From contig JAGMDF010000045.1 in assembly GCA_023128825.1 (NCBI GenBank), positions 1-48,276 on the forward strand: a stretch of DNA of 48,276 bases, read 5' to 3'. Below the pieces are notes generated by a model. That model had not been told where the DNA came from, did not search any database, and saw only the letters and a program-made list of their open reading frames with translations. Numbering within the stretch: the first letter of the stretch is position 1; every line of letters starts with the position of its first letter. A program made the position numbers and the translations under genes. Shown one piece after another: positions 1-48,276 of the stretch. The stretch comes from Caldifarciminota bacterium (GTDB lineage: Bacteria; Hydrothermota; Tepidihabitantia; B3-TA06).

Positions 1-1
1 C

Positions 2-272
2 GACGTTCCTCAAAATCGTTACACCCGTCCCCGTCGTCCGCAGACCAACGGCAAGGCTGAGGCGTTCTGGAAGATATGGATGCGGTACGTATGGACAAAG
101 GAGGTTTATCTTGTGGGACGACTACCTAGTCCATGCCGAGAATATGCTTTATGGCTATAACCATCTTCGTCGGCATGGAGGTATAGGGTACTTGACGCCC
201 TATCAAAGGTTGTGTAATATCAGACAACTTAAACTAGACGAAGGCCAACATGAGACGCAGTTGGCTGCATAG
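2..272 (+). pseudogene. Transposase/integrase-core remnant (DDE, rve-type), frameshifted and 5'-truncated
   Basis: Frame 2 from base 2 reads RPRRPQTNGKAEAFWKI, the conserved end of an integrase core around the catalytic Glu (typical QTNGKxE of IS481/IS3-like elements). That frame stops near 167. The related C-terminal part (WDDYLVHAENMLYGYNHLRR, then HGGIGYLTPYQRL) is read in frame 3 and ends at the TAG at 270-272. A one-base frameshift between about 95 and 113 therefore separates the two halves. The 5' part lies beyond the window edge. It is probably a dead insertion-sequence relic; the exact IS family cannot be settled from this fragment. Confidence 0.75.
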
Positions 273-412
273 TACAAGTAAATCTAAGCATAACTTCTGA
301 AGGATTCATCAGACAACCCGACGATAAACCCTCTTTCGCGGTCAAGACAGCAGGTCGCCTTCCAGTGAGATAGATATGCTGACGACCGGGAGAGGCGATC
401 GGTTCACTGGAC

Positions 413-440
413 TTGACATTTTAATCCCTGCGGCTAAAGT
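413..440 (+). promoter_or_regulatory. Putative sigma70-type promoter for the 447-8220 operon
   Basis: Perfect -35 TTGACA (413-418), 16-bp spacer, weaker -10 TAAAGT (435-440). The -10 ends 6 nt before the ATG at 447 and no Shine-Dalgarno fits in between, so the mRNA would be leaderless or nearly so. Confidence 0.55.
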
Positions 441-446
441 CCTCTT

Positions 447-1649
447 ATGAGCGTTATCCTGCTTGGGATTCTGGCGTTCGTCCAGCCTGAGGACGAATCC
501 ACCTACTACGGGATGGACATGGACATAGCGGCGTTCTCGCGATACTGGGAGAAGGCATACGAGACCTCACCCTTTGGATTCAGGACATCTCAAGGGTGCC
601 ACGACATGAGACATTGGTACCAGATCTACGAAGCCAGGGCGGAGGCCACTTTAGCCGGTCCTTTCAGTTTGCGTTATCGTTTTTTCATGCTTCGAGACTA
701 CGAGACTTCCATAACCCAGCACCGGTTCGAGCCAACGATGCGTGTAGCGCGCGATCTCTATCTGCACCTGGTGGCGGTTCCTTCGTATTTCAAGAAGGAG
801 GACGAGGCGGGTATAGGTCTTGCATGGCGCAGGGATTTTACCGACTGGGTGGCCGTTTACGCGATAGCTCAGGGTTTCGATCACAACGTAAGTCTCATGT
901 ATACCCCTGCCGGCCCTAAGAACGACTCCTTCATGCAGATCCCTTACAGGTTCGAGGTTGATGCCCGAGGCGAGCTTGGGTGGATGCGTCTGCGGCTTCA
1001 TGCCGAGCTGGGCACCCGTTCTCAACAGAGGCTTTGCTGGCCTGACAGCGCCTTATACGAGTGGGAACGAGATCGGGACCGGAGCTCGGCGTGGGGAAGG
1101 ATCGAGCTGCAGCCCGTCAAGGATCTATGGGTAGGCACGCGGTTTGCCTGGCATCTCGACCGCACCGAGACCCGCTGGCATGCTCGGGGGGTCCTGACGG
1201 CCGATACGCTAATAGACCGCTACCTGAAGCCCTTCGTATCATTCTCCCCTACCGAGCGGCTTGAGCTTTCATGCACCCATCAGATATGGAGGATGAACCG
1301 TGATATGGATTCGGTATCCTACCGCCGCGACTACCACGTCCTTACGGCACTGATGAGCTGGAATCCATGGCCTGCTGTCGTTTTCGAGGCCGGGTATCAG
1401 CACTCGTGGCGCTACATCTACAACAACCACACACTGATCACCGAGCCTTACAGCGGCAGCCTCACCCAGTCCAGGCTGCTTTTGAATCTCGAGATGCGGT
1501 TCCGGTCCGGTTTTATGTTTACAATAAAGGAAGGAATCGAGATGGACGACTTCCCCAGGGGAACGTTCGAGTATCCGCACAACCATACCTACGTCTCCAT
1601 ACATATGCCTTTGGCCTTTTTCGATGAGCATGGACGCAGCGAGGACTAG
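447..1649 (+). CDS. Predicted outer-membrane beta-barrel protein, function unknown
   Basis: 400 residues. The N-terminus has a short hydrophobic stretch (VILLGILAFV) that could be a weak signal sequence. The rest is rich in Tyr, Trp, Arg and alternating polar/hydrophobic strands (for example YRFEVDARGELGWMRLRLHAEL and the later repeated strands ending in aromatic residues), the texture of a porin-like barrel. No catalytic motif is seen. It is the first gene of the operon and overlaps birA by 26 bp. The promoter at 413-440 puts the ATG at the probable transcription start. I do not recognise a named family; the barrel call is inference from composition. Confidence 0.6.
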   Translation: MSVILLGILAFVQPEDESTYYGMDMDIAAFSRYWEKAYETSPFGFRTSQGCHDMRHWYQIYEARAEATLAGPFSLRYRFFMLRDYETSITQHRFEPTMRVARDLYLHLVAVPSYFKKEDEAGIGLAWRRDFTDWVAVYAIAQGFDHNVSLMYTPAGPKNDSFMQIPYRFEVDARGELGWMRLRLHAELGTRSQQRLCWPDSALYEWERDRDRSSAWGRIELQPVKDLWVGTRFAWHLDRTETRWHARGVLTADTLIDRYLKPFVSFSPTERLELSCTHQIWRMNRDMDSVSYRRDYHVLTALMSWNPWPAVVFEAGYQHSWRYIYNNHTLITEPYSGSLTQSRLLLNLEMRFRSGFMFTIKEGIEMDDFPRGTFEYPHNHTYVSIHMPLAFFDEHGRSED

Positions 1650-2355
1650 TAAAGCCCTGGGGGGCTTACATGTAGAGTGTTACGGGGAGGTCACCTCAAC
1701 CCAGGACGCGGCTCGTGCCCTGCGTGTCCAGCCGCCCTATCTCGTTTGCGCTTCAGAGCAGAGTGCAGGCAAGGGCAGATTGGGAAGGTGCTGGCGATCG
1801 GACAGGGGAGGACTCTACTTTACCCTGGTCCTCCAGAGACCGGAACAGGACTGGGCGGTGCCTCTCGTATCTGCATACGCTTTATGGAAAGGGCTTTCCT
1901 CAAAGGTGTTGTCCCTCGAGATGAAGTGGCCGAACGATCTCTACGTGGAAGAAAAAAAGCTCGCCGGGGTTATGGTTGAAGGATGGGACGCCCGTCTGGG
2001 CGCAGGCGTGGGATTGAACGTGAACCAGCTAAGTTTTGAAGGCGACCTGGCCTCCTCTGCGGTCTCGCTGCGTATGCTCGCAGGTGCGGAGTTCGATCTT
2101 GAGGTCTTGCTTATCTCCATAGTTTCTGGTATGCTTAAGGCGATGGACGAGCTTAGCAACCATGGATTTCGATTCTTTCAGCCCGCGCTTCGCCGGGTTC
2201 TCCTGGAGGCCGACCAGCCGGTCAAGGTTATCCGGGATAACAGAACATACACCGGCCGTCTTCTTGACCTTGGGCCATCAGGCGAGGCGTTGGTTCAGAG
2301 CGCTGGGGGTGAGCTCTTCACCGTTCCTGCCCAGCACCTTCTTGAGGCGAGATGA
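1624..2355 (+). CDS. birA: Biotin--[acetyl-CoA-carboxylase] ligase
   Basis: Attaches biotin to carrier proteins through biotinyl-AMP. The 243 residues show the BPL/LplA catalytic fold: VTSTQDAAR near the N-terminus, the nucleotide loop GKGRLGRCW (about 49-57), KWPNDLY (about 99-105), KKLAG and a GVGLNVN segment. A C-terminal beta domain (about 195-243) matches the BPL C-domain. There is no N-terminal helix-turn-helix, so it is a class I ligase without repressor function. It overlaps the upstream barrel gene and shares an ATGA overlap with coaX. Confidence 0.92.
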   Translation: MSMDAARTSKALGGLHVECYGEVTSTQDAARALRVQPPYLVCASEQSAGKGRLGRCWRSDRGGLYFTLVLQRPEQDWAVPLVSAYALWKGLSSKVLSLEMKWPNDLYVEEKKLAGVMVEGWDARLGAGVGLNVNQLSFEGDLASSAVSLRMLAGAEFDLEVLLISIVSGMLKAMDELSNHGFRFFQPALRRVLLEADQPVKVIRDNRTYTGRLLDLGPSGEALVQSAGGELFTVPAQHLLEAR

Positions 2356-3122
2356 TAGTCCTGGTTGACGTAGGCAACTCGTTCACCAAGGTAGCCACCG
2401 CCGAGGGCACCCGCCTGACCTGGGCCGCGCGTCTGACCACGCATCCCGAGCGCACGCCGGATGAGATATTTATAGAACTCAAAGCCTTAGGCATCCAGGA
2501 GCCTCGGGACGCGGTGATATGCTCGGTGGTGCCTGCGCTTACCGGGCGGTTCGTTGAGATGTTCCGCAGCCGGTTCAACCTGGGGAGTCCTCTGGTCGTT
2601 ACACCCTATGTCAATACAGGCATAACCATCCTCTACCGCAACCTCTCCAATCTTGGTGCCGACCGTATCGCCAACGCGGTTGGTGCCTACTTCGATTACG
2701 GCAAGGACGTAGCTGTAGTGGACTTCGGTACGGCGACCACAATAGATTTCGTCACGAGCAAGGGTGAGTACCTTGGGGGTATCATAGCGCCCGGCCTGGA
2801 AGCCAGTCTGCATAATCTCATATCCAAAGCCCCGAAGCTTTTTGAGATCAAGCCTGAAAAGCCTTCCCGCTACGTTGGACGTTCAACCGAGGAGTGCCTG
2901 CAGTCGGGTTCCTATCTTCTGACTGTAGGGCTGATCGAGGCGGTGCGGGCCGCGGTCAGAAGGGAAACGAAGATAGACTTTACCTTTATCGCCACCGGCG
3001 GACTGGCCGATCGCTTTGCCCCGTTCGCAAACGCCATAGAACTCGTGGACCGCGACCTTACCCTCAAGGGATGCCTGCATCTGTACCGGTTGAATAAAGG
3101 GGAGGGGGATGATCAAGCTTGA
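2352..3122 (+). CDS. coaX: Type III pantothenate kinase
   Basis: Phosphorylates pantothenate, the first step of CoA synthesis. The 256-residue protein has the ASKHA-fold signatures of CoaX: the phosphate loop VDVGNSFTK at 5-13, GADRIANAVGA in the middle, VVDFGTATTIDF and the GGIIAPGL segment. Its length is normal for the family. The start overlaps the birA stop (ATGA) and the end overlaps tsaE by 14 bp, so translation is coupled. Confidence 0.93.
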   Translation: MIVLVDVGNSFTKVATAEGTRLTWAARLTTHPERTPDEIFIELKALGIQEPRDAVICSVVPALTGRFVEMFRSRFNLGSPLVVTPYVNTGITILYRNLSNLGADRIANAVGAYFDYGKDVAVVDFGTATTIDFVTSKGEYLGGIIAPGLEASLHNLISKAPKLFEIKPEKPSRYVGRSTEECLQSGSYLLTVGLIEAVRAAVRRETKIDFTFIATGGLADRFAPFANAIELVDRDLTLKGCLHLYRLNKGEGDDQA

Positions 3123-3543
3123 GACCAAAAGTCCTGCAGAGACCTATAACCTCGGCAGGCGCATAGCCCGGGGTATCCGGTCAGGGGACGTGCTTGCCTT
3201 CAAGGGGGAGCTGGGCTCAGGAAAGACCACCCTTATCCAGGGAATCATCGAGGGGCTTGGGGTTGCAGAAAGGGTGCAGAGCCCCTCCTTTGTTCTGGTT
3301 CGCACCTACCACGCTGATTTCGAGATAAAACACGTTGATCTCTACCGGCTCGATCCGCAGGGCGTAGACGGCCTGCACCTTGAGGAGATCTACAGCGAAG
3401 ACGGTGTGATGCTTGTCGAGTGGTCAGATCACGCCGGCTGGCTGCCAGGACGGGTAAGTTTTTTAGAGATATGTTTCTCGCCGGAAAACCAAAATCATCG
3501 CCGGATAACCGTCAGCGGCCCTATCCAGAAGAGGCTTGCGTGA
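3109..3543 (+). CDS. tsaE: tRNA threonylcarbamoyladenosine biosynthesis ATPase TsaE
   Basis: P-loop ATPase that works with TsaB and TsaD to make t6A37 in ANN-decoding tRNAs. The Walker A FKGELGSGKTTL lies at about 35-46. Then come the family-typical VQSPSFVLVRTY and the HVDLYRLD segment. Its 144 residues are normal. It overlaps coaX by 14 bp and overlaps the GTG start of tsaB (GTGA). Confidence 0.93.
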   Translation: MIKLETKSPAETYNLGRRIARGIRSGDVLAFKGELGSGKTTLIQGIIEGLGVAERVQSPSFVLVRTYHADFEIKHVDLYRLDPQGVDGLHLEEIYSEDGVMLVEWSDHAGWLPGRVSFLEICFSPENQNHRRITVSGPIQKRLA

Positions 3544-4229
3544 GCGACCTGCTTTTGGCAATCGAGGCGTCTTCCAGCTGGACGGGCGCGGCGCTGGCCC
3601 GGGGCTGCAAAATCCTTGCCGAGCACAGTGTTGAGAGCATCTCAAGGCACAACGAGGTGCTTGCAGGGTTGATCCAGGAAGTCATGAGGGAAGCGGGTAA
3701 GGATTTTACCGATCTCTCGCTCCTTGCCTGCTCGATCGGCCCGGGTTCGTTCACCGCCCTGCGCATCGGCCTGCTTTTTGCCAAAGGGATAGCTTTTGCT
3801 CATTCCTTGAAGATCGTTCCCGTTATGACGCTCGACGTGCTCAACGCGAGCCTGTGTGTCGAAGACGAGACCGAGTTTCGTTTGCCGGTGCTCGATGCGT
3901 ACAAGAGCGAGGTGTTTACCGCGCTCTACAAGGGATCGAAGAGAGCCAGCGAACCGGTAATCGTTGATCCAGCGTTCATCGCTTCCCTTGCGGGAAGCCC
4001 TGTGCACACAGAGCCTGTGAGGGTCTTCGGTCCTGCAAGTCTGAAATACGAAGAGTCTTTAAGAGCCTCCCTTGGGGAACGCCTACATATGCCTGAAAAT
4101 CCTCAGATCGCTCCCACCCCTTCGGCACTTGCCCGGCTTGCATGCGAGCGGCGCGAAGATGCCTGCGATCCGGCCGATCTTGAACCATTCTACCTGCGAA
4201 TGCCGGATGCAAAGAAGCCTAAATCTTAG
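3540..4229 (+). CDS. tsaB: tRNA threonylcarbamoyladenosine biosynthesis protein TsaB
   Basis: Scaffold partner of TsaD in t6A synthesis. I choose the GTG at 3540, which overlaps the tsaE stop as GTGA and gives MSDLLLAIEASSSWTGAAL, the expected N-terminus. A longer open frame from 3420 only reads through tsaE. RHNEVL, the SIGPGSFTALRIGL loop and the following KGIAF segment are diagnostic. About 229 residues. The N-terminal lobe is well conserved and the C-terminal half is divergent, as usual. TsaD is not in the window. Confidence 0.92.
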   Translation: MSDLLLAIEASSSWTGAALARGCKILAEHSVESISRHNEVLAGLIQEVMREAGKDFTDLSLLACSIGPGSFTALRIGLLFAKGIAFAHSLKIVPVMTLDVLNASLCVEDETEFRLPVLDAYKSEVFTALYKGSKRASEPVIVDPAFIASLAGSPVHTEPVRVFGPASLKYEESLRASLGERLHMPENPQIAPTPSALARLACERREDACDPADLEPFYLRMPDAKKPKS

Positions 4230-4686
4230 AGCCATGAAGGCGGTTGATCTTGGAAGGGTCTCGGAGATAGAGCGGGAGTCATTCAAAGCCCCGTGGTCGA
4301 AGCAGATGATCAAGGAGTTATGCGGGTTGGAAAACGCCGTCTGTCTTGTGCTTGATGTTGACGACGTTGTTCAAGGTTATGTATCCGCCAGGATAGAAAG
4401 CGATGAGATACCCATCCTTCACGTAGTGAATCTGGCGGTCGCGCCCGCGTTAAGAAGACAGGGATACGGCAAGATGCTGCTTGCAGGGATACTCAAACAG
4501 GGCCGCGATGCCGGATGCGAGTGGAGCTATCTTGAGGTTCACACCACCAATCCGGCCGCGATTCGTTTGTACCAGAAAGCCGGTTTTAAGATATTTCGTA
4601 AGCGGTCGCATTACTACGAGGCCGGCTCGGACGCCTACGAGATGGGAGCCGCAATCGAAGAAGCTCTAAAATCCTTAGGGAGGTAA
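4207..4686 (+). CDS. rimI: Ribosomal-protein-alanine N-acetyltransferase (RimI-type GNAT)
   Basis: GNAT acetyltransferase, often next to tsaB. I choose the ATG at 4207 (MQRSLNLRAMKAVDL), 23 bp inside tsaB, because family alignment starts there; an upstream ATG at 4072 would lie deep in tsaB. Visible motifs are IERESFKAPWS, the acetyl-CoA loop LAVAPALRRQGYGKMLL (R/QxxGxG/A) and LEVHTTNPAAIRLYQKAGF. 159 residues, normal for RimI. The natural substrate is inferred from the family. Confidence 0.88.
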   Translation: MQRSLNLRAMKAVDLGRVSEIERESFKAPWSKQMIKELCGLENAVCLVLDVDDVVQGYVSARIESDEIPILHVVNLAVAPALRRQGYGKMLLAGILKQGRDAGCEWSYLEVHTTNPAAIRLYQKAGFKIFRKRSHYYEAGSDAYEMGAAIEEALKSLGR

Positions 4687-4688
4687 GA

Positions 4689-5600
4689 ATGCCCGTGACT
4701 CTTTCTGAGAGCCTGGCAAAGTTGAAGATGGACGATCCTCTGTTCGTTCGCAACCTGACCATCTACCCTCTATCAAACGGCGGGGGCAGTTCGAGGAAAG
4801 TCGTTACCCTTGCCGAGGCCATGGACGCCGGCACGGTGGATATCAGCGAGCTTGAGGCCCCTGCGGTCGAGGAGATCATCCTCGACAACCAGGCAGATGA
4901 GCCTTTGTTCCTGCTCGACGGCGAGGAGATATTCGGCGCCCAGCAGGCAAGGGTTACGACCACCGCTGCTCTTATAGATGCTCGAACCTCTGTCCCTGTA
5001 CCCGTAGCGTGTATAGAGGAGGGCCGCTGGGGCGGTTCAAGCTCCTTCGAGGGTTCGTTCACCTCGACCCACCCCAGATTGCGCTCCATCATCTGCCGGG
5101 GGGTGAACTCCTCGCTCAAATCAAAACAGAGCTTCCGCGCACCCCAGCGACTTATCTGGGACGAGGTCACCCGCAAGCTCACCTCGCTTAAGGTCTCCTC
5201 AGCCACCTCCTCCTTTCACGATCTTGCAACCACCCTTGCAGATGAGACCGCGCGCTACGCGCTTGATGCAGAAGAACTTGCAGGTGCTCAGGGGATGATC
5301 GTTGCCGCTGGCAAGGATATACTCGGTCTTGAGTATGCATCCGACGCAGATCTCTTCAAAAGGCTCACCCCCCGGCTGCTTCAAGGATACGCGCTTGACG
5401 CGCTCGAACGCCGTTCGGTGGGCAATCCAGCTTCCCGAAGGGAACTGGACAGGTTTCTTGATAGAATCTCGAGCCTTGAACCCTCACGCTACCCTGGTGT
5501 GTCCCTTGGCCAGGACTGGCGGTTTGAGGACCGAAGATTGGTTGGCCGCGCCCTTGTCACTGACGACGTGATACTCCAGGCCTCGTTCTTCCCGTGCTAA
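4689..5600 (+). CDS. ARPP-1 family (DUF6569-like) protein
   Basis: 303 residues, no signal peptide. The central stretch (PLFLLDGEEIFGAQQARVTTTAALI, then SVPVPVACIEEGRWGG) is what I know from the ARPP-1 domain, a family named for genomic association with ARG and rhodanese-phosphatase proteins; its biochemical function is unknown. It starts 2 nt after rimI with GGGAGG upstream and ends one base before the start of the kinase-helicase gene, so the two are almost certainly co-translated. That is the most informative clue to its role. Confidence 0.75.
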   Translation: MPVTLSESLAKLKMDDPLFVRNLTIYPLSNGGGSSRKVVTLAEAMDAGTVDISELEAPAVEEIILDNQADEPLFLLDGEEIFGAQQARVTTTAALIDARTSVPVPVACIEEGRWGGSSSFEGSFTSTHPRLRSIICRGVNSSLKSKQSFRAPQRLIWDEVTRKLTSLKVSSATSSFHDLATTLADETARYALDAEELAGAQGMIVAAGKDILGLEYASDADLFKRLTPRLLQGYALDALERRSVGNPASRRELDRFLDRISSLEPSRYPGVSLGQDWRFEDRRLVGRALVTDDVILQASFFPC

Positions 5601-5601
5601 A

Positions 5602-8220
5602 TTGATCAGACAGACCCTTGGCAAGTACCGAATCCTGCGCTGGCTCGGCGGCGGCCAGTTCGGTGACGTTTACTTAGCGCACGACACGATCCTCGGCATG
5701 GATTTCGCGCTCAAGGTCTCGCGCATGAGGGCTTCAGACATCCAGATGCTCAAGGACGAGGCGCGGCTCCTGGCCGGGCTCACACACCCGAACATCGTTC
5801 GCTTCTACTCGGTGGACCGGATGGAGGGGAAGTTCGTCCTGGTTGCCGAGTACGTGCACGGGGAAAGCCTGCGAGACAGGCTCCAAGAGGGACGAGTGGA
5901 CATCACCGAGGCGTTGCGTATCGCAAGGCAGGTGCTTTCCGCACTGGACTATGCACATGCAAAGGGTGTTATCCACCGCGACCTCAAACCTGAAAACATA
6001 CTTCTTACAGAGAATGGGGAGGTGAAGGTCGCGGACTTCGGTCTGGCCAGGTTTCTTAAGAAAGGCTCGCTTGCCGCGTCGGTGGCTGGCACACCTTTCT
6101 ACATGTCCCCGGAGGCGTGGTCAGGCAGGTTCATGCCGCAATCCGATCTTTTCAGTACAGGCGTTATCCTCTACGAGATGCTTACCGGTGTCCTTCCCTT
6201 TCAGGGAGCCAACTACGAGGAGCTCCGCACGAAGCTCATGAATGAAGCACCCACCGATCCGTCGCGCCTGCGGCCTGAAATCCCCAAAACGATCACCGAC
6301 ACCATCCTCTCTCTTTTGGCCAAGGACGCCGAGGCCAGGCCGCAGGACGCCGGAGAGGTGCTAGGTGCTCTGGAGACCCGCGGTCGCAGGATCGTCCTTC
6401 CCGGCGTATCCGCCAAGAAAGCGCCGGTTGAGGGAGTAACACTCACCGCTGAGCAGCGCGATATCGTTGAATCAGCCGAAAACCGGTTGCTGGTGGTGGG
6501 AGCGGCGGGGACTGGGAAGACCACCTTGCTGGTTCAACGAGCCTGTCATCTCACGAGACAAAATATCTCTCCGGACAAGCTTCTCTTTCTTGCCTTCTCG
6601 CGCAGGGCGGCTGAGGAGATACGGACGCGGCTGGAGAGGCTGCTTTGCAGAAGCCTGCCCGACGTGTGGATAGAGACCGTCCACTCGTTCGGCTGGCGCC
6701 TCCTGCGCATCGAAGGATGGAGGCTTGACCTTGCCCCGGAGTTCAAGACGGTGAGTCCAGAGGAGATACTTAATATCCTTGCAAAGAAATGGGGGAAGAA
6801 CCGTGCGAGGGCCCTTGCCCGGAGCCTTGCCGACCTCAGGCTCGAAGGCGAAACCCTTGAGGATTATCCTGCTCGGACACCTTCAGAGAAGCAGATTCGC
6901 GATTTCTGGCAGGACTACGAACAAGCCAAGAAAGATGCCGACGCGGTTGATTTCGACGATCTTTTGATCAATACCGTCGGTTTGCTTGAACGTGATGCCG
7001 AGCTTCGGGATAGATGGCGTTCCAGGTTCCTCCACATATTAGCGGATGAGCTGCAGGATCTGCATCCTTTGCAGTTCAGGCTGCTGCGTTTGATATGCGG
7101 TCCGGATACCGGCCTTTTTCTTACGGGCGACGCGGCCCAGTCCATCTACGGCTGGCGCGGTGCAGACCCAAGGTTGATAGAGGCCGCGGCAAAGGTGTTC
7201 GCACCCATCGAGCGCCACGAGCTCAACGCCTCATTCAGGATTGGGAGCGAACTCATTAAGATAGCAGGGAACCTGATGTCCGGCTCCGAGTATTCCTCAG
7301 GGGTTCCGCATCTTTCCCTTGCAAAACAGTCCGGGCGATTCGAGTTCTACAAGGCCAGTGGTGTGGCGGACGAGGCGCGTTTCGTTGTCGAACGCATCAA
7401 GAGTCTTGTTCAGGAAAAAGGCTACAGGCCCTCCGATTTCGGCGTGCTCTACCGGGTAAACTCCTACTCGCGGGCGTTCGAGGAGGCGCTTGCCGCGGAG
7501 CGCATCCCTGCGAGCGTGATCGGCTCAGAGCCTTTCTACGAGCGCGAGGAGGTGCGCTGTTTGTTGGATATTCTTAAATCACTGCGTGAACGCTCGTTTG
7601 CCGGCTCCATTCCGGCCTGGCAGTGGCTCCTGTCGCTGAAACCACAGACGAACCCTCTGATTGTCGAGGAGGGTCTCCTTAGGCTCTCGCCGGATGCCAA
7701 GACCCGTTCGCGCCGTTCGATCGAGCGGTTCTTCGCATCTATCGCCGAGTGGGGTAAGCGAGCCGATGATGTTAGTCCTTCTGACCTGCTTGAGTTCATC
7801 GCCGGCAGCAAGGTCGCCGCCAAGAGGTTTTCCTCTTCTCAAGCATCGGAAGCCCTCGACGAACTCAAGGAAGCCTCGGCACGATTCCGCAAGGGTGAAC
7901 TCGGTTTGTTCCTCGATCACCTGGCACTTCTGGAGGATCTGGAGCTTGCCCAGTGGTCGAGGGATGCGGTCAAGCTCTTATCGATCCACTCCGCCAAGGG
8001 ACTGGAGTTCAAGGTAATCTTCCTGGTTGGTTTAGCGGAGGGTCTTTTTCCCCTTACCCGCAGCCTTGCCGACCCGGAGGCGCTTGAGGAGGAGAGGCGT
8101 CTGTGCTACGTGGCCATAACGCGCTCGCTTGCCGAGCTTTACGTGTCCGTGCCCGCCCGCCGGTTTCGTCAGCCCACAAGGCCTTCCCGGTTTCTTTTAC
8201 AGATGCTGGGTCTTTTGTAG
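5602..8220 (+). CDS. Ser/Thr protein kinase fused to UvrD/PcrA-type SF1 helicase
   Basis: 872 residues in two parts. Residues 9-270 form a complete Hanks-type kinase: glycine loop GGGQFGDVY (16-24), Lys38, HRDLKPEN (125-132), DFG (145-147) and SPEAWSG. Residues about 285-872 form a UvrD-like helicase: Walker A GAAGTGKTTLL (about 299-309), TVHSFGWRLL, motif II ADELQD, GDAAQSIYGWRGAD, SFRIGSE, SIHSAKGLEF and CYVAITRS. All key kinase and helicase residues appear present. The helicase half is shorter than stand-alone UvrD and lacks the C-terminal tail. No transmembrane or PASTA segment is visible. The start is TTG at 5602, one base after the ARPP-1 stop; no better start exists in frame. A role in DNA repair or conflict under phospho-control is inference. 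Confidence 0.9.
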   Translation: MIRQTLGKYRILRWLGGGQFGDVYLAHDTILGMDFALKVSRMRASDIQMLKDEARLLAGLTHPNIVRFYSVDRMEGKFVLVAEYVHGESLRDRLQEGRVDITEALRIARQVLSALDYAHAKGVIHRDLKPENILLTENGEVKVADFGLARFLKKGSLAASVAGTPFYMSPEAWSGRFMPQSDLFSTGVILYEMLTGVLPFQGANYEELRTKLMNEAPTDPSRLRPEIPKTITDTILSLLAKDAEARPQDAGEVLGALETRGRRIVLPGVSAKKAPVEGVTLTAEQRDIVESAENRLLVVGAAGTGKTTLLVQRACHLTRQNISPDKLLFLAFSRRAAEEIRTRLERLLCRSLPDVWIETVHSFGWRLLRIEGWRLDLAPEFKTVSPEEILNILAKKWGKNRARALARSLADLRLEGETLEDYPARTPSEKQIRDFWQDYEQAKKDADAVDFDDLLINTVGLLERDAELRDRWRSRFLHILADELQDLHPLQFRLLRLICGPDTGLFLTGDAAQSIYGWRGADPRLIEAAAKVFAPIERHELNASFRIGSELIKIAGNLMSGSEYSSGVPHLSLAKQSGRFEFYKASGVADEARFVVERIKSLVQEKGYRPSDFGVLYRVNSYSRAFEEALAAERIPASVIGSEPFYEREEVRCLLDILKSLRERSFAGSIPAWQWLLSLKPQTNPLIVEEGLLRLSPDAKTRSRRSIERFFASIAEWGKRADDVSPSDLLEFIAGSKVAAKRFSSSQASEALDELKEASARFRKGELGLFLDHLALLEDLELAQWSRDAVKLLSIHSAKGLEFKVIFLVGLAEGLFPLTRSLADPEALEEERRLCYVAITRSLAELYVSVPARRFRQPTRPSRFLLQMLGLL

Positions 8221-8268
8221 AGTGTTTTCCCGGACACCGGGGTTGCCGCGAAAAAAGGCGGCTGAGTC

Positions 8269-8296
8269 TTGACAACGTTGGCCTGGTGACTATACT
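8269..8296 (+). promoter_or_regulatory. Promoter of the exbB-exbD-exbD-tonB operon
   Basis: TTGACA (8269-8274), 16-bp spacer, TATACT (8291-8296). A strong AAAGGAGG Shine-Dalgarno follows at 8303-8310, 4 nt before the ATG at 8315. Confidence 0.8.
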
Positions 8297-8314
8297 CAAT
8301 CCAAAGGAGGCTCG

Positions 8315-8935
8315 ATGATCGAACTCTTCCAACAAGGCAAGGCCATGATGTGGCCGTTGCTTGCAGTTTTCTTACTCGGACTGGCTTTTATCATAGAACG
8401 GTTTATAACCCTTCTCATCAAGGCACGTCTGAACCCCATGAAGTTCATGGATCAACTTACCGATGCTGTGGATTCAGGTGGAGTAGATGCCGGACGTGAG
8501 CTTTGCGATGCGACGCCTCAGCCGGTCGCCAAGATACTTGGCGCCGGACTGGCCAAGGTCAAGATGGGTCGTGAGTTTGTTGAGGAAGGTATTGCAGCCG
8601 CCGGTGCTGTAGAGCTGGCTTTTCTCGATCGCGGGATGCTCTGGATAGCCATGGCATCTACCCTGGCTCCGATCCTTGGGTTTCTTGGAACCGTTACCGG
8701 CATGATCGGCGCCTTCGCGGCTGTCGCGTTGGCCGGTGAGGTTGAACCTACCATCGTGGCCAGTGGTATCTCCGAGGCGCTTATAACCACCGCTACCGGT
8801 CTTGCTATCGCCGCACCCATGGTGCTTTTTCACACCCTTTTTACCTCGATGATAGACCGTTACTCTCGAGATATGGAGCAGGCGGCCAGCTCGCTTGTTG
8901 ATCATCTATTAGAGAAGGGGATCCTGAAGGGTTAA
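8315..8935 (+). CDS. exbB: MotA/TolQ/ExbB proton channel family protein
   Basis: Inner-membrane proton-channel subunit that powers TonB. 206 residues with three predicted membrane segments (about 12-32, 108-130 and 150-172). The TolQ/ExbB core is visible as MASTLAPILGFLGTVTGMIGAF, followed by ISEALITTATGLAIAAPMVLFH with the conserved Thr/Ala-rich channel helix. First gene of a four-gene set with exbD, exbD and tonB. Confidence 0.92.
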   Translation: MIELFQQGKAMMWPLLAVFLLGLAFIIERFITLLIKARLNPMKFMDQLTDAVDSGGVDAGRELCDATPQPVAKILGAGLAKVKMGREFVEEGIAAAGAVELAFLDRGMLWIAMASTLAPILGFLGTVTGMIGAFAAVALAGEVEPTIVASGISEALITTATGLAIAAPMVLFHTLFTSMIDRYSRDMEQAASSLVDHLLEKGILKG

Positions 8936-8944
8936 GAAGGGGTT

Positions 8945-9379
8945 ATGATTTCTTTTGTCAAAAGGAAGAAAGCCAAAGCGGAGATTCCTACGGCATCGAT
9001 GGCCGACATCGCCTTCCTTTTGATCGTCTTCTTCATGACGGCTACGATCTTCGCCCGCGAGAAGGGTCTGATCATGCTTCTTCCCGAGAAGGGGGAAGAG
9101 GTCAAGATCGCCAGCCGCAACATCATGCAGATCCTGGTTTCTCCCACAGGAAAAGTGCTTGTGGAAGAAGAGGACGGCACCCTGCACGAGTACAGGATTG
9201 CCGATATAAGAGCTGAGGTCGAGGCGGCGCTGGAGCGTACCAACGACTCGATCTCCGTTGCGATCAAGGTTTCTCACCTGGCGCCGTACTCGGTTATGAT
9301 TGACGTGCTGGACGAGGTTAAGATGGCGGATGCCAAACGTATCAGTCTTGTTCCATACTCTGAAGGAGGCGGTGAATGA
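8945..9379 (+). CDS. exbD: Biopolymer transport protein ExbD/TolR (first copy)
   Basis: 144 residues: short basic N-terminus, then one membrane helix with the invariant Asp of the family in PTASMADIAFLLIVFFM (about 17-33), and a periplasmic domain. The Asp in MADIAF is the proton-pathway residue in characterised ExbD/TolR. The stop overlaps the start of the second exbD (ATGA). Confidence 0.92.
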   Translation: MISFVKRKKAKAEIPTASMADIAFLLIVFFMTATIFAREKGLIMLLPEKGEEVKIASRNIMQILVSPTGKVLVEEEDGTLHEYRIADIRAEVEAALERTNDSISVAIKVSHLAPYSVMIDVLDEVKMADAKRISLVPYSEGGGE

Positions 9380-9798
9380 AGCTGGCCAGGCGATCGCGGG
9401 GCGGAGCCGCTATTCCCACCGCTTCGATGTCTGACATCGCGTTTCTACTCATCCTCTTCTTCATGGTGACGACCGTCTTCAGCACCGAGAAGGGACTCGA
9501 TCTTGTCCTGCCCAAGGCCGAGGCCACCCAGAGGATCCGCCTGCGCCGCAATACAGTTAACGTTTGGATCGACAGGGAGGGACGTATCTCGATTCAGGAT
9601 AAGCTCATGCCTGCCGAAACCCCTGTAGAGGCCTTCGGCAACAAGCTGCTTCATATACTTTCCGAGAAGCCTGACCTGATCGTGTTGCTGCGCGTGGACG
9701 AGAATGCTCGCTACGGACAGATTAGTGAACTTATCGAGAAGATGAAGGAGGTCAAAGCGCTCAAGTTGACCTTCGCAACCCAGTTCGAGGAGTTGTAG
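9376..9798 (+). CDS. exbD: Biopolymer transport protein ExbD/TolR (second copy)
   Basis: 140 residues with the same plan as its neighbour: PTASMSDIAFLLILFFMV membrane helix with the conserved Asp, then a periplasmic domain starting TTVFSTEKGLDLVLPKAE. Two adjacent, clearly paralogous ExbD genes are common in Bacteroidetes-like lineages and may form hetero-oligomers with one ExbB. Overlaps the first copy by 4 bp. Confidence 0.92.
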   Translation: MKLARRSRGGAAIPTASMSDIAFLLILFFMVTTVFSTEKGLDLVLPKAEATQRIRLRRNTVNVWIDREGRISIQDKLMPAETPVEAFGNKLLHILSEKPDLIVLLRVDENARYGQISELIEKMKEVKALKLTFATQFEEL

Positions 9799-9806
9799 GA
9801 GTAAAG

Positions 9807-10427
9807 ATGGCCAGGAAGCCCGTAGCTGATTTGAAGCAATCCTATCCCATCTCCATGCGTTGGGGTATTATAGGCGCTTTGCTTATAAACATCGCATTGT
9901 TTGCGCTTGCGCCTAAAAGTATGAACGTTAAGCCATACCAGACCAGCCAGAAGCGCACGATCATCGCCGAGGATATCAAGCTGAAGGTTGAGAATCTCAT
10001 CGCACCTCCTCCCGAAGAAAAGCCCGCCATACCTCTTGAGGCGGAGTCCGAGGAAGAGGTAGAGGCCGCGACGATGGCAGAAACCGAGTTCGCAGAGGTC
10101 TACACCAGGCCCGAGGAATCGGTCGAGATCCCGGTTGTGGCCTTCTGGAAGGTTGAGAAGAAACCACAACCTCTATACTCGCCCAAGCCTAAATATCCTG
10201 AGAAGGCACGAGTAGCCGAGATGGAAGGACAGGCTATAGTTGAAGCTCTCGTTGACATCGACGGCAAGGTGATTGACGTAAGGCTTGTCAAGAAATCCGG
10301 CTTCAATGAGCTTGATCAGGCCGCTATGAATGCGGCTCGCTGCTGGACGTTCTCTCCGGCCGAGCAGCGCGGCAAGCCGGTGCGAGTATGGGTCAACATA
10401 CCCTTCAACTTCAGACTGAACGAGTAA
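9807..10427 (+). CDS. tonB: TonB family energy-transducing protein
   Basis: 206 residues. A single N-terminal membrane anchor (about 18-37), a Glu/Pro-rich periplasmic linker (PPPEEKPAIPLEAESEEEVE) and a C-terminal TonB domain: PKPKYPEKARVAEMEGQAIV, then VDIDGKVIDVRLVKKSGF and AMNAARCWTFSPAEQRGKPV. The YPxxAR...GxV pattern and the WxFxPA motif are diagnostic. Links ExbBD to outer-membrane receptors; no TonB-dependent receptor is in the window. Confidence 0.93.
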   Translation: MARKPVADLKQSYPISMRWGIIGALLINIALFALAPKSMNVKPYQTSQKRTIIAEDIKLKVENLIAPPPEEKPAIPLEAESEEEVEAATMAETEFAEVYTRPEESVEIPVVAFWKVEKKPQPLYSPKPKYPEKARVAEMEGQAIVEALVDIDGKVIDVRLVKKSGFNELDQAAMNAARCWTFSPAEQRGKPVRVWVNIPFNFRLNE

Positions 10428-10512
10428 AGCTCAGGCATGGTAATCGGATTGAAGGGATAAACTTGAGGCTGAGACGGCCTTATGGCCGGCAATAACGATA
10501 ATAAGGGATACG

Positions 10513-10540
10513 TTGCAGAGAGCCAGGCGGATGGTTAAGT
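10513..10540 (+). promoter_or_regulatory. Weak candidate promoter upstream of 10715
   Basis: TTGCAG (10513-10518), 16-bp spacer, TTAAGT (10535-10540). Spacing matches better promoters in the window but both boxes are imperfect. If real it gives a leader of about 170 nt. Confidence 0.3.
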
Positions 10541-10599
10541 TGGATGTGAAAACTGCACTCTCAAGAAGAAGCGTGTGCGGAGTTAGGATGAAGAGCCCC

Positions 10600-10708
10600 A
10601 TTGCGGGAAGAGACCTCCTGTAGCAGGCTTTCGCGCAATGCATCCCTGGCTTTAGGAAAACGTGGCTGCAAAAGCCACGAGGTAAATCAGGCTATATAGC
10701 CAAGGAGG
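10600..10708 (+). promoter_or_regulatory. Structured 5' leader of the secreted-protein gene (candidate cis-regulatory RNA)
   Basis: In the 287-bp gap after tonB, three potential helices precede the start at 10715. ATTGCG (10600-10605) pairs with CGCAAT (10634-10639) and encloses CCTG-TAG-CAGG. CGTGGCT-GCAAA-AGCCACG spans 10661-10679. The perfect palindrome GGCTATATAGCC (10690-10701) touches the Shine-Dalgarno AAGGAGG (10702-10708). I could not match it to a known riboswitch class. The rest of 10428-10599 shows only a GGCC-TTAT-GGCC hairpin without a T-run. Confidence 0.4.
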
Positions 10709-10714
10709 ATATAA

Positions 10715-12721
10715 ATGCTTAAAAAACTCATGGTACTGACGGTGGTCCTTGCGGTGGCCGCCTTTGCGGCATACGGTCCTATCCCGATACCGGCAGGGGT
10801 GGAGCCCGATGTCTACCCTGTCCTGCCCCTGAGGGATGGTTCGATAACCCCTATCTCGTCCAGCCCAGCAGCCGCTCCTCTGGTCGCAGGCGATCGGGGC
10901 GGTGTTACCATGTACGACTATCAGCAGAACGGTGCGATGGGCAACCGTATTGCGGTTGACAACAGCGGAGATGCTCAGATCTGCTGGATGCACTCGGAAG
11001 ACGAGACCTTTGCCACCCGTGACGTCTACTACAACGTGTGGGAAAAGGCTTCAGGGAGCTTCCCTGACTACTGGCCGGACGGCGTGAAGGCCTCCGGGGT
11101 TCCCCGTGCAGGTTACACCACTATGGGTGTTCTTTCCGACGACCGTGCAGTGATCGCTTTCCATCATACGCCGACTACTGATAATATCTCGGCCGTTGTA
11201 GTAGACGCTGCACCCAAGTTGGGTGCGTTCAGTTCACCGGTTGATGTTGATCCTGTTACCGTTCCCGAGCAGCCTATCTGGCCGCACATCGTTGTGGGAG
11301 CGGACGATGTGATCCACGTGACCGCTCACGTCTTTGGCGAGGGTAACCCCTACAACGTTAACTATCTCTACTACTCTCGTTCCACCGATCAAGGACAGAC
11401 CTTCTCCCCCTGGCAGGTTCTTGCGCAAAACGCCGGCAGCGACGCCGCCATCGCTACATCCAAGGACGGCAGTAAGGTTGCCGTAGCCTGGCTTTCCGGC
11501 GTTCCGGTCCAGGGTTACCCGGATAAGATAGCTTCCAGCGGTCACATCAATTACATCGAGTCTACGAACAGCGGTGTGAGCTGGGGTAGCCCGGTTAGGA
11601 TCACCGATGGGTACTATCCGGACGAGGCTCCGAATACTACGGACGAATTCTATCTCTACGCCTGGTCCCGTGATCTGGATTGCGCCTACGACGCGGCAGG
11701 CAACCTTCACATCGGCTTCGGCGAAGGACCACGTTCCTACGAAGTCAGAAGCGACACACTCTGGTTTTCCTACTACTATCCTTACTTCCTGAGGATGATG
11801 CACTGGAGTGAGGTTACCAACGAGCTCAACGTTGCTTCCGGCCACTACAGCCAGTTCGTTCCTCTAACCGAGGAAGGCGACACCGTCTGGGATCTATACG
11901 GCCTCTACTTGTGGGGAATCGCTCAAAGTGCAGGCTATTGGTCTCCGGGTCTTGGCTGCTGGAACCCCCAGCTTGCCGCTATAGGCTCGGGCGACGACAT
12001 GGTCTTCACCTGGACAGGCCAGTGGGATTCGCTTGACCTCAGCGCAGGCATGACCATCAACGCCGACATCTATGCCGCAATCTCCACTAACGGCGGTGCA
12101 ACGTGGGGTGGAGTCGCAGATTGGACTGAAGGCGACTTCGACGAAAATGGTTATGGCCTGGTTGCCTACGCCACCAACCTCACCAACACCCACAGCCCTG
12201 GTGCTCAAGTTGGCTATTGCGAAAGTGAAGAGTATCACTCAACCTACCCCTGGATAGGTTCGGACAGCATCCTTCACGTAACCTACATCCACGACCTATT
12301 CTCCGGCTCCGTTGTCATGTCAGGTCCTGCTCAGAACGTCGTTACCATCAACCCGGTGATGTACCTGGGCAGCAACGATCCCGCTATGAAGATTTATGCA
12401 GGTAGCGGCCCCGCGCCCACGCCACAACCAGAACCATCATCTGTTGAGGAAGCCCCTTATGTCGAAGCTCCTGTGATCGAGCTCCTCGGCCAGCACCCGG
12501 TCGCGGGCTCCGTTGTCTTCAGCGTAAGCGCACCCGGCACCCATGCCTCGCTTAAGATCTACGACGCCGCGGGTAAACTGGCCAAGACCCTGTTCGAAGG
12601 CACGCTCGATGGCACCCGCACGCTTACCTGGGACGCATCAGCGGTGCCTGCCGGTGTCTACTTCTACTCATTCGTCACGCCAGCCCGCACCACCAAAGGT
12701 CGAGTGGTTGTCGTTCATTAG
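10715..12721 (+). CDS. Large secreted protein with BNR/sialidase-like repeats and C-terminal sorting-type domain
   Basis: 668 residues. A signal peptide is clear (MLKKLMVLTVVLAVAAFAAYG). The middle has repeats resembling BNR/Asp-box beta-propeller strands: YYSRSTDQGQTFSPWQVL, STNSGVSWGSPVRITD and STNGGATWGGVADW. Residues about 585-668 form an Ig-like C-terminal domain (LKIYDAAGKLAKTLFEG, then WDASAVPAGVYFYSF) like that of the subtilase at 28618-30258. Enzymatic activity is not evident; a structural or binding role is as likely. AAGGAGG lies 6 nt upstream of the ATG. Confidence 0.75.
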   Translation: MLKKLMVLTVVLAVAAFAAYGPIPIPAGVEPDVYPVLPLRDGSITPISSSPAAAPLVAGDRGGVTMYDYQQNGAMGNRIAVDNSGDAQICWMHSEDETFATRDVYYNVWEKASGSFPDYWPDGVKASGVPRAGYTTMGVLSDDRAVIAFHHTPTTDNISAVVVDAAPKLGAFSSPVDVDPVTVPEQPIWPHIVVGADDVIHVTAHVFGEGNPYNVNYLYYSRSTDQGQTFSPWQVLAQNAGSDAAIATSKDGSKVAVAWLSGVPVQGYPDKIASSGHINYIESTNSGVSWGSPVRITDGYYPDEAPNTTDEFYLYAWSRDLDCAYDAAGNLHIGFGEGPRSYEVRSDTLWFSYYYPYFLRMMHWSEVTNELNVASGHYSQFVPLTEEGDTVWDLYGLYLWGIAQSAGYWSPGLGCWNPQLAAIGSGDDMVFTWTGQWDSLDLSAGMTINADIYAAISTNGGATWGGVADWTEGDFDENGYGLVAYATNLTNTHSPGAQVGYCESEEYHSTYPWIGSDSILHVTYIHDLFSGSVVMSGPAQNVVTINPVMYLGSNDPAMKIYAGSGPAPTPQPEPSSVEEAPYVEAPVIELLGQHPVAGSVVFSVSAPGTHASLKIYDAAGKLAKTLFEGTLDGTRTLTWDASAVPAGVYFYSFVTPARTTKGRVVVVH

Positions 12722-12746
12722 CTGTCTTCAGACATTAACAAAGTCA

Positions 12747-12771
12747 GGGGGAGAACCTTGGGCTCTCCCCC
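12747..12771 (+). terminator. Possible hairpin terminator after the secreted-protein gene
   Basis: GGGGGAG (12747-12753) pairs with CTCCCCC (12765-12771), 26 nt after the stop. No T-run follows, so intrinsic termination is doubtful. Confidence 0.3.
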
Positions 12772-12809
12772 TCCTCACCCTCCTCACCCTCCTCCCCCTC
12801 CTCACCCTC
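12771..12809 (+). repeat. Imperfect 9-nt tandem repeat (CTCACCCTC)
   Basis: About four units of CTCACCCTC, one changed to CTCCCCCTC, fill most of the gap between the secreted protein and the lipoprotein gene. Confidence 0.7.
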
Positions 12810-12820
12810 GGTAGTCGCTC

Positions 12821-13732
12821 ATGAAGAGATATCTCCCTGCTCTGGTTCTCCTTTTGTTGCTGGCATGGCTGCCCCTTGCTTGCGATAAGGATAAAGAGCC
12901 CGAGGTATGGCTGTGGAGTTACCAGGACAGCCTCGATGTAATGGAGTTATTGGAACCCGAGCAGGATTTCCTATCATCCAAAGGCCATCTACCTGATGAG
13001 GTAGTGGCGGTAGCTCTTTTGGAAGATATCCAGGAGGCGATTCGCCAGGACACCTCGTCTGTGCGTTATCTGGTTTCGGAGTTCTCCTTCTCGATCAGCG
13101 ATTCCTCCTACGGTTTCAAATTTGACCTTGGGATAGATACCACTATCACCACCTACGTCGTTGACACCTTAAAGGGCAGTATCGAGTTAAAGGTGGATTC
13201 CTTGTTCGAGCGCGGCAGCGACAGCGCCCTGGCCGCGGATACGACCGTCCTGAAGATGCTTCGCTACTCTTCGCGCGGGGACGTATTCTTCGACTCTCTG
13301 GGTGGCGACGCCGCCTGGAGGACTCTCAAGTACTCAGGAGGGATCACGGGATCAACGCCTGAGGTTGCCACCGCTCCCTCTTTCGACAGCCTCATCCTCG
13401 CCTATCCCGCAGGCGGCCTTACCGTTATATCCTCAGCCGAGGAAGGCGCTTATGGTATGAGGGGACTTTTTGAAACCAATGACCTCATCCACGTCTCCCC
13501 CGGAGAGAGCGTGAGCGTCGAGGATGTTTTCGTTTCCGGCAATAACACCCTGCTCATCTACCTTGCAGACGACAAAGGCAACTGGTCACCCTATGAATCC
13601 GGGGCAGGCGTTGCGTTCACGAGCAAGGGCAAGTCCCGACTCTACATAATAGGGATAAGGCTGGCTGGCTTTGTTTACCCATCAGATGAGTGGTCCAGCG
13701 TCATCTGGGGTATTCCGGTAATCGTTGATTGA
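12821..13732 (+). CDS. Predicted lipoprotein, function unknown
   Basis: 303 residues. The N-terminus MKRYLPALVLLLLLAWLPLAC ends in a plausible lipobox (PLAC, non-ideal at -3), followed by DKDKEPE. The mature part is acidic and Ser/Thr-rich, with no recognisable domain. No good Shine-Dalgarno precedes the ATG and no promoter was found, so it is probably translated from the upstream mRNA. Confidence 0.65.
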   Translation: MKRYLPALVLLLLLAWLPLACDKDKEPEVWLWSYQDSLDVMELLEPEQDFLSSKGHLPDEVVAVALLEDIQEAIRQDTSSVRYLVSEFSFSISDSSYGFKFDLGIDTTITTYVVDTLKGSIELKVDSLFERGSDSALAADTTVLKMLRYSSRGDVFFDSLGGDAAWRTLKYSGGITGSTPEVATAPSFDSLILAYPAGGLTVISSAEEGAYGMRGLFETNDLIHVSPGESVSVEDVFVSGNNTLLIYLADDKGNWSPYESGAGVAFTSKGKSRLYIIGIRLAGFVYPSDEWSSVIWGIPVIVD

Positions 13733-13892
13733 ACCTTCTCTGAGGGGGCTTGCGGAGTCGGGCGGATGCGTGATCGGCAACAGATACGAGCTTTAACTTC
13801 CCCGTACCCCGCCGCATAGCGATCAGCCGGGACGTGATCGGTAATAGACGCAAACCCCGGCAGTCAATCCCGGCCTCTTGCTCCGGGTGTGT

Positions 13893-13980
13893 TACGGGGA
13901 TGTTACGGGTGTTATTTCCTTAGAATTAGGAGCGCAAGCTCCTGGTAATTATGAGAATACCCCGGAGGGGTACGGGTGTT
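13893..13980 (+). repeat. Two-hairpin repeat, copy 1 (upstream of miaB)
   Basis: TGTTACGGGTGTTAT (13901-13915) is followed by hairpin AGGAGC-GCAA-GCTCCT (13928-13943) and hairpin TACCCC-GGA-GGGGTA (13958-13972). The same layout recurs at 30362-30432 with different stem bases. The 13733-13892 stretch before it also carries a degenerate direct repeat (CGTGATCGGCAACAGA near 13769, CGTGATCGGTAATAGA near 13835). Confidence 0.7.
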
Positions 13981-13989
13981 ACGGGGGGG

Positions 13990-14017
13990 TTGACTATGGC
14001 GCAAGGTTCGTTAGAAT
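13990..14017 (+). promoter_or_regulatory. Promoter of the miaB operon, leaderless geometry
   Basis: TTGACT (13990-13995), 16-bp spacer, TAGAAT (14012-14017). The ATG at 14025 lies 7 nt after the -10, with no Shine-Dalgarno between. Confidence 0.7.
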
Positions 14018-14024
14018 CTTTATA

Positions 14025-15305
14025 ATGGATTGTTTTCTGAAGGTTTACGGCTGCCAGATGAACGCGGCGGACTCGCATCTGGTGTCCCGTTTACTTGCCG
14101 ATGCAGGTATCAGAGAGGTCTCAGAACCCTCAGAAGCTCAGGCGGTTGTTCTTCTTACCTGCTCTGTTCGCCAGCACGCCGAGGATAGGGCTTGGGGTTT
14201 TGCGCGAACCATGCGCGGGCTGGGCAAGAAGGTTATCCTGGCCGGATGCATGGGCAAGCTGAGGGGCAATGAGCTGGTGCGGGAAGGCGCGGCCGATTTC
14301 GTTCTTGGCCCCGATGAGTACCGCAGGATACCGGATCTTTTGCTCGGCAGGGATGGATCAGGTCAAGGCAATCCTGAATCCCTTGAGACTTACGGCGACC
14401 TTCTTCCAGCGACTACGAACTCGGTCAGCGCATCTGTGGCTGTGATGCGCGGATGCAATAACTTCTGCACCTACTGCGTGGTGCCTTACGCACGCGGGCC
14501 TGAACGCAGCATCGCTTACCCTGATCTTGAAAGACAGCTGCGGTATCTCCTCGATCAAGGCGTAAAGGAGATCTTCCTTCTCGGTCAGAACGTTCTGGCC
14601 TATCGTCACGGAGATATGAAACTTATCGAGTTGCTGGAGCGCGCGGCTCGGCTGGAGGGGCTCGATCGTCTTGGATTTTTGACCTCGCACCCGCGCGATC
14701 TTTCCTGTGAGATGATCCGGCGCATGGCCGATATACCCCAGCTTCTGCATTTTTTTCACCTGCCGCTTCAGTCCGCATCGGACCGGGTGCTCAAGCAAAT
14801 GCGTCGAGGTTACGGTCTTGCCGAATACGAAGAAAAGATCGGATGGGTGCGTTCGGCGTTTCCAGATGTCTACCTTAGCACCGATCTGATGGTGGGTTTT
14901 CCTGGCGAGAGCGAGGAGGATTTCGAGCTTACTTTGGATGCGGTCAGGCGCATCGGCTTCGACTTCGCTTACATGTTCGCCTACTCGGAGCGTCCGGGTA
15001 CGAAGGCGGCGGATATGGCAGAAAAGGTACCCGTCGCGGAACGCAAGAGGCGTCTTGCAGAACTTATAGATCGTCAAAACGAGGTGACACGAAGGCGTGC
15101 AGAGGGTCTTGTAGGAACCGAGGAGGAGGTTTTTGTTGCCGCACCTGCCCCACGTGGCAAAGGTGCGATGCTTGCGGAATTGAAGAACTATAGACCTGTA
15201 ATCTTGAACCACACCGCCCGGTTGGGCCAGAGGCTTCAGGCAAGGCTGGTTGGCCTTCGAGGCCGCAGCATAATCGCCGAACCCCTCGCAAAGGAGGTGG
15301 CATGA
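14025..15305 (+). CDS. miaB: tRNA-2-methylthio-N6-dimethylallyladenosine synthase (MiaB-type methylthiotransferase)
   Basis: Radical-SAM enzyme that adds the 2-methylthio group to i6A37 of tRNA. I choose the ATG at 14025 (MDCFLKVYGCQMNAADS); the open frame runs upstream to 13878 but through repeat DNA and the promoter. The three N-terminal Fe-S Cys are in VYGCQMN, LLTCSVR and LAGCMGK. The radical-SAM motif is RGCNNFCTYCVVPYARG. A TRAM domain closes the protein (about 365-426). 426 residues. Another MTTase subfamily is possible, but YGCQMN and the SAM-motif context favour MiaB. Shares ATGA with lapA. Confidence 0.88.
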   Translation: MDCFLKVYGCQMNAADSHLVSRLLADAGIREVSEPSEAQAVVLLTCSVRQHAEDRAWGFARTMRGLGKKVILAGCMGKLRGNELVREGAADFVLGPDEYRRIPDLLLGRDGSGQGNPESLETYGDLLPATTNSVSASVAVMRGCNNFCTYCVVPYARGPERSIAYPDLERQLRYLLDQGVKEIFLLGQNVLAYRHGDMKLIELLERAARLEGLDRLGFLTSHPRDLSCEMIRRMADIPQLLHFFHLPLQSASDRVLKQMRRGYGLAEYEEKIGWVRSAFPDVYLSTDLMVGFPGESEEDFELTLDAVRRIGFDFAYMFAYSERPGTKAADMAEKVPVAERKRRLAELIDRQNEVTRRRAEGLVGTEEEVFVAAPAPRGKGAMLAELKNYRPVILNHTARLGQRLQARLVGLRGRSIIAEPLAKEVA

Positions 15306-15634
15306 AAGTCGTACTTTGGATTATCGTTGTAGTTGTCTTTGTGGTGGCCGGGCTTTTTGCTCTGTTCAACTACCCCATCCAGACGGACGTTCAGATATTC
15401 GGACATACCATACAGGGCGTTTCGGTTGCGCTTCTCGGTTTAATCTGCTTCGGGTTCGGGGTGTTTTCGATTGTCCTATTCGCCCTTGCCGAGGAGATAA
15501 GACTGCGTGGGAGGACCAGGCGATTGCAGAGGGAGATCGAAGCCATGCGCAAGGAGATCAACGCGCTGCGGAATCTTCCACTTGCTTCGGAGATCCTGGC
15601 CAGGGAAGCCGAGGCTGCAGAGGAGGAAAGATGA
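15302..15634 (+). CDS. lapA: LapA-domain (DUF1049) inner-membrane protein
   Basis: 110 residues. Two membrane helices (about 3-22 and 40-64) with the short loop NYPIQTDVQIFGHTIQG, then a basic coiled-coil-like tail (RTRRLQREIEAMRKEINAL). This is the plan of LapA, which assists LapB in envelope homeostasis. ATGA overlaps join it to miaB and lapB. The call rests on architecture plus the lapB neighbour. Confidence 0.8.
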   Translation: MKVVLWIIVVVVFVVAGLFALFNYPIQTDVQIFGHTIQGVSVALLGLICFGFGVFSIVLFALAEEIRLRGRTRRLQREIEAMRKEINALRNLPLASEILAREAEAAEEER

Positions 15635-16749
15635 CCGTCTTCTGGATAATCCTTGTTGTCGTCATTATTGCCGGGATTGTTATCCTGGCGGTGGTTCTTT
15701 CAAGGCGTCGCAGCGAGCCCGCGGGTAACAATTACCAGGAGGGGCTTCGCGCACTCCTTGACGGACGCGAGATCGAGGCGATAAAACGTCTGCGCGACAC
15801 GGTAATGAAGGACACGGACAACGTTGACGCCTACATACGTCTGGGCAGGCTCATTCGTCAAAGGGGCGATGCCGAAAAGGCGGCCAACATCCACCAGTCA
15901 CTTACCGTGCGTCCCGCGCTGAAGCGCTCGGAGGAGCTTGTTATCTATGACGAGCTGGTTGAAGACTACCTTGCGCTGGATCGCGTGGAGAAGTCCATCG
16001 GTCTTCTGAAGGAGCTTTTAAGGCTTTCTTCGGATAAGCTTCCCCACCTTCGCCGGCTGCTTGCCATGCTTCTGGGCCGCAAGCGCACGGATGAGGCGGC
16101 AGAGATTCTCAAACAGCATAAGAAACTCTTCTCCGACAGGAAGGAAGCGGCAGCATGGCATGCCGAGCTTGCGCGTTTGCAGTGGGAAAAAGGCGAGGAT
16201 GAAAAGGCACGGGATACCTTCAAGCAGGCGCAGAAGCTGGCAAAGAATCATCCGTACGTATCTATCGTCCAGATCAAGCATCTCGTGGATTCGAATCAGA
16301 AGGCCAAGGCGCGGCTACTGATAGACAAATTTCTCAAGCTTTATCCGGAGCATGGGGAGAGTATGCTGGATCTTACCGAGCAGGTCTACTTTGATCTTGG
16401 TGCCTACGAGAAGGTTCTGCCTCTGTATGAGGATCTGCTGAAGCGCTATCCGGATAAATACGAGGTTCGCCTCAGGCTTGCCAGGCTCAAGGCCAAGGAG
16501 GGTGCGCCGGATACGGCCATTGAGTTGATCAACGAGGTTCTGGTGAAATGTCCGGGCGATGTGGGTCTTCTGCTCGAGCGCACCAGGCTTCTGCTTGATC
16601 AGGGGAACTGGGAAGCCGCGAAGGAATCTTTCGATAAGCTGGCAGAAGAGCTTGTATTCATGCCTGCAATCTGTCCGGAGTGCGGGCAGGAGCTTGAGGC
16701 GACCGCCTGGTTCTGCACCAACTGCGGCTCTCCGGTATGCGAGCCATGA
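15631..16749 (+). CDS. lapB: LapB-like TPR protein with C-terminal zinc ribbon
   Basis: I choose the ATG at 15631 (ATGA with lapA), giving 372 residues; a longer frame from 15316 only crosses lapA. Residues 1-26 form an N-terminal membrane anchor (MTVFWIILVVVIIAGIVILAVVL). About nine TPR units follow. The C-terminus is a rubredoxin-like zinc ribbon (CPECGQ and CTNCG). In E. coli LapB (YciM) controls LpxC stability with FtsH. Whether that role holds here is unknown. Confidence 0.85.
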   Translation: MTVFWIILVVVIIAGIVILAVVLSRRRSEPAGNNYQEGLRALLDGREIEAIKRLRDTVMKDTDNVDAYIRLGRLIRQRGDAEKAANIHQSLTVRPALKRSEELVIYDELVEDYLALDRVEKSIGLLKELLRLSSDKLPHLRRLLAMLLGRKRTDEAAEILKQHKKLFSDRKEAAAWHAELARLQWEKGEDEKARDTFKQAQKLAKNHPYVSIVQIKHLVDSNQKAKARLLIDKFLKLYPEHGESMLDLTEQVYFDLGAYEKVLPLYEDLLKRYPDKYEVRLRLARLKAKEGAPDTAIELINEVLVKCPGDVGLLLERTRLLLDQGNWEAAKESFDKLAEELVFMPAICPECGQELEATAWFCTNCGSPVCEP

Positions 16750-17489
16750 TCGGGTTGCTGTTTCTTTTAGGGGCAAGCCTTAACGACGGCTTGGCGGCTG
16801 CTCGTGCCGGGGAGTACGAGGCCGGCCGCAGGCATTTTGCGGCGTTCGTTAGCGAGCGTCCCAACGACGCAGGCGTTGCACGGGCCACGCTCTGGCTCGC
16901 ACGGCTTGAGCAAGACCCTGTCACCGCACGCGAGCTCTACCTGAGAGTCGTCGCCAGGCACGCCAACAGCGCATACGCGGACAGCGCCCTGTTTGAAGCC
17001 GCGTCCGTAGATTACGCCTTCGGACTCTACAAACAGGCCACCACGAAGCTGAAGCAGCTTCTCTCGCTTTATCCTTCCACCCCTTTGCTTGCCGAGACCA
17101 GCTACTGGCTTGGTATATGTTACACGATTCTGGGGGATAACTCTACGGCTGCGGTTCATTTTCAAAAGGCCCGGTCAAGGGGAGCCGGAAGCATCTGGTC
17201 CTCGCTTGCCGCAAAGGAGCTTGAGGGAATTGGAGGGGAGACTACCACTACCGCCGCCCAGGGCGGCTATGCGGTTCAGGTTGGTTCTTTTACCGATTCA
17301 TCGCGTGCCGAGAAGCTGCTATCGGATTATCAAGCCAAGGGCCGATCAGGGGAGATAAGGCAGGCCGTAATTGCCGGGAAGGTCTACTACCGGGTCTGGC
17401 TTGGGTCGTTTGCCACCGAGCAGGAGGCCTCGGCTTACGCGGAGAGCCTGAAGTCCCAGGGCAAGGCCGCGATGGTTATAAAACGTTAG
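16737..17489 (+). CDS. TPR and SPOR-domain envelope protein
   Basis: 250 residues. A short hydrophobic N-terminus (MIGLLFLLGASL) looks like a signal sequence. TPR-like helices span about 20-165 (LYLRVVARHANSAYADSALFE resembles YbgF/BamD outer repeats). A SPOR domain follows at about 175-250 (YAVQVGSFTDSSRAEKLL, then YYRVWLGSFATEQEA), which binds denuded septal peptidoglycan. The start could also be the ATG at 16746, which would give the ATGA overlap typical of this operon. Confidence 0.8.
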   Translation: MRAMIGLLFLLGASLNDGLAAARAGEYEAGRRHFAAFVSERPNDAGVARATLWLARLEQDPVTARELYLRVVARHANSAYADSALFEAASVDYAFGLYKQATTKLKQLLSLYPSTPLLAETSYWLGICYTILGDNSTAAVHFQKARSRGAGSIWSSLAAKELEGIGGETTTTAAQGGYAVQVGSFTDSSRAEKLLSDYQAKGRSGEIRQAVIAGKVYYRVWLGSFATEQEASAYAESLKSQGKAAMVIKR

Positions 17490-17496
17490 GAAACAG

Positions 17497-20073
17497 TTGG
17501 CCGATCTTACCCCGCTCCTCAAACAGTATCATCAAATCAAAAGACGCTATCCCGATGCCCTTTTGTTCTTCCGCATGGGCGACTTCTACGAGATGCTCTA
17601 CGATGACGCCAGGACCGCGGCAAGGGTGCTGGGGATAGCACTGACTTCCAGACGATACGGGACCTCGAGCGATGTGCCTCTGGCTGGCGTTCCGGTAAAA
17701 AGCTACGAGCAGTACTTAACGAAGCTCGTAAAGGCCGGGCTCAAGGTGGCGATATGCGAACAGACAGAGCTGCCCGATCCAAAGAAGAAGCTCCTTAAAC
17801 GCGACGTTACCGAGGTCATCACCCCTGGGACCATCGCCAGTGAGGAGATGCTTGACGCAACCAGGGGCAACTACCTGGCGGCGGTGGTTAAAGAGGAGCG
17901 GAATGCCGGCGTAGCCTACGCCGACGTATCTACCGGCGAGTTCGCCTGCGGCCAGACTCTAATCGCCGATGCTGAAGAGCACCTTGCCAAGATCGCACCG
18001 CGCGAGCTCTTGCTTTCAGAGGATGAATCATGGCGTCCGGTTTCATTTGATGCCGCGATTCAGCCTGTGGCCGGCTATCTTTTCGACGAAGAGATTGCTG
18101 CGGGAAAACTGCTCGACCACTTCAAGGTGGCTACCCTGGAAGGATTGGGACTGGCGGGTCGTGCTTTGGCGTTACGGGCCGCGGGTGCGGTGCTCTCATA
18201 TCTCACCGAACAGAAGAAGAGCGTTCTGCCGCACATCGAGAGCTTGCGTGTATTCGACAGCGGCCGCTATCTCGTCGTAGACGAGTTCACCCAGCGCAAC
18301 CTGGAACTTACAGAACGCCAGAGAGATCGATCAACCGAAGGCACCCTCTTCTCGGTTCTGAATCATACCCTGACCCCTCCGGGCACCAGGCTCCTGCGGC
18401 GCCGGCTCATCTTCCCTTTACGTAACAGGAAAGAGATAGAGGGTCGCCTGGATGCGGTGGAAGAGCTCTTTACAAACAAGGAGCTGTCCGATGATCTTGA
18501 GGGTTTTCTCAAAGAGGCGGGCGACCCTGAACGGCTGGTTGCAAAGATCGCCACCCAGCGCGCGAATCCAAGGGAGACAAGAAGGTTGGGAGCTGTGTTG
18601 AGGTTAGGGGCAGAGATCAAGAAGGAGCTGGGGAAGGCTCAATCACGACTTCTTAAGCAACTTGCTTCAAGGATAGAAGACTTCGACGAGTTGGCGGCAG
18701 AGATAGAACGTACCATAACCGATGATCCGTCAGTGGTTCTGCTGGAAGGGGGAATCATCCGCAAGGGGGTCAATGCCGAGCTTGACGAGCTTCGCAGCCT
18801 TACCCGGGACGCGCGCTCACACATCGCCGCCCTTCAGTTAAAAGAGCGATCAGCCACAGGTATCAATAAACTCAAGGTCGGCTACAACAGCGTGTTCGGC
18901 TACTACATCGAGATTCCAAGAAGCCTCGCATCAAAGGTCCCATCCCACTACATCCGCAAGCAGACCCTGGTCTCAGCCGAACGCTTCTTCACCCCTGAAC
19001 TAAAGGAGCTTGAGCAGAAGATTTTGACCGCCGAGGAGCGTTCCAAGATCATAGAGTACGAGATGTTTCTTGCGTTCCGCGCCAGGCTTGCCGAGCGCTC
19101 ACGCTCCTTCAAGGCCCTGGCCGATGTGATGGCCGAGGTAGACGTGCTGCGGTCCCTGGCTCAGGCGGCGTTGGAAAACACCTATGTCCGACCAGAGGTC
19201 ACCGAATCGGATGAGATCCGCATCACAGGCTCAAGGCATCCGGTTGTAGAGAAGCTCCTGGCCGAGCGGTTCATCCCTAACGACGTGCGGCTGGATGGGA
19301 AAGATAACATGGTTCTTCTGGTCACCGGACCCAACATGTCGGGCAAATCCACCTATCTGCGGCAGACGGCGCTTGCGGTAATAATGGCGCAGATGGGTTC
19401 GTTCGTGCCCGCACGCAAAGCAAAAATCGGTCTCGTGGACAAGATATTCACCCGCATCGGCGCATCCGACGACCTGTCGAGAGGCGTCTCCACCTTCCTT
19501 GCCGAGATGGCCGAGACCGCAAACATCCTGCGCTCGGCCACGCCAAAAAGCCTGGTGATCCTTGATGAGATAGGCCGGGGCACCTCTACGTATGACGGGA
19601 TGGCCATCGCTTGGGCTGTAATCGAGTACCTGCACGACTCGCCCGAGCTTCGCCCAAAGACCATGTTCGCCACCCACTACCACGAGCTGACCGAGCTTAG
19701 TTCGCACTTTGCGGGGCTTCGTAACGTGAGCTTCTCGGTAAAACGCACAGCCGACGGCGTCCTTTTCCTGCGAAAACTGCGCTATGAACCTTCGGACCAG
19801 AGCTACGGGATCGAGGTTGCAAAGCTGGCCGGCCTGCCGAAGGCGGTGGTTGAGCGCGCACGGTTTCTTTTGGAACGAATCTACCAGGGGAAAACGCCAA
19901 ACATTGACGATGTTCTTACCGAGAAGAAGGTTCAGCTTCGGCTTTTTACCGGTGCGGTTCAGGACGAGATCGCCCAGGAACTTACCGAGCTTGACCTTGA
20001 CTCCCTTTCACCCATCGAGGCATTGCAAAAACTTATTGCCTGGCAGGAAAAACTAAACCACCCCACGAAGTAG
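17497..20073 (+). CDS. mutS: DNA mismatch repair protein MutS
   Basis: 858 residues, TTG start with AGGA just upstream, 7 nt after the SPOR gene. The mismatch-reading Phe-x-Glu motif is in FFRMGDFYEML (F30, E32). Walker A is GPNMSGKSTY (about 611-620), Walker B VILDEIGRGTSTYDG, and the signature ATHYHEL. Full domain set I-V is present. The last codons and stop (20061-20073) lie inside a CCCCACGAA-type palindromic repeat, so the C-terminus HPTK is repeat-encoded. Confidence 0.97.
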   Translation: MADLTPLLKQYHQIKRRYPDALLFFRMGDFYEMLYDDARTAARVLGIALTSRRYGTSSDVPLAGVPVKSYEQYLTKLVKAGLKVAICEQTELPDPKKKLLKRDVTEVITPGTIASEEMLDATRGNYLAAVVKEERNAGVAYADVSTGEFACGQTLIADAEEHLAKIAPRELLLSEDESWRPVSFDAAIQPVAGYLFDEEIAAGKLLDHFKVATLEGLGLAGRALALRAAGAVLSYLTEQKKSVLPHIESLRVFDSGRYLVVDEFTQRNLELTERQRDRSTEGTLFSVLNHTLTPPGTRLLRRRLIFPLRNRKEIEGRLDAVEELFTNKELSDDLEGFLKEAGDPERLVAKIATQRANPRETRRLGAVLRLGAEIKKELGKAQSRLLKQLASRIEDFDELAAEIERTITDDPSVVLLEGGIIRKGVNAELDELRSLTRDARSHIAALQLKERSATGINKLKVGYNSVFGYYIEIPRSLASKVPSHYIRKQTLVSAERFFTPELKELEQKILTAEERSKIIEYEMFLAFRARLAERSRSFKALADVMAEVDVLRSLAQAALENTYVRPEVTESDEIRITGSRHPVVEKLLAERFIPNDVRLDGKDNMVLLVTGPNMSGKSTYLRQTALAVIMAQMGSFVPARKAKIGLVDKIFTRIGASDDLSRGVSTFLAEMAETANILRSATPKSLVILDEIGRGTSTYDGMAIAWAVIEYLHDSPELRPKTMFATHYHELTELSSHFAGLRNVSFSVKRTADGVLFLRKLRYEPSDQSYGIEVAKLAGLPKAVVERARFLLERIYQGKTPNIDDVLTEKKVQLRLFTGAVQDEIAQELTELDLDSLSPIEALQKLIAWQEKLNHPTK

Positions 20074-20143
20074 CTGTGCTCCTTCGCGGGGACCCCGGAT
20101 TTATACCCCACGAATCTGCTTTGCATATTCGCGGGGACCCCGG
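20061..20143 (+). repeat. Two tandem CCCCACGAA...TTCGCGGGGACCCCGG palindromic repeats
   Basis: Copies at 20061-20098 and 20106-20143 share ends CCCCACGAA and TTCGCGGGGACCCCGG with variable centres. The first covers the mutS stop codon. Related copies sit at 31969-32007, 32581-32616 and 46137-46302. Confidence 0.85.
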
Positions 20144-20690
20144 AAAAGAGGCCAGCTAAAGCTGACCTCCACCTTTTAGATTTCCGCGATCTTTTCGCCG
20201 TCAGGCGAAAAGGAACAAGGAATGAATCGGGCCGACCTAAAGGTCGGCCCCTACGATTTTGTTTGCGATCTTTTGTCCGAAGAGCGAAGCCGACGAAGTA
20301 ACCGGCTCGGTTGCGCCCAAATTCCTATGAAGATACATACGGAACAGACACTCTTGTCTGTTCGATACTTATGCCCTCTGTGAAATATTGCGAACCTTTG
20401 GAGTGCGACAACCATGTTGTCGCAGCAACGACGCGGTCGTTGCACTCCATAAAACGGGATCACTCAGCTGTGTTGTGCTGTATCAAGGAGCCGTAGAAGA
20501 AAGTCAATGAATACTACAATTTGAAGAGCGGTCGCCTGACCGCTTAGTCTTTTCGTATGGTGGGCGGATATGTTCCTAGCGAATCCGAATGTTCCCTTAT
20601 AGAGAAAGAAGTCCGTAGGGGCACGGCATGCCGTGCCCCTACACAATTCGTTCCTGCGATCTTTCGTCGCCTCTGGCGACGAAAGGAGCA
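20144..20690. repeat. Hairpin-array intergenic region between mutS and kbl
   Basis: No gene is seen. It holds a run of different perfect hairpins: CTTTTCGCC-GTCA-GGCGAAAAG (20191-20212), GGGCCGACC-TAA-AGGTCGGCCC (20229-20250), GAACAGACA-CTCT-TGTCTGTTC (about 20342-20363), GCGACAAC-CAT-GTTGTCGC, GCAACGAC-GCG-GTCGTTGC (within 20405-20445), AGCGGTC-GCCT-GACCGCT (about 20526-20544), a GGGGCACGGCATGCCGTGCCCC palindrome-like element split near 20616-20640, and CTTTCGTCGCC-TCT-GGCGACGAAAG (20661-20685). The last could terminate the minus-strand kbl transcript. Confidence 0.75.
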
Positions 20691-21938
20691 CTAAAGCCCA
20701 AACTTCTCGATTATCTCCTTCTTCTTAAGACCAAGGATACCGTGCTTGGCGCCTACTTTTTTGAACGCGGCAATCGCCTTATCCAGGTGCTCGCGCTCGT
20801 GCGCGGCTGAGAGCTGGCAGCGGATGCGAGCCTGGCCCTGCGGAACCACCGGATAGAAGAACCCTATAACGTAGATGCCCTCGGCATACAAATCCTTGGC
20901 CATGTCCTGAGAAAGCTGGGCGTTGTAAAGCATCACCGGAACTATGGGGGTCTGGCCCGGCCTGATGTCGAAACCGGCCTCGGTCATCTTCTCGCGGAAG
21001 TATTTCGTGTTCTGCTCCAGCTTGTCGCGGCGCTCGGTGGTCTCGGAGATTATGTCCAGAACCTTCGATGCGGCGGCAACGATCACCGGAGGCATCGTAT
21101 TGGAGAACAGATAGGGACGCGCTCTCTGCTTGCACATCTCCACGATCTCAGCTCGGCCTGAAACGCATCCGCCCGACGCGCCGCCCAGGGCCTTGCCCAG
21201 GGTCGTCGTAATGATATCTATCTTTCCTACCACTCCGAAGTGCTCGTGCGTGCCTTTTCCGGTCTTGCCGATGAATCCTGTAGCGTGCGAATCATCCAGC
21301 AGGATCATGGAATCGTAGCGTTCACAAAGTTCGACCATCTTATCGAGCGGTGCCATGTCGCCGTCCATACTGAACACGCCGTCGGTCACCACCAGCCGGA
21401 TGCGCTTGTCCTGATGCATCTCGAGCTTCTGCTCAAGATGATCCATGTTCATGTGCTTGAACGAGTCGTATTGCGCCTTGCACAGCCTGATCCCGTCAAT
21501 CAGCGAGGCGTGGACAAGACGATCGGCGATGATCACGTCCTCCTCGCCCAGTATCGCCTCGAACACGCCGGCGTTGGCGTCCATGCACGAGGGGAACAGC
21601 ACCGTGTCCTCGGTGCCCAGGAACTTTGTCAGCTTGTTCTGCAGTTCGCGGTGTATGTCCTGGGTGCCGCAGATGAAGCGCACCGAGCTCATCCCGTAGC
21701 CCCGGGAATCAAGCCCGTCGTGCGCGGCTTTGATAACCTCCGGATGCGAGGAAAGCCCCAGGTAGTTGTTGGCGCACATGTTGATGAGACTGGCAAGCTC
21801 GGAGCCTTCAGGATACTCTACCTTGATGTCCGCGGCCTGCGGTGAGTGGATGAACCGCTCCTCCTTGAACAGACCCCCCTCGCGGATCTCCTTGATGGTT
21901 TTTTGATAATGTTCTCTTACCTTGTCGCTGTAGGCCAT
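20691..21938 (-). CDS. kbl: Glycine C-acetyltransferase (2-amino-3-ketobutyrate CoA ligase) or related alpha-oxoamine synthase
   Basis: PLP enzyme. In the classic reaction 2-amino-3-ketobutyrate plus CoA gives glycine and acetyl-CoA. 415 residues. NNYLGLSSHPEVI, YGMSSVRFICGTQDIHRELQ, DDSHATGFIGKTGKG and the PLP-lysine motif TTTLGKALGG (K249) are typical. The acyl carrier protein gene directly upstream on the same strand (stop and start adjacent) is unusual for Kbl and raises the option of an acyl-ACP-using alpha-oxoamine synthase. A Tdh-like gene at 27153-28292 supports the threonine route. Confidence 0.85.
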   Translation of the reverse strand: MAYSDKVREHYQKTIKEIREGGLFKEERFIHSPQAADIKVEYPEGSELASLINMCANNYLGLSSHPEVIKAAHDGLDSRGYGMSSVRFICGTQDIHRELQNKLTKFLGTEDTVLFPSCMDANAGVFEAILGEEDVIIADRLVHASLIDGIRLCKAQYDSFKHMNMDHLEQKLEMHQDKRIRLVVTDGVFSMDGDMAPLDKMVELCERYDSMILLDDSHATGFIGKTGKGTHEHFGVVGKIDIITTTLGKALGGASGGCVSGRAEIVEMCKQRARPYLFSNTMPPVIVAAASKVLDIISETTERRDKLEQNTKYFREKMTEAGFDIRPGQTPIVPVMLYNAQLSQDMAKDLYAEGIYVIGFFYPVVPQGQARIRCQLSAAHEREHLDKAIAAFKKVGAKHGILGLKKKEIIEKFGL

Positions 21939-22205
21939 TTACTTTCCCTCCTTGAACCGCTTTACCAGCTTCACGATCTTGTTAACGGTGTCGAACGCCG
22001 TAGGCGTGGCGTCTTCGTCCGGAATCTTGATCGCATACTTCTTCTCTAAAAACACCTTGAGTGAAACCATGGAGAACGAATCCACGATTCCGCCGGAGAT
22101 AAGCGGGGTCTCAGGGGTCAATTCATCGGCCTCTTCCTCGTCGTCAATGTACTCGTTCTTGACGTAGGTAAGAACCGCGTCTTGTAATTGCTTTTCATCA
22201 AGCAT
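21939..22205 (-). CDS. Acyl carrier protein
   Basis: 88 residues from the ATG at 22205 (MLDEKQLQDAVL), preceded by AAGGAG; the open frame extends to 22247 without a Shine-Dalgarno. The phosphopantetheine site is the Ser in GGIVDSFSMVSL, followed by the helix LKVFLEKKYAIKIPDED. It is acidic and four-helical in pattern. It lies directly upstream of kbl and is thus probably a dedicated carrier rather than the fatty-acid-synthesis ACP. Similar stand-alone ACPs serve serine-palmitoyltransferase-type enzymes in some bacteria. Confidence 0.85.
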   Translation of the reverse strand: MLDEKQLQDAVLTYVKNEYIDDEEEADELTPETPLISGGIVDSFSMVSLKVFLEKKYAIKIPDEDATPTAFDTVNKIVKLVKRFKEGK

Positions 22206-22285
22206 TGTTGCTCCTTGCTTTTGTTTAAATTCAAAACCGTTTCTCAATCAGACACACCTTCCCCGCTCACCTGCTATGCCCCTAG

Positions 22286-22311
22286 TTTATAGAAATATCC
22301 GCAAGATGCAA
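22286..22311 (-). promoter_or_regulatory. Weak candidate promoter for acp-kbl
   Basis: On the minus strand TATAAA (22286-22291) is a fair -10; the nearest -35-like TTGCAT (22306-22311) is only 14 bp away. Low confidence. Confidence 0.25.
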
Positions 22312-22334
22312 GTGGGTTGTGCCTCGAAGGGATG

Positions 22335-22400
22335 TATTTGTGGAACAGCCTCTCTAGGCTGTTCTTAATATCAAGCACAGGCTGGAGAGCCTGTGTCACA
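22335..22400. repeat. Paired hairpins upstream of the HEPN-like gene
   Basis: GAACAGCCT-CTCT-AGGCTGTTC (about 22339-22360) and ACAGGCT-GGAG-AGCCTGT (about 22377-22394) stand between the ACP and the plus-strand gene. They match the architecture of the hairpins at 20144-20690. Confidence 0.6.
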
Positions 22401-22428
22401 TTTTATTTTCGTGGAAAGTGAGAAGGGG

Positions 22429-22457
22429 TTGACATAACCTTAGTTGAAAGATATAGT
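22429..22457 (+). promoter_or_regulatory. Promoter of the HEPN-like gene
   Basis: TTGACA (22429-22434), 17-bp spacer, TATAGT (22452-22457). AGGAG at 22471-22475 precedes the paired ATG codons at 22478 and 22481. Confidence 0.7.
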
Positions 22458-22477
22458 TGGGGAAGAAAATAGGAGAC

Positions 22478-23650
22478 ATGATGAACAAGATCAGAGAGGC
22501 GATGGATCGCTTGGCGATTAACAAAGGGGTTAAGCCTCAGCCTATTCCAATTTTGAAAGACAGAAAGCATGTCCTCTATCTGATTGAAGGGTTTCATGGT
22601 GCCGCACCTGTTCACTTTACGATCCAGAATCTAGGGTCTAATGCCCGGGCCGGAATTATGTCCAGATTAGCTATGCTTGAGTTTGATCTATTTACTACGG
22701 AAGAAATTAATCTAAAACTATCCGAATCGTGGATGTTATGGAATCAAATAAATCCTCTTGATACTCAAGCTCGATTGATACTTGAGAATCCCACAGTTAT
22801 TTGGGTGCCAGTTCAACCCCAAATACCTGAAGGTATTGTGGCGTCTTTTTCAAGCGCTGAGCATCTTCTTAGTTTTTTTGCTATTCACTCGAAGTTTGAT
22901 TTTATGTCTGTTCCATCATTTCCTAGAAGTAACCGCATCTACAAGTCTGCCACTGGTGTTGTGCTTTCCTCAGAAGGAATTACTCCGATTCCACCTCCGC
23001 CAAGTGCGTCTTCTCCTAGTACTGTGCAAGCTGTGGGTTTTGACCTATCTGGATTTTTGGATGCGTCGGAAGTAATTGAAGCATACTGGCGGGCAATAAG
23101 TTGGAGGAGACAAGCAAAGGTTATACCTACATTAATTGATAAGTTTGTCTATTTGTGGGTTTCAATGGAATCAACCTTCCCTCGAAAAAAGGAATGGCAT
23201 AAGTCAAAACGAATTCGTGATAATGTCTGTATGCTTTGGGGGAAATTCCCTACGGACATTATGAATAATCTAGATTCTAAGTATAAGACGGATATAATCG
23301 CCCAAGAGACGAAAATTGATGAACTTGGAGCCTTAATTGTACGAACTTACCAACAATTCCGAAGCAATATCCTTCACTACGGAGAATTAGATGCAGAGAT
23401 AAATCCTGCTTTGACAACAGATATTATAACTGCTATAGAGGCATTTCGTGACGTTAACCTCAGATGTTGTTGGCTTCTTGAGTATTCAATAAAGGAAAAG
23501 GGAATAGATGATTTAAGAGCCGTTTGGGAACCTTTGAATGTTTTAGAATTTGTTTGTACAAGTGCCGATAAAAACCCAGAATTTTTAAGACACGTACCTT
23601 TTGATGATCCAAACCTTCGACTTTCAACAAATCTCCTTTCCTTCATATGA
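22478..23650 (+). CDS. Unknown AT-rich protein with a HEPN-like RxxxxH motif
   Basis: About 390 residues; ATG 22478 or 22481 (better spaced from AGGAG) is preferred over a TTG at 22457. No signal peptide. The N-terminal half is unrecognised; a Pro/Ser-rich linker (PIPPPPSASSPSTVQ, about 175-190) splits it from a helical C-terminal half. There RTYQQFRSNILHYGELD carries R-x4-H in the setting seen in HEPN/Apea-like domains (compare R..I.H.G), and LIDKFVYLWVSMESTF resembles their first helix. The base composition is visibly more AT-rich than neighbours, suggesting transfer. An RNase or defence role is only an inference. Confidence 0.6.
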   Translation: MMNKIREAMDRLAINKGVKPQPIPILKDRKHVLYLIEGFHGAAPVHFTIQNLGSNARAGIMSRLAMLEFDLFTTEEINLKLSESWMLWNQINPLDTQARLILENPTVIWVPVQPQIPEGIVASFSSAEHLLSFFAIHSKFDFMSVPSFPRSNRIYKSATGVVLSSEGITPIPPPPSASSPSTVQAVGFDLSGFLDASEVIEAYWRAISWRRQAKVIPTLIDKFVYLWVSMESTFPRKKEWHKSKRIRDNVCMLWGKFPTDIMNNLDSKYKTDIIAQETKIDELGALIVRTYQQFRSNILHYGELDAEINPALTTDIITAIEAFRDVNLRCCWLLEYSIKEKGIDDLRAVWEPLNVLEFVCTSADKNPEFLRHVPFDDPNLRLSTNLLSFI

Positions 23651-23755
23651 GTGTAATTTCCCCTATTGTCTCAAAGTCTTCACAATTGAAACTTTAGCCA
23701 GAATCATTGCGTTCTTTTTGGGATTAACAGGCTCCAAGCGTAGCCCTTGGCTAAA

Positions 23756-23830
23756 AAGTTCGTAGGGGCCGACTTTCAAGTCGGCCCGCTCACATAAAAC
23801 TTCGGGCTGACCTGAAGGTCAGCCCCTACT
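23756..23830. repeat. Direct repeat with two hairpins, left copy (flanks hicB)
   Basis: Starts with a 51-bp block (23756-23806) identical to 24163-24213. It contains GGGCCGACTTTCAAGTCGGCCC-type and GGGCTGACC-TGA-AGGTCAGCCC hairpins. Confidence 0.85.
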
Positions 23831-23915
23831 TTCTTATTCTTTTCGGGGTCCACGCAACAATGCAAAGCACGCTTGCGACGACGGTTACGGAGTAATGTTG
23901 TGGGGTGTTAATTGA

Positions 23916-24122
23916 TCACACAGCGACAACGATTGTCTCGAAGCGTTCTTCCGGGACAGGAAGGCCGTCTTCTTTGAGTGCCTCGATGTATCCCTCGATT
24001 GCTTCCTTGACGTTGGCTACCGCCTTTTCCTTGGTCTTCCCTTGAGAAACGCAGCCGGGCAAACTGGGGCACTCGGCCACCCAGTATCCGTCTTCACCTC
24101 GATAGATAACAACCTGTCTCAT
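23916..24122 (-). CDS. hicB: HicB-like (UPF0150) antitoxin-type protein, solitary
   Basis: 68 residues: VVIYRGEDGYWVAECPSLPGCVSQGKTKEKAVANVKEAI is the HicB/UPF0150 fold. It has no C-terminal DNA-binding domain. No HicA-like toxin ORF is visible on either side within the repeat-filled spacers, so it is an orphan, or part of a decayed module. The ATG lies 6 nt after its -10 box (leaderless geometry). Perfect 51-bp direct repeats stand about 100 bp and 40 bp away on its two sides. Confidence 0.85.
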   Translation of the reverse strand: MRQVVIYRGEDGYWVAECPSLPGCVSQGKTKEKAVANVKEAIEGYIEALKEDGLPVPEERFETIVVAV

Positions 24123-24128
24123 ACTTAA

Positions 24129-24156
24129 ACTATAACCGTTTGGATTAACAAGTCAA
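24129..24156 (-). promoter_or_regulatory. Promoter of hicB, leaderless geometry
   Basis: Minus strand: TTGACT (24151-24156), 16-bp spacer, TATAGT (24129-24134), then 6 nt to the ATG ending at 24122. No Shine-Dalgarno. Confidence 0.7.
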
Positions 24157-24162
24157 GCATGC

Positions 24163-24263
24163 AAGTTCGTAGGGGCCGACTTTCAAGTCGGCCCGCTCAC
24201 ATAAAACTTCGGGTTGACCTGAAGGTTAGTGTATTATTCGGGCCGGTCTAAAGACCGGCCCCT
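24163..24263. repeat. Direct repeat with hairpins, right copy (flanks hicB)
   Basis: The 51-bp block 24163-24213 equals 23756-23806. The following hairpin differs at paired positions (TTGACC / GGTTA instead of CTGACC / GGTCA). A further hairpin GGGCCGGTC-TAA-AGACCGGCCC ends near 24262. Confidence 0.85.
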
Positions 24264-25209
24264 ACGTTTTGACTCCTTAATACCTCATACCGTTCATACC
24301 CGAGGGCGCGGGGCACTCGCCTGGCGTGTATTTCATCAGAGTTGAGGGTGACACGTCAGCGACCACTCACAAGGTGATCCTGATCCATTAACTCCCCCTC
24401 CCTTAGTGGAAGGGGTAAGGGGGAGGGGATACAAGGAGGAAGAAAACGAAATCAGCTAGACAAGGGGCTTAAGCCCATTGTCGAATCCCCCTGTATCCCA
24501 CTTAGTAAGGGGGACTGCTTTGCCCCTCTTCTGAAGGGGGGTGCCCGAAGGGCGGGGGGATTAAAGGGAGGTGGCCGCTTCTAAGAGCGGTCGGAGGGAT
24601 TTATTATTCCCCCCTCCCCTTTATCACCTACCCGACCGGGAAGGGGTAATCCAAACTATGGCTGAGATTTTAGAAGTTCACTTTGGGAACTTCACAGTAT
24701 ATTATCTCCCCCTTGACGGGGGAGAATTAAAGAGGGGGTGAGATAATTCCGCAAGCGTAGCCCTTCGATGCCACGTCGGTCGTGTCTAGACACTCTCTCC
24801 TCGCAATGACACCCTAACCCTTGATCCCTCTACCCGACGAGGGCACGATGTGCAGGCTGGAGTACTAACCCCACAAGGGAAGGGGAACTTGCGACGATTG
24901 AGGTTTCCCCCTCCTCGGTGGACAGTGTGCCCCTTGGGGTGCTAACTTTACTGCACCCCATAGGGTAGGGGGATAAAGGGGGCGGGGATACACCCCAAAA
25001 ACCCTCAAAAATACCCCAAAATCGCCCCGTTTTTGTCCAACTTTTGACCACCTTTTGACCACCTTTTGACCACCTTTTTTGTGACGAGTTGGTGCCGAGT
25101 TTTAGCCGAATAATGCCGCGAAAAGTGCGCTCCCCCGGCTTGAAAAAGGGTAAGGGCCGGCGTCAAAACCGACCCCTTCATTTATTGTAAGTTAAAGATT
25201 TCAGGTAAC
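24264..25209. repeat. Repeat-rich spacer between hicB and acsA
   Basis: No convincing gene in about 945 bp. It holds G-tract hairpin repeats at 24533-24563 (GCCC-GAA-GGGC core) and 24566-24603 (CCGCTT/AGAGCGG core), a CCCTTG...CATAGGG hairpin at 24930-24966, degenerate CTCGCAATGACACC ends near 24800, and three exact 11-nt units of CTTTTGACCAC at 25041-25073. Open frames here are low-complexity readings of these repeats. Confidence 0.75.
25041..25073 (-). repeat. 11-bp tandem repeat, three exact units
   Basis: Unit CTTTTGACCAC (complement GTGGTCAAAAG) three times in a row, with degenerate half-units on both sides. The same unit forms the array at 46079-46133. Confidence 0.9.
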
Positions 25210-26910
25210 TTAGTCGTTCTCCAGGGTCGAGAGGTCGCCGACAGGCTCGCCCCATTCCTGGGCGCGCAGGACCCTTCGCATTATCTTGCCTGAGCGGGTC
25301 TTGGGCAGCGAGGAAACAAATTCAATTTCCTGCGGCATCGCCAGCGGCGACAGCCGCTTGCGGATGAAGTTCATGATGTCGAGTTCGAGATCATCGGACG
25401 GCTCGTGTCCCGGCTTTAAGGCCACGAACGCCTTGACAACCTCCATGTTGACTTCATCCGGCTTGCCTACCGCCGCGGACTCGGCCACCGCGGGGTGCTC
25501 CAGCAATGCCGACTCGATCTCGAACGGCCCGACCAGATGCCCGCCGGTGTTGATTACGTCGTCGTCTCTGCCAACAAACCAGAAGTAGCCGTCCTTATCA
25601 ATGGACGCCCTGTCGCCGCAGATGTACCAGCCCTTGTCGAATTTGGATTTGTAGACTTCCTCGTTCCTCCAATAGGCACGGAACATGGAGGGCCAGCCGG
25701 GTTTGAGTGCGATCAGTCCGACCTTGCCTGGTTCGGCTACAGGCTCGTGGGTCTTGAGATCGAGAACCGTCGCGGTGATACCGGGAAAGGGTTTGCCCAT
25801 GGAGCCGGGCTTTATCTCCATCCCAGGGTAGTTGGAGATGACGATAGAGCCTGTCTCGGTCTGCCAGAAGGTGTCGTAGAACGGCAGGCCGTAGGCTTGC
25901 CGAGACCAGTGCACCGCCTCCGCGTTTAGGGGTTCGCCAACGCTCGCCAGATACCTCAACGAAGAGAGGTCGTATTTCTTAACGATCTCTTCTCCTTGCT
26001 TCATGAGCATTCGGATAGCGGTAGGTGCAGAATACCACACAGTCACCTTGTGGTCTTGAATAAACTTGTACCAGCGGTCAGGAATAAAGCCTGCATCAAG
26101 CACCACCTGGGTTATGCCCAGGGACCAGGGTCCGATGATGCCGTAAGAGGTTCCGGTGACCCAGCCCGGATCGGCGGTGCACCAGTAGATGTCCGAGTCA
26201 TTTAAATCAAGCACCCAGCGCGTGGTAATAGCCTGGGCGAAGATTGCAGAGTGCACGTGCAACGCTCCCTTGGGCTGACCTGTGGTGCCTGAGGTGTAAT
26301 GCAAGAGGGAGGGGGTCTCCAGATCGGCGGCAAAGCTAGTGAATTCCTCAACCTTTTCAGCCGCCTCAAGGTTAAATAACATCTCACCTTCTCCCATCTT
26401 CTTCGGCTCGCCCTCAACGATGACGATATGCTTTAAGGCGGGCAGATCGGCCTTGATCTTGCGAACCTTGGATACGTGCTTGCGCGTGGTTAAGACTACC
26501 TTGGTCTCGGCGTTGGCAAGACGGGTAATCAAGGACTCCGGCCCGAACGCGGAGAAGAGAGGCTGAGCGACGGCTCCGAGCTTGAGGATCCCCAGTAGCG
26601 AGATGTACAGGTCAGGTATCCTGTCGGCAAAGATGCACACCCGGTCGCCTTTCTCGACGCCTAAGTCTTTCAAGAACTTGGCGTAGGTGTTGGAAAGGAC
26701 GCGGATGTCCGCAAAGGTGTAGCGCTTGAGGGTGCCGTCGGGGCCTTCCCAGATGAGGGCCAGCTTGTCCGCTTTCCCTTGCTCGCAAATTCTATCCGAG
26801 CAGTAGTAGCCGATGTTTAAGAAATCGCCTTCGGAGTATCCCAGGTGCTCTTTAGCCTGGGACCAGTCGAAGGTTTTGTAGCGTTCCTCGTAGTTGCCGA
26901 TGTTGCTCAT
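25210..26910 (-). CDS. acsA: Acetate--CoA ligase (AMP-forming)
   Basis: Activates acetate (or a short acyl acid) to its CoA ester through an acyl-AMP. 566 residues, like B. subtilis AcsA and shorter than E. coli Acs. Motifs: P-loop LLHYTSGTTGQPKGALH, WCTADPGWVTGTSYG, FWQTETGS, YICGDRASID, GRDDDVINTGGHLVGPFEIE and the C-terminal SGKIMRRVLR with the catalytic Lys that is often acetylated. A good AAGGAGG precedes the ATG. It stands between the Kbl and Tdh genes on the same strand. Confidence 0.92.
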   Translation of the reverse strand: MSNIGNYEERYKTFDWSQAKEHLGYSEGDFLNIGYYCSDRICEQGKADKLALIWEGPDGTLKRYTFADIRVLSNTYAKFLKDLGVEKGDRVCIFADRIPDLYISLLGILKLGAVAQPLFSAFGPESLITRLANAETKVVLTTRKHVSKVRKIKADLPALKHIVIVEGEPKKMGEGEMLFNLEAAEKVEEFTSFAADLETPSLLHYTSGTTGQPKGALHVHSAIFAQAITTRWVLDLNDSDIYWCTADPGWVTGTSYGIIGPWSLGITQVVLDAGFIPDRWYKFIQDHKVTVWYSAPTAIRMLMKQGEEIVKKYDLSSLRYLASVGEPLNAEAVHWSRQAYGLPFYDTFWQTETGSIVISNYPGMEIKPGSMGKPFPGITATVLDLKTHEPVAEPGKVGLIALKPGWPSMFRAYWRNEEVYKSKFDKGWYICGDRASIDKDGYFWFVGRDDDVINTGGHLVGPFEIESALLEHPAVAESAAVGKPDEVNMEVVKAFVALKPGHEPSDDLELDIMNFIRKRLSPLAMPQEIEFVSSLPKTRSGKIMRRVLRAQEWGEPVGDLSTLEND

Positions 26911-27152
26911 TTACTTCTTTCCTCCTTAGGGATTCAGCCTAAAAGTTAATAAATGTCCTGCTTCTATTTCATTTGCACAAAACTTACCAGTCTCCCTCAC
27001 CTCCCTTATCATTTTTGATCCCCCTTAATCCCCCTTGAAAAGGGGGACTTTTTTGCCTCCCTTGCTAAGGGAGGTGGCCTTTCCGCAGGAAAGGTCGGAG
27101 GGATTAATCCCCCCGGTCTTCGACCACCCCCCCCTTAAAAAGGGGGGCACTC
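26911..27152. repeat. Spacer with G-tract hairpin repeats in both orientations
   Basis: 27069-27105 reads GGAGGTGGCCTTTCC-GCA-GGAAAGG then TCGGAGGGATTA. The minus strand at 27104-27132 reads GTGGTC-GAA-GACC then GGGGGGATTA. Both belong to the family seen at 24533-24603 and 46423-46461. No gene is seen. Confidence 0.75.
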
Positions 27153-28292
27153 CTAATCCGCGGCGGGCATATCCCGCTTCTCCGATAATCTCTCCTTTGC
27201 CGCCTTAAGCTCACCCTTATCAGGGAAAAGCACTATCTTTGCCGCCAGGCGCGGTTCTGCAAGAAGCATCTCGAAGCCTTTTTCAAAATCATCAAGCGCC
27301 AGAACATGGGTCACAACCGGCGAGATGTCAAGCCGCTTGTTTGCCAGGAGCCCCCGCATCCGATACCAGGTGTCGAACACCTTGCGGCCGGTGATGCCGT
27401 GAATCTGGCAGCCCTTGAATACGATGCCGTTGTTGTAGTCAATGGGCACCTCGGGCTCTGCAGCTATCCCGAAGGCGGTAAGCCGACCGCCCTTGCGAAG
27501 ATGCCTGAACGCCTCTCTTACGGGAACCTCGCCGCCCACCATCTCCAGAGATATATCCACCCCGTAGCCTGCGGTCTGCTCCAGCACGAACTGGTGACGT
27601 TCCTCTAACGAGGTCTTCTTGATATCCAGCAGATAATCCGCACCCATCCTGCGTGCTATCTCCATATTGAAGTCCGAATATCCAACCACAATGATCTTTG
27701 CAACACCTGCGGCTCTGGCTACCCCGGTTGCGAACAAAGCGGTGGGACCGTCGCCAACGATAACCATCGATTTCCCGGCAACGTCGGCATCCTCGCCCAG
27801 CACAGCGTAGACCCCGTTGCCCAAGGGCTCCTGTACCGAGGCGAACTCGGGCGGGATCGAGCGGTCGTTTACCCAGCACACCCGTTCCGGCACCATTACG
27901 TACTCTGCAAACACCCCGTCGCGGTCAACACCCAAAATCTCCATATTCTCGCCCACGTTGCGTTGACCGAGCAGCGACTGCAGGTCTCCGGGATTGTATA
28001 TGTGAGTTTCTGACGATACGTAATCGCCCTTCTTTATATTCTTAACAAACTCGCCTACCTCGACCACCTCGCCTGCCACCTCGTGACCTAAAATCTGGGG
28101 TAGACGTTTTTCGCCTATCCTTCGCTGCGCCCAGGGGTTCCACTCGTAGATGTGCACGTCGGTTCCGCATATAGAGGTCGCCTGGACACGAACCAATACC
28201 TCATCCTGCCCTATAGTGGGTATATCAACGTCGGCAAACTCCGCACCGCCTCTCTCAGGCTTCACCTTAACGACCGCTTTCATCTTTGCCAC
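27153..28292 (-). CDS. tdh: L-threonine 3-dehydrogenase-like zinc alcohol dehydrogenase
   Basis: Medium-chain dehydrogenase, 379 residues. CGTDVHIYEWNPWAQRRI (C42, D45) and GHEVAG (H70, E71) are the catalytic-zinc and threonine-site signature of Tdh. GDGPTALFATGVARAAG is the NAD-binding loop. The segment that usually holds four structural-zinc cysteines (after SSETHI) has none here (HIYNPGDLQSLLGQRNVG), an odd loss. The GTG at 28292 has GGAG 5 nt upstream; an ATG at 28283 is possible. Product 2-amino-3-ketobutyrate would feed Kbl. Other polyol dehydrogenase substrates cannot be excluded. Confidence 0.82.
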   Translation of the reverse strand: MAKMKAVVKVKPERGGAEFADVDIPTIGQDEVLVRVQATSICGTDVHIYEWNPWAQRRIGEKRLPQILGHEVAGEVVEVGEFVKNIKKGDYVSSETHIYNPGDLQSLLGQRNVGENMEILGVDRDGVFAEYVMVPERVCWVNDRSIPPEFASVQEPLGNGVYAVLGEDADVAGKSMVIVGDGPTALFATGVARAAGVAKIIVVGYSDFNMEIARRMGADYLLDIKKTSLEERHQFVLEQTAGYGVDISLEMVGGEVPVREAFRHLRKGGRLTAFGIAAEPEVPIDYNNGIVFKGCQIHGITGRKVFDTWYRMRGLLANKRLDISPVVTHVLALDDFEKGFEMLLAEPRLAAKIVLFPDKGELKAAKERLSEKRDMPAAD

Positions 28293-28322
28293 ATTATCTC
28301 CATGGTTTCAAAAATCTTTGCT

Positions 28323-28351
28323 ATCTTACCGAAAGAGAGCGTCGATGTCAA
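28323..28351 (-). promoter_or_regulatory. Promoter of the tdh-like gene
   Basis: Minus strand: TTGACA (28346-28351), 17-bp spacer, TAAGAT (28323-28328), followed by a leader of about 25 nt with GGAG before the GTG. Confidence 0.65.
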
Positions 28352-28617
28352 GGTTACGGTTTAAATGTAGGGGCCAAAGACCCAGACCGCGGGGAGTTCC
28401 TTCTCAATATGGGAGACGTCAGTGCCACCGTCTGGCAGGAGTTAGAGGTGAGGGACAGATCACGCACAGACTGGAGCACCCGCCGGGGTACGCTGAGCCT
28501 GTGCTGCATTATCCCCCTGCGATCTTTTTGCCTGCGGCAAAAAGGAGCACTAAGGGCACGACATGCCCTATGAGCGCATGAACCGCTCAAGGGGTAGGCT
28601 CTGCCGTGCCACTACAA
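28352..28617. repeat. Repeat-filled spacer between tdh and the subtilase
   Basis: Contains TGCGAT-CTTTTTGCC-TGC-GGCAAAAAG-GAGCAC (28518-28550) and, nested in GGCACG...CGTGCC, the hairpin CCCTATGAGCG...CGCTCAAGGGG (28566-28594). It may terminate the subtilase transcript coming from the right. No gene is seen. Confidence 0.7.
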
Positions 28618-30258
28618 CTATCGTATGAAGATGACCTTTTGGGTGAGGGTGGATTGAGGGATTTTGATGCGGTAGAAGTAAGCGCCAGAGGATAAGGGAT
28701 GTCCGTTATCGTCGGTGCCATCCCATTGGATCGAGTGGGTACCCGAAGCCTGATGGGAATCAACCAAAGTTCTGACCCGCCTGCCGGTGACGTCCCACAT
28801 GGTAAGGGTCACCCGACCTTCTTCAGGAAGAGTGTAGTTGATAAAGGTTGAATGAGAGAAAAGGCCGGGAGAGGAGACCGAGGTGATTGCCGGTGCCGAT
28901 TCTTCATGAACGGCGACAGGGACGTAGTCCAGAGCCGCTGCAGGATCAATCATACCCCATCCGTAGACCTTGTCGTAGCCGGACGTGCCGAGATCGCGGG
29001 CTGTGGTGTAGATGGCATTCTTTACGTTATCCACCCCGGTGATTCCGTGGCTGATCAAAAGCGCTGCAAGGCCTGAGACGTGCGGAGCAGCCATCGAGGT
29101 GCCCTGGAAGAAATGATATGCAAACTCGTTGACCTTGGCCACCACGCCTGTCTGGGTGTTGTATATTCGCTTGTAGGTGCACTGAAGCACACCGTCAGGG
29201 TAGCCGTCGCTGTTCTTATCCTCATAGGTGGCACCTCCTGGTGCTGAGATGTCGAGGCCAGTTCCGTATTGTGAATAGACGGCGCGGGTGTCGTTGTAGT
29301 TCGTGGCTGCGACCGCTATGCACTCCTCGAAGCGGGCCGGATAGCTGAGTATTCCGATGAAGCCGTTGCCTGCGGAGGCGACAATGACGACTCCCTTATT
29401 GTGAGCGTAGATGATGGCGTCGTGTTCGATCTCTGAGGACTGGCCCGGAGGGCCGCCGAGACTCAAGTTAATTACGTCGGCTCCGTGATCTACGGCCCAG
29501 GTGATTCCTTCGGCAATCCAGAAGTCGTATCCTGAGCCCTTGTAATTCATTACTTGGACCGGCATAAGCTTGCAGTCCGGCGCCATACCGGCAGTGCCGA
29601 TCCCGTTGTTGGTGGCCTGCGCCACTGTTCCTGCTACGTGAGTGCCGTGCCCGTACTGGTCGTTCGGGTGCCCGTCGTCGTGGACGACGTCATATCCAGC
29701 AACAAACTGTAAAGCTGTGAAATCCGGGGCCATGTGGTAGTAGTCGTCGCTGGAGGCAACCTCACCTGCTTCATATTCCGGGATAGGGTAGTCCTCGTAG
29801 GCGATTCCGGTATCAACGATTGCAACTATCGCTGTAGACGAACCTTTCTCCTTGTTCCAAGCCGCAGGCATATTGATGTGGTTGGCGTCAAAATGCCACT
29901 GCCGGGGGAAAAGGGGGTCGTTCGGCGTCCAGAACACCCGGCGGATAGCCACCGGTTCGGCGTAGAGAACGTCGGGACGCGACTCGTAGTAGTTGAGTGC
30001 TTCACGGATGTCTGCTCCATCCGGGATGCTAAGCATGAGGGCGTTGAGTCGTTCGATTCTGTGAACCTCTACCGCTCCGGTGACAGCGAGCGCGGATTGT
30101 ATCCCATCGAGGTCCACGCCGTCGGCAAAGCGGACGGTGATATGACCCTGTGCGTACAGCTCAGGGTCATCAAGGTTGACAGTTGAGGGGTTCGTACCTG
30201 CGATCAATACAGCAGGTATTATGGCCAGAATTAGCAGTGAGGCTGTGAGATATTTCAA
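28618..30258 (-). CDS. Secreted subtilisin-like serine protease (S8) with C-terminal sorting-type domain
   Basis: 546 residues. Signal peptide 1-20; an I9/fervidolysin-like propeptide about 35-108; catalytic domain about 120-440 with D149 (IVDTG), H204 (GHGTHVAGT) and S388 (GTSMAAPHVSG), and the oxyanion Asn in ASAGNG. Residues about 455-546 are an Ig-like FlgD/Por-type domain (LTMWDVTGRRVRTLVDS, then WDGTDDNGHPLSSGAYFYRI). Such domains direct or anchor secreted proteins in FCB-group bacteria. The start is TTG with AAAGGAG upstream. Confidence 0.92.
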   Translation of the reverse strand: MKYLTASLLILAIIPAVLIAGTNPSTVNLDDPELYAQGHITVRFADGVDLDGIQSALAVTGAVEVHRIERLNALMLSIPDGADIREALNYYESRPDVLYAEPVAIRRVFWTPNDPLFPRQWHFDANHINMPAAWNKEKGSSTAIVAIVDTGIAYEDYPIPEYEAGEVASSDDYYHMAPDFTALQFVAGYDVVHDDGHPNDQYGHGTHVAGTVAQATNNGIGTAGMAPDCKLMPVQVMNYKGSGYDFWIAEGITWAVDHGADVINLSLGGPPGQSSEIEHDAIIYAHNKGVVIVASAGNGFIGILSYPARFEECIAVAATNYNDTRAVYSQYGTGLDISAPGGATYEDKNSDGYPDGVLQCTYKRIYNTQTGVVAKVNEFAYHFFQGTSMAAPHVSGLAALLISHGITGVDNVKNAIYTTARDLGTSGYDKVYGWGMIDPAAALDYVPVAVHEESAPAITSVSSPGLFSHSTFINYTLPEEGRVTLTMWDVTGRRVRTLVDSHQASGTHSIQWDGTDDNGHPLSSGAYFYRIKIPQSTLTQKVIFIR

Positions 30259-30285
30259 GCTTACTCCTTTGATTATTTGGATTAG

Positions 30286-30313
30286 ATACTAGTTCAAAAA
30301 GGACGGTTGTCAA
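30286..30313 (-). promoter_or_regulatory. Promoter of the subtilase gene
   Basis: Minus strand: TTGACA (30308-30313), 16-bp spacer, TAGTAT (30286-30291). AAAGGAG follows before the TTG start. Confidence 0.75.
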
Positions 30314-30341
30314 GCTGTTCCTGTATCCTAAGGAGGCAATG

Positions 30342-30436
30342 AGTGTTACGGGTGTTATGGGTGTTACGGGTGTTATGTCCTTGATTAAGGGGCGTTAGCC
30401 CCAGGAAGTTATGGAGATACCCCGCAAGGGTATGTC
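30342..30436 (+). repeat. Two-hairpin repeat, copy 2 (upstream of the methyltransferase)
   Basis: TGTTACGGGTGTTAT (30362-30376), hairpin GGGGC-GTTA-GCCCC (30389-30402) and hairpin TACCC-CGCAA-GGGTA (30418-30432). Same layout as 13901-13972, with compensatory changes in the first stem. Confidence 0.7.
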
Positions 30437-30490
30437 CTTATGAGGCTATATCCAGATATAGATTATAATAGGCGTTGCATTGCTGTCAAG

Positions 30491-30518
30491 TTGATTAGGC
30501 CTTATGAAGCTGTAGAAT
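30491..30518 (+). promoter_or_regulatory. Candidate promoter of the methyltransferase gene
   Basis: TTGATT (30491-30496), 16-bp spacer, TAGAAT (30513-30518), 5 nt before the ATG at 30524. It lies inside the longer open frame, which favours the short start. Confidence 0.5.
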
Positions 30519-30523
30519 TAGCC

Positions 30524-31156
30524 ATGGGATCGGTTCATCGTTTGCGCAGGAAAGGGATTGAGTTTCTACCTTGGGGGGTGGCCGAGGCGAGGATGATCGA
30601 ACGTCTTCTTGATCCTGAGTCGGGAGAGAGACTTTTGGAGATCGGTTCATCTGCAGGCTACCGCATCGAGGGGTACGCCGAAAAGGGGGTTAAGCTATGG
30701 GGGGTGGACGCCGATCACGATGCGATCGAGACTGCTAAACGCACCGGTTCACCGGTCAATCTGATCGAAGCTGATGCAAGCGATTTGCCATTCCCGAACG
30801 AATCCTTTGATCGAATACTCTGCGTTCACCTCCTGGAGCATCTTCCAGATCCCAAAAAAGCGATTGGGGAGATGGCTAGGGTGCTTAAGCCTCAGGGATG
30901 CGCAGTTATCGTGGTTCCGTGCGAGCGCATCCAGGGCGACACCGCGTTCGCAGGCTGGGTTAGATTAAAGAATCTGCATCTTCACAGGTTTAGACCGCCG
31001 CAGATCGCCAGGCTCTTGTCGGGGCATTTCCAGATCGAGGAAGCGCTATTCCATACATTTATACCTGGCAGATTCGTTCAGATGCCGCTCGACCGCACAC
31101 CACTCCTTTATTACCTCTCCCTTGCCATGATCTTCAAGGTAAGGAAGAAGTGGTAG
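30524..31156 (+). CDS. Class I SAM-dependent methyltransferase (Methyltransf_11 type)
   Basis: 210 residues from ATG 30524; the frame is open from an ATG at 30440 (238 residues), but that stretch carries the promoter and no Shine-Dalgarno. Motif I is LLEIGSSAGYRIEGY, motif II VDADHDAIE, then EADASDLPFPNESFDRILCVHLLEHLPDP and GEMARVLKPQGCAVIVVP. Substrate unknown. Its C-terminus ends in the basic KVRKKW just before a repeat. Confidence 0.82.
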   Translation: MGSVHRLRRKGIEFLPWGVAEARMIERLLDPESGERLLEIGSSAGYRIEGYAEKGVKLWGVDADHDAIETAKRTGSPVNLIEADASDLPFPNESFDRILCVHLLEHLPDPKKAIGEMARVLKPQGCAVIVVPCERIQGDTAFAGWVRLKNLHLHRFRPPQIARLLSGHFQIEEALFHTFIPGRFVQMPLDRTPLLYYLSLAMIFKVRKKW

Positions 31157-31241
31157 GGGCACGGCAGGGCCTGCCCCTTGAGATGTTTAACATCTCATAG
31201 GGTATGCCTCGTCCCCACATTGATCTTGGATGGAGTTATTT
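31157..31241. repeat. CCCTTGAG...CTCATAGGG hairpin repeat
   Basis: The core CCCCTTGAGATGT-TTA-ACATCTCATAGGG spans about 31174-31202 and is framed by GGGGCACGGCA. Related to 24930-24966, 28566-28594 and 32089-32116. Confidence 0.8.
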
Positions 31242-31925
31242 CTAACCCAAGAGCAGTTTCACTATCTCATCGGCAGCCGAAAGATCGGGATAAAGCCAGT
31301 CCGGGTTGTAATTGGAGAGTTCCTCGGCACCGATCCATCCGCTTGAGACGGCCAGCATCCTGATGCCGTACGCTTTAGCTGCGGTTATATCGTTTGGAGA
31401 GTCGCCGACCAGGATCACCATCTCTTTAGGGATTTCTTCCGCGGCCTGGGCTTCACCTCGTTTATGGGCGAACTCGCACATCCGGGCACGATCGGTAGTT
31501 TCGTCCCCGAACGCCCCGAAGCTGAAGTATTCTGTAAGTCTACCTCTATCGAGCTTTACCGCGGCTCCCACCTGACAGTTGCCTGTAACAAGACCCAGTA
31601 GTGCGCCCCTATCCTGCAGGCTGTCGAGTATCCCAGGAACACCTGGGCAGAGCTTGAAGTTCTCCCAGGTTGCCAGCTTTTCTCTAAGTATCGGGCCGTA
31701 TGTTTGGATAAGCTTCGGAAATCTAAGATTTATCTCTTCGCGGGAGAACCCTTCGTGGTTCATGAGTTCATGCACCACTCCAAGGTCGGTTGCACCTATG
31801 AAGGATGCGTCGGCTATCCCCCCGCGTGTGCCGAATACCTCTTCCAACGCATCGCCCATTGACTCCCTAACGATCCCACCGGCCTTGAGCAGGGTGCCGT
31901 CTATGTCGAACAGGATGATTCTCAT
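31242..31925 (-). CDS. HAD-superfamily phosphatase (phosphoglycolate phosphatase-like)
   Basis: 227 residues. Motif I FDIDGTLLKAGG (nucleophile D8), motif II VTGN, motif III Lys near DRGRLTEYF, motif IV VGDSPNDITAAKAYGIRMLAV. An alpha-helical cap follows motif I, as in Gph/PGP-type enzymes. Substrate cannot be told from sequence. The ATG lies 7 nt after the -10 of its promoter and has no Shine-Dalgarno. Confidence 0.85.
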   Translation of the reverse strand: MRIILFDIDGTLLKAGGIVRESMGDALEEVFGTRGGIADASFIGATDLGVVHELMNHEGFSREEINLRFPKLIQTYGPILREKLATWENFKLCPGVPGILDSLQDRGALLGLVTGNCQVGAAVKLDRGRLTEYFSFGAFGDETTDRARMCEFAHKRGEAQAAEEIPKEMVILVGDSPNDITAAKAYGIRMLAVSSGWIGAEELSNYNPDWLYPDLSAADEIVKLLLG

Positions 31926-31932
31926 AGGGGCA

Positions 31933-31960
31933 AGAATAATTGGATTCCAAGCGGTGTCAA
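31933..31960 (-). promoter_or_regulatory. Promoter of the HAD gene, leaderless geometry
   Basis: Minus strand: TTGACA (31955-31960), 16-bp spacer, TATTCT (31933-31938), then 7 nt to the ATG at 31925. Confidence 0.75.
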
Positions 31961-32595
31961 GATTATCACCCCATGAATCTGTTGCGCAGCTTCACGGGGA
32001 CCCCGAGATGAGGACTTTATCTTTTAAGCCAACTTAAAGGCAACAACGCGGTTGTTGCGCTTCAGATCACCCTTCCCCTTACCCCCTACCCTATGAGTGC
32101 ACCAAGCACTCAAGGGGCACACTGTCCCGTCAAGGGAGGGATTATTTACCCTCACCCTTAATCCCTCTCCCCAAGGGGAGAGGGACTACACTCCTCGCCC
32201 CTTGGGAGACGAAGTGCCACCGTCTGGCAGGAGGCAGAGGTGAGGGAATATTCATTAACAGTAGGGGCCGACCTCAGCGTGCCCTTTTGGGTATCAGGTC
32301 GGCCCGCAAATATAAGCGAACCTGAAGGTTCGCACTACATGCTTTTTACCTGAGTGAGAGATAGTACTGAATTCCCCCTCCCTGGTGGAGGGGGGGTAGG
32401 GGGAGGGGCGAACATCATCTCCTCCGTCTCTGCTTTACAGAGCCACCTCCCCCATTTAGGGGGAGAAATAAATTGTGACTGTTTTAAAACCGCCCGGGTG
32501 CCTTGTCTCAGCGTGATGAAGATAATGCTATGAGATCGCCACGCCGCCTGCGGCGACTCGCGATGACAGATAATGTAGTCGGGGTCCCCACGTGG
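31961..32595. repeat. Repeat-filled spacer between the HAD and DUF89 genes
   Basis: Holds a CCCCATGAA...TTCACGGGGACCCC palindrome (31969-32007), GCAACAAC-GCG-GTTGTTGC-type hairpin (about 32039-32060), CCCTATGAGTGC-ACCAA-GCACTCAAGGGG (32089-32116), GGGGCCGACC...GGTCGGCCC (about 32265-32306), GCGAACC-TGA-AGGTTCGC (about 32317-32334), a GAGATCGCC...CGATGACA element (32531-32568) and the palindrome 32581-32616 that runs into the DUF89 gene. No gene is seen. Confidence 0.75.
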
Positions 32596-33450
32596 CTACG
32601 GAGTAGACGCGTGGGGTAAATAGTGCATGCACACCAGCGAGCCGCAGTCCTCGCGTATCTTTTCGGCAACCACCTGGCACTTTATCTTTAACAAAAGGAA
32701 CGCCTCCTGCGGTCCGTCTATAAAGCTTTCGAAATTGGCGTGCCCCTTGACTATGACTATGTCCGCTTCCTGCATCAGCTTACGAACCTCTGGATTGAGC
32801 GTCTGCCAGTTTATGCCCAGGTCGTTTGAGCCGGTGCTCACCACGCTATCCGGATGGAAACCGAGATCAATCATCTCCTTAACGGTCACGTCGTTCAGGA
32901 TAGGTGAGGACTTGGCCACGAATACCGTCTGCGGTACGCCAAGGACTTCTGCACAGAAACCATCAAGAAGCACCTCACCCGCGTTGTCCACCACGTAGAT
33001 CAAGGTCTGGGCTTCCTCCGCCCGCTTCAGGAGTTCAGGGCTGTCGTCGCGTTCAAAGGCGGAGGTTTCCAGAAACTCTCTTATCTCCCCTGTATCAATA
33101 CGCTCTCTCGTGCCCAGATCGATGATGTTGCCTAGAGATGCGGCGAGCAACGCCGTTTTCTTGGGGTCCGCCGATCGTTCCACCATCCTTTTTACAAACG
33201 GCAAGATTTCGGCCACTTCCCGGTTGTGCCTTATCTTCTCCTCCTTGTAAGGGTCGGCTCCCCCCTGATAAAGCATCCTTAGAAGCTCGGTGGAGTAGAT
33301 GTTTGGCGGCAGGCTGAGTGGGATATTAGGTATCTCCTTTCTTGCTCTCGCAATTAACGCATCAAATTCGTCCTGGGGTAGATGAAGAGCTTTTGCGCTG
33401 CGCTCAAGCTGGCGCACTAAACACGGGATGCAGCGGGGATCGGACTTCAT
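32596..33450 (-). CDS. DUF89/ARMT1-like damage-control phosphatase family protein
   Basis: 284 residues. N-terminal RCIPCLVRQ (CxxC), the metal-site segment VVDNAGEVLLDGF (Asp and Asn that bind the cation in DUF89 structures), KSSPILNDVTVKEM and the conserved KGHANFESF. Characterised DUF89 members are metal-dependent phosphatases acting on unwanted sugar or pantetheine phosphates. The last codons (32596-32616) lie in a CCCCACG-type palindrome. Shares ATGA with the upstream gene. Confidence 0.85.
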   Translation of the reverse strand: MKSDPRCIPCLVRQLERSAKALHLPQDEFDALIARARKEIPNIPLSLPPNIYSTELLRMLYQGGADPYKEEKIRHNREVAEILPFVKRMVERSADPKKTALLAASLGNIIDLGTRERIDTGEIREFLETSAFERDDSPELLKRAEEAQTLIYVVDNAGEVLLDGFCAEVLGVPQTVFVAKSSPILNDVTVKEMIDLGFHPDSVVSTGSNDLGINWQTLNPEVRKLMQEADIVIVKGHANFESFIDGPQEAFLLLKIKCQVVAEKIREDCGSLVCMHYLPHASTP

Positions 33451-34670
33451 GTTTTTAAAGGCTTGCGCTCTGCCGCTGGGAAGAGGACGTTGTTTAGGAT
33501 CAACCTGTACCCTGGCGAGTTACGGTAAATCTCAAGATCGGTCGGCGGATCGCCTATCCGGTGCGCATAATCTTCGGGGTCGTGCCCGCCGAGGAAGGTA
33601 AACGTTCCCTCGCCCCGGTTGCCGTGGATGTATTTTACCTCCTCCGTTCCCTTCACTTCGCCCAGGACAAGCACGTCCCGCTTGAGGAACTTCCGGTTGA
33701 AGCCTGTGTTCTGGCCCAAAAACTCGCGCACCAGAGCAACGTGGTTCTGCACAAGCATCGTGGGGACCGGATCGAACTTTGCCGAGAAGTCAAACAGCGC
33801 GAACACCGCATCGGGGCCCCGTGCCACCGCACCCTCGCTTACGTCGATATCTGAGTGCTCGTAGCGGTAGGGGTCCATTACCAGAGTAAAGTTCTCAAAC
33901 GCAAAGGTCTGGGAGTAGTCGAGCTTTTCCTGACAGTCCTTTTCCATCGGGGTGCCGTCAAAGATCTGATGCACGATGTCTGTCGCTTCAGCGGCCAGAG
34001 CGACGTCATAGGTGTCGGTTGCCGAGCACATCGCGAACAGGAACCCTCCTTCGAGAACGTAGCGCTTGATCACCTTTGCCACCGCCAGCTTCAGTTTGGG
34101 AACCCCATCAAACCCCAGCTTCTTTGCGGTCTGCTCGTTCAGCCTCACCTGCTCCTTGTACCAATCGGCGTTGTGGTAGTTATAGTAAAACTTGCCGTAC
34201 TGACCGGTAAAGTCCTCGTGGTGCAGGTGCACCCAGTCGTAATCGGCAAGCTTGCCCGCAAGCACCTGGGGGTCCCAGAGCACATCGTATGAAATCTCCG
34301 CGTACTCCAAAGCCAGCCTGACCGCGTCGTCCCACGGATCGGCGGTCGGGGGGGCGTAAACCGCGATTCTGGGTGCCTTCTCCAACAAAACCGCGTTCAT
34401 GTTGCTTTCCTCGATTGTGGCCCGGATCGCAGCCTCTTTGCCGATGTCTATCTCCACGACCCTAACCCCTGCAAGTAGACACTCCTTCTCGCTCCCCTTC
34501 GAGCTCTCCAGCAGGAACGAACCGTCTCTGTAGTTCAAAAGCCACTCGACCTTCTCGCCGCGTTCGAGAGCATGGTAGGCTATACCGTAGGCCTTCAGGT
34601 GATTGGTCTGGGATAAATCCATAGGAATCAAGAGCTTGCCTGAGATCGCCAGCATCAAAAGTAGATTCAT
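33447..34670 (-). CDS. Conserved protein of the family often labelled 'asparagine synthetase B' in Bacteroidetes; function unknown
   Basis: 407 residues. N-terminal hydrophobic stretch (LLLMLAISG) may be a signal peptide. Family landmarks as I remember them: LLIPMDLSQTNHLKAYGIAY, EWLLNYRDGSFLL, DYDWVHLHHEDFTGQYGKF and the C-terminal FLGGHDPEDYAHRIGDPPTD. There is no N-terminal Cys glutaminase or PP-loop as in true AsnB, so that label is misleading. A class I glutamine-amidotransferase-like fold is suggested by GGFLFAMCSATDT. ATGA overlaps link it to arcC and DUF89. Confidence 0.7.
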   Translation of the reverse strand: MNLLLMLAISGKLLIPMDLSQTNHLKAYGIAYHALERGEKVEWLLNYRDGSFLLESSKGSEKECLLAGVRVVEIDIGKEAAIRATIEESNMNAVLLEKAPRIAVYAPPTADPWDDAVRLALEYAEISYDVLWDPQVLAGKLADYDWVHLHHEDFTGQYGKFYYNYHNADWYKEQVRLNEQTAKKLGFDGVPKLKLAVAKVIKRYVLEGGFLFAMCSATDTYDVALAAEATDIVHQIFDGTPMEKDCQEKLDYSQTFAFENFTLVMDPYRYEHSDIDVSEGAVARGPDAVFALFDFSAKFDPVPTMLVQNHVALVREFLGQNTGFNRKFLKRDVLVLGEVKGTEEVKYIHGNRGEGTFTFLGGHDPEDYAHRIGDPPTDLEIYRNSPGYRLILNNVLFPAAERKPLKT

Positions 34671-35617
34671 GGTATCATCCTTGTTCCGGTTTCTCCTACT
34701 ATCCCTCTGATCAGGTTGGGGGGATCGGTTATCAACACCTTACTGCCTCCCGCCTGGAGGAAACCTATCGCGGCCTCGATCTTCGGTCCCATACTGCCTG
34801 CAGGGAACTGGCCGGCTGCAAAAAGTCTCTTTGCCTCCCCTACGCTCAGGCGATCGAGCGGGCGCTGGGTCGGTTTGCCGAAGTCCATGCAGACGTGCTC
34901 CACCGGGGCAATAATCGCCAGAAGCTCCGCCTCCAGACCGGTGGCAAGAAGCGAGGATGCATGATCCTTGTCAATAACTGCGGCTATACCCTTTAGCTTT
35001 TTTCCTTCCTTAACTACCGGTATCCCGCCGCCGCCCACGGTAACCACCGACACGCCTTGCTCCATGAGTCTTTTAATGACAGGAAGCTCCACAATCTCGC
35101 AAGGATTTGGCGAGGCAACCACCCTGCGCCAGCCTCGGCCACGATCCTCTTTCATCCGCCAGCCCAGCCTTATGGATAGCTCGTTGGCCTCCTCGATTTT
35201 GTATGCAGGACCAACGAACTTGGTCGGGTTGCGGAACGCAGGGTCACGGGGATCCACCACCACCTGGGTAACCACTGCGGCTATCTCGTTTTTAGTGTCG
35301 TTGGCTGCAAGGGCGTTGCGCACCGCCTGGGCGATGAGGTATCCTAACGAGCCCTGGGTCGAGGCGTTGGCCGCGTCAAGCGGTATCTCGGGGATCTCGC
35401 GCTGCGCCTCGTGCGCCATGTGAGAGATCAACAACAGATCGCCTACCTGCGGGCCGTTGCCGTGGGTTACGGCCACGCGCCAGCCCTGGGCCATGAGCTG
35501 CGCAATCTGGCGGGCGGTCTCCTCCACCACCCCGCGCTGAGCCTCAAAGGATACGAACTTTACGTTCTTTGCCTTAAGCGCGTTTCCGCCCAGCGCTATC
35601 ACCGCACTTCGTTCCAC
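34667..35617 (-). CDS. arcC: Carbamate kinase
   Basis: Makes ATP from carbamoyl phosphate and ADP (or the reverse). 316 residues. ALGGNAL near the N-terminus, VTHGNGPQVG, VVVDPRDPAFRNPTKFVGP, VASPNPCEIVE and AVIDKDHASSLLA are all family signatures. The start is GTG at 35617, five bases after a -10 box, without Shine-Dalgarno. No arcA or arcB partner is in the window. Confidence 0.94.
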   Translation of the reverse strand: MERSAVIALGGNALKAKNVKFVSFEAQRGVVEETARQIAQLMAQGWRVAVTHGNGPQVGDLLLISHMAHEAQREIPEIPLDAANASTQGSLGYLIAQAVRNALAANDTKNEIAAVVTQVVVDPRDPAFRNPTKFVGPAYKIEEANELSIRLGWRMKEDRGRGWRRVVASPNPCEIVELPVIKRLMEQGVSVVTVGGGGIPVVKEGKKLKGIAAVIDKDHASSLLATGLEAELLAIIAPVEHVCMDFGKPTQRPLDRLSVGEAKRLFAAGQFPAGSMGPKIEAAIGFLQAGGSKVLITDPPNLIRGIVGETGTRMIP

Positions 35618-35622
35618 ACTGA

Positions 35623-35650
35623 ATTGTATTGATTAGTAGTGTGCGGTCAA
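35623..35650 (-). promoter_or_regulatory. Promoter of the arcC operon, leaderless geometry
   Basis: Minus strand: TTGACC (35645-35650), 16-bp spacer, TACAAT (35623-35628), 5 nt before the GTG start. Confidence 0.7.
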
Positions 35651-35699
35651 GCACCCCTTCCCCTTTATTTACTCCTACCAGGGGAGTGGATTTTTTATG

Positions 35700-35850
35700 C
35701 TCCTTTTCGCGGAAGGCGAAAAGATCGCAGGAATGAAAGGCCGCCTACCTGTTTGTCATCGCGAGCGAACGAAGTGAGCGCGGCGATCTCATATGTCTTC
35801 CGTATTAGCGCCTATGGTCTATACCCTCTCCCTTCGGGAGAGGGTAGGGT
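35700..35850. repeat. Repeat cluster upstream of the TPR remnant
   Basis: CTTTTCGC-GGAAG-GCGAAAAG with flanking GATCGCAGG (35703-35730, inverted copy of the family at 20661-20685), a TCATCGCGAGCGAACGAAGT element ending GGCGATCTCATAT (35757-35795), and CCCTCTCCC-TTC-GGGAGAGGG followed by GGGTGAGGG (35823-35855). Confidence 0.75.
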
Positions 35851-36180
35851 GAGGGAGCAAGTGGGAAGTTCAAAGACGCCAAGAAGAGTGCACAAAAAGC
35901 CATCGAACTCTACAAAGGCAAGAAGGGTTATTACAACCTTGCTTGTGCGCAGGCTAGATTAGGTGAACTGGATGAGGCATTAGAGAGTCTACAAAAATCT
36001 ATAGATAACGTAGAAAGAGTAACTGTTGAGCCTTGGAGAGACAATGATCTTGAATCTCTACGCCACTGGCCTCACATCGATAGATTTATGAGAATTTTCG
36101 GTCCGCCATCTGAAGATGTGGAGGAAAAGCCGAGGGCTAAGCGGAAGGCTAAACCTAAATCCACTAAGCCCAAGAAGTAG
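35848..36180 (+). pseudogene. C-terminal remnant of a TPR protein
   Basis: Frame 1 is open from 35848 to the TAG at 36178-36180 and reads GKFKDAKKSAQKAIELY, YYNLACAQARLGELDEALE, SLQKSIDNVERV, then NDLESLRHWPHIDRFM and a Lys-rich tail. This is a TPR plus the usual terminal DLxSLR...F block. No start codon or Shine-Dalgarno precedes it; the reading frame emerges directly from a GGGTGAGGG hairpin repeat. It is flanked by repeats on both sides. Confidence 0.75.
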
Positions 36181-36480
36181 TTGTTCCCTCACCCCGACCC
36201 TCTCCCATCGGGAGAGGGAGTGGTTCTCCTCTCCTTTTGGGAGAGGAGTTAGAGGTGAGGGAGACCCCAGTCATCGCGAGCGAGTGAAGGGAGCGCGGCG
36301 ATCTCATATATACCGCCGAGCCGAGGATTCTCTGCGACCTTAAATCACCTGCTATCAAGAAATCTTAAAGTCCGTCACCCACATCCACATTGTGCCACAT
36401 ATGAGATTGCTTCGGGTGCCTACGTCACCCTCGCAATGACACCTTTTTCCACTTCTCCCTTTCCATATCCAGAGGAAATA
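36181..36480. repeat. Repeat cluster between the TPR remnant and the DUF3160 gene
   Basis: CCCTCACCCC..CCCTCTCCC-ATC-GGGAGAGGG and a CTCTCC..GGAGAG arm ending GAGGTGAGGG (36184-36262), TCATCGCGAGCGAGTGAAGG...GGCGATCTCATAT (36271-36310), and GAGATTGCTTCGG...CCTCGCAATGACACC (36403-36443). Confidence 0.7.
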
Positions 36481-36485
36481 TCCGC

Positions 36486-36513
36486 TTGACTCTCCCGTAT
36501 CCCCAAGTATAGT
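36486..36513 (+). promoter_or_regulatory. Promoter of the DUF3160 gene
   Basis: TTGACT (36486-36491), 16-bp spacer, TATAGT (36508-36513), then AAAAGGAGG at 36521-36529 before the ATG at 36535. Confidence 0.8.
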
Positions 36514-36534
36514 CTAAGATAAAAGGAGGCAGTT

Positions 36535-38550
36535 ATGCACAGCGTGGCGATTTTAGCATTAACCTTAACCATCGGAGTCAACATGACTTATGCAGGCAGG
36601 CTTGAGGGCTTCAACCCGAAAGAAGCCCAGCCCGATCTGGGGCATCGACTGAATGAAGCAAACCTTGCAAAGCTTGATAGCATAGGTTTTCTTCTGCAGC
36701 CTACCGACTACAAAACAATCTACGAGGTATACTCCGATTACACCGAATCATCCCATACCCCGATGTTCATCTCAGCCGACCTTTGCTTCCACACCCTGCA
36801 CCTTATGGTAGACTACACCGTGCGCATAATGGAGCTGGAAGAACTTTTGCCCAAGCTGGAGCGGCTCACCTCAGGCATGCTCCAGAAGTCGGTAAAGAAT
36901 TGGAAGAAGTCCTCCGGTTCTCTAAAGGAGGCGGCCAGGGCCGAGTATATCTACTACGCGGTAGGTGCCCGGCTGCTTGGTCAGGAGGTTGAGCTTCCGA
37001 AGGATATAGAAAAGCTCGTCGCAAAGGAGCTTGCACGCATCGAGGAGCACAAGGGCATCCAGGAGATCACCTTCCTTCCCGGGGTGAAGGAAGACTACTC
37101 TCAGTACGTCCCTCGCGGGCACTACACGCGATCCGAGGATTTCCGCCGCTACTTCAAGGCGATGATGTGGTACGGGAGGCTGCCGTTGCACGTTCCCAAA
37201 GAAAAGCGCGATCCCCTCCTGCCCCTCCAGACGGCACTTCTCCTCTCCATGCATCTTGAGGAGAATCCTGATTTGAGTCTCCTCTGGGAGGAGATCTACG
37301 AGCCGACCGCGTTCTTCTTCGGCTCGGCAGAGGATATAACACCCGGGCTATTGCTTGAAGAGGCGCGTGAGTTCTTCGGCAAAGAGGTAACCACCGATAT
37401 GATCGAAGACGAGACAAGGTTAAGAGAGCTCGCAGTTTACCTTTGCGAAAACATCAAGCCCAGGATCATTTCCGAGTTCGCCCCTTCCGGCCCGTCTGAT
37501 GCACCAATCGAGGTGCCTTTATCCACCCGGTTCATGCCCCAGCGCTTCGTGCCCGACTCCTACATCTTCAGCCAGCTCGTTGCGGACAGGGTTGAAACCT
37601 ACCAGGGCAGCAGTGACCCCAGGCCCTTTACCTGGGGGATGACCCAGCTTGGTCCGATGCGGGTATTCCCCAGAGGCCTTGACGTGATGGCCGTGCTTCG
37701 CTGGAACCAGGCTCTGAATATCCTCAAAGATGAAGGCGATACCGAATACGCGGGATACGACGAGCAGTTCGAGAAGATGGTCCGCTGGTATGCCGAGCTG
37801 TCACCTCAGGAGAAGAGATCCTCGGTCTACTACCGCTGGTTCGAGTTGTTTGCGGCCTACAAACATGCGGATGCCCCTGCGAAGGCGGATGAAGAGGCCT
37901 GGGATCGAAAGAAGCTTATGACAGCGCTTGCCTCATGGGTCGAGCTTCGCCACGATGCGATCCTTTACGCCAAGCAGAGCTATACCGCCTATCTCACGGC
38001 AGCCCCCCCTCCCAAACCTGCCCCACTTCTCAAGGCGGCGCTTGAGCAGGCTCCTGCAGTATACGCCCAAACTGCAGAGTGCTCGCGCGTCATTGCTGAG
38101 ATGGTCTCCGACGAAGAGATCAAGGAAGTTTATGAGAAATTCGCAGGGATCGTGGAAAGGATGGCGGAGCTGGCAGGAAAGAAGGGTCTTTCCGTGGATG
38201 AACACGAATGGCTGTGGAACCTGTCCGGCGAAATGCGGGTGCTGACCAAAAGACTGGAATCGAAGGCCGTTACCGGTGAGGCGGACGAACGCATGGCGCT
38301 GGTGGCAGACGTGCACACCGACCCCAACTCGGGACAGGTGCTTGAGGAGGCAACCGGCTCCCCGGCAAGGCTTTACCTTCTCGTCCAGATAGACGGCAAG
38401 CCCTACGTTGCCCAAGGTGCGGTATATACCTACTACGAGTTCAAGCAGCCGATGTCGGATCGTTTGACTGATGAGGCGTGGCAGGAGATGCTGGGTCGAG
38501 GTCAGGCCCCGGCCAAGCCTGGCTGGTCGAACGCGCTCTTCGTACGTTAG
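36535..38550 (+). CDS. DUF3160 family secreted protein
   Basis: 671 residues with an N-terminal signal peptide (LALTLTIGVNMTYAG). The long helical body has the landmarks of DUF3160 as I know them: VYSDYTESSHTPMFISADLCFHTLHL at about 66-91, FMPQRFVPDSYIF, RVFPRGLDVMAVL and, near the end, ADVHTDPNSGQVLEEATGSP. The biochemical role of the family is unknown. The next gene starts 4 bases after the stop and encodes a small barrel protein. Confidence 0.85.
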   Translation: MHSVAILALTLTIGVNMTYAGRLEGFNPKEAQPDLGHRLNEANLAKLDSIGFLLQPTDYKTIYEVYSDYTESSHTPMFISADLCFHTLHLMVDYTVRIMELEELLPKLERLTSGMLQKSVKNWKKSSGSLKEAARAEYIYYAVGARLLGQEVELPKDIEKLVAKELARIEEHKGIQEITFLPGVKEDYSQYVPRGHYTRSEDFRRYFKAMMWYGRLPLHVPKEKRDPLLPLQTALLLSMHLEENPDLSLLWEEIYEPTAFFFGSAEDITPGLLLEEAREFFGKEVTTDMIEDETRLRELAVYLCENIKPRIISEFAPSGPSDAPIEVPLSTRFMPQRFVPDSYIFSQLVADRVETYQGSSDPRPFTWGMTQLGPMRVFPRGLDVMAVLRWNQALNILKDEGDTEYAGYDEQFEKMVRWYAELSPQEKRSSVYYRWFELFAAYKHADAPAKADEEAWDRKKLMTALASWVELRHDAILYAKQSYTAYLTAAPPPKPAPLLKAALEQAPAVYAQTAECSRVIAEMVSDEEIKEVYEKFAGIVERMAELAGKKGLSVDEHEWLWNLSGEMRVLTKRLESKAVTGEADERMALVADVHTDPNSGQVLEEATGSPARLYLLVQIDGKPYVAQGAVYTYYEFKQPMSDRLTDEAWQEMLGRGQAPAKPGWSNALFVR

Positions 38551-38553
38551 GGT

Positions 38554-39105
38554 GTGAACACCAGGGCTCTTTTTCTTCTGCTCTGCACCCAGCCCCTTTT
38601 TGCCGGAAGCTGGGCGGTTGGGATTGGCGGCGGAAGCAGTCATTACCTTGCGCGGCAGTATCCCAGCTCTTACCGGTTTGAGGATCTGCATGTGATCGAG
38701 ACCGGGTGGCGGGTCGAGGGTGAAGCCGGTTACTACGCCGGACGTGAGGGGTTCAATATCATAGCAGTCTACGGCGAGACGTTCTGGCGCAGCGAGAGCC
38801 GTCAAACGCTTTTCCGCGACCAGCATCTTGGGCTCCTGGGCGAGTACCGGCTGGTTGTTGTCAGAATGGATGAAAGGTTGCAGGGCGCTGTGGGCCTGGG
38901 GCCTTCGCTTCGCCGCTTCAGCTATTACATTGAGGAGGAGAAAGCCCACTATCCTTTCCGATTCAATATTGACGCCGGAATTGCAGGGCTTTTCTTCTTA
39001 TCAAGACACTTCCTGCTCCGCGCTCAGGCCACCTACTCCTTCCCGCCGCTGAACCCCGGAACGGGGGTAGTGGAGCTGACCCTGCGCGCGGCCTACCGGC
39101 TGTAG
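38554..39105 (+). CDS. Small predicted outer-membrane beta-barrel protein
   Basis: 183 residues from a GTG at 38554 (MNTRALFLLLCTQPLFAGSWA, a signal peptide). The mature part alternates strands with aromatic girdles (WRVEGEAGYYAGREGFNIIAVYG; FNIDAGIAGLFFLSRHFLLRAQATY) and ends ELTLRAAYRL, as barrel proteins do. It is probably co-translated with the DUF3160 gene. Confidence 0.7.
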   Translation: MNTRALFLLLCTQPLFAGSWAVGIGGGSSHYLARQYPSSYRFEDLHVIETGWRVEGEAGYYAGREGFNIIAVYGETFWRSESRQTLFRDQHLGLLGEYRLVVVRMDERLQGAVGLGPSLRRFSYYIEEEKAHYPFRFNIDAGIAGLFFLSRHFLLRAQATYSFPPLNPGTGVVELTLRAAYRL

Positions 39106-39164
39106 CGGACAAAGAAAAACCGACGGTCTACAAGTTAAGCAATAACAAACTCAAGGCCTAAGGC

Positions 39165-40013
39165 TCAGGAAATCGGCAAGGTTCTCCACGTTAAAGCAGC
39201 CCCCTCCGCCAAGAAAGCCACCAGATACTCATACCCTCCCTTCTCTAAAACGAATATGTAGAAGGTGTGAGTCTCTCGCGCTGGCTTTCTAACCCGGAAT
39301 TCTGTTTCGTATTCCACGGTGGCCACGATGTGATAGGCAGGACGTCCATAGAAGGGATAGGCACAGCGTACCACCCTTGAAGGAGAACTCCATTTAGGAT
39401 CAGTAGACGGACTTACGATTACCCCCTCCTCGCAAGCCTTCCTAAACATCTGGACCGCACGGGTTGAATCCATCACCGTATCCTGGGTTGCCGCCCAAGA
39501 TACCACAAGCGGCCCGCCGTATTCGAAACCGTCACATACCCCAGTAAGACAAGCAACCTGAAGAAAACCTTTGTCCGGTGTTCCAGTGCCATCATAGATG
39601 TAAAAATCCCTTTTCCCACGGAAATACTTAATCGTTAAAGGCTTTTTTAAAGACCTTAGGCGGTCAAGATAGAGATAAAAAATCATCTTCCTCCGCAGGG
39701 AATCGGGGAGTTCCAACAAAGGATCCAGTTTGGACCTCAGTGAATCAAGCGCCCAGTCAAGACCCTTATGCGCACTCATACTCTCGGCTACAAGCTTGTC
39801 GTATTCCAACGTGGCATGAGGATGTTCAGCTAAAAAGGGCATCAAAACTAACGACCTGGAGGAAATTACATCCCGATCAAGCCTACCCGCCCAACCCAAA
39901 TACATCAGATATTCTTTCCAATCGGCAATCTCTACAATCCACCAGTACTTCTCATCCGTAAGTTCACTCACACCTACTGTAATCAATAGAAAAACAAGGA
40001 AAAATCTCTTCAT
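39165..40013 (-). CDS. Secreted protein of unknown function
   Basis: 282 residues. N-terminal signal-like helix MKRFFLVFLLITVGVS. The mature protein has an aromatic-rich start (YWWIVEIADWKEYLMYLGW), a helical region with LDSLRSKLDPLLELPDSLRRK, and two Cys (LTGVCDGF and a later CEEG/RCAYPF pair). No known domain recognised. Its promoter has a near-leaderless layout. Confidence 0.65.
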   Translation of the reverse strand: MKRFFLVFLLITVGVSELTDEKYWWIVEIADWKEYLMYLGWAGRLDRDVISSRSLVLMPFLAEHPHATLEYDKLVAESMSAHKGLDWALDSLRSKLDPLLELPDSLRRKMIFYLYLDRLRSLKKPLTIKYFRGKRDFYIYDGTGTPDKGFLQVACLTGVCDGFEYGGPLVVSWAATQDTVMDSTRAVQMFRKACEEGVIVSPSTDPKWSSPSRVVRCAYPFYGRPAYHIVATVEYETEFRVRKPARETHTFYIFVLEKGGYEYLVAFLAEGAALTWRTLPIS

Positions 40014-40022
40014 AACTTATTA

Positions 40023-40051
40023 AGTATAGAAGCTTTCTACCAGCCTGTCAA
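40023..40051 (-). promoter_or_regulatory. Promoter of the 39165-40013 gene, near-leaderless
   Basis: Minus strand: TTGACA (40046-40051), 17-bp spacer, TATACT (40023-40028), then 9 nt to the ATG at 40013. Confidence 0.75.
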
Positions 40052-40080
40052 GGGTAGAACGTGGAAAGAAGAACCAGTAA

Positions 40081-40965
40081 CTAGTCAATCTGGCCAATCC
40101 GAGCATCTTGATTATCAAGACGGCCGACGTGGTGTTGACGAATCAATCTTCCGAAATTCCATCCACGGTTGTTAAGTGCCTCGTTTATGTATCCAGCCAA
40201 CCACTGAGCACTGATGCCTCCTGAGTAATCAGGTTGGTTGGAAATCGCTCCGAAATTCAGAGTTGCATATTGAGTAGGATTGAAAACATCCCACAAGTGA
40301 TCCAATCTCCCAGGTCCCTGGAACTCGTCTCGGGTTCGAGAAGTAGGAACATCGGTTCCTGCATCGGGATTATTTGCATCCACGGGATATGGCCGAGTAA
40401 CCCAAGGAAGAACATCCTGCCTTACGTCCCTCGAACCCACAGCGTGAAGGAGCCAGCCAAAACTTATATGAGCGGTTCCAGGCTCACAAAGGGTTTTAGG
40501 CATTCGGGGTACCCTCGTTTCGTTCGGCTGGCCTCTATTCAAGACCACTATCTCTCTGAAATAGGGACTATTCTGTGCAGCCCTTCTAAATAGCCAGCAA
40601 AGATAGCCGATGGAGATGCGTTTACCGTAGTTGTCCTTTTGGAATGGAAAGCAATCCATAAATACTTGAGGCGGCAGGACATCAATAGCTGCACCTGCTA
40701 CGTGAGCGCTTTGTCTTGCCCTTGATACTCGTCTCTGCCAGTTTTGGGTTCGATACCCGGCTTGGATCTCGATCCTGCCGCTTCCAATATCTCCAAAAAC
40801 CTGTTGCCACTCCCGGTTAGCCTCAAGGTAAAGCAAGGTGATATCAGGAAGGATAAAGGCTACGTCTTCGCCATCCTCCTGATCCCCACTGGCAACCACA
40901 TTAGGACCTCCGGGTCTCTCCCAGGGGCCTGCATGAGGATAGAGTCGTCTTGCGGAGTAGGACAT
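40081..40965 (-). CDS. M15-like (D-Ala-D-Ala carboxypeptidase type) peptidase domain protein
   Basis: 294 residues from the ATG at 40965, which overlaps the upstream small ORF stop as TGATG with GAAAGG before it. An in-frame GTG at 41037 would extend it by 24 residues but lies inside that ORF. IQAGYRTQNWQRRVSRARQSAHVAGAAIDV is cut here into its key parts: AGYR, then SAHVAGAAID (SxHxxGxAxD), the zinc-binding motif of M15/VanY-like enzymes, and a second His in GTAHISFGW. No signal peptide, so an endolysin-like or cytoplasmic role is possible. Confidence 0.7.
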   Translation of the reverse strand: MSYSARRLYPHAGPWERPGGPNVVASGDQEDGEDVAFILPDITLLYLEANREWQQVFGDIGSGRIEIQAGYRTQNWQRRVSRARQSAHVAGAAIDVLPPQVFMDCFPFQKDNYGKRISIGYLCWLFRRAAQNSPYFREIVVLNRGQPNETRVPRMPKTLCEPGTAHISFGWLLHAVGSRDVRQDVLPWVTRPYPVDANNPDAGTDVPTSRTRDEFQGPGRLDHLWDVFNPTQYATLNFGAISNQPDYSGGISAQWLAGYINEALNNRGWNFGRLIRQHHVGRLDNQDARIGQID

Positions 40966-41186
40966 CACCTTTCGTTGTATCGGGGAAGAAAGGACGGCCA
41001 TTCCATCGTGCGGTTTGCAACCGGCGATGCAAACCACCCAGTTCCTTGCGAAAAATCCAGATAGACATGTATAAAATACGCCCAGGCCTTGAGGTCTTCG
41101 GGATCGAAGTCCGGGAACTGCCCAGGCGGGTAAGGGCTTCTGCGATCAACCCGCGATAAAATCTCTCCTATCGTTACGTAAGGCAT
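40965..41186 (-). CDS. Small protein of unknown function coupled to the M15-like gene
   Basis: 73 residues (MPYVTIGEILSRVDRRSPYP..., ending RYNER). A strong AAGGAGG lies 4 nt before the ATG, better than any other start here. Its TGA overlaps the next ATG (TGATG). No domain, membrane segment or signal peptide seen. The Shine-Dalgarno and coupling argue it is real and not a frameshift artefact. Confidence 0.6.
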   Translation of the reverse strand: MPYVTIGEILSRVDRRSPYPPGQFPDFDPEDLKAWAYFIHVYLDFSQGTGWFASPVANRTMEWPSFLPRYNER

Positions 41187-41296
41187 AAAACCTCCTTCTT
41201 TGTTTATTAAGTTTTCTCTGGATTATGACGAACGCAATAGAAACCTGACGAGTTGGCTCTCAGACCCTAGAAGAGTCCCAGGGAGCGTTTTCTGGG

Positions 41297-42241
41297 CTAC
41301 TTTAATCTGACCGGGTCATGCTGCTTTGCCCAGTGCATGGTTTCCTCGTACTGTTCGCGCTGGGTTGAAAAATCAAGCATTGAGTAGTTTTTAGGGAGTT
41401 GAGGGACATAGAGGAAGGCGCGAGAAGCGATGGTTGGTGCCCTCTCAATCTCGTTGCGGAAGAGGGCGTCTGTGAAGAACTGAAACGCAAGCAGGCTGGT
41501 TTCGAGAATCTTCGGCGGTTTCTTTAGAACCTTGGGGATCCCCAAACCCGTCCCTATACCTCCACGCATCCTGCTTATAATATAGAGTTCCTTACAACGT
41601 TCCCCAGACATGGCCTCGACCGGAATTCCGTCGCGGCCCACCCCGCCGTCTATGAACTCTCCTTCCAATCCTTCAATCTTCCGGGGCTTAAACGCACCCG
41701 GTATAGCGGCAGAAGCCATGAGCACGTCCACAAGCGGAAGTTTTCTTATTCGGGGATCAGGGTCGCGGCTCGAAAGCCTTAGTATCTTGCCCGTATCGCG
41801 CCCCACCACGGAAATATAGGTGGAAAGATAGAGGTCCCCAAGGGTCTCAAATCCAGCCTTTTCTTGAACTGACTCTTCAAGCAGCTTGCGCAATGGGGTG
41901 GTGTCGAGCACGAATCCTTCCGGGATGTTGCGGGGGACGATCCTTGCGAGCCCGCGGGCCGTTACGTCAAACACATCGCCGCTCTCAAGAGCAAACAGAA
42001 TCTTTTTGTAATCTTCCCAACCGAAAGCTTGGTCATTGCCCGCCTTGCCGTCCTTGGTCTTCAGGATAGCATTCACCGCCACTGCGTTAAGCGCTCCGGC
42101 GCTTGCCCCTGCAACGACATCAGGACGAATCTCGCGCCTCGATGGGATAAGGCCTTCTATTAGAGCCTCGCTAAGGGCGCATTCCTGTGCAATTCGAGCT
42201 CCTGCGCCTGAAAAAACAAAGCCAATCTTGGTTCTAAACAC
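41297..42241 (-). CDS. Patatin-like phospholipase
   Basis: 314 residues from the GTG at 42241, 6 nt after AGGAGG; a GTG at 42271 is in frame but would start before the likely transcription start. The oxyanion loop is GFVFSGAGARIA, the nucleophile elbow VAGASAGALNAV (GxSxG), and the catalytic Asp is in FIDGGVGRDGIP (DGG). Members hydrolyse acyl esters of lipids. No signal peptide, so a cytoplasmic or membrane-peripheral lipase is likely. Confidence 0.9.
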   Translation of the reverse strand: MFRTKIGFVFSGAGARIAQECALSEALIEGLIPSRREIRPDVVAGASAGALNAVAVNAILKTKDGKAGNDQAFGWEDYKKILFALESGDVFDVTARGLARIVPRNIPEGFVLDTTPLRKLLEESVQEKAGFETLGDLYLSTYISVVGRDTGKILRLSSRDPDPRIRKLPLVDVLMASAAIPGAFKPRKIEGLEGEFIDGGVGRDGIPVEAMSGERCKELYIISRMRGGIGTGLGIPKVLKKPPKILETSLLAFQFFTDALFRNEIERAPTIASRAFLYVPQLPKNYSMLDFSTQREQYEETMHWAKQHDPVRLK

Positions 42242-42274
42242 AGAGTTCCTCCTGGTATTTATTCGAGCCACAAG

Positions 42275-42302
42275 AGTGTAAGAACAGAAGAGGGCATGTC
42301 AA
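42275..42302 (-). promoter_or_regulatory. Promoter of the patatin gene
   Basis: Minus strand: TTGACA (42297-42302), 16-bp spacer, TACACT (42275-42280). AGGAGG then precedes the GTG at 42241. Confidence 0.75.
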
Positions 42303-42341
42303 GACAAGAAGCATGTGCCCCGGACATGCTGCAGAAAACCG

Positions 42342-42369
42342 TTGACAAAATACGGAAGTCGGCTAAGAT
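42342..42369 (+). promoter_or_regulatory. Candidate promoter of the DUF3795 remnant
   Basis: TTGACA (42342-42347), 16-bp spacer, TAAGAT (42364-42369). It faces the truncated gene at 42373. Confidence 0.5.
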
Positions 42370-42372
42370 TAA

Positions 42373-42654
42373 AGCCTTCTGTGTGAGGGATTAACCGGAG
42401 CGCAATCGAAAGAGGGGGCTTGCGATAATCTCAAGAACTTCCGCCAGGATGAACATCCCCATCATTCTGTGGTACTCAAAAATCTGGGAACTATACGAGA
42501 AAAAGGACTTCAAGCGTGGCTTGGAGAACAGAAATCCAGATGGAGCTGTCAGACGTGTGGCATGCGGTTTACGTGGTACGGTGAAGTTTGCTCCGAATGC
42601 GGTACGAAGCTGTATAACTGTAAGGACGAAGATAAAGATCTGGTTGACCCCTGA
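42373..42654 (+). pseudogene. C-terminal remnant of a DUF3795-like zinc-ribbon protein
   Basis: Frame 1 is open from 42373 to the TGA at 42652-42654. It reads HPHHSVVLKNLGTIREKG, LQAWLGEQKSRWSCQTCG and GEVCSECGTKLYNC, the pattern I know from the C-terminus of DUF3795 proteins, ending in a CxxC...CxxC zinc ribbon. The N-terminal two thirds is missing. A GTG at 42469 could start a 61-residue product, but no Shine-Dalgarno precedes it. An intact promoter faces it, so it may be a recently truncated gene. Confidence 0.6.
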
Positions 42655-42671
42655 TTAATAAGGCCGGGGGC

Positions 42672-42699
42672 TTGACAGGAGCAGGAATTTCCCTATAAT
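42672..42699 (+). promoter_or_regulatory. Strong promoter of rho
   Basis: TTGACA (42672-42677), 16-bp spacer, TATAAT (42694-42699): both boxes perfect. Leader of about 45 nt with AGGGAGG at 42741-42747 before the ATG at 42751. Confidence 0.88.
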
Positions 42700-42750
42700 A
42701 ACTACGTCCAGTGAAAAGTTTCCAAAATTAACCCCCAAACAGGGAGGCTC

Positions 42751-44004
42751 ATGGAACTCGAAGAGCTACGAAAGAAAAAATTCGCAGATCTGCAAAAGAT
42801 CGCGGAAAGGTTTAGCATAGACACTATGGAGATGGAGAAGGAGGACATCGTCAAAGCCATTCTCAAAGCCGGAAGCAAGGAACAGAAGAATGGGCTGGTA
42901 GAATGTACAGGGGTGCTTGAGGTACTTAACGAAGGATTCGGCTTCCTGCGCTCGCCGAACTACAGCTACCTGCCCAGTCAGGACGACATCTACGTATCAC
43001 CGACACAGATCAAACGCATAGGGCTGCGTTCTGGCGACACGGTTTTGGCCCGTGCCAGACCCCCGCGGGACAACGAAAAGTTCTTCGCAGTGGTAAGGGT
43101 GGAGACGGTGAACGGCGATGATCCCTCGATCATCAGAAAGCGCATGCCCTTCGACAGCCTCACCCCGCTTTACCCCACCGAACGAATCCACATGGAGAAC
43201 CCGAACGACAGCGACTCCACAACCCGCGTTATAGACCTCTTCACCCCCATCGGTAAAGGTCAGCGCGGACTTATCGTCTCTCCGCCACGTGCCGGCAAAA
43301 CGGTAATACTTCAGAAGGTAGCCAACAGCATCACCAAGAATCACTCTGAGATCAAGCTCATTATCCTGTTGATCGATGAGCGCCCGGAGGAGGTGACCGA
43401 CATGGAGCGCTCGGTTCAGGCGGAGGTTATAAGCTCGACCTTTGACGAGGCACCGGAGCGTCATGTTCAGGTAGCCGAGGTAGTGCTTCAGAAGGCCAAG
43501 CGCCTGGTGGAGCACAAGAAGGACGTGGTGATTCTTCTTGACTCCATCACCCGTCTTGCGCGCGCACACAACATGGTCATTCCTCACTCAGGCAAGACCC
43601 TTTCAGGCGGTCTTGATTCCAACGCTCTGCGTAAGCCTAAAAAATTCTTCGGTTCTGCTCGCAACATCGAGGAAGGCGGCTCCTTGACCATCCTTGCTAC
43701 CGCCCTTGTCGACACCGGCTCCCGCATGGACGAGGTGATCTTCGAGGAGTTCAAGGGCACCGGCAACAACGAGATGGTTCTTGACCGCAGGCTGGCCGAC
43801 CGCCGAGTCTTCCCGGCTATCGATCTGCAGAAGTCCGGGACGCGAAAAGAAGAACTCCTCTTGACCGACCACGAGCTTAACCGCGTGTGGCTCTTAAGAA
43901 AGATACTTGCCGAGATGAGTCCCGTAGACATGATGGAGTTCATACTCGACAAGATGAGGCTTACCAAGAACAACGAAGAGTTCCTGGACGCGATGAACGA
44001 ATAG
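42751..44004 (+). CDS. rho: Transcription termination factor Rho
   Basis: 417-residue hexameric RNA-dependent ATPase. N-terminal helical domain, then the cold-shock-like RNA-binding fold ([20 protein letters not shown], about 50-69). Walker [16 protein letters not shown] at about 170-184, Walker [15 protein letters not shown], the Q/R loops and [10 protein letters not shown]. Length is normal, without the large N-terminal insert found in some phyla. Rho-dependent termination would fit the scarcity of hairpin-plus-T terminators in the window. Confidence 0.97.
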
Positions 44005-44057
44005 CGAACCTGGAGTTTCAATACCGACCTGGTCAAAAAAATCGGCAAAGAGCAAGG

Positions 44058-44086
44058 TTGACGCAACGGGATAACTCCACTATAAT
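44058..44086 (+). promoter_or_regulatory. Promoter of rpmE-prfB
   Basis: TTGACG (44058-44063), 17-bp spacer, TATAAT (44081-44086). AAAGGAG (44116-44122) precedes the ATG at 44133. Confidence 0.82.
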
Positions 44087-44132
44087 TGCTTTTTAGAAGA
44101 CAAACGTAGCGAAGTAAAGGAGATTTAGAGAG

Positions 44133-44426
44133 ATGAAAGACAAGATTCATCCCAAGTACGTGGAGACAACGGTCCACTGCGCCTGCGGGTTCACCTACAA
44201 GACATACTCCACCCGTGAGAATATCAGGGTCGACATCTGCTCCCAGTGCCATCCGTTCTACACTGGAAAAACAAAGATAATCGACACCGCCGGACGCGTG
44301 GAGCGCTACCGCCGCCGCTTCGGTGAAACCAAGGGAACCAAAATCCTGACCGCCAGCCAGAAGGTGATGCTAGAAGCTGAAAAGGCGGCCAAAAAGGCAA
44401 AGTCCAGACGTTCTGCCAAGAGATAA
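44133..44426 (+). CDS. rpmE: 50S ribosomal protein bL31
   Basis: 97 residues, about 25 longer than usual because of a Lys/Ala/Arg-rich C-terminal tail ([16 protein letters not shown]). [37 protein letters not shown] and [10 protein letters not shown] are the family signature. The Cys set (CACG, CSQC) marks the zinc-binding form. prfB starts 4 nt after its stop. Confidence 0.93.
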
Positions 44427-44429
44427 CGC

Positions 44430-45531
44430 ATGAAGGAACGCATCGCCGAACTTCAAGAGAAGTTTGCAAAGATAAAGGAGTTTCTTTGACCCTGCCCAGC
44501 TCGTAGCGAAGCGCGAGGGGCTGAGGGAACAAGCGGCCGCACCCGATTTCTGGAACAATCAACGCAAGGCCCGCACAGAGATGTCTGAACTTGCGCGTTT
44601 AGAGCGAATCCTTGAAACGGTTGAGCGCCTGGAACACGATATAGGTGATGCCGACGAACTGCTGGAGATGTTTAGAGACGACCCTGCCGCCCAAAAGGAG
44701 TTGGCGAAGACACTTGATCGCGCGGAAAATAAGATGCGCGAACTTGAAGTCTCACTGGTGCTCTCCGATCCCAACGATCCCAAAACAGCGATCATGACAA
44801 TCCACCCGGGCGCCGGTGGTGTTGAGAGCTGCGACTGGGCTGAGATGCTTTTTCGCATGTACATGCGCTACTTCGAGCGCAAGGGATACAAGACCTCGGT
44901 TCTCGATCTTCAGCCCGGAGAGGTAGCGGGCATCAAGGACGCAACCATCGAGGTATCGGGCGAGTACGCCTACGGGATGCTCAAGGGTGAATCGGGAATA
45001 CACCGACTGGTACGAGTCTCACCCTTCGATTCAGCCAAGCGCCGCCACACCTCTTTCGTATCGGTGTTCGTGATGCCGGAGATGGAGGACGTAGAGGTTT
45101 CGATCGACTCGGACGATCTCAGGATCGATACGTTCCGCGCCGGAGGACACGGCGGGCAGAACGTCAACAAGCTCTCAACCGCGGTGCGTATCACCCATAT
45201 TCCGACCGGGATAGTCGTCCAGTGCCAGAACGAACGCTCCCAGCACCAGAACAAGGAAAACGCCATGAAGGTGCTGCGCGCACGCATTTACGCTCGCGAG
45301 GAGGAAAAACAGGCCAGGGAGCGCGAGAAGCTGGAGGAGCAAAAAACCGACATCGCCTGGGGACACCAGATACGCTCCTACGTGCTCTTCCCCTACCAGA
45401 TGATCAAGGATCACCGCACCGAGCACTCCGAGCACAACACCGACGCGGTGCTTGACGGCGAGATTGAGGATTTTTTAACCGCCACCCTGCTCTGGCAAGC
45501 CCACCAGGCCAAAAAAAATAACGCCACTTGA
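44430..45531 (+). CDS. prfB: Peptide chain release factor 2, with programmed +1 frameshift
   Basis: RF2 reads UAA and UGA stops. The first 19 codons from the ATG at 44430 end in an in-frame TGA (44487-44489). A +1 shift at CTT-T continues in the frame from 44488 to 45531, giving 366 residues, the usual RF2 length. The SPF anticodon-like tripeptide (RVSPFDSAKRRHTSF) and the catalytic GGHGGQNVNK (GGQ) are present. A start at 44581 would drop the N-terminal domain. Join 44430-44486 with 44488-45531. Confidence 0.95.
44474..44490 (+). promoter_or_regulatory. prfB programmed frameshift signal
   Basis: AAAGGAG (44474-44480), three bases, then CTT TGA C. This is the classic layout: an internal Shine-Dalgarno 3 nt before a slippery CUU followed by UGAC, autoregulated by RF2 level. 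Confidence 0.93.
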
Positions 45532-45555
45532 CGTCCCGCTTTTACAACTTACAAT
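45528..45555 (+). promoter_or_regulatory. Promoter of the Mut7-C gene, leaderless geometry
   Basis: TTGACG (45528-45533), 16-bp spacer, TACAAT (45550-45555), with the ATG at 45563 7 nt later. It overlaps the prfB stop. Confidence 0.7.
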
Positions 45556-45562
45556 TATATGG

Positions 45563-46018
45563 ATGGATACAAAACCCCGCTTCCTTGCAGACGCCATGTT
45601 GGGTAAGCTTGCACGATGGCTAAGGGTGCTGGGCTGGGATGCGGAGTACGTTAAGGGACGCAAATCAGAAGAGTTACTGGAACAAGCAAGGAGTGAAGGA
45701 AGGATACTCCTCACCCGCAGGCAAGGCCTTGAGGATGAACGACTTATATTCATCGAAAGCGAGATTCTTGCCGAGCAGCTGCGCCAGCTTGAGGCCTCGC
45801 ACCAAATCCTGACGCGCTCTGAGCCGTTTTCAAGATGCATCGCATGCAACGTTGAGCTGCAAGTTATTGATAAGACTGAAGTTAAGGGCAAGGTCCCGTT
45901 CTACACCTTCCAGACCCAGCAGGAATTCTACCGATGTCCACGATGCAATAAAATCTTCTGGCCGGGAAGCCACCATGCGGCTATGTTACGAAAAATCAAG
46001 GGCTTAAAAGAATCCTGA
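45563..46018 (+). CDS. Mut7-C family protein (PIN-like RNase fold plus zinc ribbon)
   Basis: 151 residues. RFLADAMLGKLARWLRVLGWD is the Mut7-C opening, cut here to its conserved parts: the acidic D10 and the LGKLARWLR helix. A second motif GRILLTRRQGL has Arg where family members usually have Asp (TRD), so catalysis may be weakened. The C-terminal ribbon has CIACN and CPRCNKIFWPGSH. The domain has been predicted to be an RNase; its substrate is unknown. Confidence 0.85.
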   Translation: MDTKPRFLADAMLGKLARWLRVLGWDAEYVKGRKSEELLEQARSEGRILLTRRQGLEDERLIFIESEILAEQLRQLEASHQILTRSEPFSRCIACNVELQVIDKTEVKGKVPFYTFQTQQEFYRCPRCNKIFWPGSHHAAMLRKIKGLKES

Positions 46019-46078
46019 GGATTTCCTGGCCTGCATTCTCCCTGGATCCCCGGACGGATGTGAATGAGGTGAAAAAAG

Positions 46079-46133
46079 GTGGTCAAAAGCTGGACAAAAG
46101 CTGGTCAAAAGCTACCCAAAAGGTGGTCAAAAG
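46079..46133 (+). repeat. 11-bp tandem repeat, five units
   Basis: Units GTGGTCAAAAG, CTGGACAAAAG, CTGGTCAAAAG, CTACCCAAAAG, GTGGTCAAAAG. Same unit as 25041-25073 on the other strand. Confidence 0.9.
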
Positions 46134-46136
46134 AGC

Positions 46137-46302
46137 GGGGTCCCCGCGAAAGCGCGAAGCGATTTCGTGGGGTGAAAAAAGCTGGTCAAAAGAGCGGGGT
46201 CCCCGCAAAGCTACGAAGTAGATTCGTGGGGTGAAAAAAAGCTACCCAAAAGGTGGACAGGGTTCCGGGGTCCACGCAAAGCTACGAAGTAGATTCGTGG
46301 GG
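46137..46302 (+). repeat. Three CGGGGTCCCCGC...TTCGTGGGG palindromes interleaved with 11-bp units
   Basis: Copies at about 46137-46172, 46196-46231 and 46267-46302. Between them, CTGGTCAAAAG and CTACCCAAAAGGTGGAC pieces of the 11-bp repeat recur (46182-46194, 46241-46259), so the two repeat types have been amplified together. Confidence 0.88.
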
Positions 46303-46310
46303 TGAAAAGT

Positions 46311-46461
46311 TATGAGATTGTTCCCTTCGGTCACCCTTCGGAGCTTCGTCCGGCAGGTCTGCCGTCCTCGCAACGACAGTCCCCCTCTCCCTCTGGGAGA
46401 GGGTTGGGGTGAGGGCTTAGCCCCCCTTGATAAGGGGGGTGTCCGAAGGACGGGGGGATTA
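46311..46461. repeat. Mixed repeat block upstream (right) of the Mut7-C gene
   Basis: GAGATTGTTCCCTTCGG...CCTCGCAACGACA (46313-46379), CCCTCTCCC-TCT-GGGAGAGGG followed by GGGTGAGGG (46383-46416), and CCCCCCTTGATAAGGGGGG-TGTCC-GAA-GGAC-GGGGGGATTA (46422-46461). No gene is seen between 46019 and 46458. Confidence 0.75.
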
Positions 46462-46647
46462 TCTACCAAACCGCCGGGCGATGATGGTAATAATCAGCCC
46501 CAGGAACACGTAGCCCATAATCACCTCGATTATTACAGGAATCTGCGCCTGCCAGTTCAATGGCGTAATATCCCCGAACCCCAGCGTGGCAAACGTCACT
46601 ACTGACAGGTAGAAGTATTGAAGGAACCAATTTACATCCGAGATTCT
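46459..46647 (-). pseudogene. Remnant of a two-helix potassium channel (pore loop and second helix)
   Basis: Minus-strand frame ending at the stop 46459-46461 reads VNWFLQYFYLSVVTFATLGFG, DITPLNWQAQIPV, IIEVIMGYVFLGLIITIIARRFGR. TLGFGD is a K+-channel selectivity filter, followed by the inner helix. The frame is blocked by a TGA at 46648-46650 and has no start codon before the pore, so the first helix and N-terminus are gone. It lies right after the stop of the TPR gene. Confidence 0.75.
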
Positions 46648-46662
46648 TCAATGGAACCTTAC

Positions 46663-47544
46663 TTAGTTATGTCTTGGATAGACATATTTCTTCGGGTCTC
46701 TCTTTTGGATCTTTAAAAGCCCAGCCCAAGCCAATGGATGTTGATTATCCAGATCCAATGCATCTGCAAAGTACTTAAAGGCACTGTCCGCTTCGTTTCG
46801 AGCCAAGTATTCCCAACCTATTGAGTTGTAGAGAGAAGGATCGTGTGTCTTCAGGCTATCCTCATAAGGTTCAGCTTTAAGATAGTATTCGAGTGCAGAA
46901 TCGTGGTCTCCAAGATAGGCGTACGTGAGTCCTAAGGAATAGAACAACCTGTAGAATTCATGCCCTTGGTCCATCAGTTCTATTAGTATGTCTCTGGCAG
47001 TCTCCAAATTGCTGCGGGTTTTAGGGGTAACTCGATAGAGATCGTAGGCTTGCTTAAACTTCCTGAATGTGGAGTCCGGAACTTGTTGTCTTGTTTCATC
47101 AAGGATAGAATTATTCCGCGCATTACGCCGAGCATAGTAGGCAGAATACATAGCTTTGATTTCTTCCCTGGTGGGTATTACGTTAGGAGGAGAAGGATTC
47201 TGAGCGATTGCGGCCATCACGAGAGTATCCAAGTCAGGTGTTTCTTCTGCACGCACTGTATCTGACTGAATCAAAGAGTAAGAAGTGGGGGCAGGCTCCT
47301 CATTGTATCTAGCCTCCGCTATGCTTGCACTCACAGAATCCGCTACTGCACTTCTAGCCGTTGAAGTTGCACTTTGAGACGTTGAAATCGTTATCATAAT
47401 CCCGATGACGGTAAAAACAATGCCGAAAACAAATGTGGCAGCGATACCTAATCCTCCCCAAAGATTGCCACTTTTCCTTAACTTTTCCAAACCCCCAGCT
47501 AACCATTGCCAGCGCCCTTGCGTCTTTGCGGGTAGTTGTTCCAT
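46663..47544 (-). CDS. Membrane-anchored TPR protein
   Basis: 293 residues. Basic N-terminus (KLRKSGNLWGG), one membrane helix at about 33-55 (IAATFVFGIVFTVIGIMIT), a Ser/Ala-rich linker, then TPR units at about 185-280 (RLFYSLGLTYAYLGDHDSALEYYLKAEPY and SLYNSIGWEYLARNEADSAFKYFADAL). Function unknown; TPRs suggest protein binding. AAAGGAGG lies before the ATG. The channel remnant follows on the same strand. Confidence 0.72.
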   Translation of the reverse strand: MEQLPAKTQGRWQWLAGGLEKLRKSGNLWGGLGIAATFVFGIVFTVIGIMITISTSQSATSTARSAVADSVSASIAEARYNEEPAPTSYSLIQSDTVRAEETPDLDTLVMAAIAQNPSPPNVIPTREEIKAMYSAYYARRNARNNSILDETRQQVPDSTFRKFKQAYDLYRVTPKTRSNLETARDILIELMDQGHEFYRLFYSLGLTYAYLGDHDSALEYYLKAEPYEDSLKTHDPSLYNSIGWEYLARNEADSAFKYFADALDLDNQHPLAWAGLLKIQKRDPKKYVYPRHN

Positions 47545-47596
47545 TCGTGCCTCCTTTTATTTGGCATCTTTTTGCTCGCGTCTTTTGGCATGGGTT

Positions 47597-47624
47597 ATTG
47601 TATGCAAGGAAGCGAGGTGGTCAA
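47597..47624 (-). promoter_or_regulatory. Promoter of the TPR membrane protein gene
   Basis: Minus strand: TTGACC (47619-47624), 16-bp spacer, TACAAT (47597-47602). Confidence 0.72.
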
Positions 47625-47820
47625 TACTACACCCCCACCCTACCCTCCCCCATCAAGGGGGAGGCATACCTGAAGATTATCCCTCCCCTGGCGGGAGGGA
47701 ATAAAAGGGAGGGGGAATTAAAACCCCACGACCGCACTGCGTGCACTCGCGGGGACCCCAAAGTGAACAATCCCTCACCCCTAACCCCTCTCCCAGAGGG
47801 AGAGGGGGAAATACGTCATG
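47625..47820. repeat. Repeat spacer between the TPR gene and aspS
   Basis: CCCTCCCC...GGGGGAGG arms (47641-47715), a TCGCGGGGACCCC half-palindrome (47749-47761), and CCCTCACCCCTAACCCCTCTCCC-AGA-GGGAGAGGGGG split over 47773-47809. No gene is seen. Confidence 0.65.
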
Positions 47821-47826
47821 GGTAGG

Positions 47827-47854
47827 TTGACGGAAGGTGAATTTCCGCTAAAAT
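47827..47854 (+). promoter_or_regulatory. Promoter of aspS, leaderless geometry
   Basis: TTGACG (47827-47832), 16-bp spacer, TAAAAT (47849-47854), 6 nt before the ATG at 47861. No Shine-Dalgarno. Confidence 0.75.
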
Positions 47855-47860
47855 CCCGTA

Positions 47861-48276
47861 ATGGAACGTTCTTATTGCGGCGAGCTTACGTTAGCGAACG
47901 TGGACGAACCGGTGCGTCTCTGCGGCTGGGTGCACCGTATCCGCGACCTGGGCGGTATGATATTCATTCATCTTCGCGACCGATCAGGTCTGCTGCAGGT
48001 GGTCTGCGACCCTAAAAAGGTCAAAGAGGCAAGAGACCTGCACGCCGAGGACGTTTTGGAGGTTCGCGGAACCGTAATTGCACGTCCGCCCGGCCAGGCA
48101 GACGAACGCCTCACATCGGGTGCGGTGGAGGTCGGAGCCGAGAGCATAGAGGTTCTCAACCGGACCAAAGACCTGCCGTTCAGTGTGGAGCGCGAGGAGC
48201 TTCTGCCTTCGGAGGAGATGCGGCTGCGCTACCGGTATCTGGACCTGCGTCGCCCTTCCATGTCACAGATAATGGG
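47861..48276 (+). CDS. aspS: Aspartate--tRNA ligase, N-terminal part (cut by window end)
   Basis: 138 residues are visible and the frame is open to the last base. The OB-fold anticodon-binding domain is clear: MERSYCGELTLANVDEPVRL, CGWVHRIRDLGGMIFIHLRD, RSGLLQVVCDP and EVRGTVIARP. The start of the catalytic domain follows with EEMRLRYRYLDLRRPSM, the class II motif 1 approach. It could be the discriminating or non-discriminating type; the deciding residues need the rest of the gene. Confidence 0.93.
   Translation, partial: MERSYCGELTLANVDEPVRLCGWVHRIRDLGGMIFIHLRDRSGLLQVVCDPKKVKEARDLHAEDVLEVRGTVIARPPGQADERLTSGAVEVGAESIEVLNRTKDLPFSVEREELLPSEEMRLRYRYLDLRRPSMSQIM

Follow-up and report, generated by a model that had tools for sequence, protein, structure and literature searches.

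Does the gene for an ARPP-1 protein that stands directly before a gene joining a Ser/Thr kinase to a UvrD-like helicase form one functional module with it, and what would such a module do? The pair lies on a contig of a Caldifarciminota bacterium (JAGMDF010000045.1, assembly GCA_023128825.1), of which the whole stretch of 48,276 nucleotides that was analysed is referred to as the window. An earlier note had proposed a phosphorylation-gated DNA repair or conflict module with ARPP-1 as partner.

The gene pair and its domains

The features of the locus are as follows:

1624..4686, + strand: row of BirA, CoaX, TsaE, TsaB and RimI-like genes, upstream of the pair
4689..5600, + strand: ARPP-1 gene (PF20208) of the fusion type; 303 aa, ATG start, N-terminus not signal-peptide-like
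5602..8220, + strand: Hanks kinase-UvrD (SF1A) helicase fusion; 872 aa, TTG start
5626..6345, + strand: Hanks-type Ser/Thr kinase domain, residues 9-248 (Pfam PF00069 and catalytic residues)
6346..6441, + strand: linker between the Pfam kinase and helicase matches, residues 249-280
6442..7200, + strand: helicase N-terminal part, residues 281-533, with Q motif, Walker A (K306) and Walker B (DE 482-483) (Pfam PF00580)
7201..8151, + strand: helicase C-terminal part, residues 534-850, with short 2B-like region and motifs V/VI (Pfam PF13361; boundary at 534 inferred)

As the earlier note had described, ARPP-1 ends at 5600 and the fusion begins at 5602, with one base (5601) between stop and start. 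The ARPP-1 reading frame matches PF20208 over its full length (E 1.8e-73, 247.9 bits, gathering cut-off 27). The fusion matches Pkinase at residues 9-248 (8.6e-56, 189.7 bits, cut-off 31.7), UvrD-helicase at residues 281-533 (5.2e-58) and UvrD_C (1.9e-38). The two motif sets that had been read as complete in a single frame are both intact, with a G-loop, K38, E53, HRD (125-127) and DFG (145-147) in the kinase and GxGKT K306, DE (482-483), Q513, R519 and R841 in the helicase. The Pkinase score and the catalytic Lys, Glu, HRD Asp, Asn and DFG identify the first half as a Hanks-type Ser/Thr kinase, and the UvrD N and C domains and SF1A motifs place the second in the UvrD/Rep SF1A superfamily. The calls of the upstream BirA-CoaX-TsaE-TsaB-RimI-like row and of an ExbB gene downstream of the pair were also confirmed.

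Distribution, conservation and relatives of the fusion

Of the 147 genomes of the phylum, to which Ca. Hydrothermota belongs, 63 encode kinase and helicase in a single frame, and all 63 fusions were re-read as open reading frames. The fusion is therefore neither a chance nor an assembly join, which rules out the assembly error at about residue 275 that the earlier note had considered. Five of the fusions are cut by contig ends (G017, G059, G060, G101, G130), and the helicase of G028 continues beyond residue 556 in another, overlapping frame. The fusion was also found in 4 of 297 Acidobacteriota genomes, for each of which the three best candidates were scored. At E <= 1e-165, the phyla to which a Desulfobacterales, a Stygiobacter and a Nitrospirae MAG belong gave nothing but helicase-only matches, in 3 of 345, 1 of 345 and 1 of 188 genomes, respectively, at two scored candidates per genome in the first two and four in the third. 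At these depths, that for Acidobacteriota included, a fusion may be missed. Among 80 helicase loci listed from outside the phylum, which are not a census, none has a fused kinase and two have a separate kinase gene nearby.

An alignment of 27 of the 63 phylum fusions showed the catalytic residues of both halves to be invariant in all 27 with the exception of the HRD Arg, which is kept in 23 and replaced by Gly in four proteins of family f26. The segment aligned to residues 258-280 of the linker measures 20-31 aa in the 27 homologues. Ratios of dN/dS between the window and G057 were 0.13 for the kinase, 0.14 for the helicase and 0.17 for ARPP-1, and between the window and G060 they were 0.17, 0.32 (353 codons, dS 0.10) and 0.14; both genes are under purifying selection. 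Between fixed columns, the 2B-like region spans 113-154 aa in the 27 fusions. By one motif rule it spans 136-155 aa in fusions (median 150; measurable in 11 of 32, the other 21 being unmeasurable) and 148-200 aa in stand-alone homologues (median 169; measurable in 72 of 80), the boundaries differing between the two measurements.

The fusion keeps the motor motifs of PcrA, UvrD and Rep, and its best sequence matches in the PDB are PcrA (1pjr) and UvrD (3lfu and 2is1) over residues 281 to about 665. It differs from them in its N-terminal kinase, its short 2B-like region and its phylogenetic position: in a quick tree without bootstrap, the helicase halves of 31 fusions (the 27 and four from Acidobacteriota) form one clade apart from 41 other helicases (SH-aLRT 100), within which they cluster largely by family. 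The NCBIfam equivalog scores are not reached for pcrA (328.7 vs 911.2) or uvrD (297.6 vs 1144.45), the pcrA cut-off being a weak test that no protein of the 147 phylum genomes reaches (best 860 bits). Only 22 residues follow the UvrD_C match (which ends at 850 of 872), too few, as judged by length, for the C-terminal Tudor domain by which UvrD binds RNA polymerase (PMC7585439). Early ends are also seen in several of the phylum's stand-alone PcrA-type proteins, so the short C-terminus does not distinguish the fusion.

On the kinase side, the motif set of PknB/StkP-type Hanks kinases is kept and StkP is among the PDB matches, but the domain is joined to a UvrD-like motor and the protein contains no PASTA or other further Pfam domain. 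Kinases are linked with DNA-processing modules also in BREX PglW and in NERD-kinase/helicase proteins. The fusion belongs to neither: NERD, whose absence had been noted from the sequence, is not among the 12 Pfam families matched (E <= 0.001), and the PglW model scores 117.8 bits against a cut-off of 990. A further Acidobacteriota protein (G254) likewise carries Pkinase and then UvrD in one frame of 962 aa. Unlike the 31-fusion clade, its helicase nests among stand-alone helicases, and it therefore looks like an independent fusion; the ARPP-1 of this genome is encoded on a different contig and does not fall in the fusion-type clade. The component parts of the pair are known families. The literature searched, as represented by titles and abstract openings, reports neither a kinase-UvrD fusion nor a function for ARPP-1 (PF20208), and the pairing of the two is absent from it.

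The link between ARPP-1 and the fusion

Adjacency to ARPP-1, of which the earlier note had suggested a tally, proved frequent, so that its second ground for refutation, homologues lacking an ARPP-1 link, fails as the assembly error did. In two phyla together, 41 fusion genomes carry the two genes on the same strand and at most 1,500 bp apart, with ARPP-1 first in 39 and the fusion first in 2; in 14 of these pairs the genes touch or overlap and in 29 they are within 20 bp (ORF starts being assigned mechanically), and all four Acidobacteriota pairs share a 4-bp ATGA overlap. In 26 of the 63 phylum fusion genomes the genes are not close together, and the ARPP-1 search found none in three fusion genomes, G017 (80% complete), G048 (98%) and G050 (94%). 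These figures are raw genome counts, swollen by related genomes and uncorrected for the species tree.

The ARPP-1 proteins of fusion genomes belong largely to one clade (67 of 151 rows, SH-aLRT 100), which is present in 60 of the 63 fusion genomes of the phylum and in 3 of the 84 others, the fragments in G020 (133 aa) and G090 (176 aa) included. Adding 28 ARPP-1 sequences of fusion-less Acidobacteriota returned the same 67 rows (SH-aLRT 100) with none of the 28 inside. One duplicate was left out of the trees (L225, identical to L050), as were rows below 250 aa (L108) from the first; Acidobacteriota, with 65 ARPP-1 genomes, were represented by stored loci only (five fusion genomes, G168, G147 and the 28 further loci). 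Few genomes without the fusion have an ARPP-1 of this clade, and the restriction also holds where the genes lie apart. Many genomes have ARPP-1 but no fusion, among them 60 of the 289 Acidobacteriota genomes that lack the fusion and about 20 in the phylum; PF20208 in its entirety is therefore not bound to the fusion.

The window protein shares with the rest of PF20208 the full-length match and the positions GE, G, Q, R, C, E, RW, Q and W, which are kept in both aligned ARPP-1 subfamilies; it differs in belonging to a dedicated clade that is paired with the fusion and has an N-terminus that is not signal-peptide-like. A structure predicted from the single window sequence was unusable (pLDDT 38.7), and no credible solved relative was found (best E 0.52).

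Across 69 stretches, with genes called mechanically and compared by blastp (E 1e-6, overlap over half the length), no third gene recurs in at least four families; only the fusion and ARPP-1 do. A Pfam scan of 106 of the 125 listed neighbours gave 134 families, the 25 commonest of which include TonB receptor, VTT, radical SAM, SAM synthetase, S7, EF-P and DnaN. At several loci of families f4 and f5 the upstream genes encode proteins of about 850 and 143 aa; in L073, the one scanned, one of them is a TonB-dependent receptor and the other has no Pfam match. The t6A/CoA/biotin housekeeping context described earlier is real but confined to the window's family, where the row adjoins the pair in all six fusion genomes (the contig of G061 breaks off inside TsaB). 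It adjoins the pair in no other re-read fusion locus, although G066 (family f4) has such a row about 3 kb away.

Possible roles of the pair

Because they tend to be inherited together, ARPP-1 and the fusion probably work as one unit. We would give about an even chance to a reading, drawn from sequence comparisons, in which they form a conserved two-gene module of genome maintenance: a kinase-controlled SF1A DNA motor with ARPP-1 as its dedicated regulator or substrate. The two proteins are an ARPP-1 from a dedicated subfamily whose members lack a signal-peptide-like N-terminus, and a single chain in which a short linker connects a Hanks Ser/Thr kinase with a PcrA/UvrD-like SF1A motor. PcrA, UvrD and Rep translocate 3'-5' on single-stranded DNA, and the motor is predicted to do the same. 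Control in cis would come from the kinase, through autophosphorylation or through the phosphorylation of ARPP-1 or of proteins encountered on the DNA; the setting would be chromosomal and not phage defence.

A separate PcrA-type helicase (at least about 375 bits) is present in at least 49 of the 63 fusion genomes. For these genomes the fusion is rejected as a general replacement of PcrA, and plain unwinding is often covered. This fits an arrangement in which the helicase is the sensor and the kinase the output, with DNA structures or stalled complexes switching on the kinase to phosphorylate ARPP-1 and others as a one-protein DNA-damage checkpoint. The catalytic residues kept in all 27 aligned kinases and the shortened 2B-like region also speak for it, the latter with the measurement limits given above. 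No PcrA-type stand-alone helicase was found among the matches listed for the window's genus, which favours a motor role there, and we consider the sensor arrangement possible but somewhat unlikely. For the same reason the fusion may be a core function in the window's genus; for the lineage as a whole, as the earlier note had put it, this is overstated, the fusion being missing from 84 of the 147 phylum genomes.

Two further readings are less probable. The same lineages might keep both genes for separate reasons, their adjacency stemming from few events: the 26 genomes mentioned have them separated, the genomes are related, and on the ARPP-1 tree 5 changes suffice to account for adjacency. Against this stand close pairs in two phyla and in either order, the lack of any further conserved neighbour, and the near-restriction of one ARPP-1 clade to fusion carriers, also where the genes are separated; co-inheritance without joint action is improbable. 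An anti-phage or inter-genomic conflict system is less probable still. Pfam named ARPP-1 for its association with ARG and rhodanese-phosphatase proteins, an association that occurs in conflict systems, and the PADLOC matches (25 of 91 listed) are to kinases and UvrD-like helicases of defence systems, MAD6, PD-T4-6 and GajB for example, and some are strong (8.4e-78). However, the listed matches span the kinase or the helicase part, never both, and ARPP-1 has no PADLOC match. The partner in Gabija is the GajA nuclease, MADS has other MADS genes and PD-T4-6 is a lone kinase; beside the fusion, no neighbour but ARPP-1 recurs in at least four families in the blastp comparison of neighbours, and the common neighbour families are those listed above. 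The fusions group largely by family, none of 72,556 plasmid records covers 80% of the fusion, and motif scans of viral contigs gave 11 and 16 matches, none of them an ARPP-1 relative. The conflict part of the earlier proposal is weakened by these results, while ARPP-1 as partner of the fusion holds.

The uncharacterised ARPP-1 family is now tied to a DNA motor and a kinase, which provides a small system for testing its role. A possible but unlikely reading is a DNA checkpoint in one polypeptide, in which the UvrD-like motor meets damaged or stalled DNA and switches the fused Hanks kinase, which signals through a dedicated ARPP-1 effector; if true, an ARPP-1 would thereby also be placed in the context of an activity. 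The fusion is a natural helicase with a protein kinase in cis, with which the phospho-control of DNA processing in bacteria would become directly testable.

Gene pair and its occurrence

The earlier note had placed an ARPP-1 gene (family PF20208) one base before a gene encoding a Hanks kinase-UvrD helicase fusion of 872 aa. Both open reading frames were found as claimed and were confirmed by Pfam:

4689-5600, + strand, ARPP-1 gene (Pfam match, E 1.8e-73)
5602-8220, + strand, kinase-helicase fusion gene with TTG start (Pfam: Pkinase 9-248, UvrD-helicase 281-533, UvrD_C)

The claim that the fusion lacks a NERD domain also held, as NERD is absent from the 12 matched Pfam families, and the proposed row of housekeeping genes does lie 5' of the pair (BirA, CoaX, TsaE, TsaB and a RimI-like protein, by Pfam). 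A 400-aa ORF 5' of BirA (447-1649) has no Pfam match at E <= 0.001. The genome carrying the window (G000) is a draft of 2.05 Mb.

Kinase and helicase are joined in one frame in 63 of the 147 genomes of the phylum (each re-read as an ORF); this phylum, Caldifarciminota at NCBI, includes Candidatus Hydrothermota. Five of these fusions are cut by contig ends, and the frame of the G028 fusion (locus L125, 44-2625) shifts within the helicase, where a real break and a sequencing error are both possible. In the Acidobacteriota sample (the phylum of an Aminicenantes MAG, with G147 as a member titled Acidobacteriota), matches spanning both domains were obtained for 5 of 297 genomes. Four (G183, G199, G226, G419) fall in the helicase clade of the phylum's fusions; the helicase of the fifth (G254; L259, 8391-11279) is nested among stand-alone helicases, and this protein looks like the product of an independent fusion event. 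Among 33 genomes drawn from 80 listed helicase loci, the fusion was found only in the one from Hydrothermota, and searches of limited sensitivity did not find it in samples of three further phyla.

PF20208 is present in 81 of the 147 phylum genomes. Fusion and ARPP-1 share a strand and are no more than 1,500 bp apart in 37 of the phylum's 63 fusion genomes and in 4 from Acidobacteriota, 41 genomes in all, with ARPP-1 first in 39 pairs and the fusion first in two (G121, G122). Spacings, which rest on mechanical ORF starts, show 14 pairs touching or overlapping, 29 at most 20 bp apart and 7 with gaps >100 bp. There was no third recurrent neighbour: in the 69 stretches around the fusion, only fusion and ARPP-1 occurred in at least four families, and 106 neighbours matched 134 Pfam families, the 25 commonest of which were metabolic, ribosomal, transport and membrane families. 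In G122 (L115, 3874-5540), a PLD-domain gene slightly overlaps the 3' end of the ARPP-1 gene behind the fusion.

Fusion-type ARPP-1

One clade of the ARPP-1 tree, here termed fusion-type, is nearly confined to fusion-bearing genomes. Its defining branch (support 99/99, SH-aLRT 96 and SH-aLRT 100 in three trees) holds every adjacent ARPP-1, together with most from fusion genomes without a close second copy; the clade comprises 67 of 123 rows, and the identical 67 in an enlarged tree of 151 rows. Members were found in 60 of the 63 phylum fusion genomes, the PF20208 search giving no ARPP-1 at all in G017, G048 and G050, and in 3 of 84 fusion-less genomes (G021, 84% complete; G047, 92%; G092, 87%). 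The Fisher p of this association (1.4e-33) is not a true probability because the genomes are related. Among Acidobacteriota, ARPP-1 occurred in 5/5 fusion-matching versus 0/11 picked fusion-less genomes, a small and flattering control; at E <= 0.001, matches were present in 65 of 294 genomes of the sample and in 60 of the 289 fusion-less ones. None of 28 newly placed ARPP-1 of fusion-less Acidobacteriota fell inside the fusion-type clade (151-row tree).

Judged by hydropathy only, the other ARPP-1 group of the phylum has a hydrophobic, signal-peptide-like N-terminus, which fusion-type proteins lack, the few exceptions having mechanical starts far upstream. It is also missing in many ARPP-1 of fusion-less Acidobacteriota, so the trait is not unique to the fusion type. 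The window's genome carries a second, signal-peptide-like copy (G000:C118; L127, 868-1812), as do relatives (L141, L142), and those of G057 and G061 adjoin TonB_C proteins. Positions common to both groups (GE, G, Q, R; C, E, RW; Q, W) look like a putative active or binding site.

Some fusion-type genes are remote from the fusion. The one in G028 (L267, 6925-8596) stops 1-2 bases ahead of a gene for a CdaA-like diadenylate cyclase, and the one in G022 (L139, 5853-8830) stops as close ahead of a RelA/SpoT gene; in G046 the neighbours are an asparaginase and a carbamoyltransferase. The CdaA-like and RelA/SpoT neighbours both make signalling nucleotides, an adjacency possibly due to chance.

Helicase half and active sites

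In a quick tree built from 73 helicase domains, 72 of them distinct (SH-aLRT support, no bootstrap), 31 fusions form a single group (SH-aLRT 100). It is separate from the G254 fusion and from 41 other helicases, which include PcrA-type proteins from the phylum and an AddA-like protein encoded by G000. Within the group, the four fusions from Acidobacteriota cluster with those of families f28 and f29 (support 99 in this quick tree), which suggests transfer. Kinase and helicase catalytic residues are invariant across 27 aligned fusions except for the HRD Arg, which is Gly in four f26 proteins. Within the genus, dN/dS of the window's gene was 0.13 (kinase) and 0.14 (helicase half) against G057, and 0.17 and 0.32 against G060 (helicase: 353 codons, dS 0.10).

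The 2B-like region is short, with 113-154 aa between fixed alignment columns (n = 27 fusions); a motif rule gave 136-155 aa for 11 of 32 fusions versus 148-200 aa for 72 of 80 stand-alone homologues. Since 2B is an autoregulatory subdomain of Rep, PcrA and UvrD, its shortening alongside the gain of a kinase is suggestive, though only that, of a possible connection. The fusion ends 22 residues past the UvrD_C match, but an early end is seen in several of the phylum's PcrA-type proteins as well.

Proposed role

The pair is conserved, both halves of the fusion keep their catalytic residues, and the associated ARPP-1 form a dedicated clade. The helicase half would be a 3'-5' motor on single-stranded DNA, with the kinase controlling the motor or the motor the kinase, ARPP-1 acting as regulator or substrate, and chromosome maintenance as the likely setting. 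PcrA/UvrD appears in phosphoprotein tables of other bacteria (PMC4754617), which makes it plausible that a helicase of this kind is under phospho-control. A role of the pair in defence is a less likely alternative, to which PADLOC matches point at the domain level only. Among the papers listed in the literature searched, which covers few subscription papers, there was no report of such a fusion or of a function for PF20208. The parts belong to known families; as far as this literature goes, their combination is new, and so is the dedicated clade of ARPP-1.

No phylum protein reached the curated pcrA cut-off, and therefore a threshold of ~375 bits, set by eye, was used instead (matches listed down to ~304 bits). 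Among the matches listed, a separate PcrA-type helicase of at least ~375 bits is present in 49 of the 63 fusion genomes; the 14 without one, several of them incomplete, are the five from the window's genus and G050, G064, G070, G073, G089, G090, G101, G102 and G121. The best match listed for the window's genus (G000, G057-G060), where no PcrA-type stand-alone helicase was found, was 6.4e-71, and that of the sister genus (G061) was 2.0e-138; besides the fusion, G000 encodes the AddA-like protein. In most of the genomes that carry it, the fusion is thus an additional helicase; in the window's genus it is perhaps the sole PcrA-like helicase and may have taken over the role of the stand-alone PcrA-type enzyme.

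Follow-up and report, generated by a model that had tools for sequence, protein, structure and literature searches.

The locus between the acp-like gene and hicB in the 48,276-nucleotide stretch of Caldifarciminota DNA analysed here (the window) holds one AT-rich gene. The question that it raises is whether this gene encodes a HEPN-type RNase of a defence or toxin system, and whether hicB and the hairpin repeats around it belong to the same unit, as an earlier note on this DNA had proposed. The features are listed in Table 1.

Table 1. Coordinates of the features of the acp-hicB locus in the window
Feature	Position	Strand	Basis
acp-like gene, left edge of slot, core and syntenic	21939..22202	-	gene order shared with sister genomes
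Dispersed double-hairpin repeat, left of gene	22338..22400	.	23 matches genome-wide
Candidate sigma-70-like promoter, TTGACA-N17-TATAGT	22429..22457	+	consensus match alone
AT-rich gene, 389-aa MauJ/HEPN-like protein	22481..23650	+	ORF, codon bias, homologue in G002
N-terminal half, ~residues 1-183	22481..23030	+	no recognisable relative outside its own family
MauJ/HEPN-like domain, ~residues 196-340	23066..23500	+	weak Pfam match, profile-profile comparison, background scan
R-S-N-I-L-H (R294...H299), proposed RNase motif at predicted helix-3/4 junction	23360..23377	+	R294 and H299 kept in G002; aligned with MauJ Rx4H
Dispersed double-hairpin repeat, right of gene, terminator-like, right edge of variable slot	23756..23832	.	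repeat search
Orphan hicB-like gene, not partner of HEPN-like gene	23916..24122	-	same gene in sisters whatever the slot holds

The gene has a GC content of 0.40 and a GC3 of 0.33, the lowest GC3 among the long ORFs of the window (0.43–0.77 in all the others and 0.57–0.77 in most), which bears out the earlier claim that it uses AT-ending codons far more than its neighbours. Its frame closes at 23650 and could open either at TTG 22457 (397 aa) or at ATG 22481 (389 aa). The ATG is more likely the start, because AGGAGA stands just 5' of it, the start of the homologue in the sister genome G002 aligns with it in a pairwise alignment, and the in-frame TTG overlaps the -10 region of the promoter-like site. 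This site matches 11 of the 12 consensus bases. However, a scan found three sites of such quality against about four expected by chance, and the idea that the gene has its own promoter is therefore favoured by the quality and position of the site alone.

We searched 147 genomes of the phylum with the window protein (E ≤ 0.01) and observed matches in two others. The sole full-length homologue is in G002, a sister Stahlbacteria genome of the same genus, on a contig that corresponds to SOJW01000068.1 ('Candidatus Stahlbacteria'); the identity is 37–38% (38% over residues 1-376). In G120 the match spans 56 residues within the C-terminal half, at 44% identity. The broad vertical conservation that the earlier note had set against its own proposal was thus absent. 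The G002 homologue is likewise AT-rich (GC3 0.34 versus 0.67–0.73 in most neighbours and 0.49 in one); its locus is another one, flanked by genes for an aldehyde dehydrogenase and a tautomerase. In G120 (L009:112-2247) the distant relative comes after a gene for an Mrr-like restriction endonuclease (Mrr_cat in Pfam, E 1.4e-5), a defence-like neighbour.

Wider searches with the window protein found no match in the Pfam, PADLOC, NCBIfam and PHROGs collections; no PDB sequence matched significantly, and plasmids, phages and viral contigs gave none. A sample of 390 genomes from ~300 genera yielded weak matches with internal stops and nothing more; weak matches in G046, G004, G246 and G353 were treated as chance, most being short and interrupted by internal stops. 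The gene is almost an orphan.

The surroundings of the gene are core. The order mutS, kbl, acp, slot, hicB, acs, tdh is the same in G002, and G001 follows it as far as acs, tdh not being found in the G001 stretch taken. Upstream of acp, the conserved sequence, compared by eye, stops at GATGCAAGTRGG in the window, G002 and G001, just past the likely acp promoter, and on the right the edge of the slot is a dispersed double-hairpin repeat in both the window and G002. The slot holds one gene, which differs among the three genomes. In G002 it encodes a 274-aa protein (L042:5633-6457, GC3 0.39) matching the PADLOC TIR effector model PDLC00733 with E 1.1e-9 (TIR-type effectors being represented in Pfam by CAP12/Pycsar TIR, PF10137); it is likewise an AT-rich single gene, but its product is unrelated to the window protein. 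The G001 occupant (L043:5047-5892, putative start, GC3 0.27) is also AT-rich, contains LWSGIEAL and RSTVVHGE, which supply a HEPN-like E and R-x4-H, and weakly matches Swt1-HEPN (PF18731, E 0.14); it has no detectable homology to the window protein.

A second slot, between the aldehyde dehydrogenase and tautomerase genes, contains the homologue in G002, a gene for a 213-aa protein in G001 (L058:4533-5174) and one for a 169-aa protein in G000 (L057:4342-4851); the last gave no defence signal. In the G001 protein a possible PD-(D/E)XK-like D...EAK stretch was seen by eye. These slots are not full defence islands. Of the accessory island proposed earlier, what stands is an accessory one-gene slot between acp and hicB with a changing occupant; that hicB and the hairpins are members of one island with the gene is not supported.

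HEPN toxins are common in toxin–antitoxin pairs (PMC3710099), and the hicB-like gene lies ~265 bp downstream of the AT-rich gene on the opposite strand. The AT-rich gene could accordingly be the toxin of such a pair, its antitoxin being encoded by hicB or by a small gene that escaped notice. We regard this as very unlikely. The same hicB (98.6% DNA identity) adjoins occupants of other, unrelated kinds in both G001 and G002; since all three species have it regardless of which gene fills the slot, it is not tied to the HEPN-like gene. In G001 it is still adjoined by hicA as an intact pair, the window and G002 having lost hicA, and no hicB was noticed in the listed neighbourhood of the G002 homologue. 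The linkage and co-inheritance expected between antitoxin and toxin were hence not found for hicB, and it was rejected as partner. The AT-rich gene has no small gene joined to it, nor does any partner gene adjoin it. The orphan hicB described earlier is real, but its membership of the same island is not supported.

While mutS, kbl and acs are 82–90% identical in DNA to their counterparts, hicB is 98.6% identical to those of G001 and G002, with three differences seen against ~22 expected at the kbl rate, and the segment 23776-24197 (hicB with its flanking repeat) is 97–99% identical to the sister species. This suggests a recent interspecies exchange of the hicB-repeat segment, strong constraint on hicB DNA being an alternative; such exchange would be a plausible vehicle for swapping slot contents. 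The repeats (22338-22400, 23756-23832 and 24163-24266) fall into two double-hairpin families, each with ~20–40 matches in the genome; neither matched Rfam. Repeats do lie on both sides of the gene, as had been noted, but being dispersed genome-wide they are not borders of an island.

What, then, does the gene encode? The earlier note had pointed to RSNILH in the C-terminal half, and the motif is indeed present at residues 294-299. By itself, however, it is no evidence, because 36% of shuffled versions contain at least one R-x4-H (8% an R[NDHS]x3H) and another, RKKEWH, lies at residues 235-240 of the protein itself.

Comparison of profiles was more informative. In single-sequence Pfam searches the G002 homologue weakly matched MauJ (PF17419; E 0.06, or 0.026 with the domain alone), its 14.6–15.8 bits being short of the curated cut-off of 28 bits, and the window protein gave no match. 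MauJ and ApeA-HEPN members were gathered from genomes, and a two-sequence profile of the C-terminal domain was compared with them. With the MauJ set we obtained a probability of 72% (E 3.5e-5, score 37.4) over 91 columns, with Rx4H placed on Rx4H and the motifs in register. None of 300 column shuffles reached 37.4 (maximum 21.6); the reversed domain scored 11.5 and the N-terminal half 16.0. When 203 real ORFs were scanned against MauJ, no proteins outside MauJ rose above background except those of the window (34.9), G120 (34.1) and G002 (32.3), the next scoring 22.9. MauJ was chosen owing to the weak Pfam match of the G002 homologue, which leaves the test less than fully independent of that match; the sequences from the window and G120, missed by Pfam, are independent of it.

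Could this likeness be a generic similarity of helices, the protein being a lineage-specific orphan of another fold? The identity in the MauJ alignment is low (13%), the probability of 72% is not above 95%, and AlphaFold with the two-sequence input gave pLDDT values of 34.1 for the whole protein and 43.8 for the domain, too poor to judge whether it has the four-helix bundle of the HEPN superfamily; the helices, predicted with low confidence, are compatible with a helical bundle. Against such a reading stand the shuffle, reversal and N-terminal controls, the 203-ORF background and the fact that the three members were picked up separately, and we consider it quite unlikely.

From MauJ to HEPN the connection is made by a MauJ-like protein, L040, which weakly matches HEPN_MAE_28990 (E 0.0033) and HEPN_RiboL-PSP (E 0.004), both matches covering the segment with its Rx4H. 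This step, resting on weak matches, is the weakest in the argument, and we found no biochemical work on MauJ in the literature. Because MauJ-like proteins show these weak links, a HEPN identity of the window protein is probable. The protein is, however, not of the ApeA type: the HEPN_Apea profile (PF18739) did not match it and gave a probability of 0.45%, and ApeA membership was rejected. The profile search that had been suggested for the C-terminal half thus points to a MauJ-type rather than an ApeA-type relative, the window sequence by itself matching no family.

The residues expected of a HEPN RNase were examined in the homologues. R294, H299 and E230 are identical in the two full-length members, in whose alignment RSNILH and RNEVVH are in register. 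The acidic residue upstream of the motif, E230, is invariant in the window, G002 and G120 proteins and may lie in helix 2, as placed with low confidence in the predicted model. The G120 relative carries RVGLIH, which MAFFT left unaligned with the R-x4-H of the other two. Both marks of the HEPN superfamily, R-x4-6-H and an upstream acidic residue (E230), are thus present.

A HEPN fold does not guarantee cleavage, since some HEPN families have lost motif and activity (PMC3710099). The domain might instead be a helical, nucleic-acid- or partner-binding one with a housekeeping or regulatory role, its motif being structural. MauJ owes its name to a methylamine-utilisation cluster and not to a defence role, and in G120 the residue after R is V rather than a polar one, as would fit such a role. 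On the other hand, R, H and E are kept in both full-length members, and the patchy distribution, the AT bias and the slot shared with a TIR effector suggest conflict genes. We therefore judge a non-catalytic HEPN domain unlikely.

Among known systems, the window protein is most likely a divergent representative of an established kind. With MauJ it shares ~91 C-terminal columns, including A-x-S-x-Y/W-R, F-x-x-x-W-x-x-x-E and R-x4-H, a similar total length, and the C-terminal place that the domain has in several MauJ members. It differs in falling below the Pfam cut-off, in an N-terminal half unrelated to that of MauJ by hhalign and in having no adjoining methylamine genes. ApeA resembles it in being a lone gene of accessory distribution with a long N-terminal part and a C-terminal HEPN-like domain with RN-x3-H, but the two lack profile similarity; PMC7699616 counts ApeA as a HEPN defence system. 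The N-terminal half, reported earlier as unrecognised, indeed matched no family in Pfam, PADLOC, NCBIfam, PHROGs or PDB sequences; we propose that it is a sensor or regulatory part.

The action attributed to single-gene HEPN defence proteins such as ApeA is to halt the growth of the phage or to put the cell into arrest. On balance, and with slightly better than even confidence, we favour a self-contained sensor–effector, a MauJ/HEPN-like RNase carried as cargo and acting in phage defence or growth arrest. The gene would have been acquired horizontally into the single-gene acp-hicB slot, with the lineage-specific N-terminal half, possibly sensory or autoinhibitory, fused to the divergent MauJ/HEPN-like domain. 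On a trigger, the predicted domain would cut RNA through the R294/H299 pair with E230 in support, probably as a HEPN dimer, and through this cutting phage growth would cease or the cell would go into arrest. A bolder possibility, which we hold as doubtful, is a new and very rare one-gene HEPN defence class of the candidate phylum WOR-3/Stahlbacteria with an undescribed N-terminal sensor, swapped gene by gene in intergenic slots by localised recombination around the hairpin-repeat/hicB segment.

If the favoured sensor–effector reading is true, MauJ-like proteins, named for methylamine use, would be added to the HEPN RNases as probable effectors of conflict, and defence genes of uncultivated bacteria would be worth looking for in small single-gene slots amid housekeeping genes rather than in large islands. 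Slot comparison offers a cheap, similarity-free route to further candidates.
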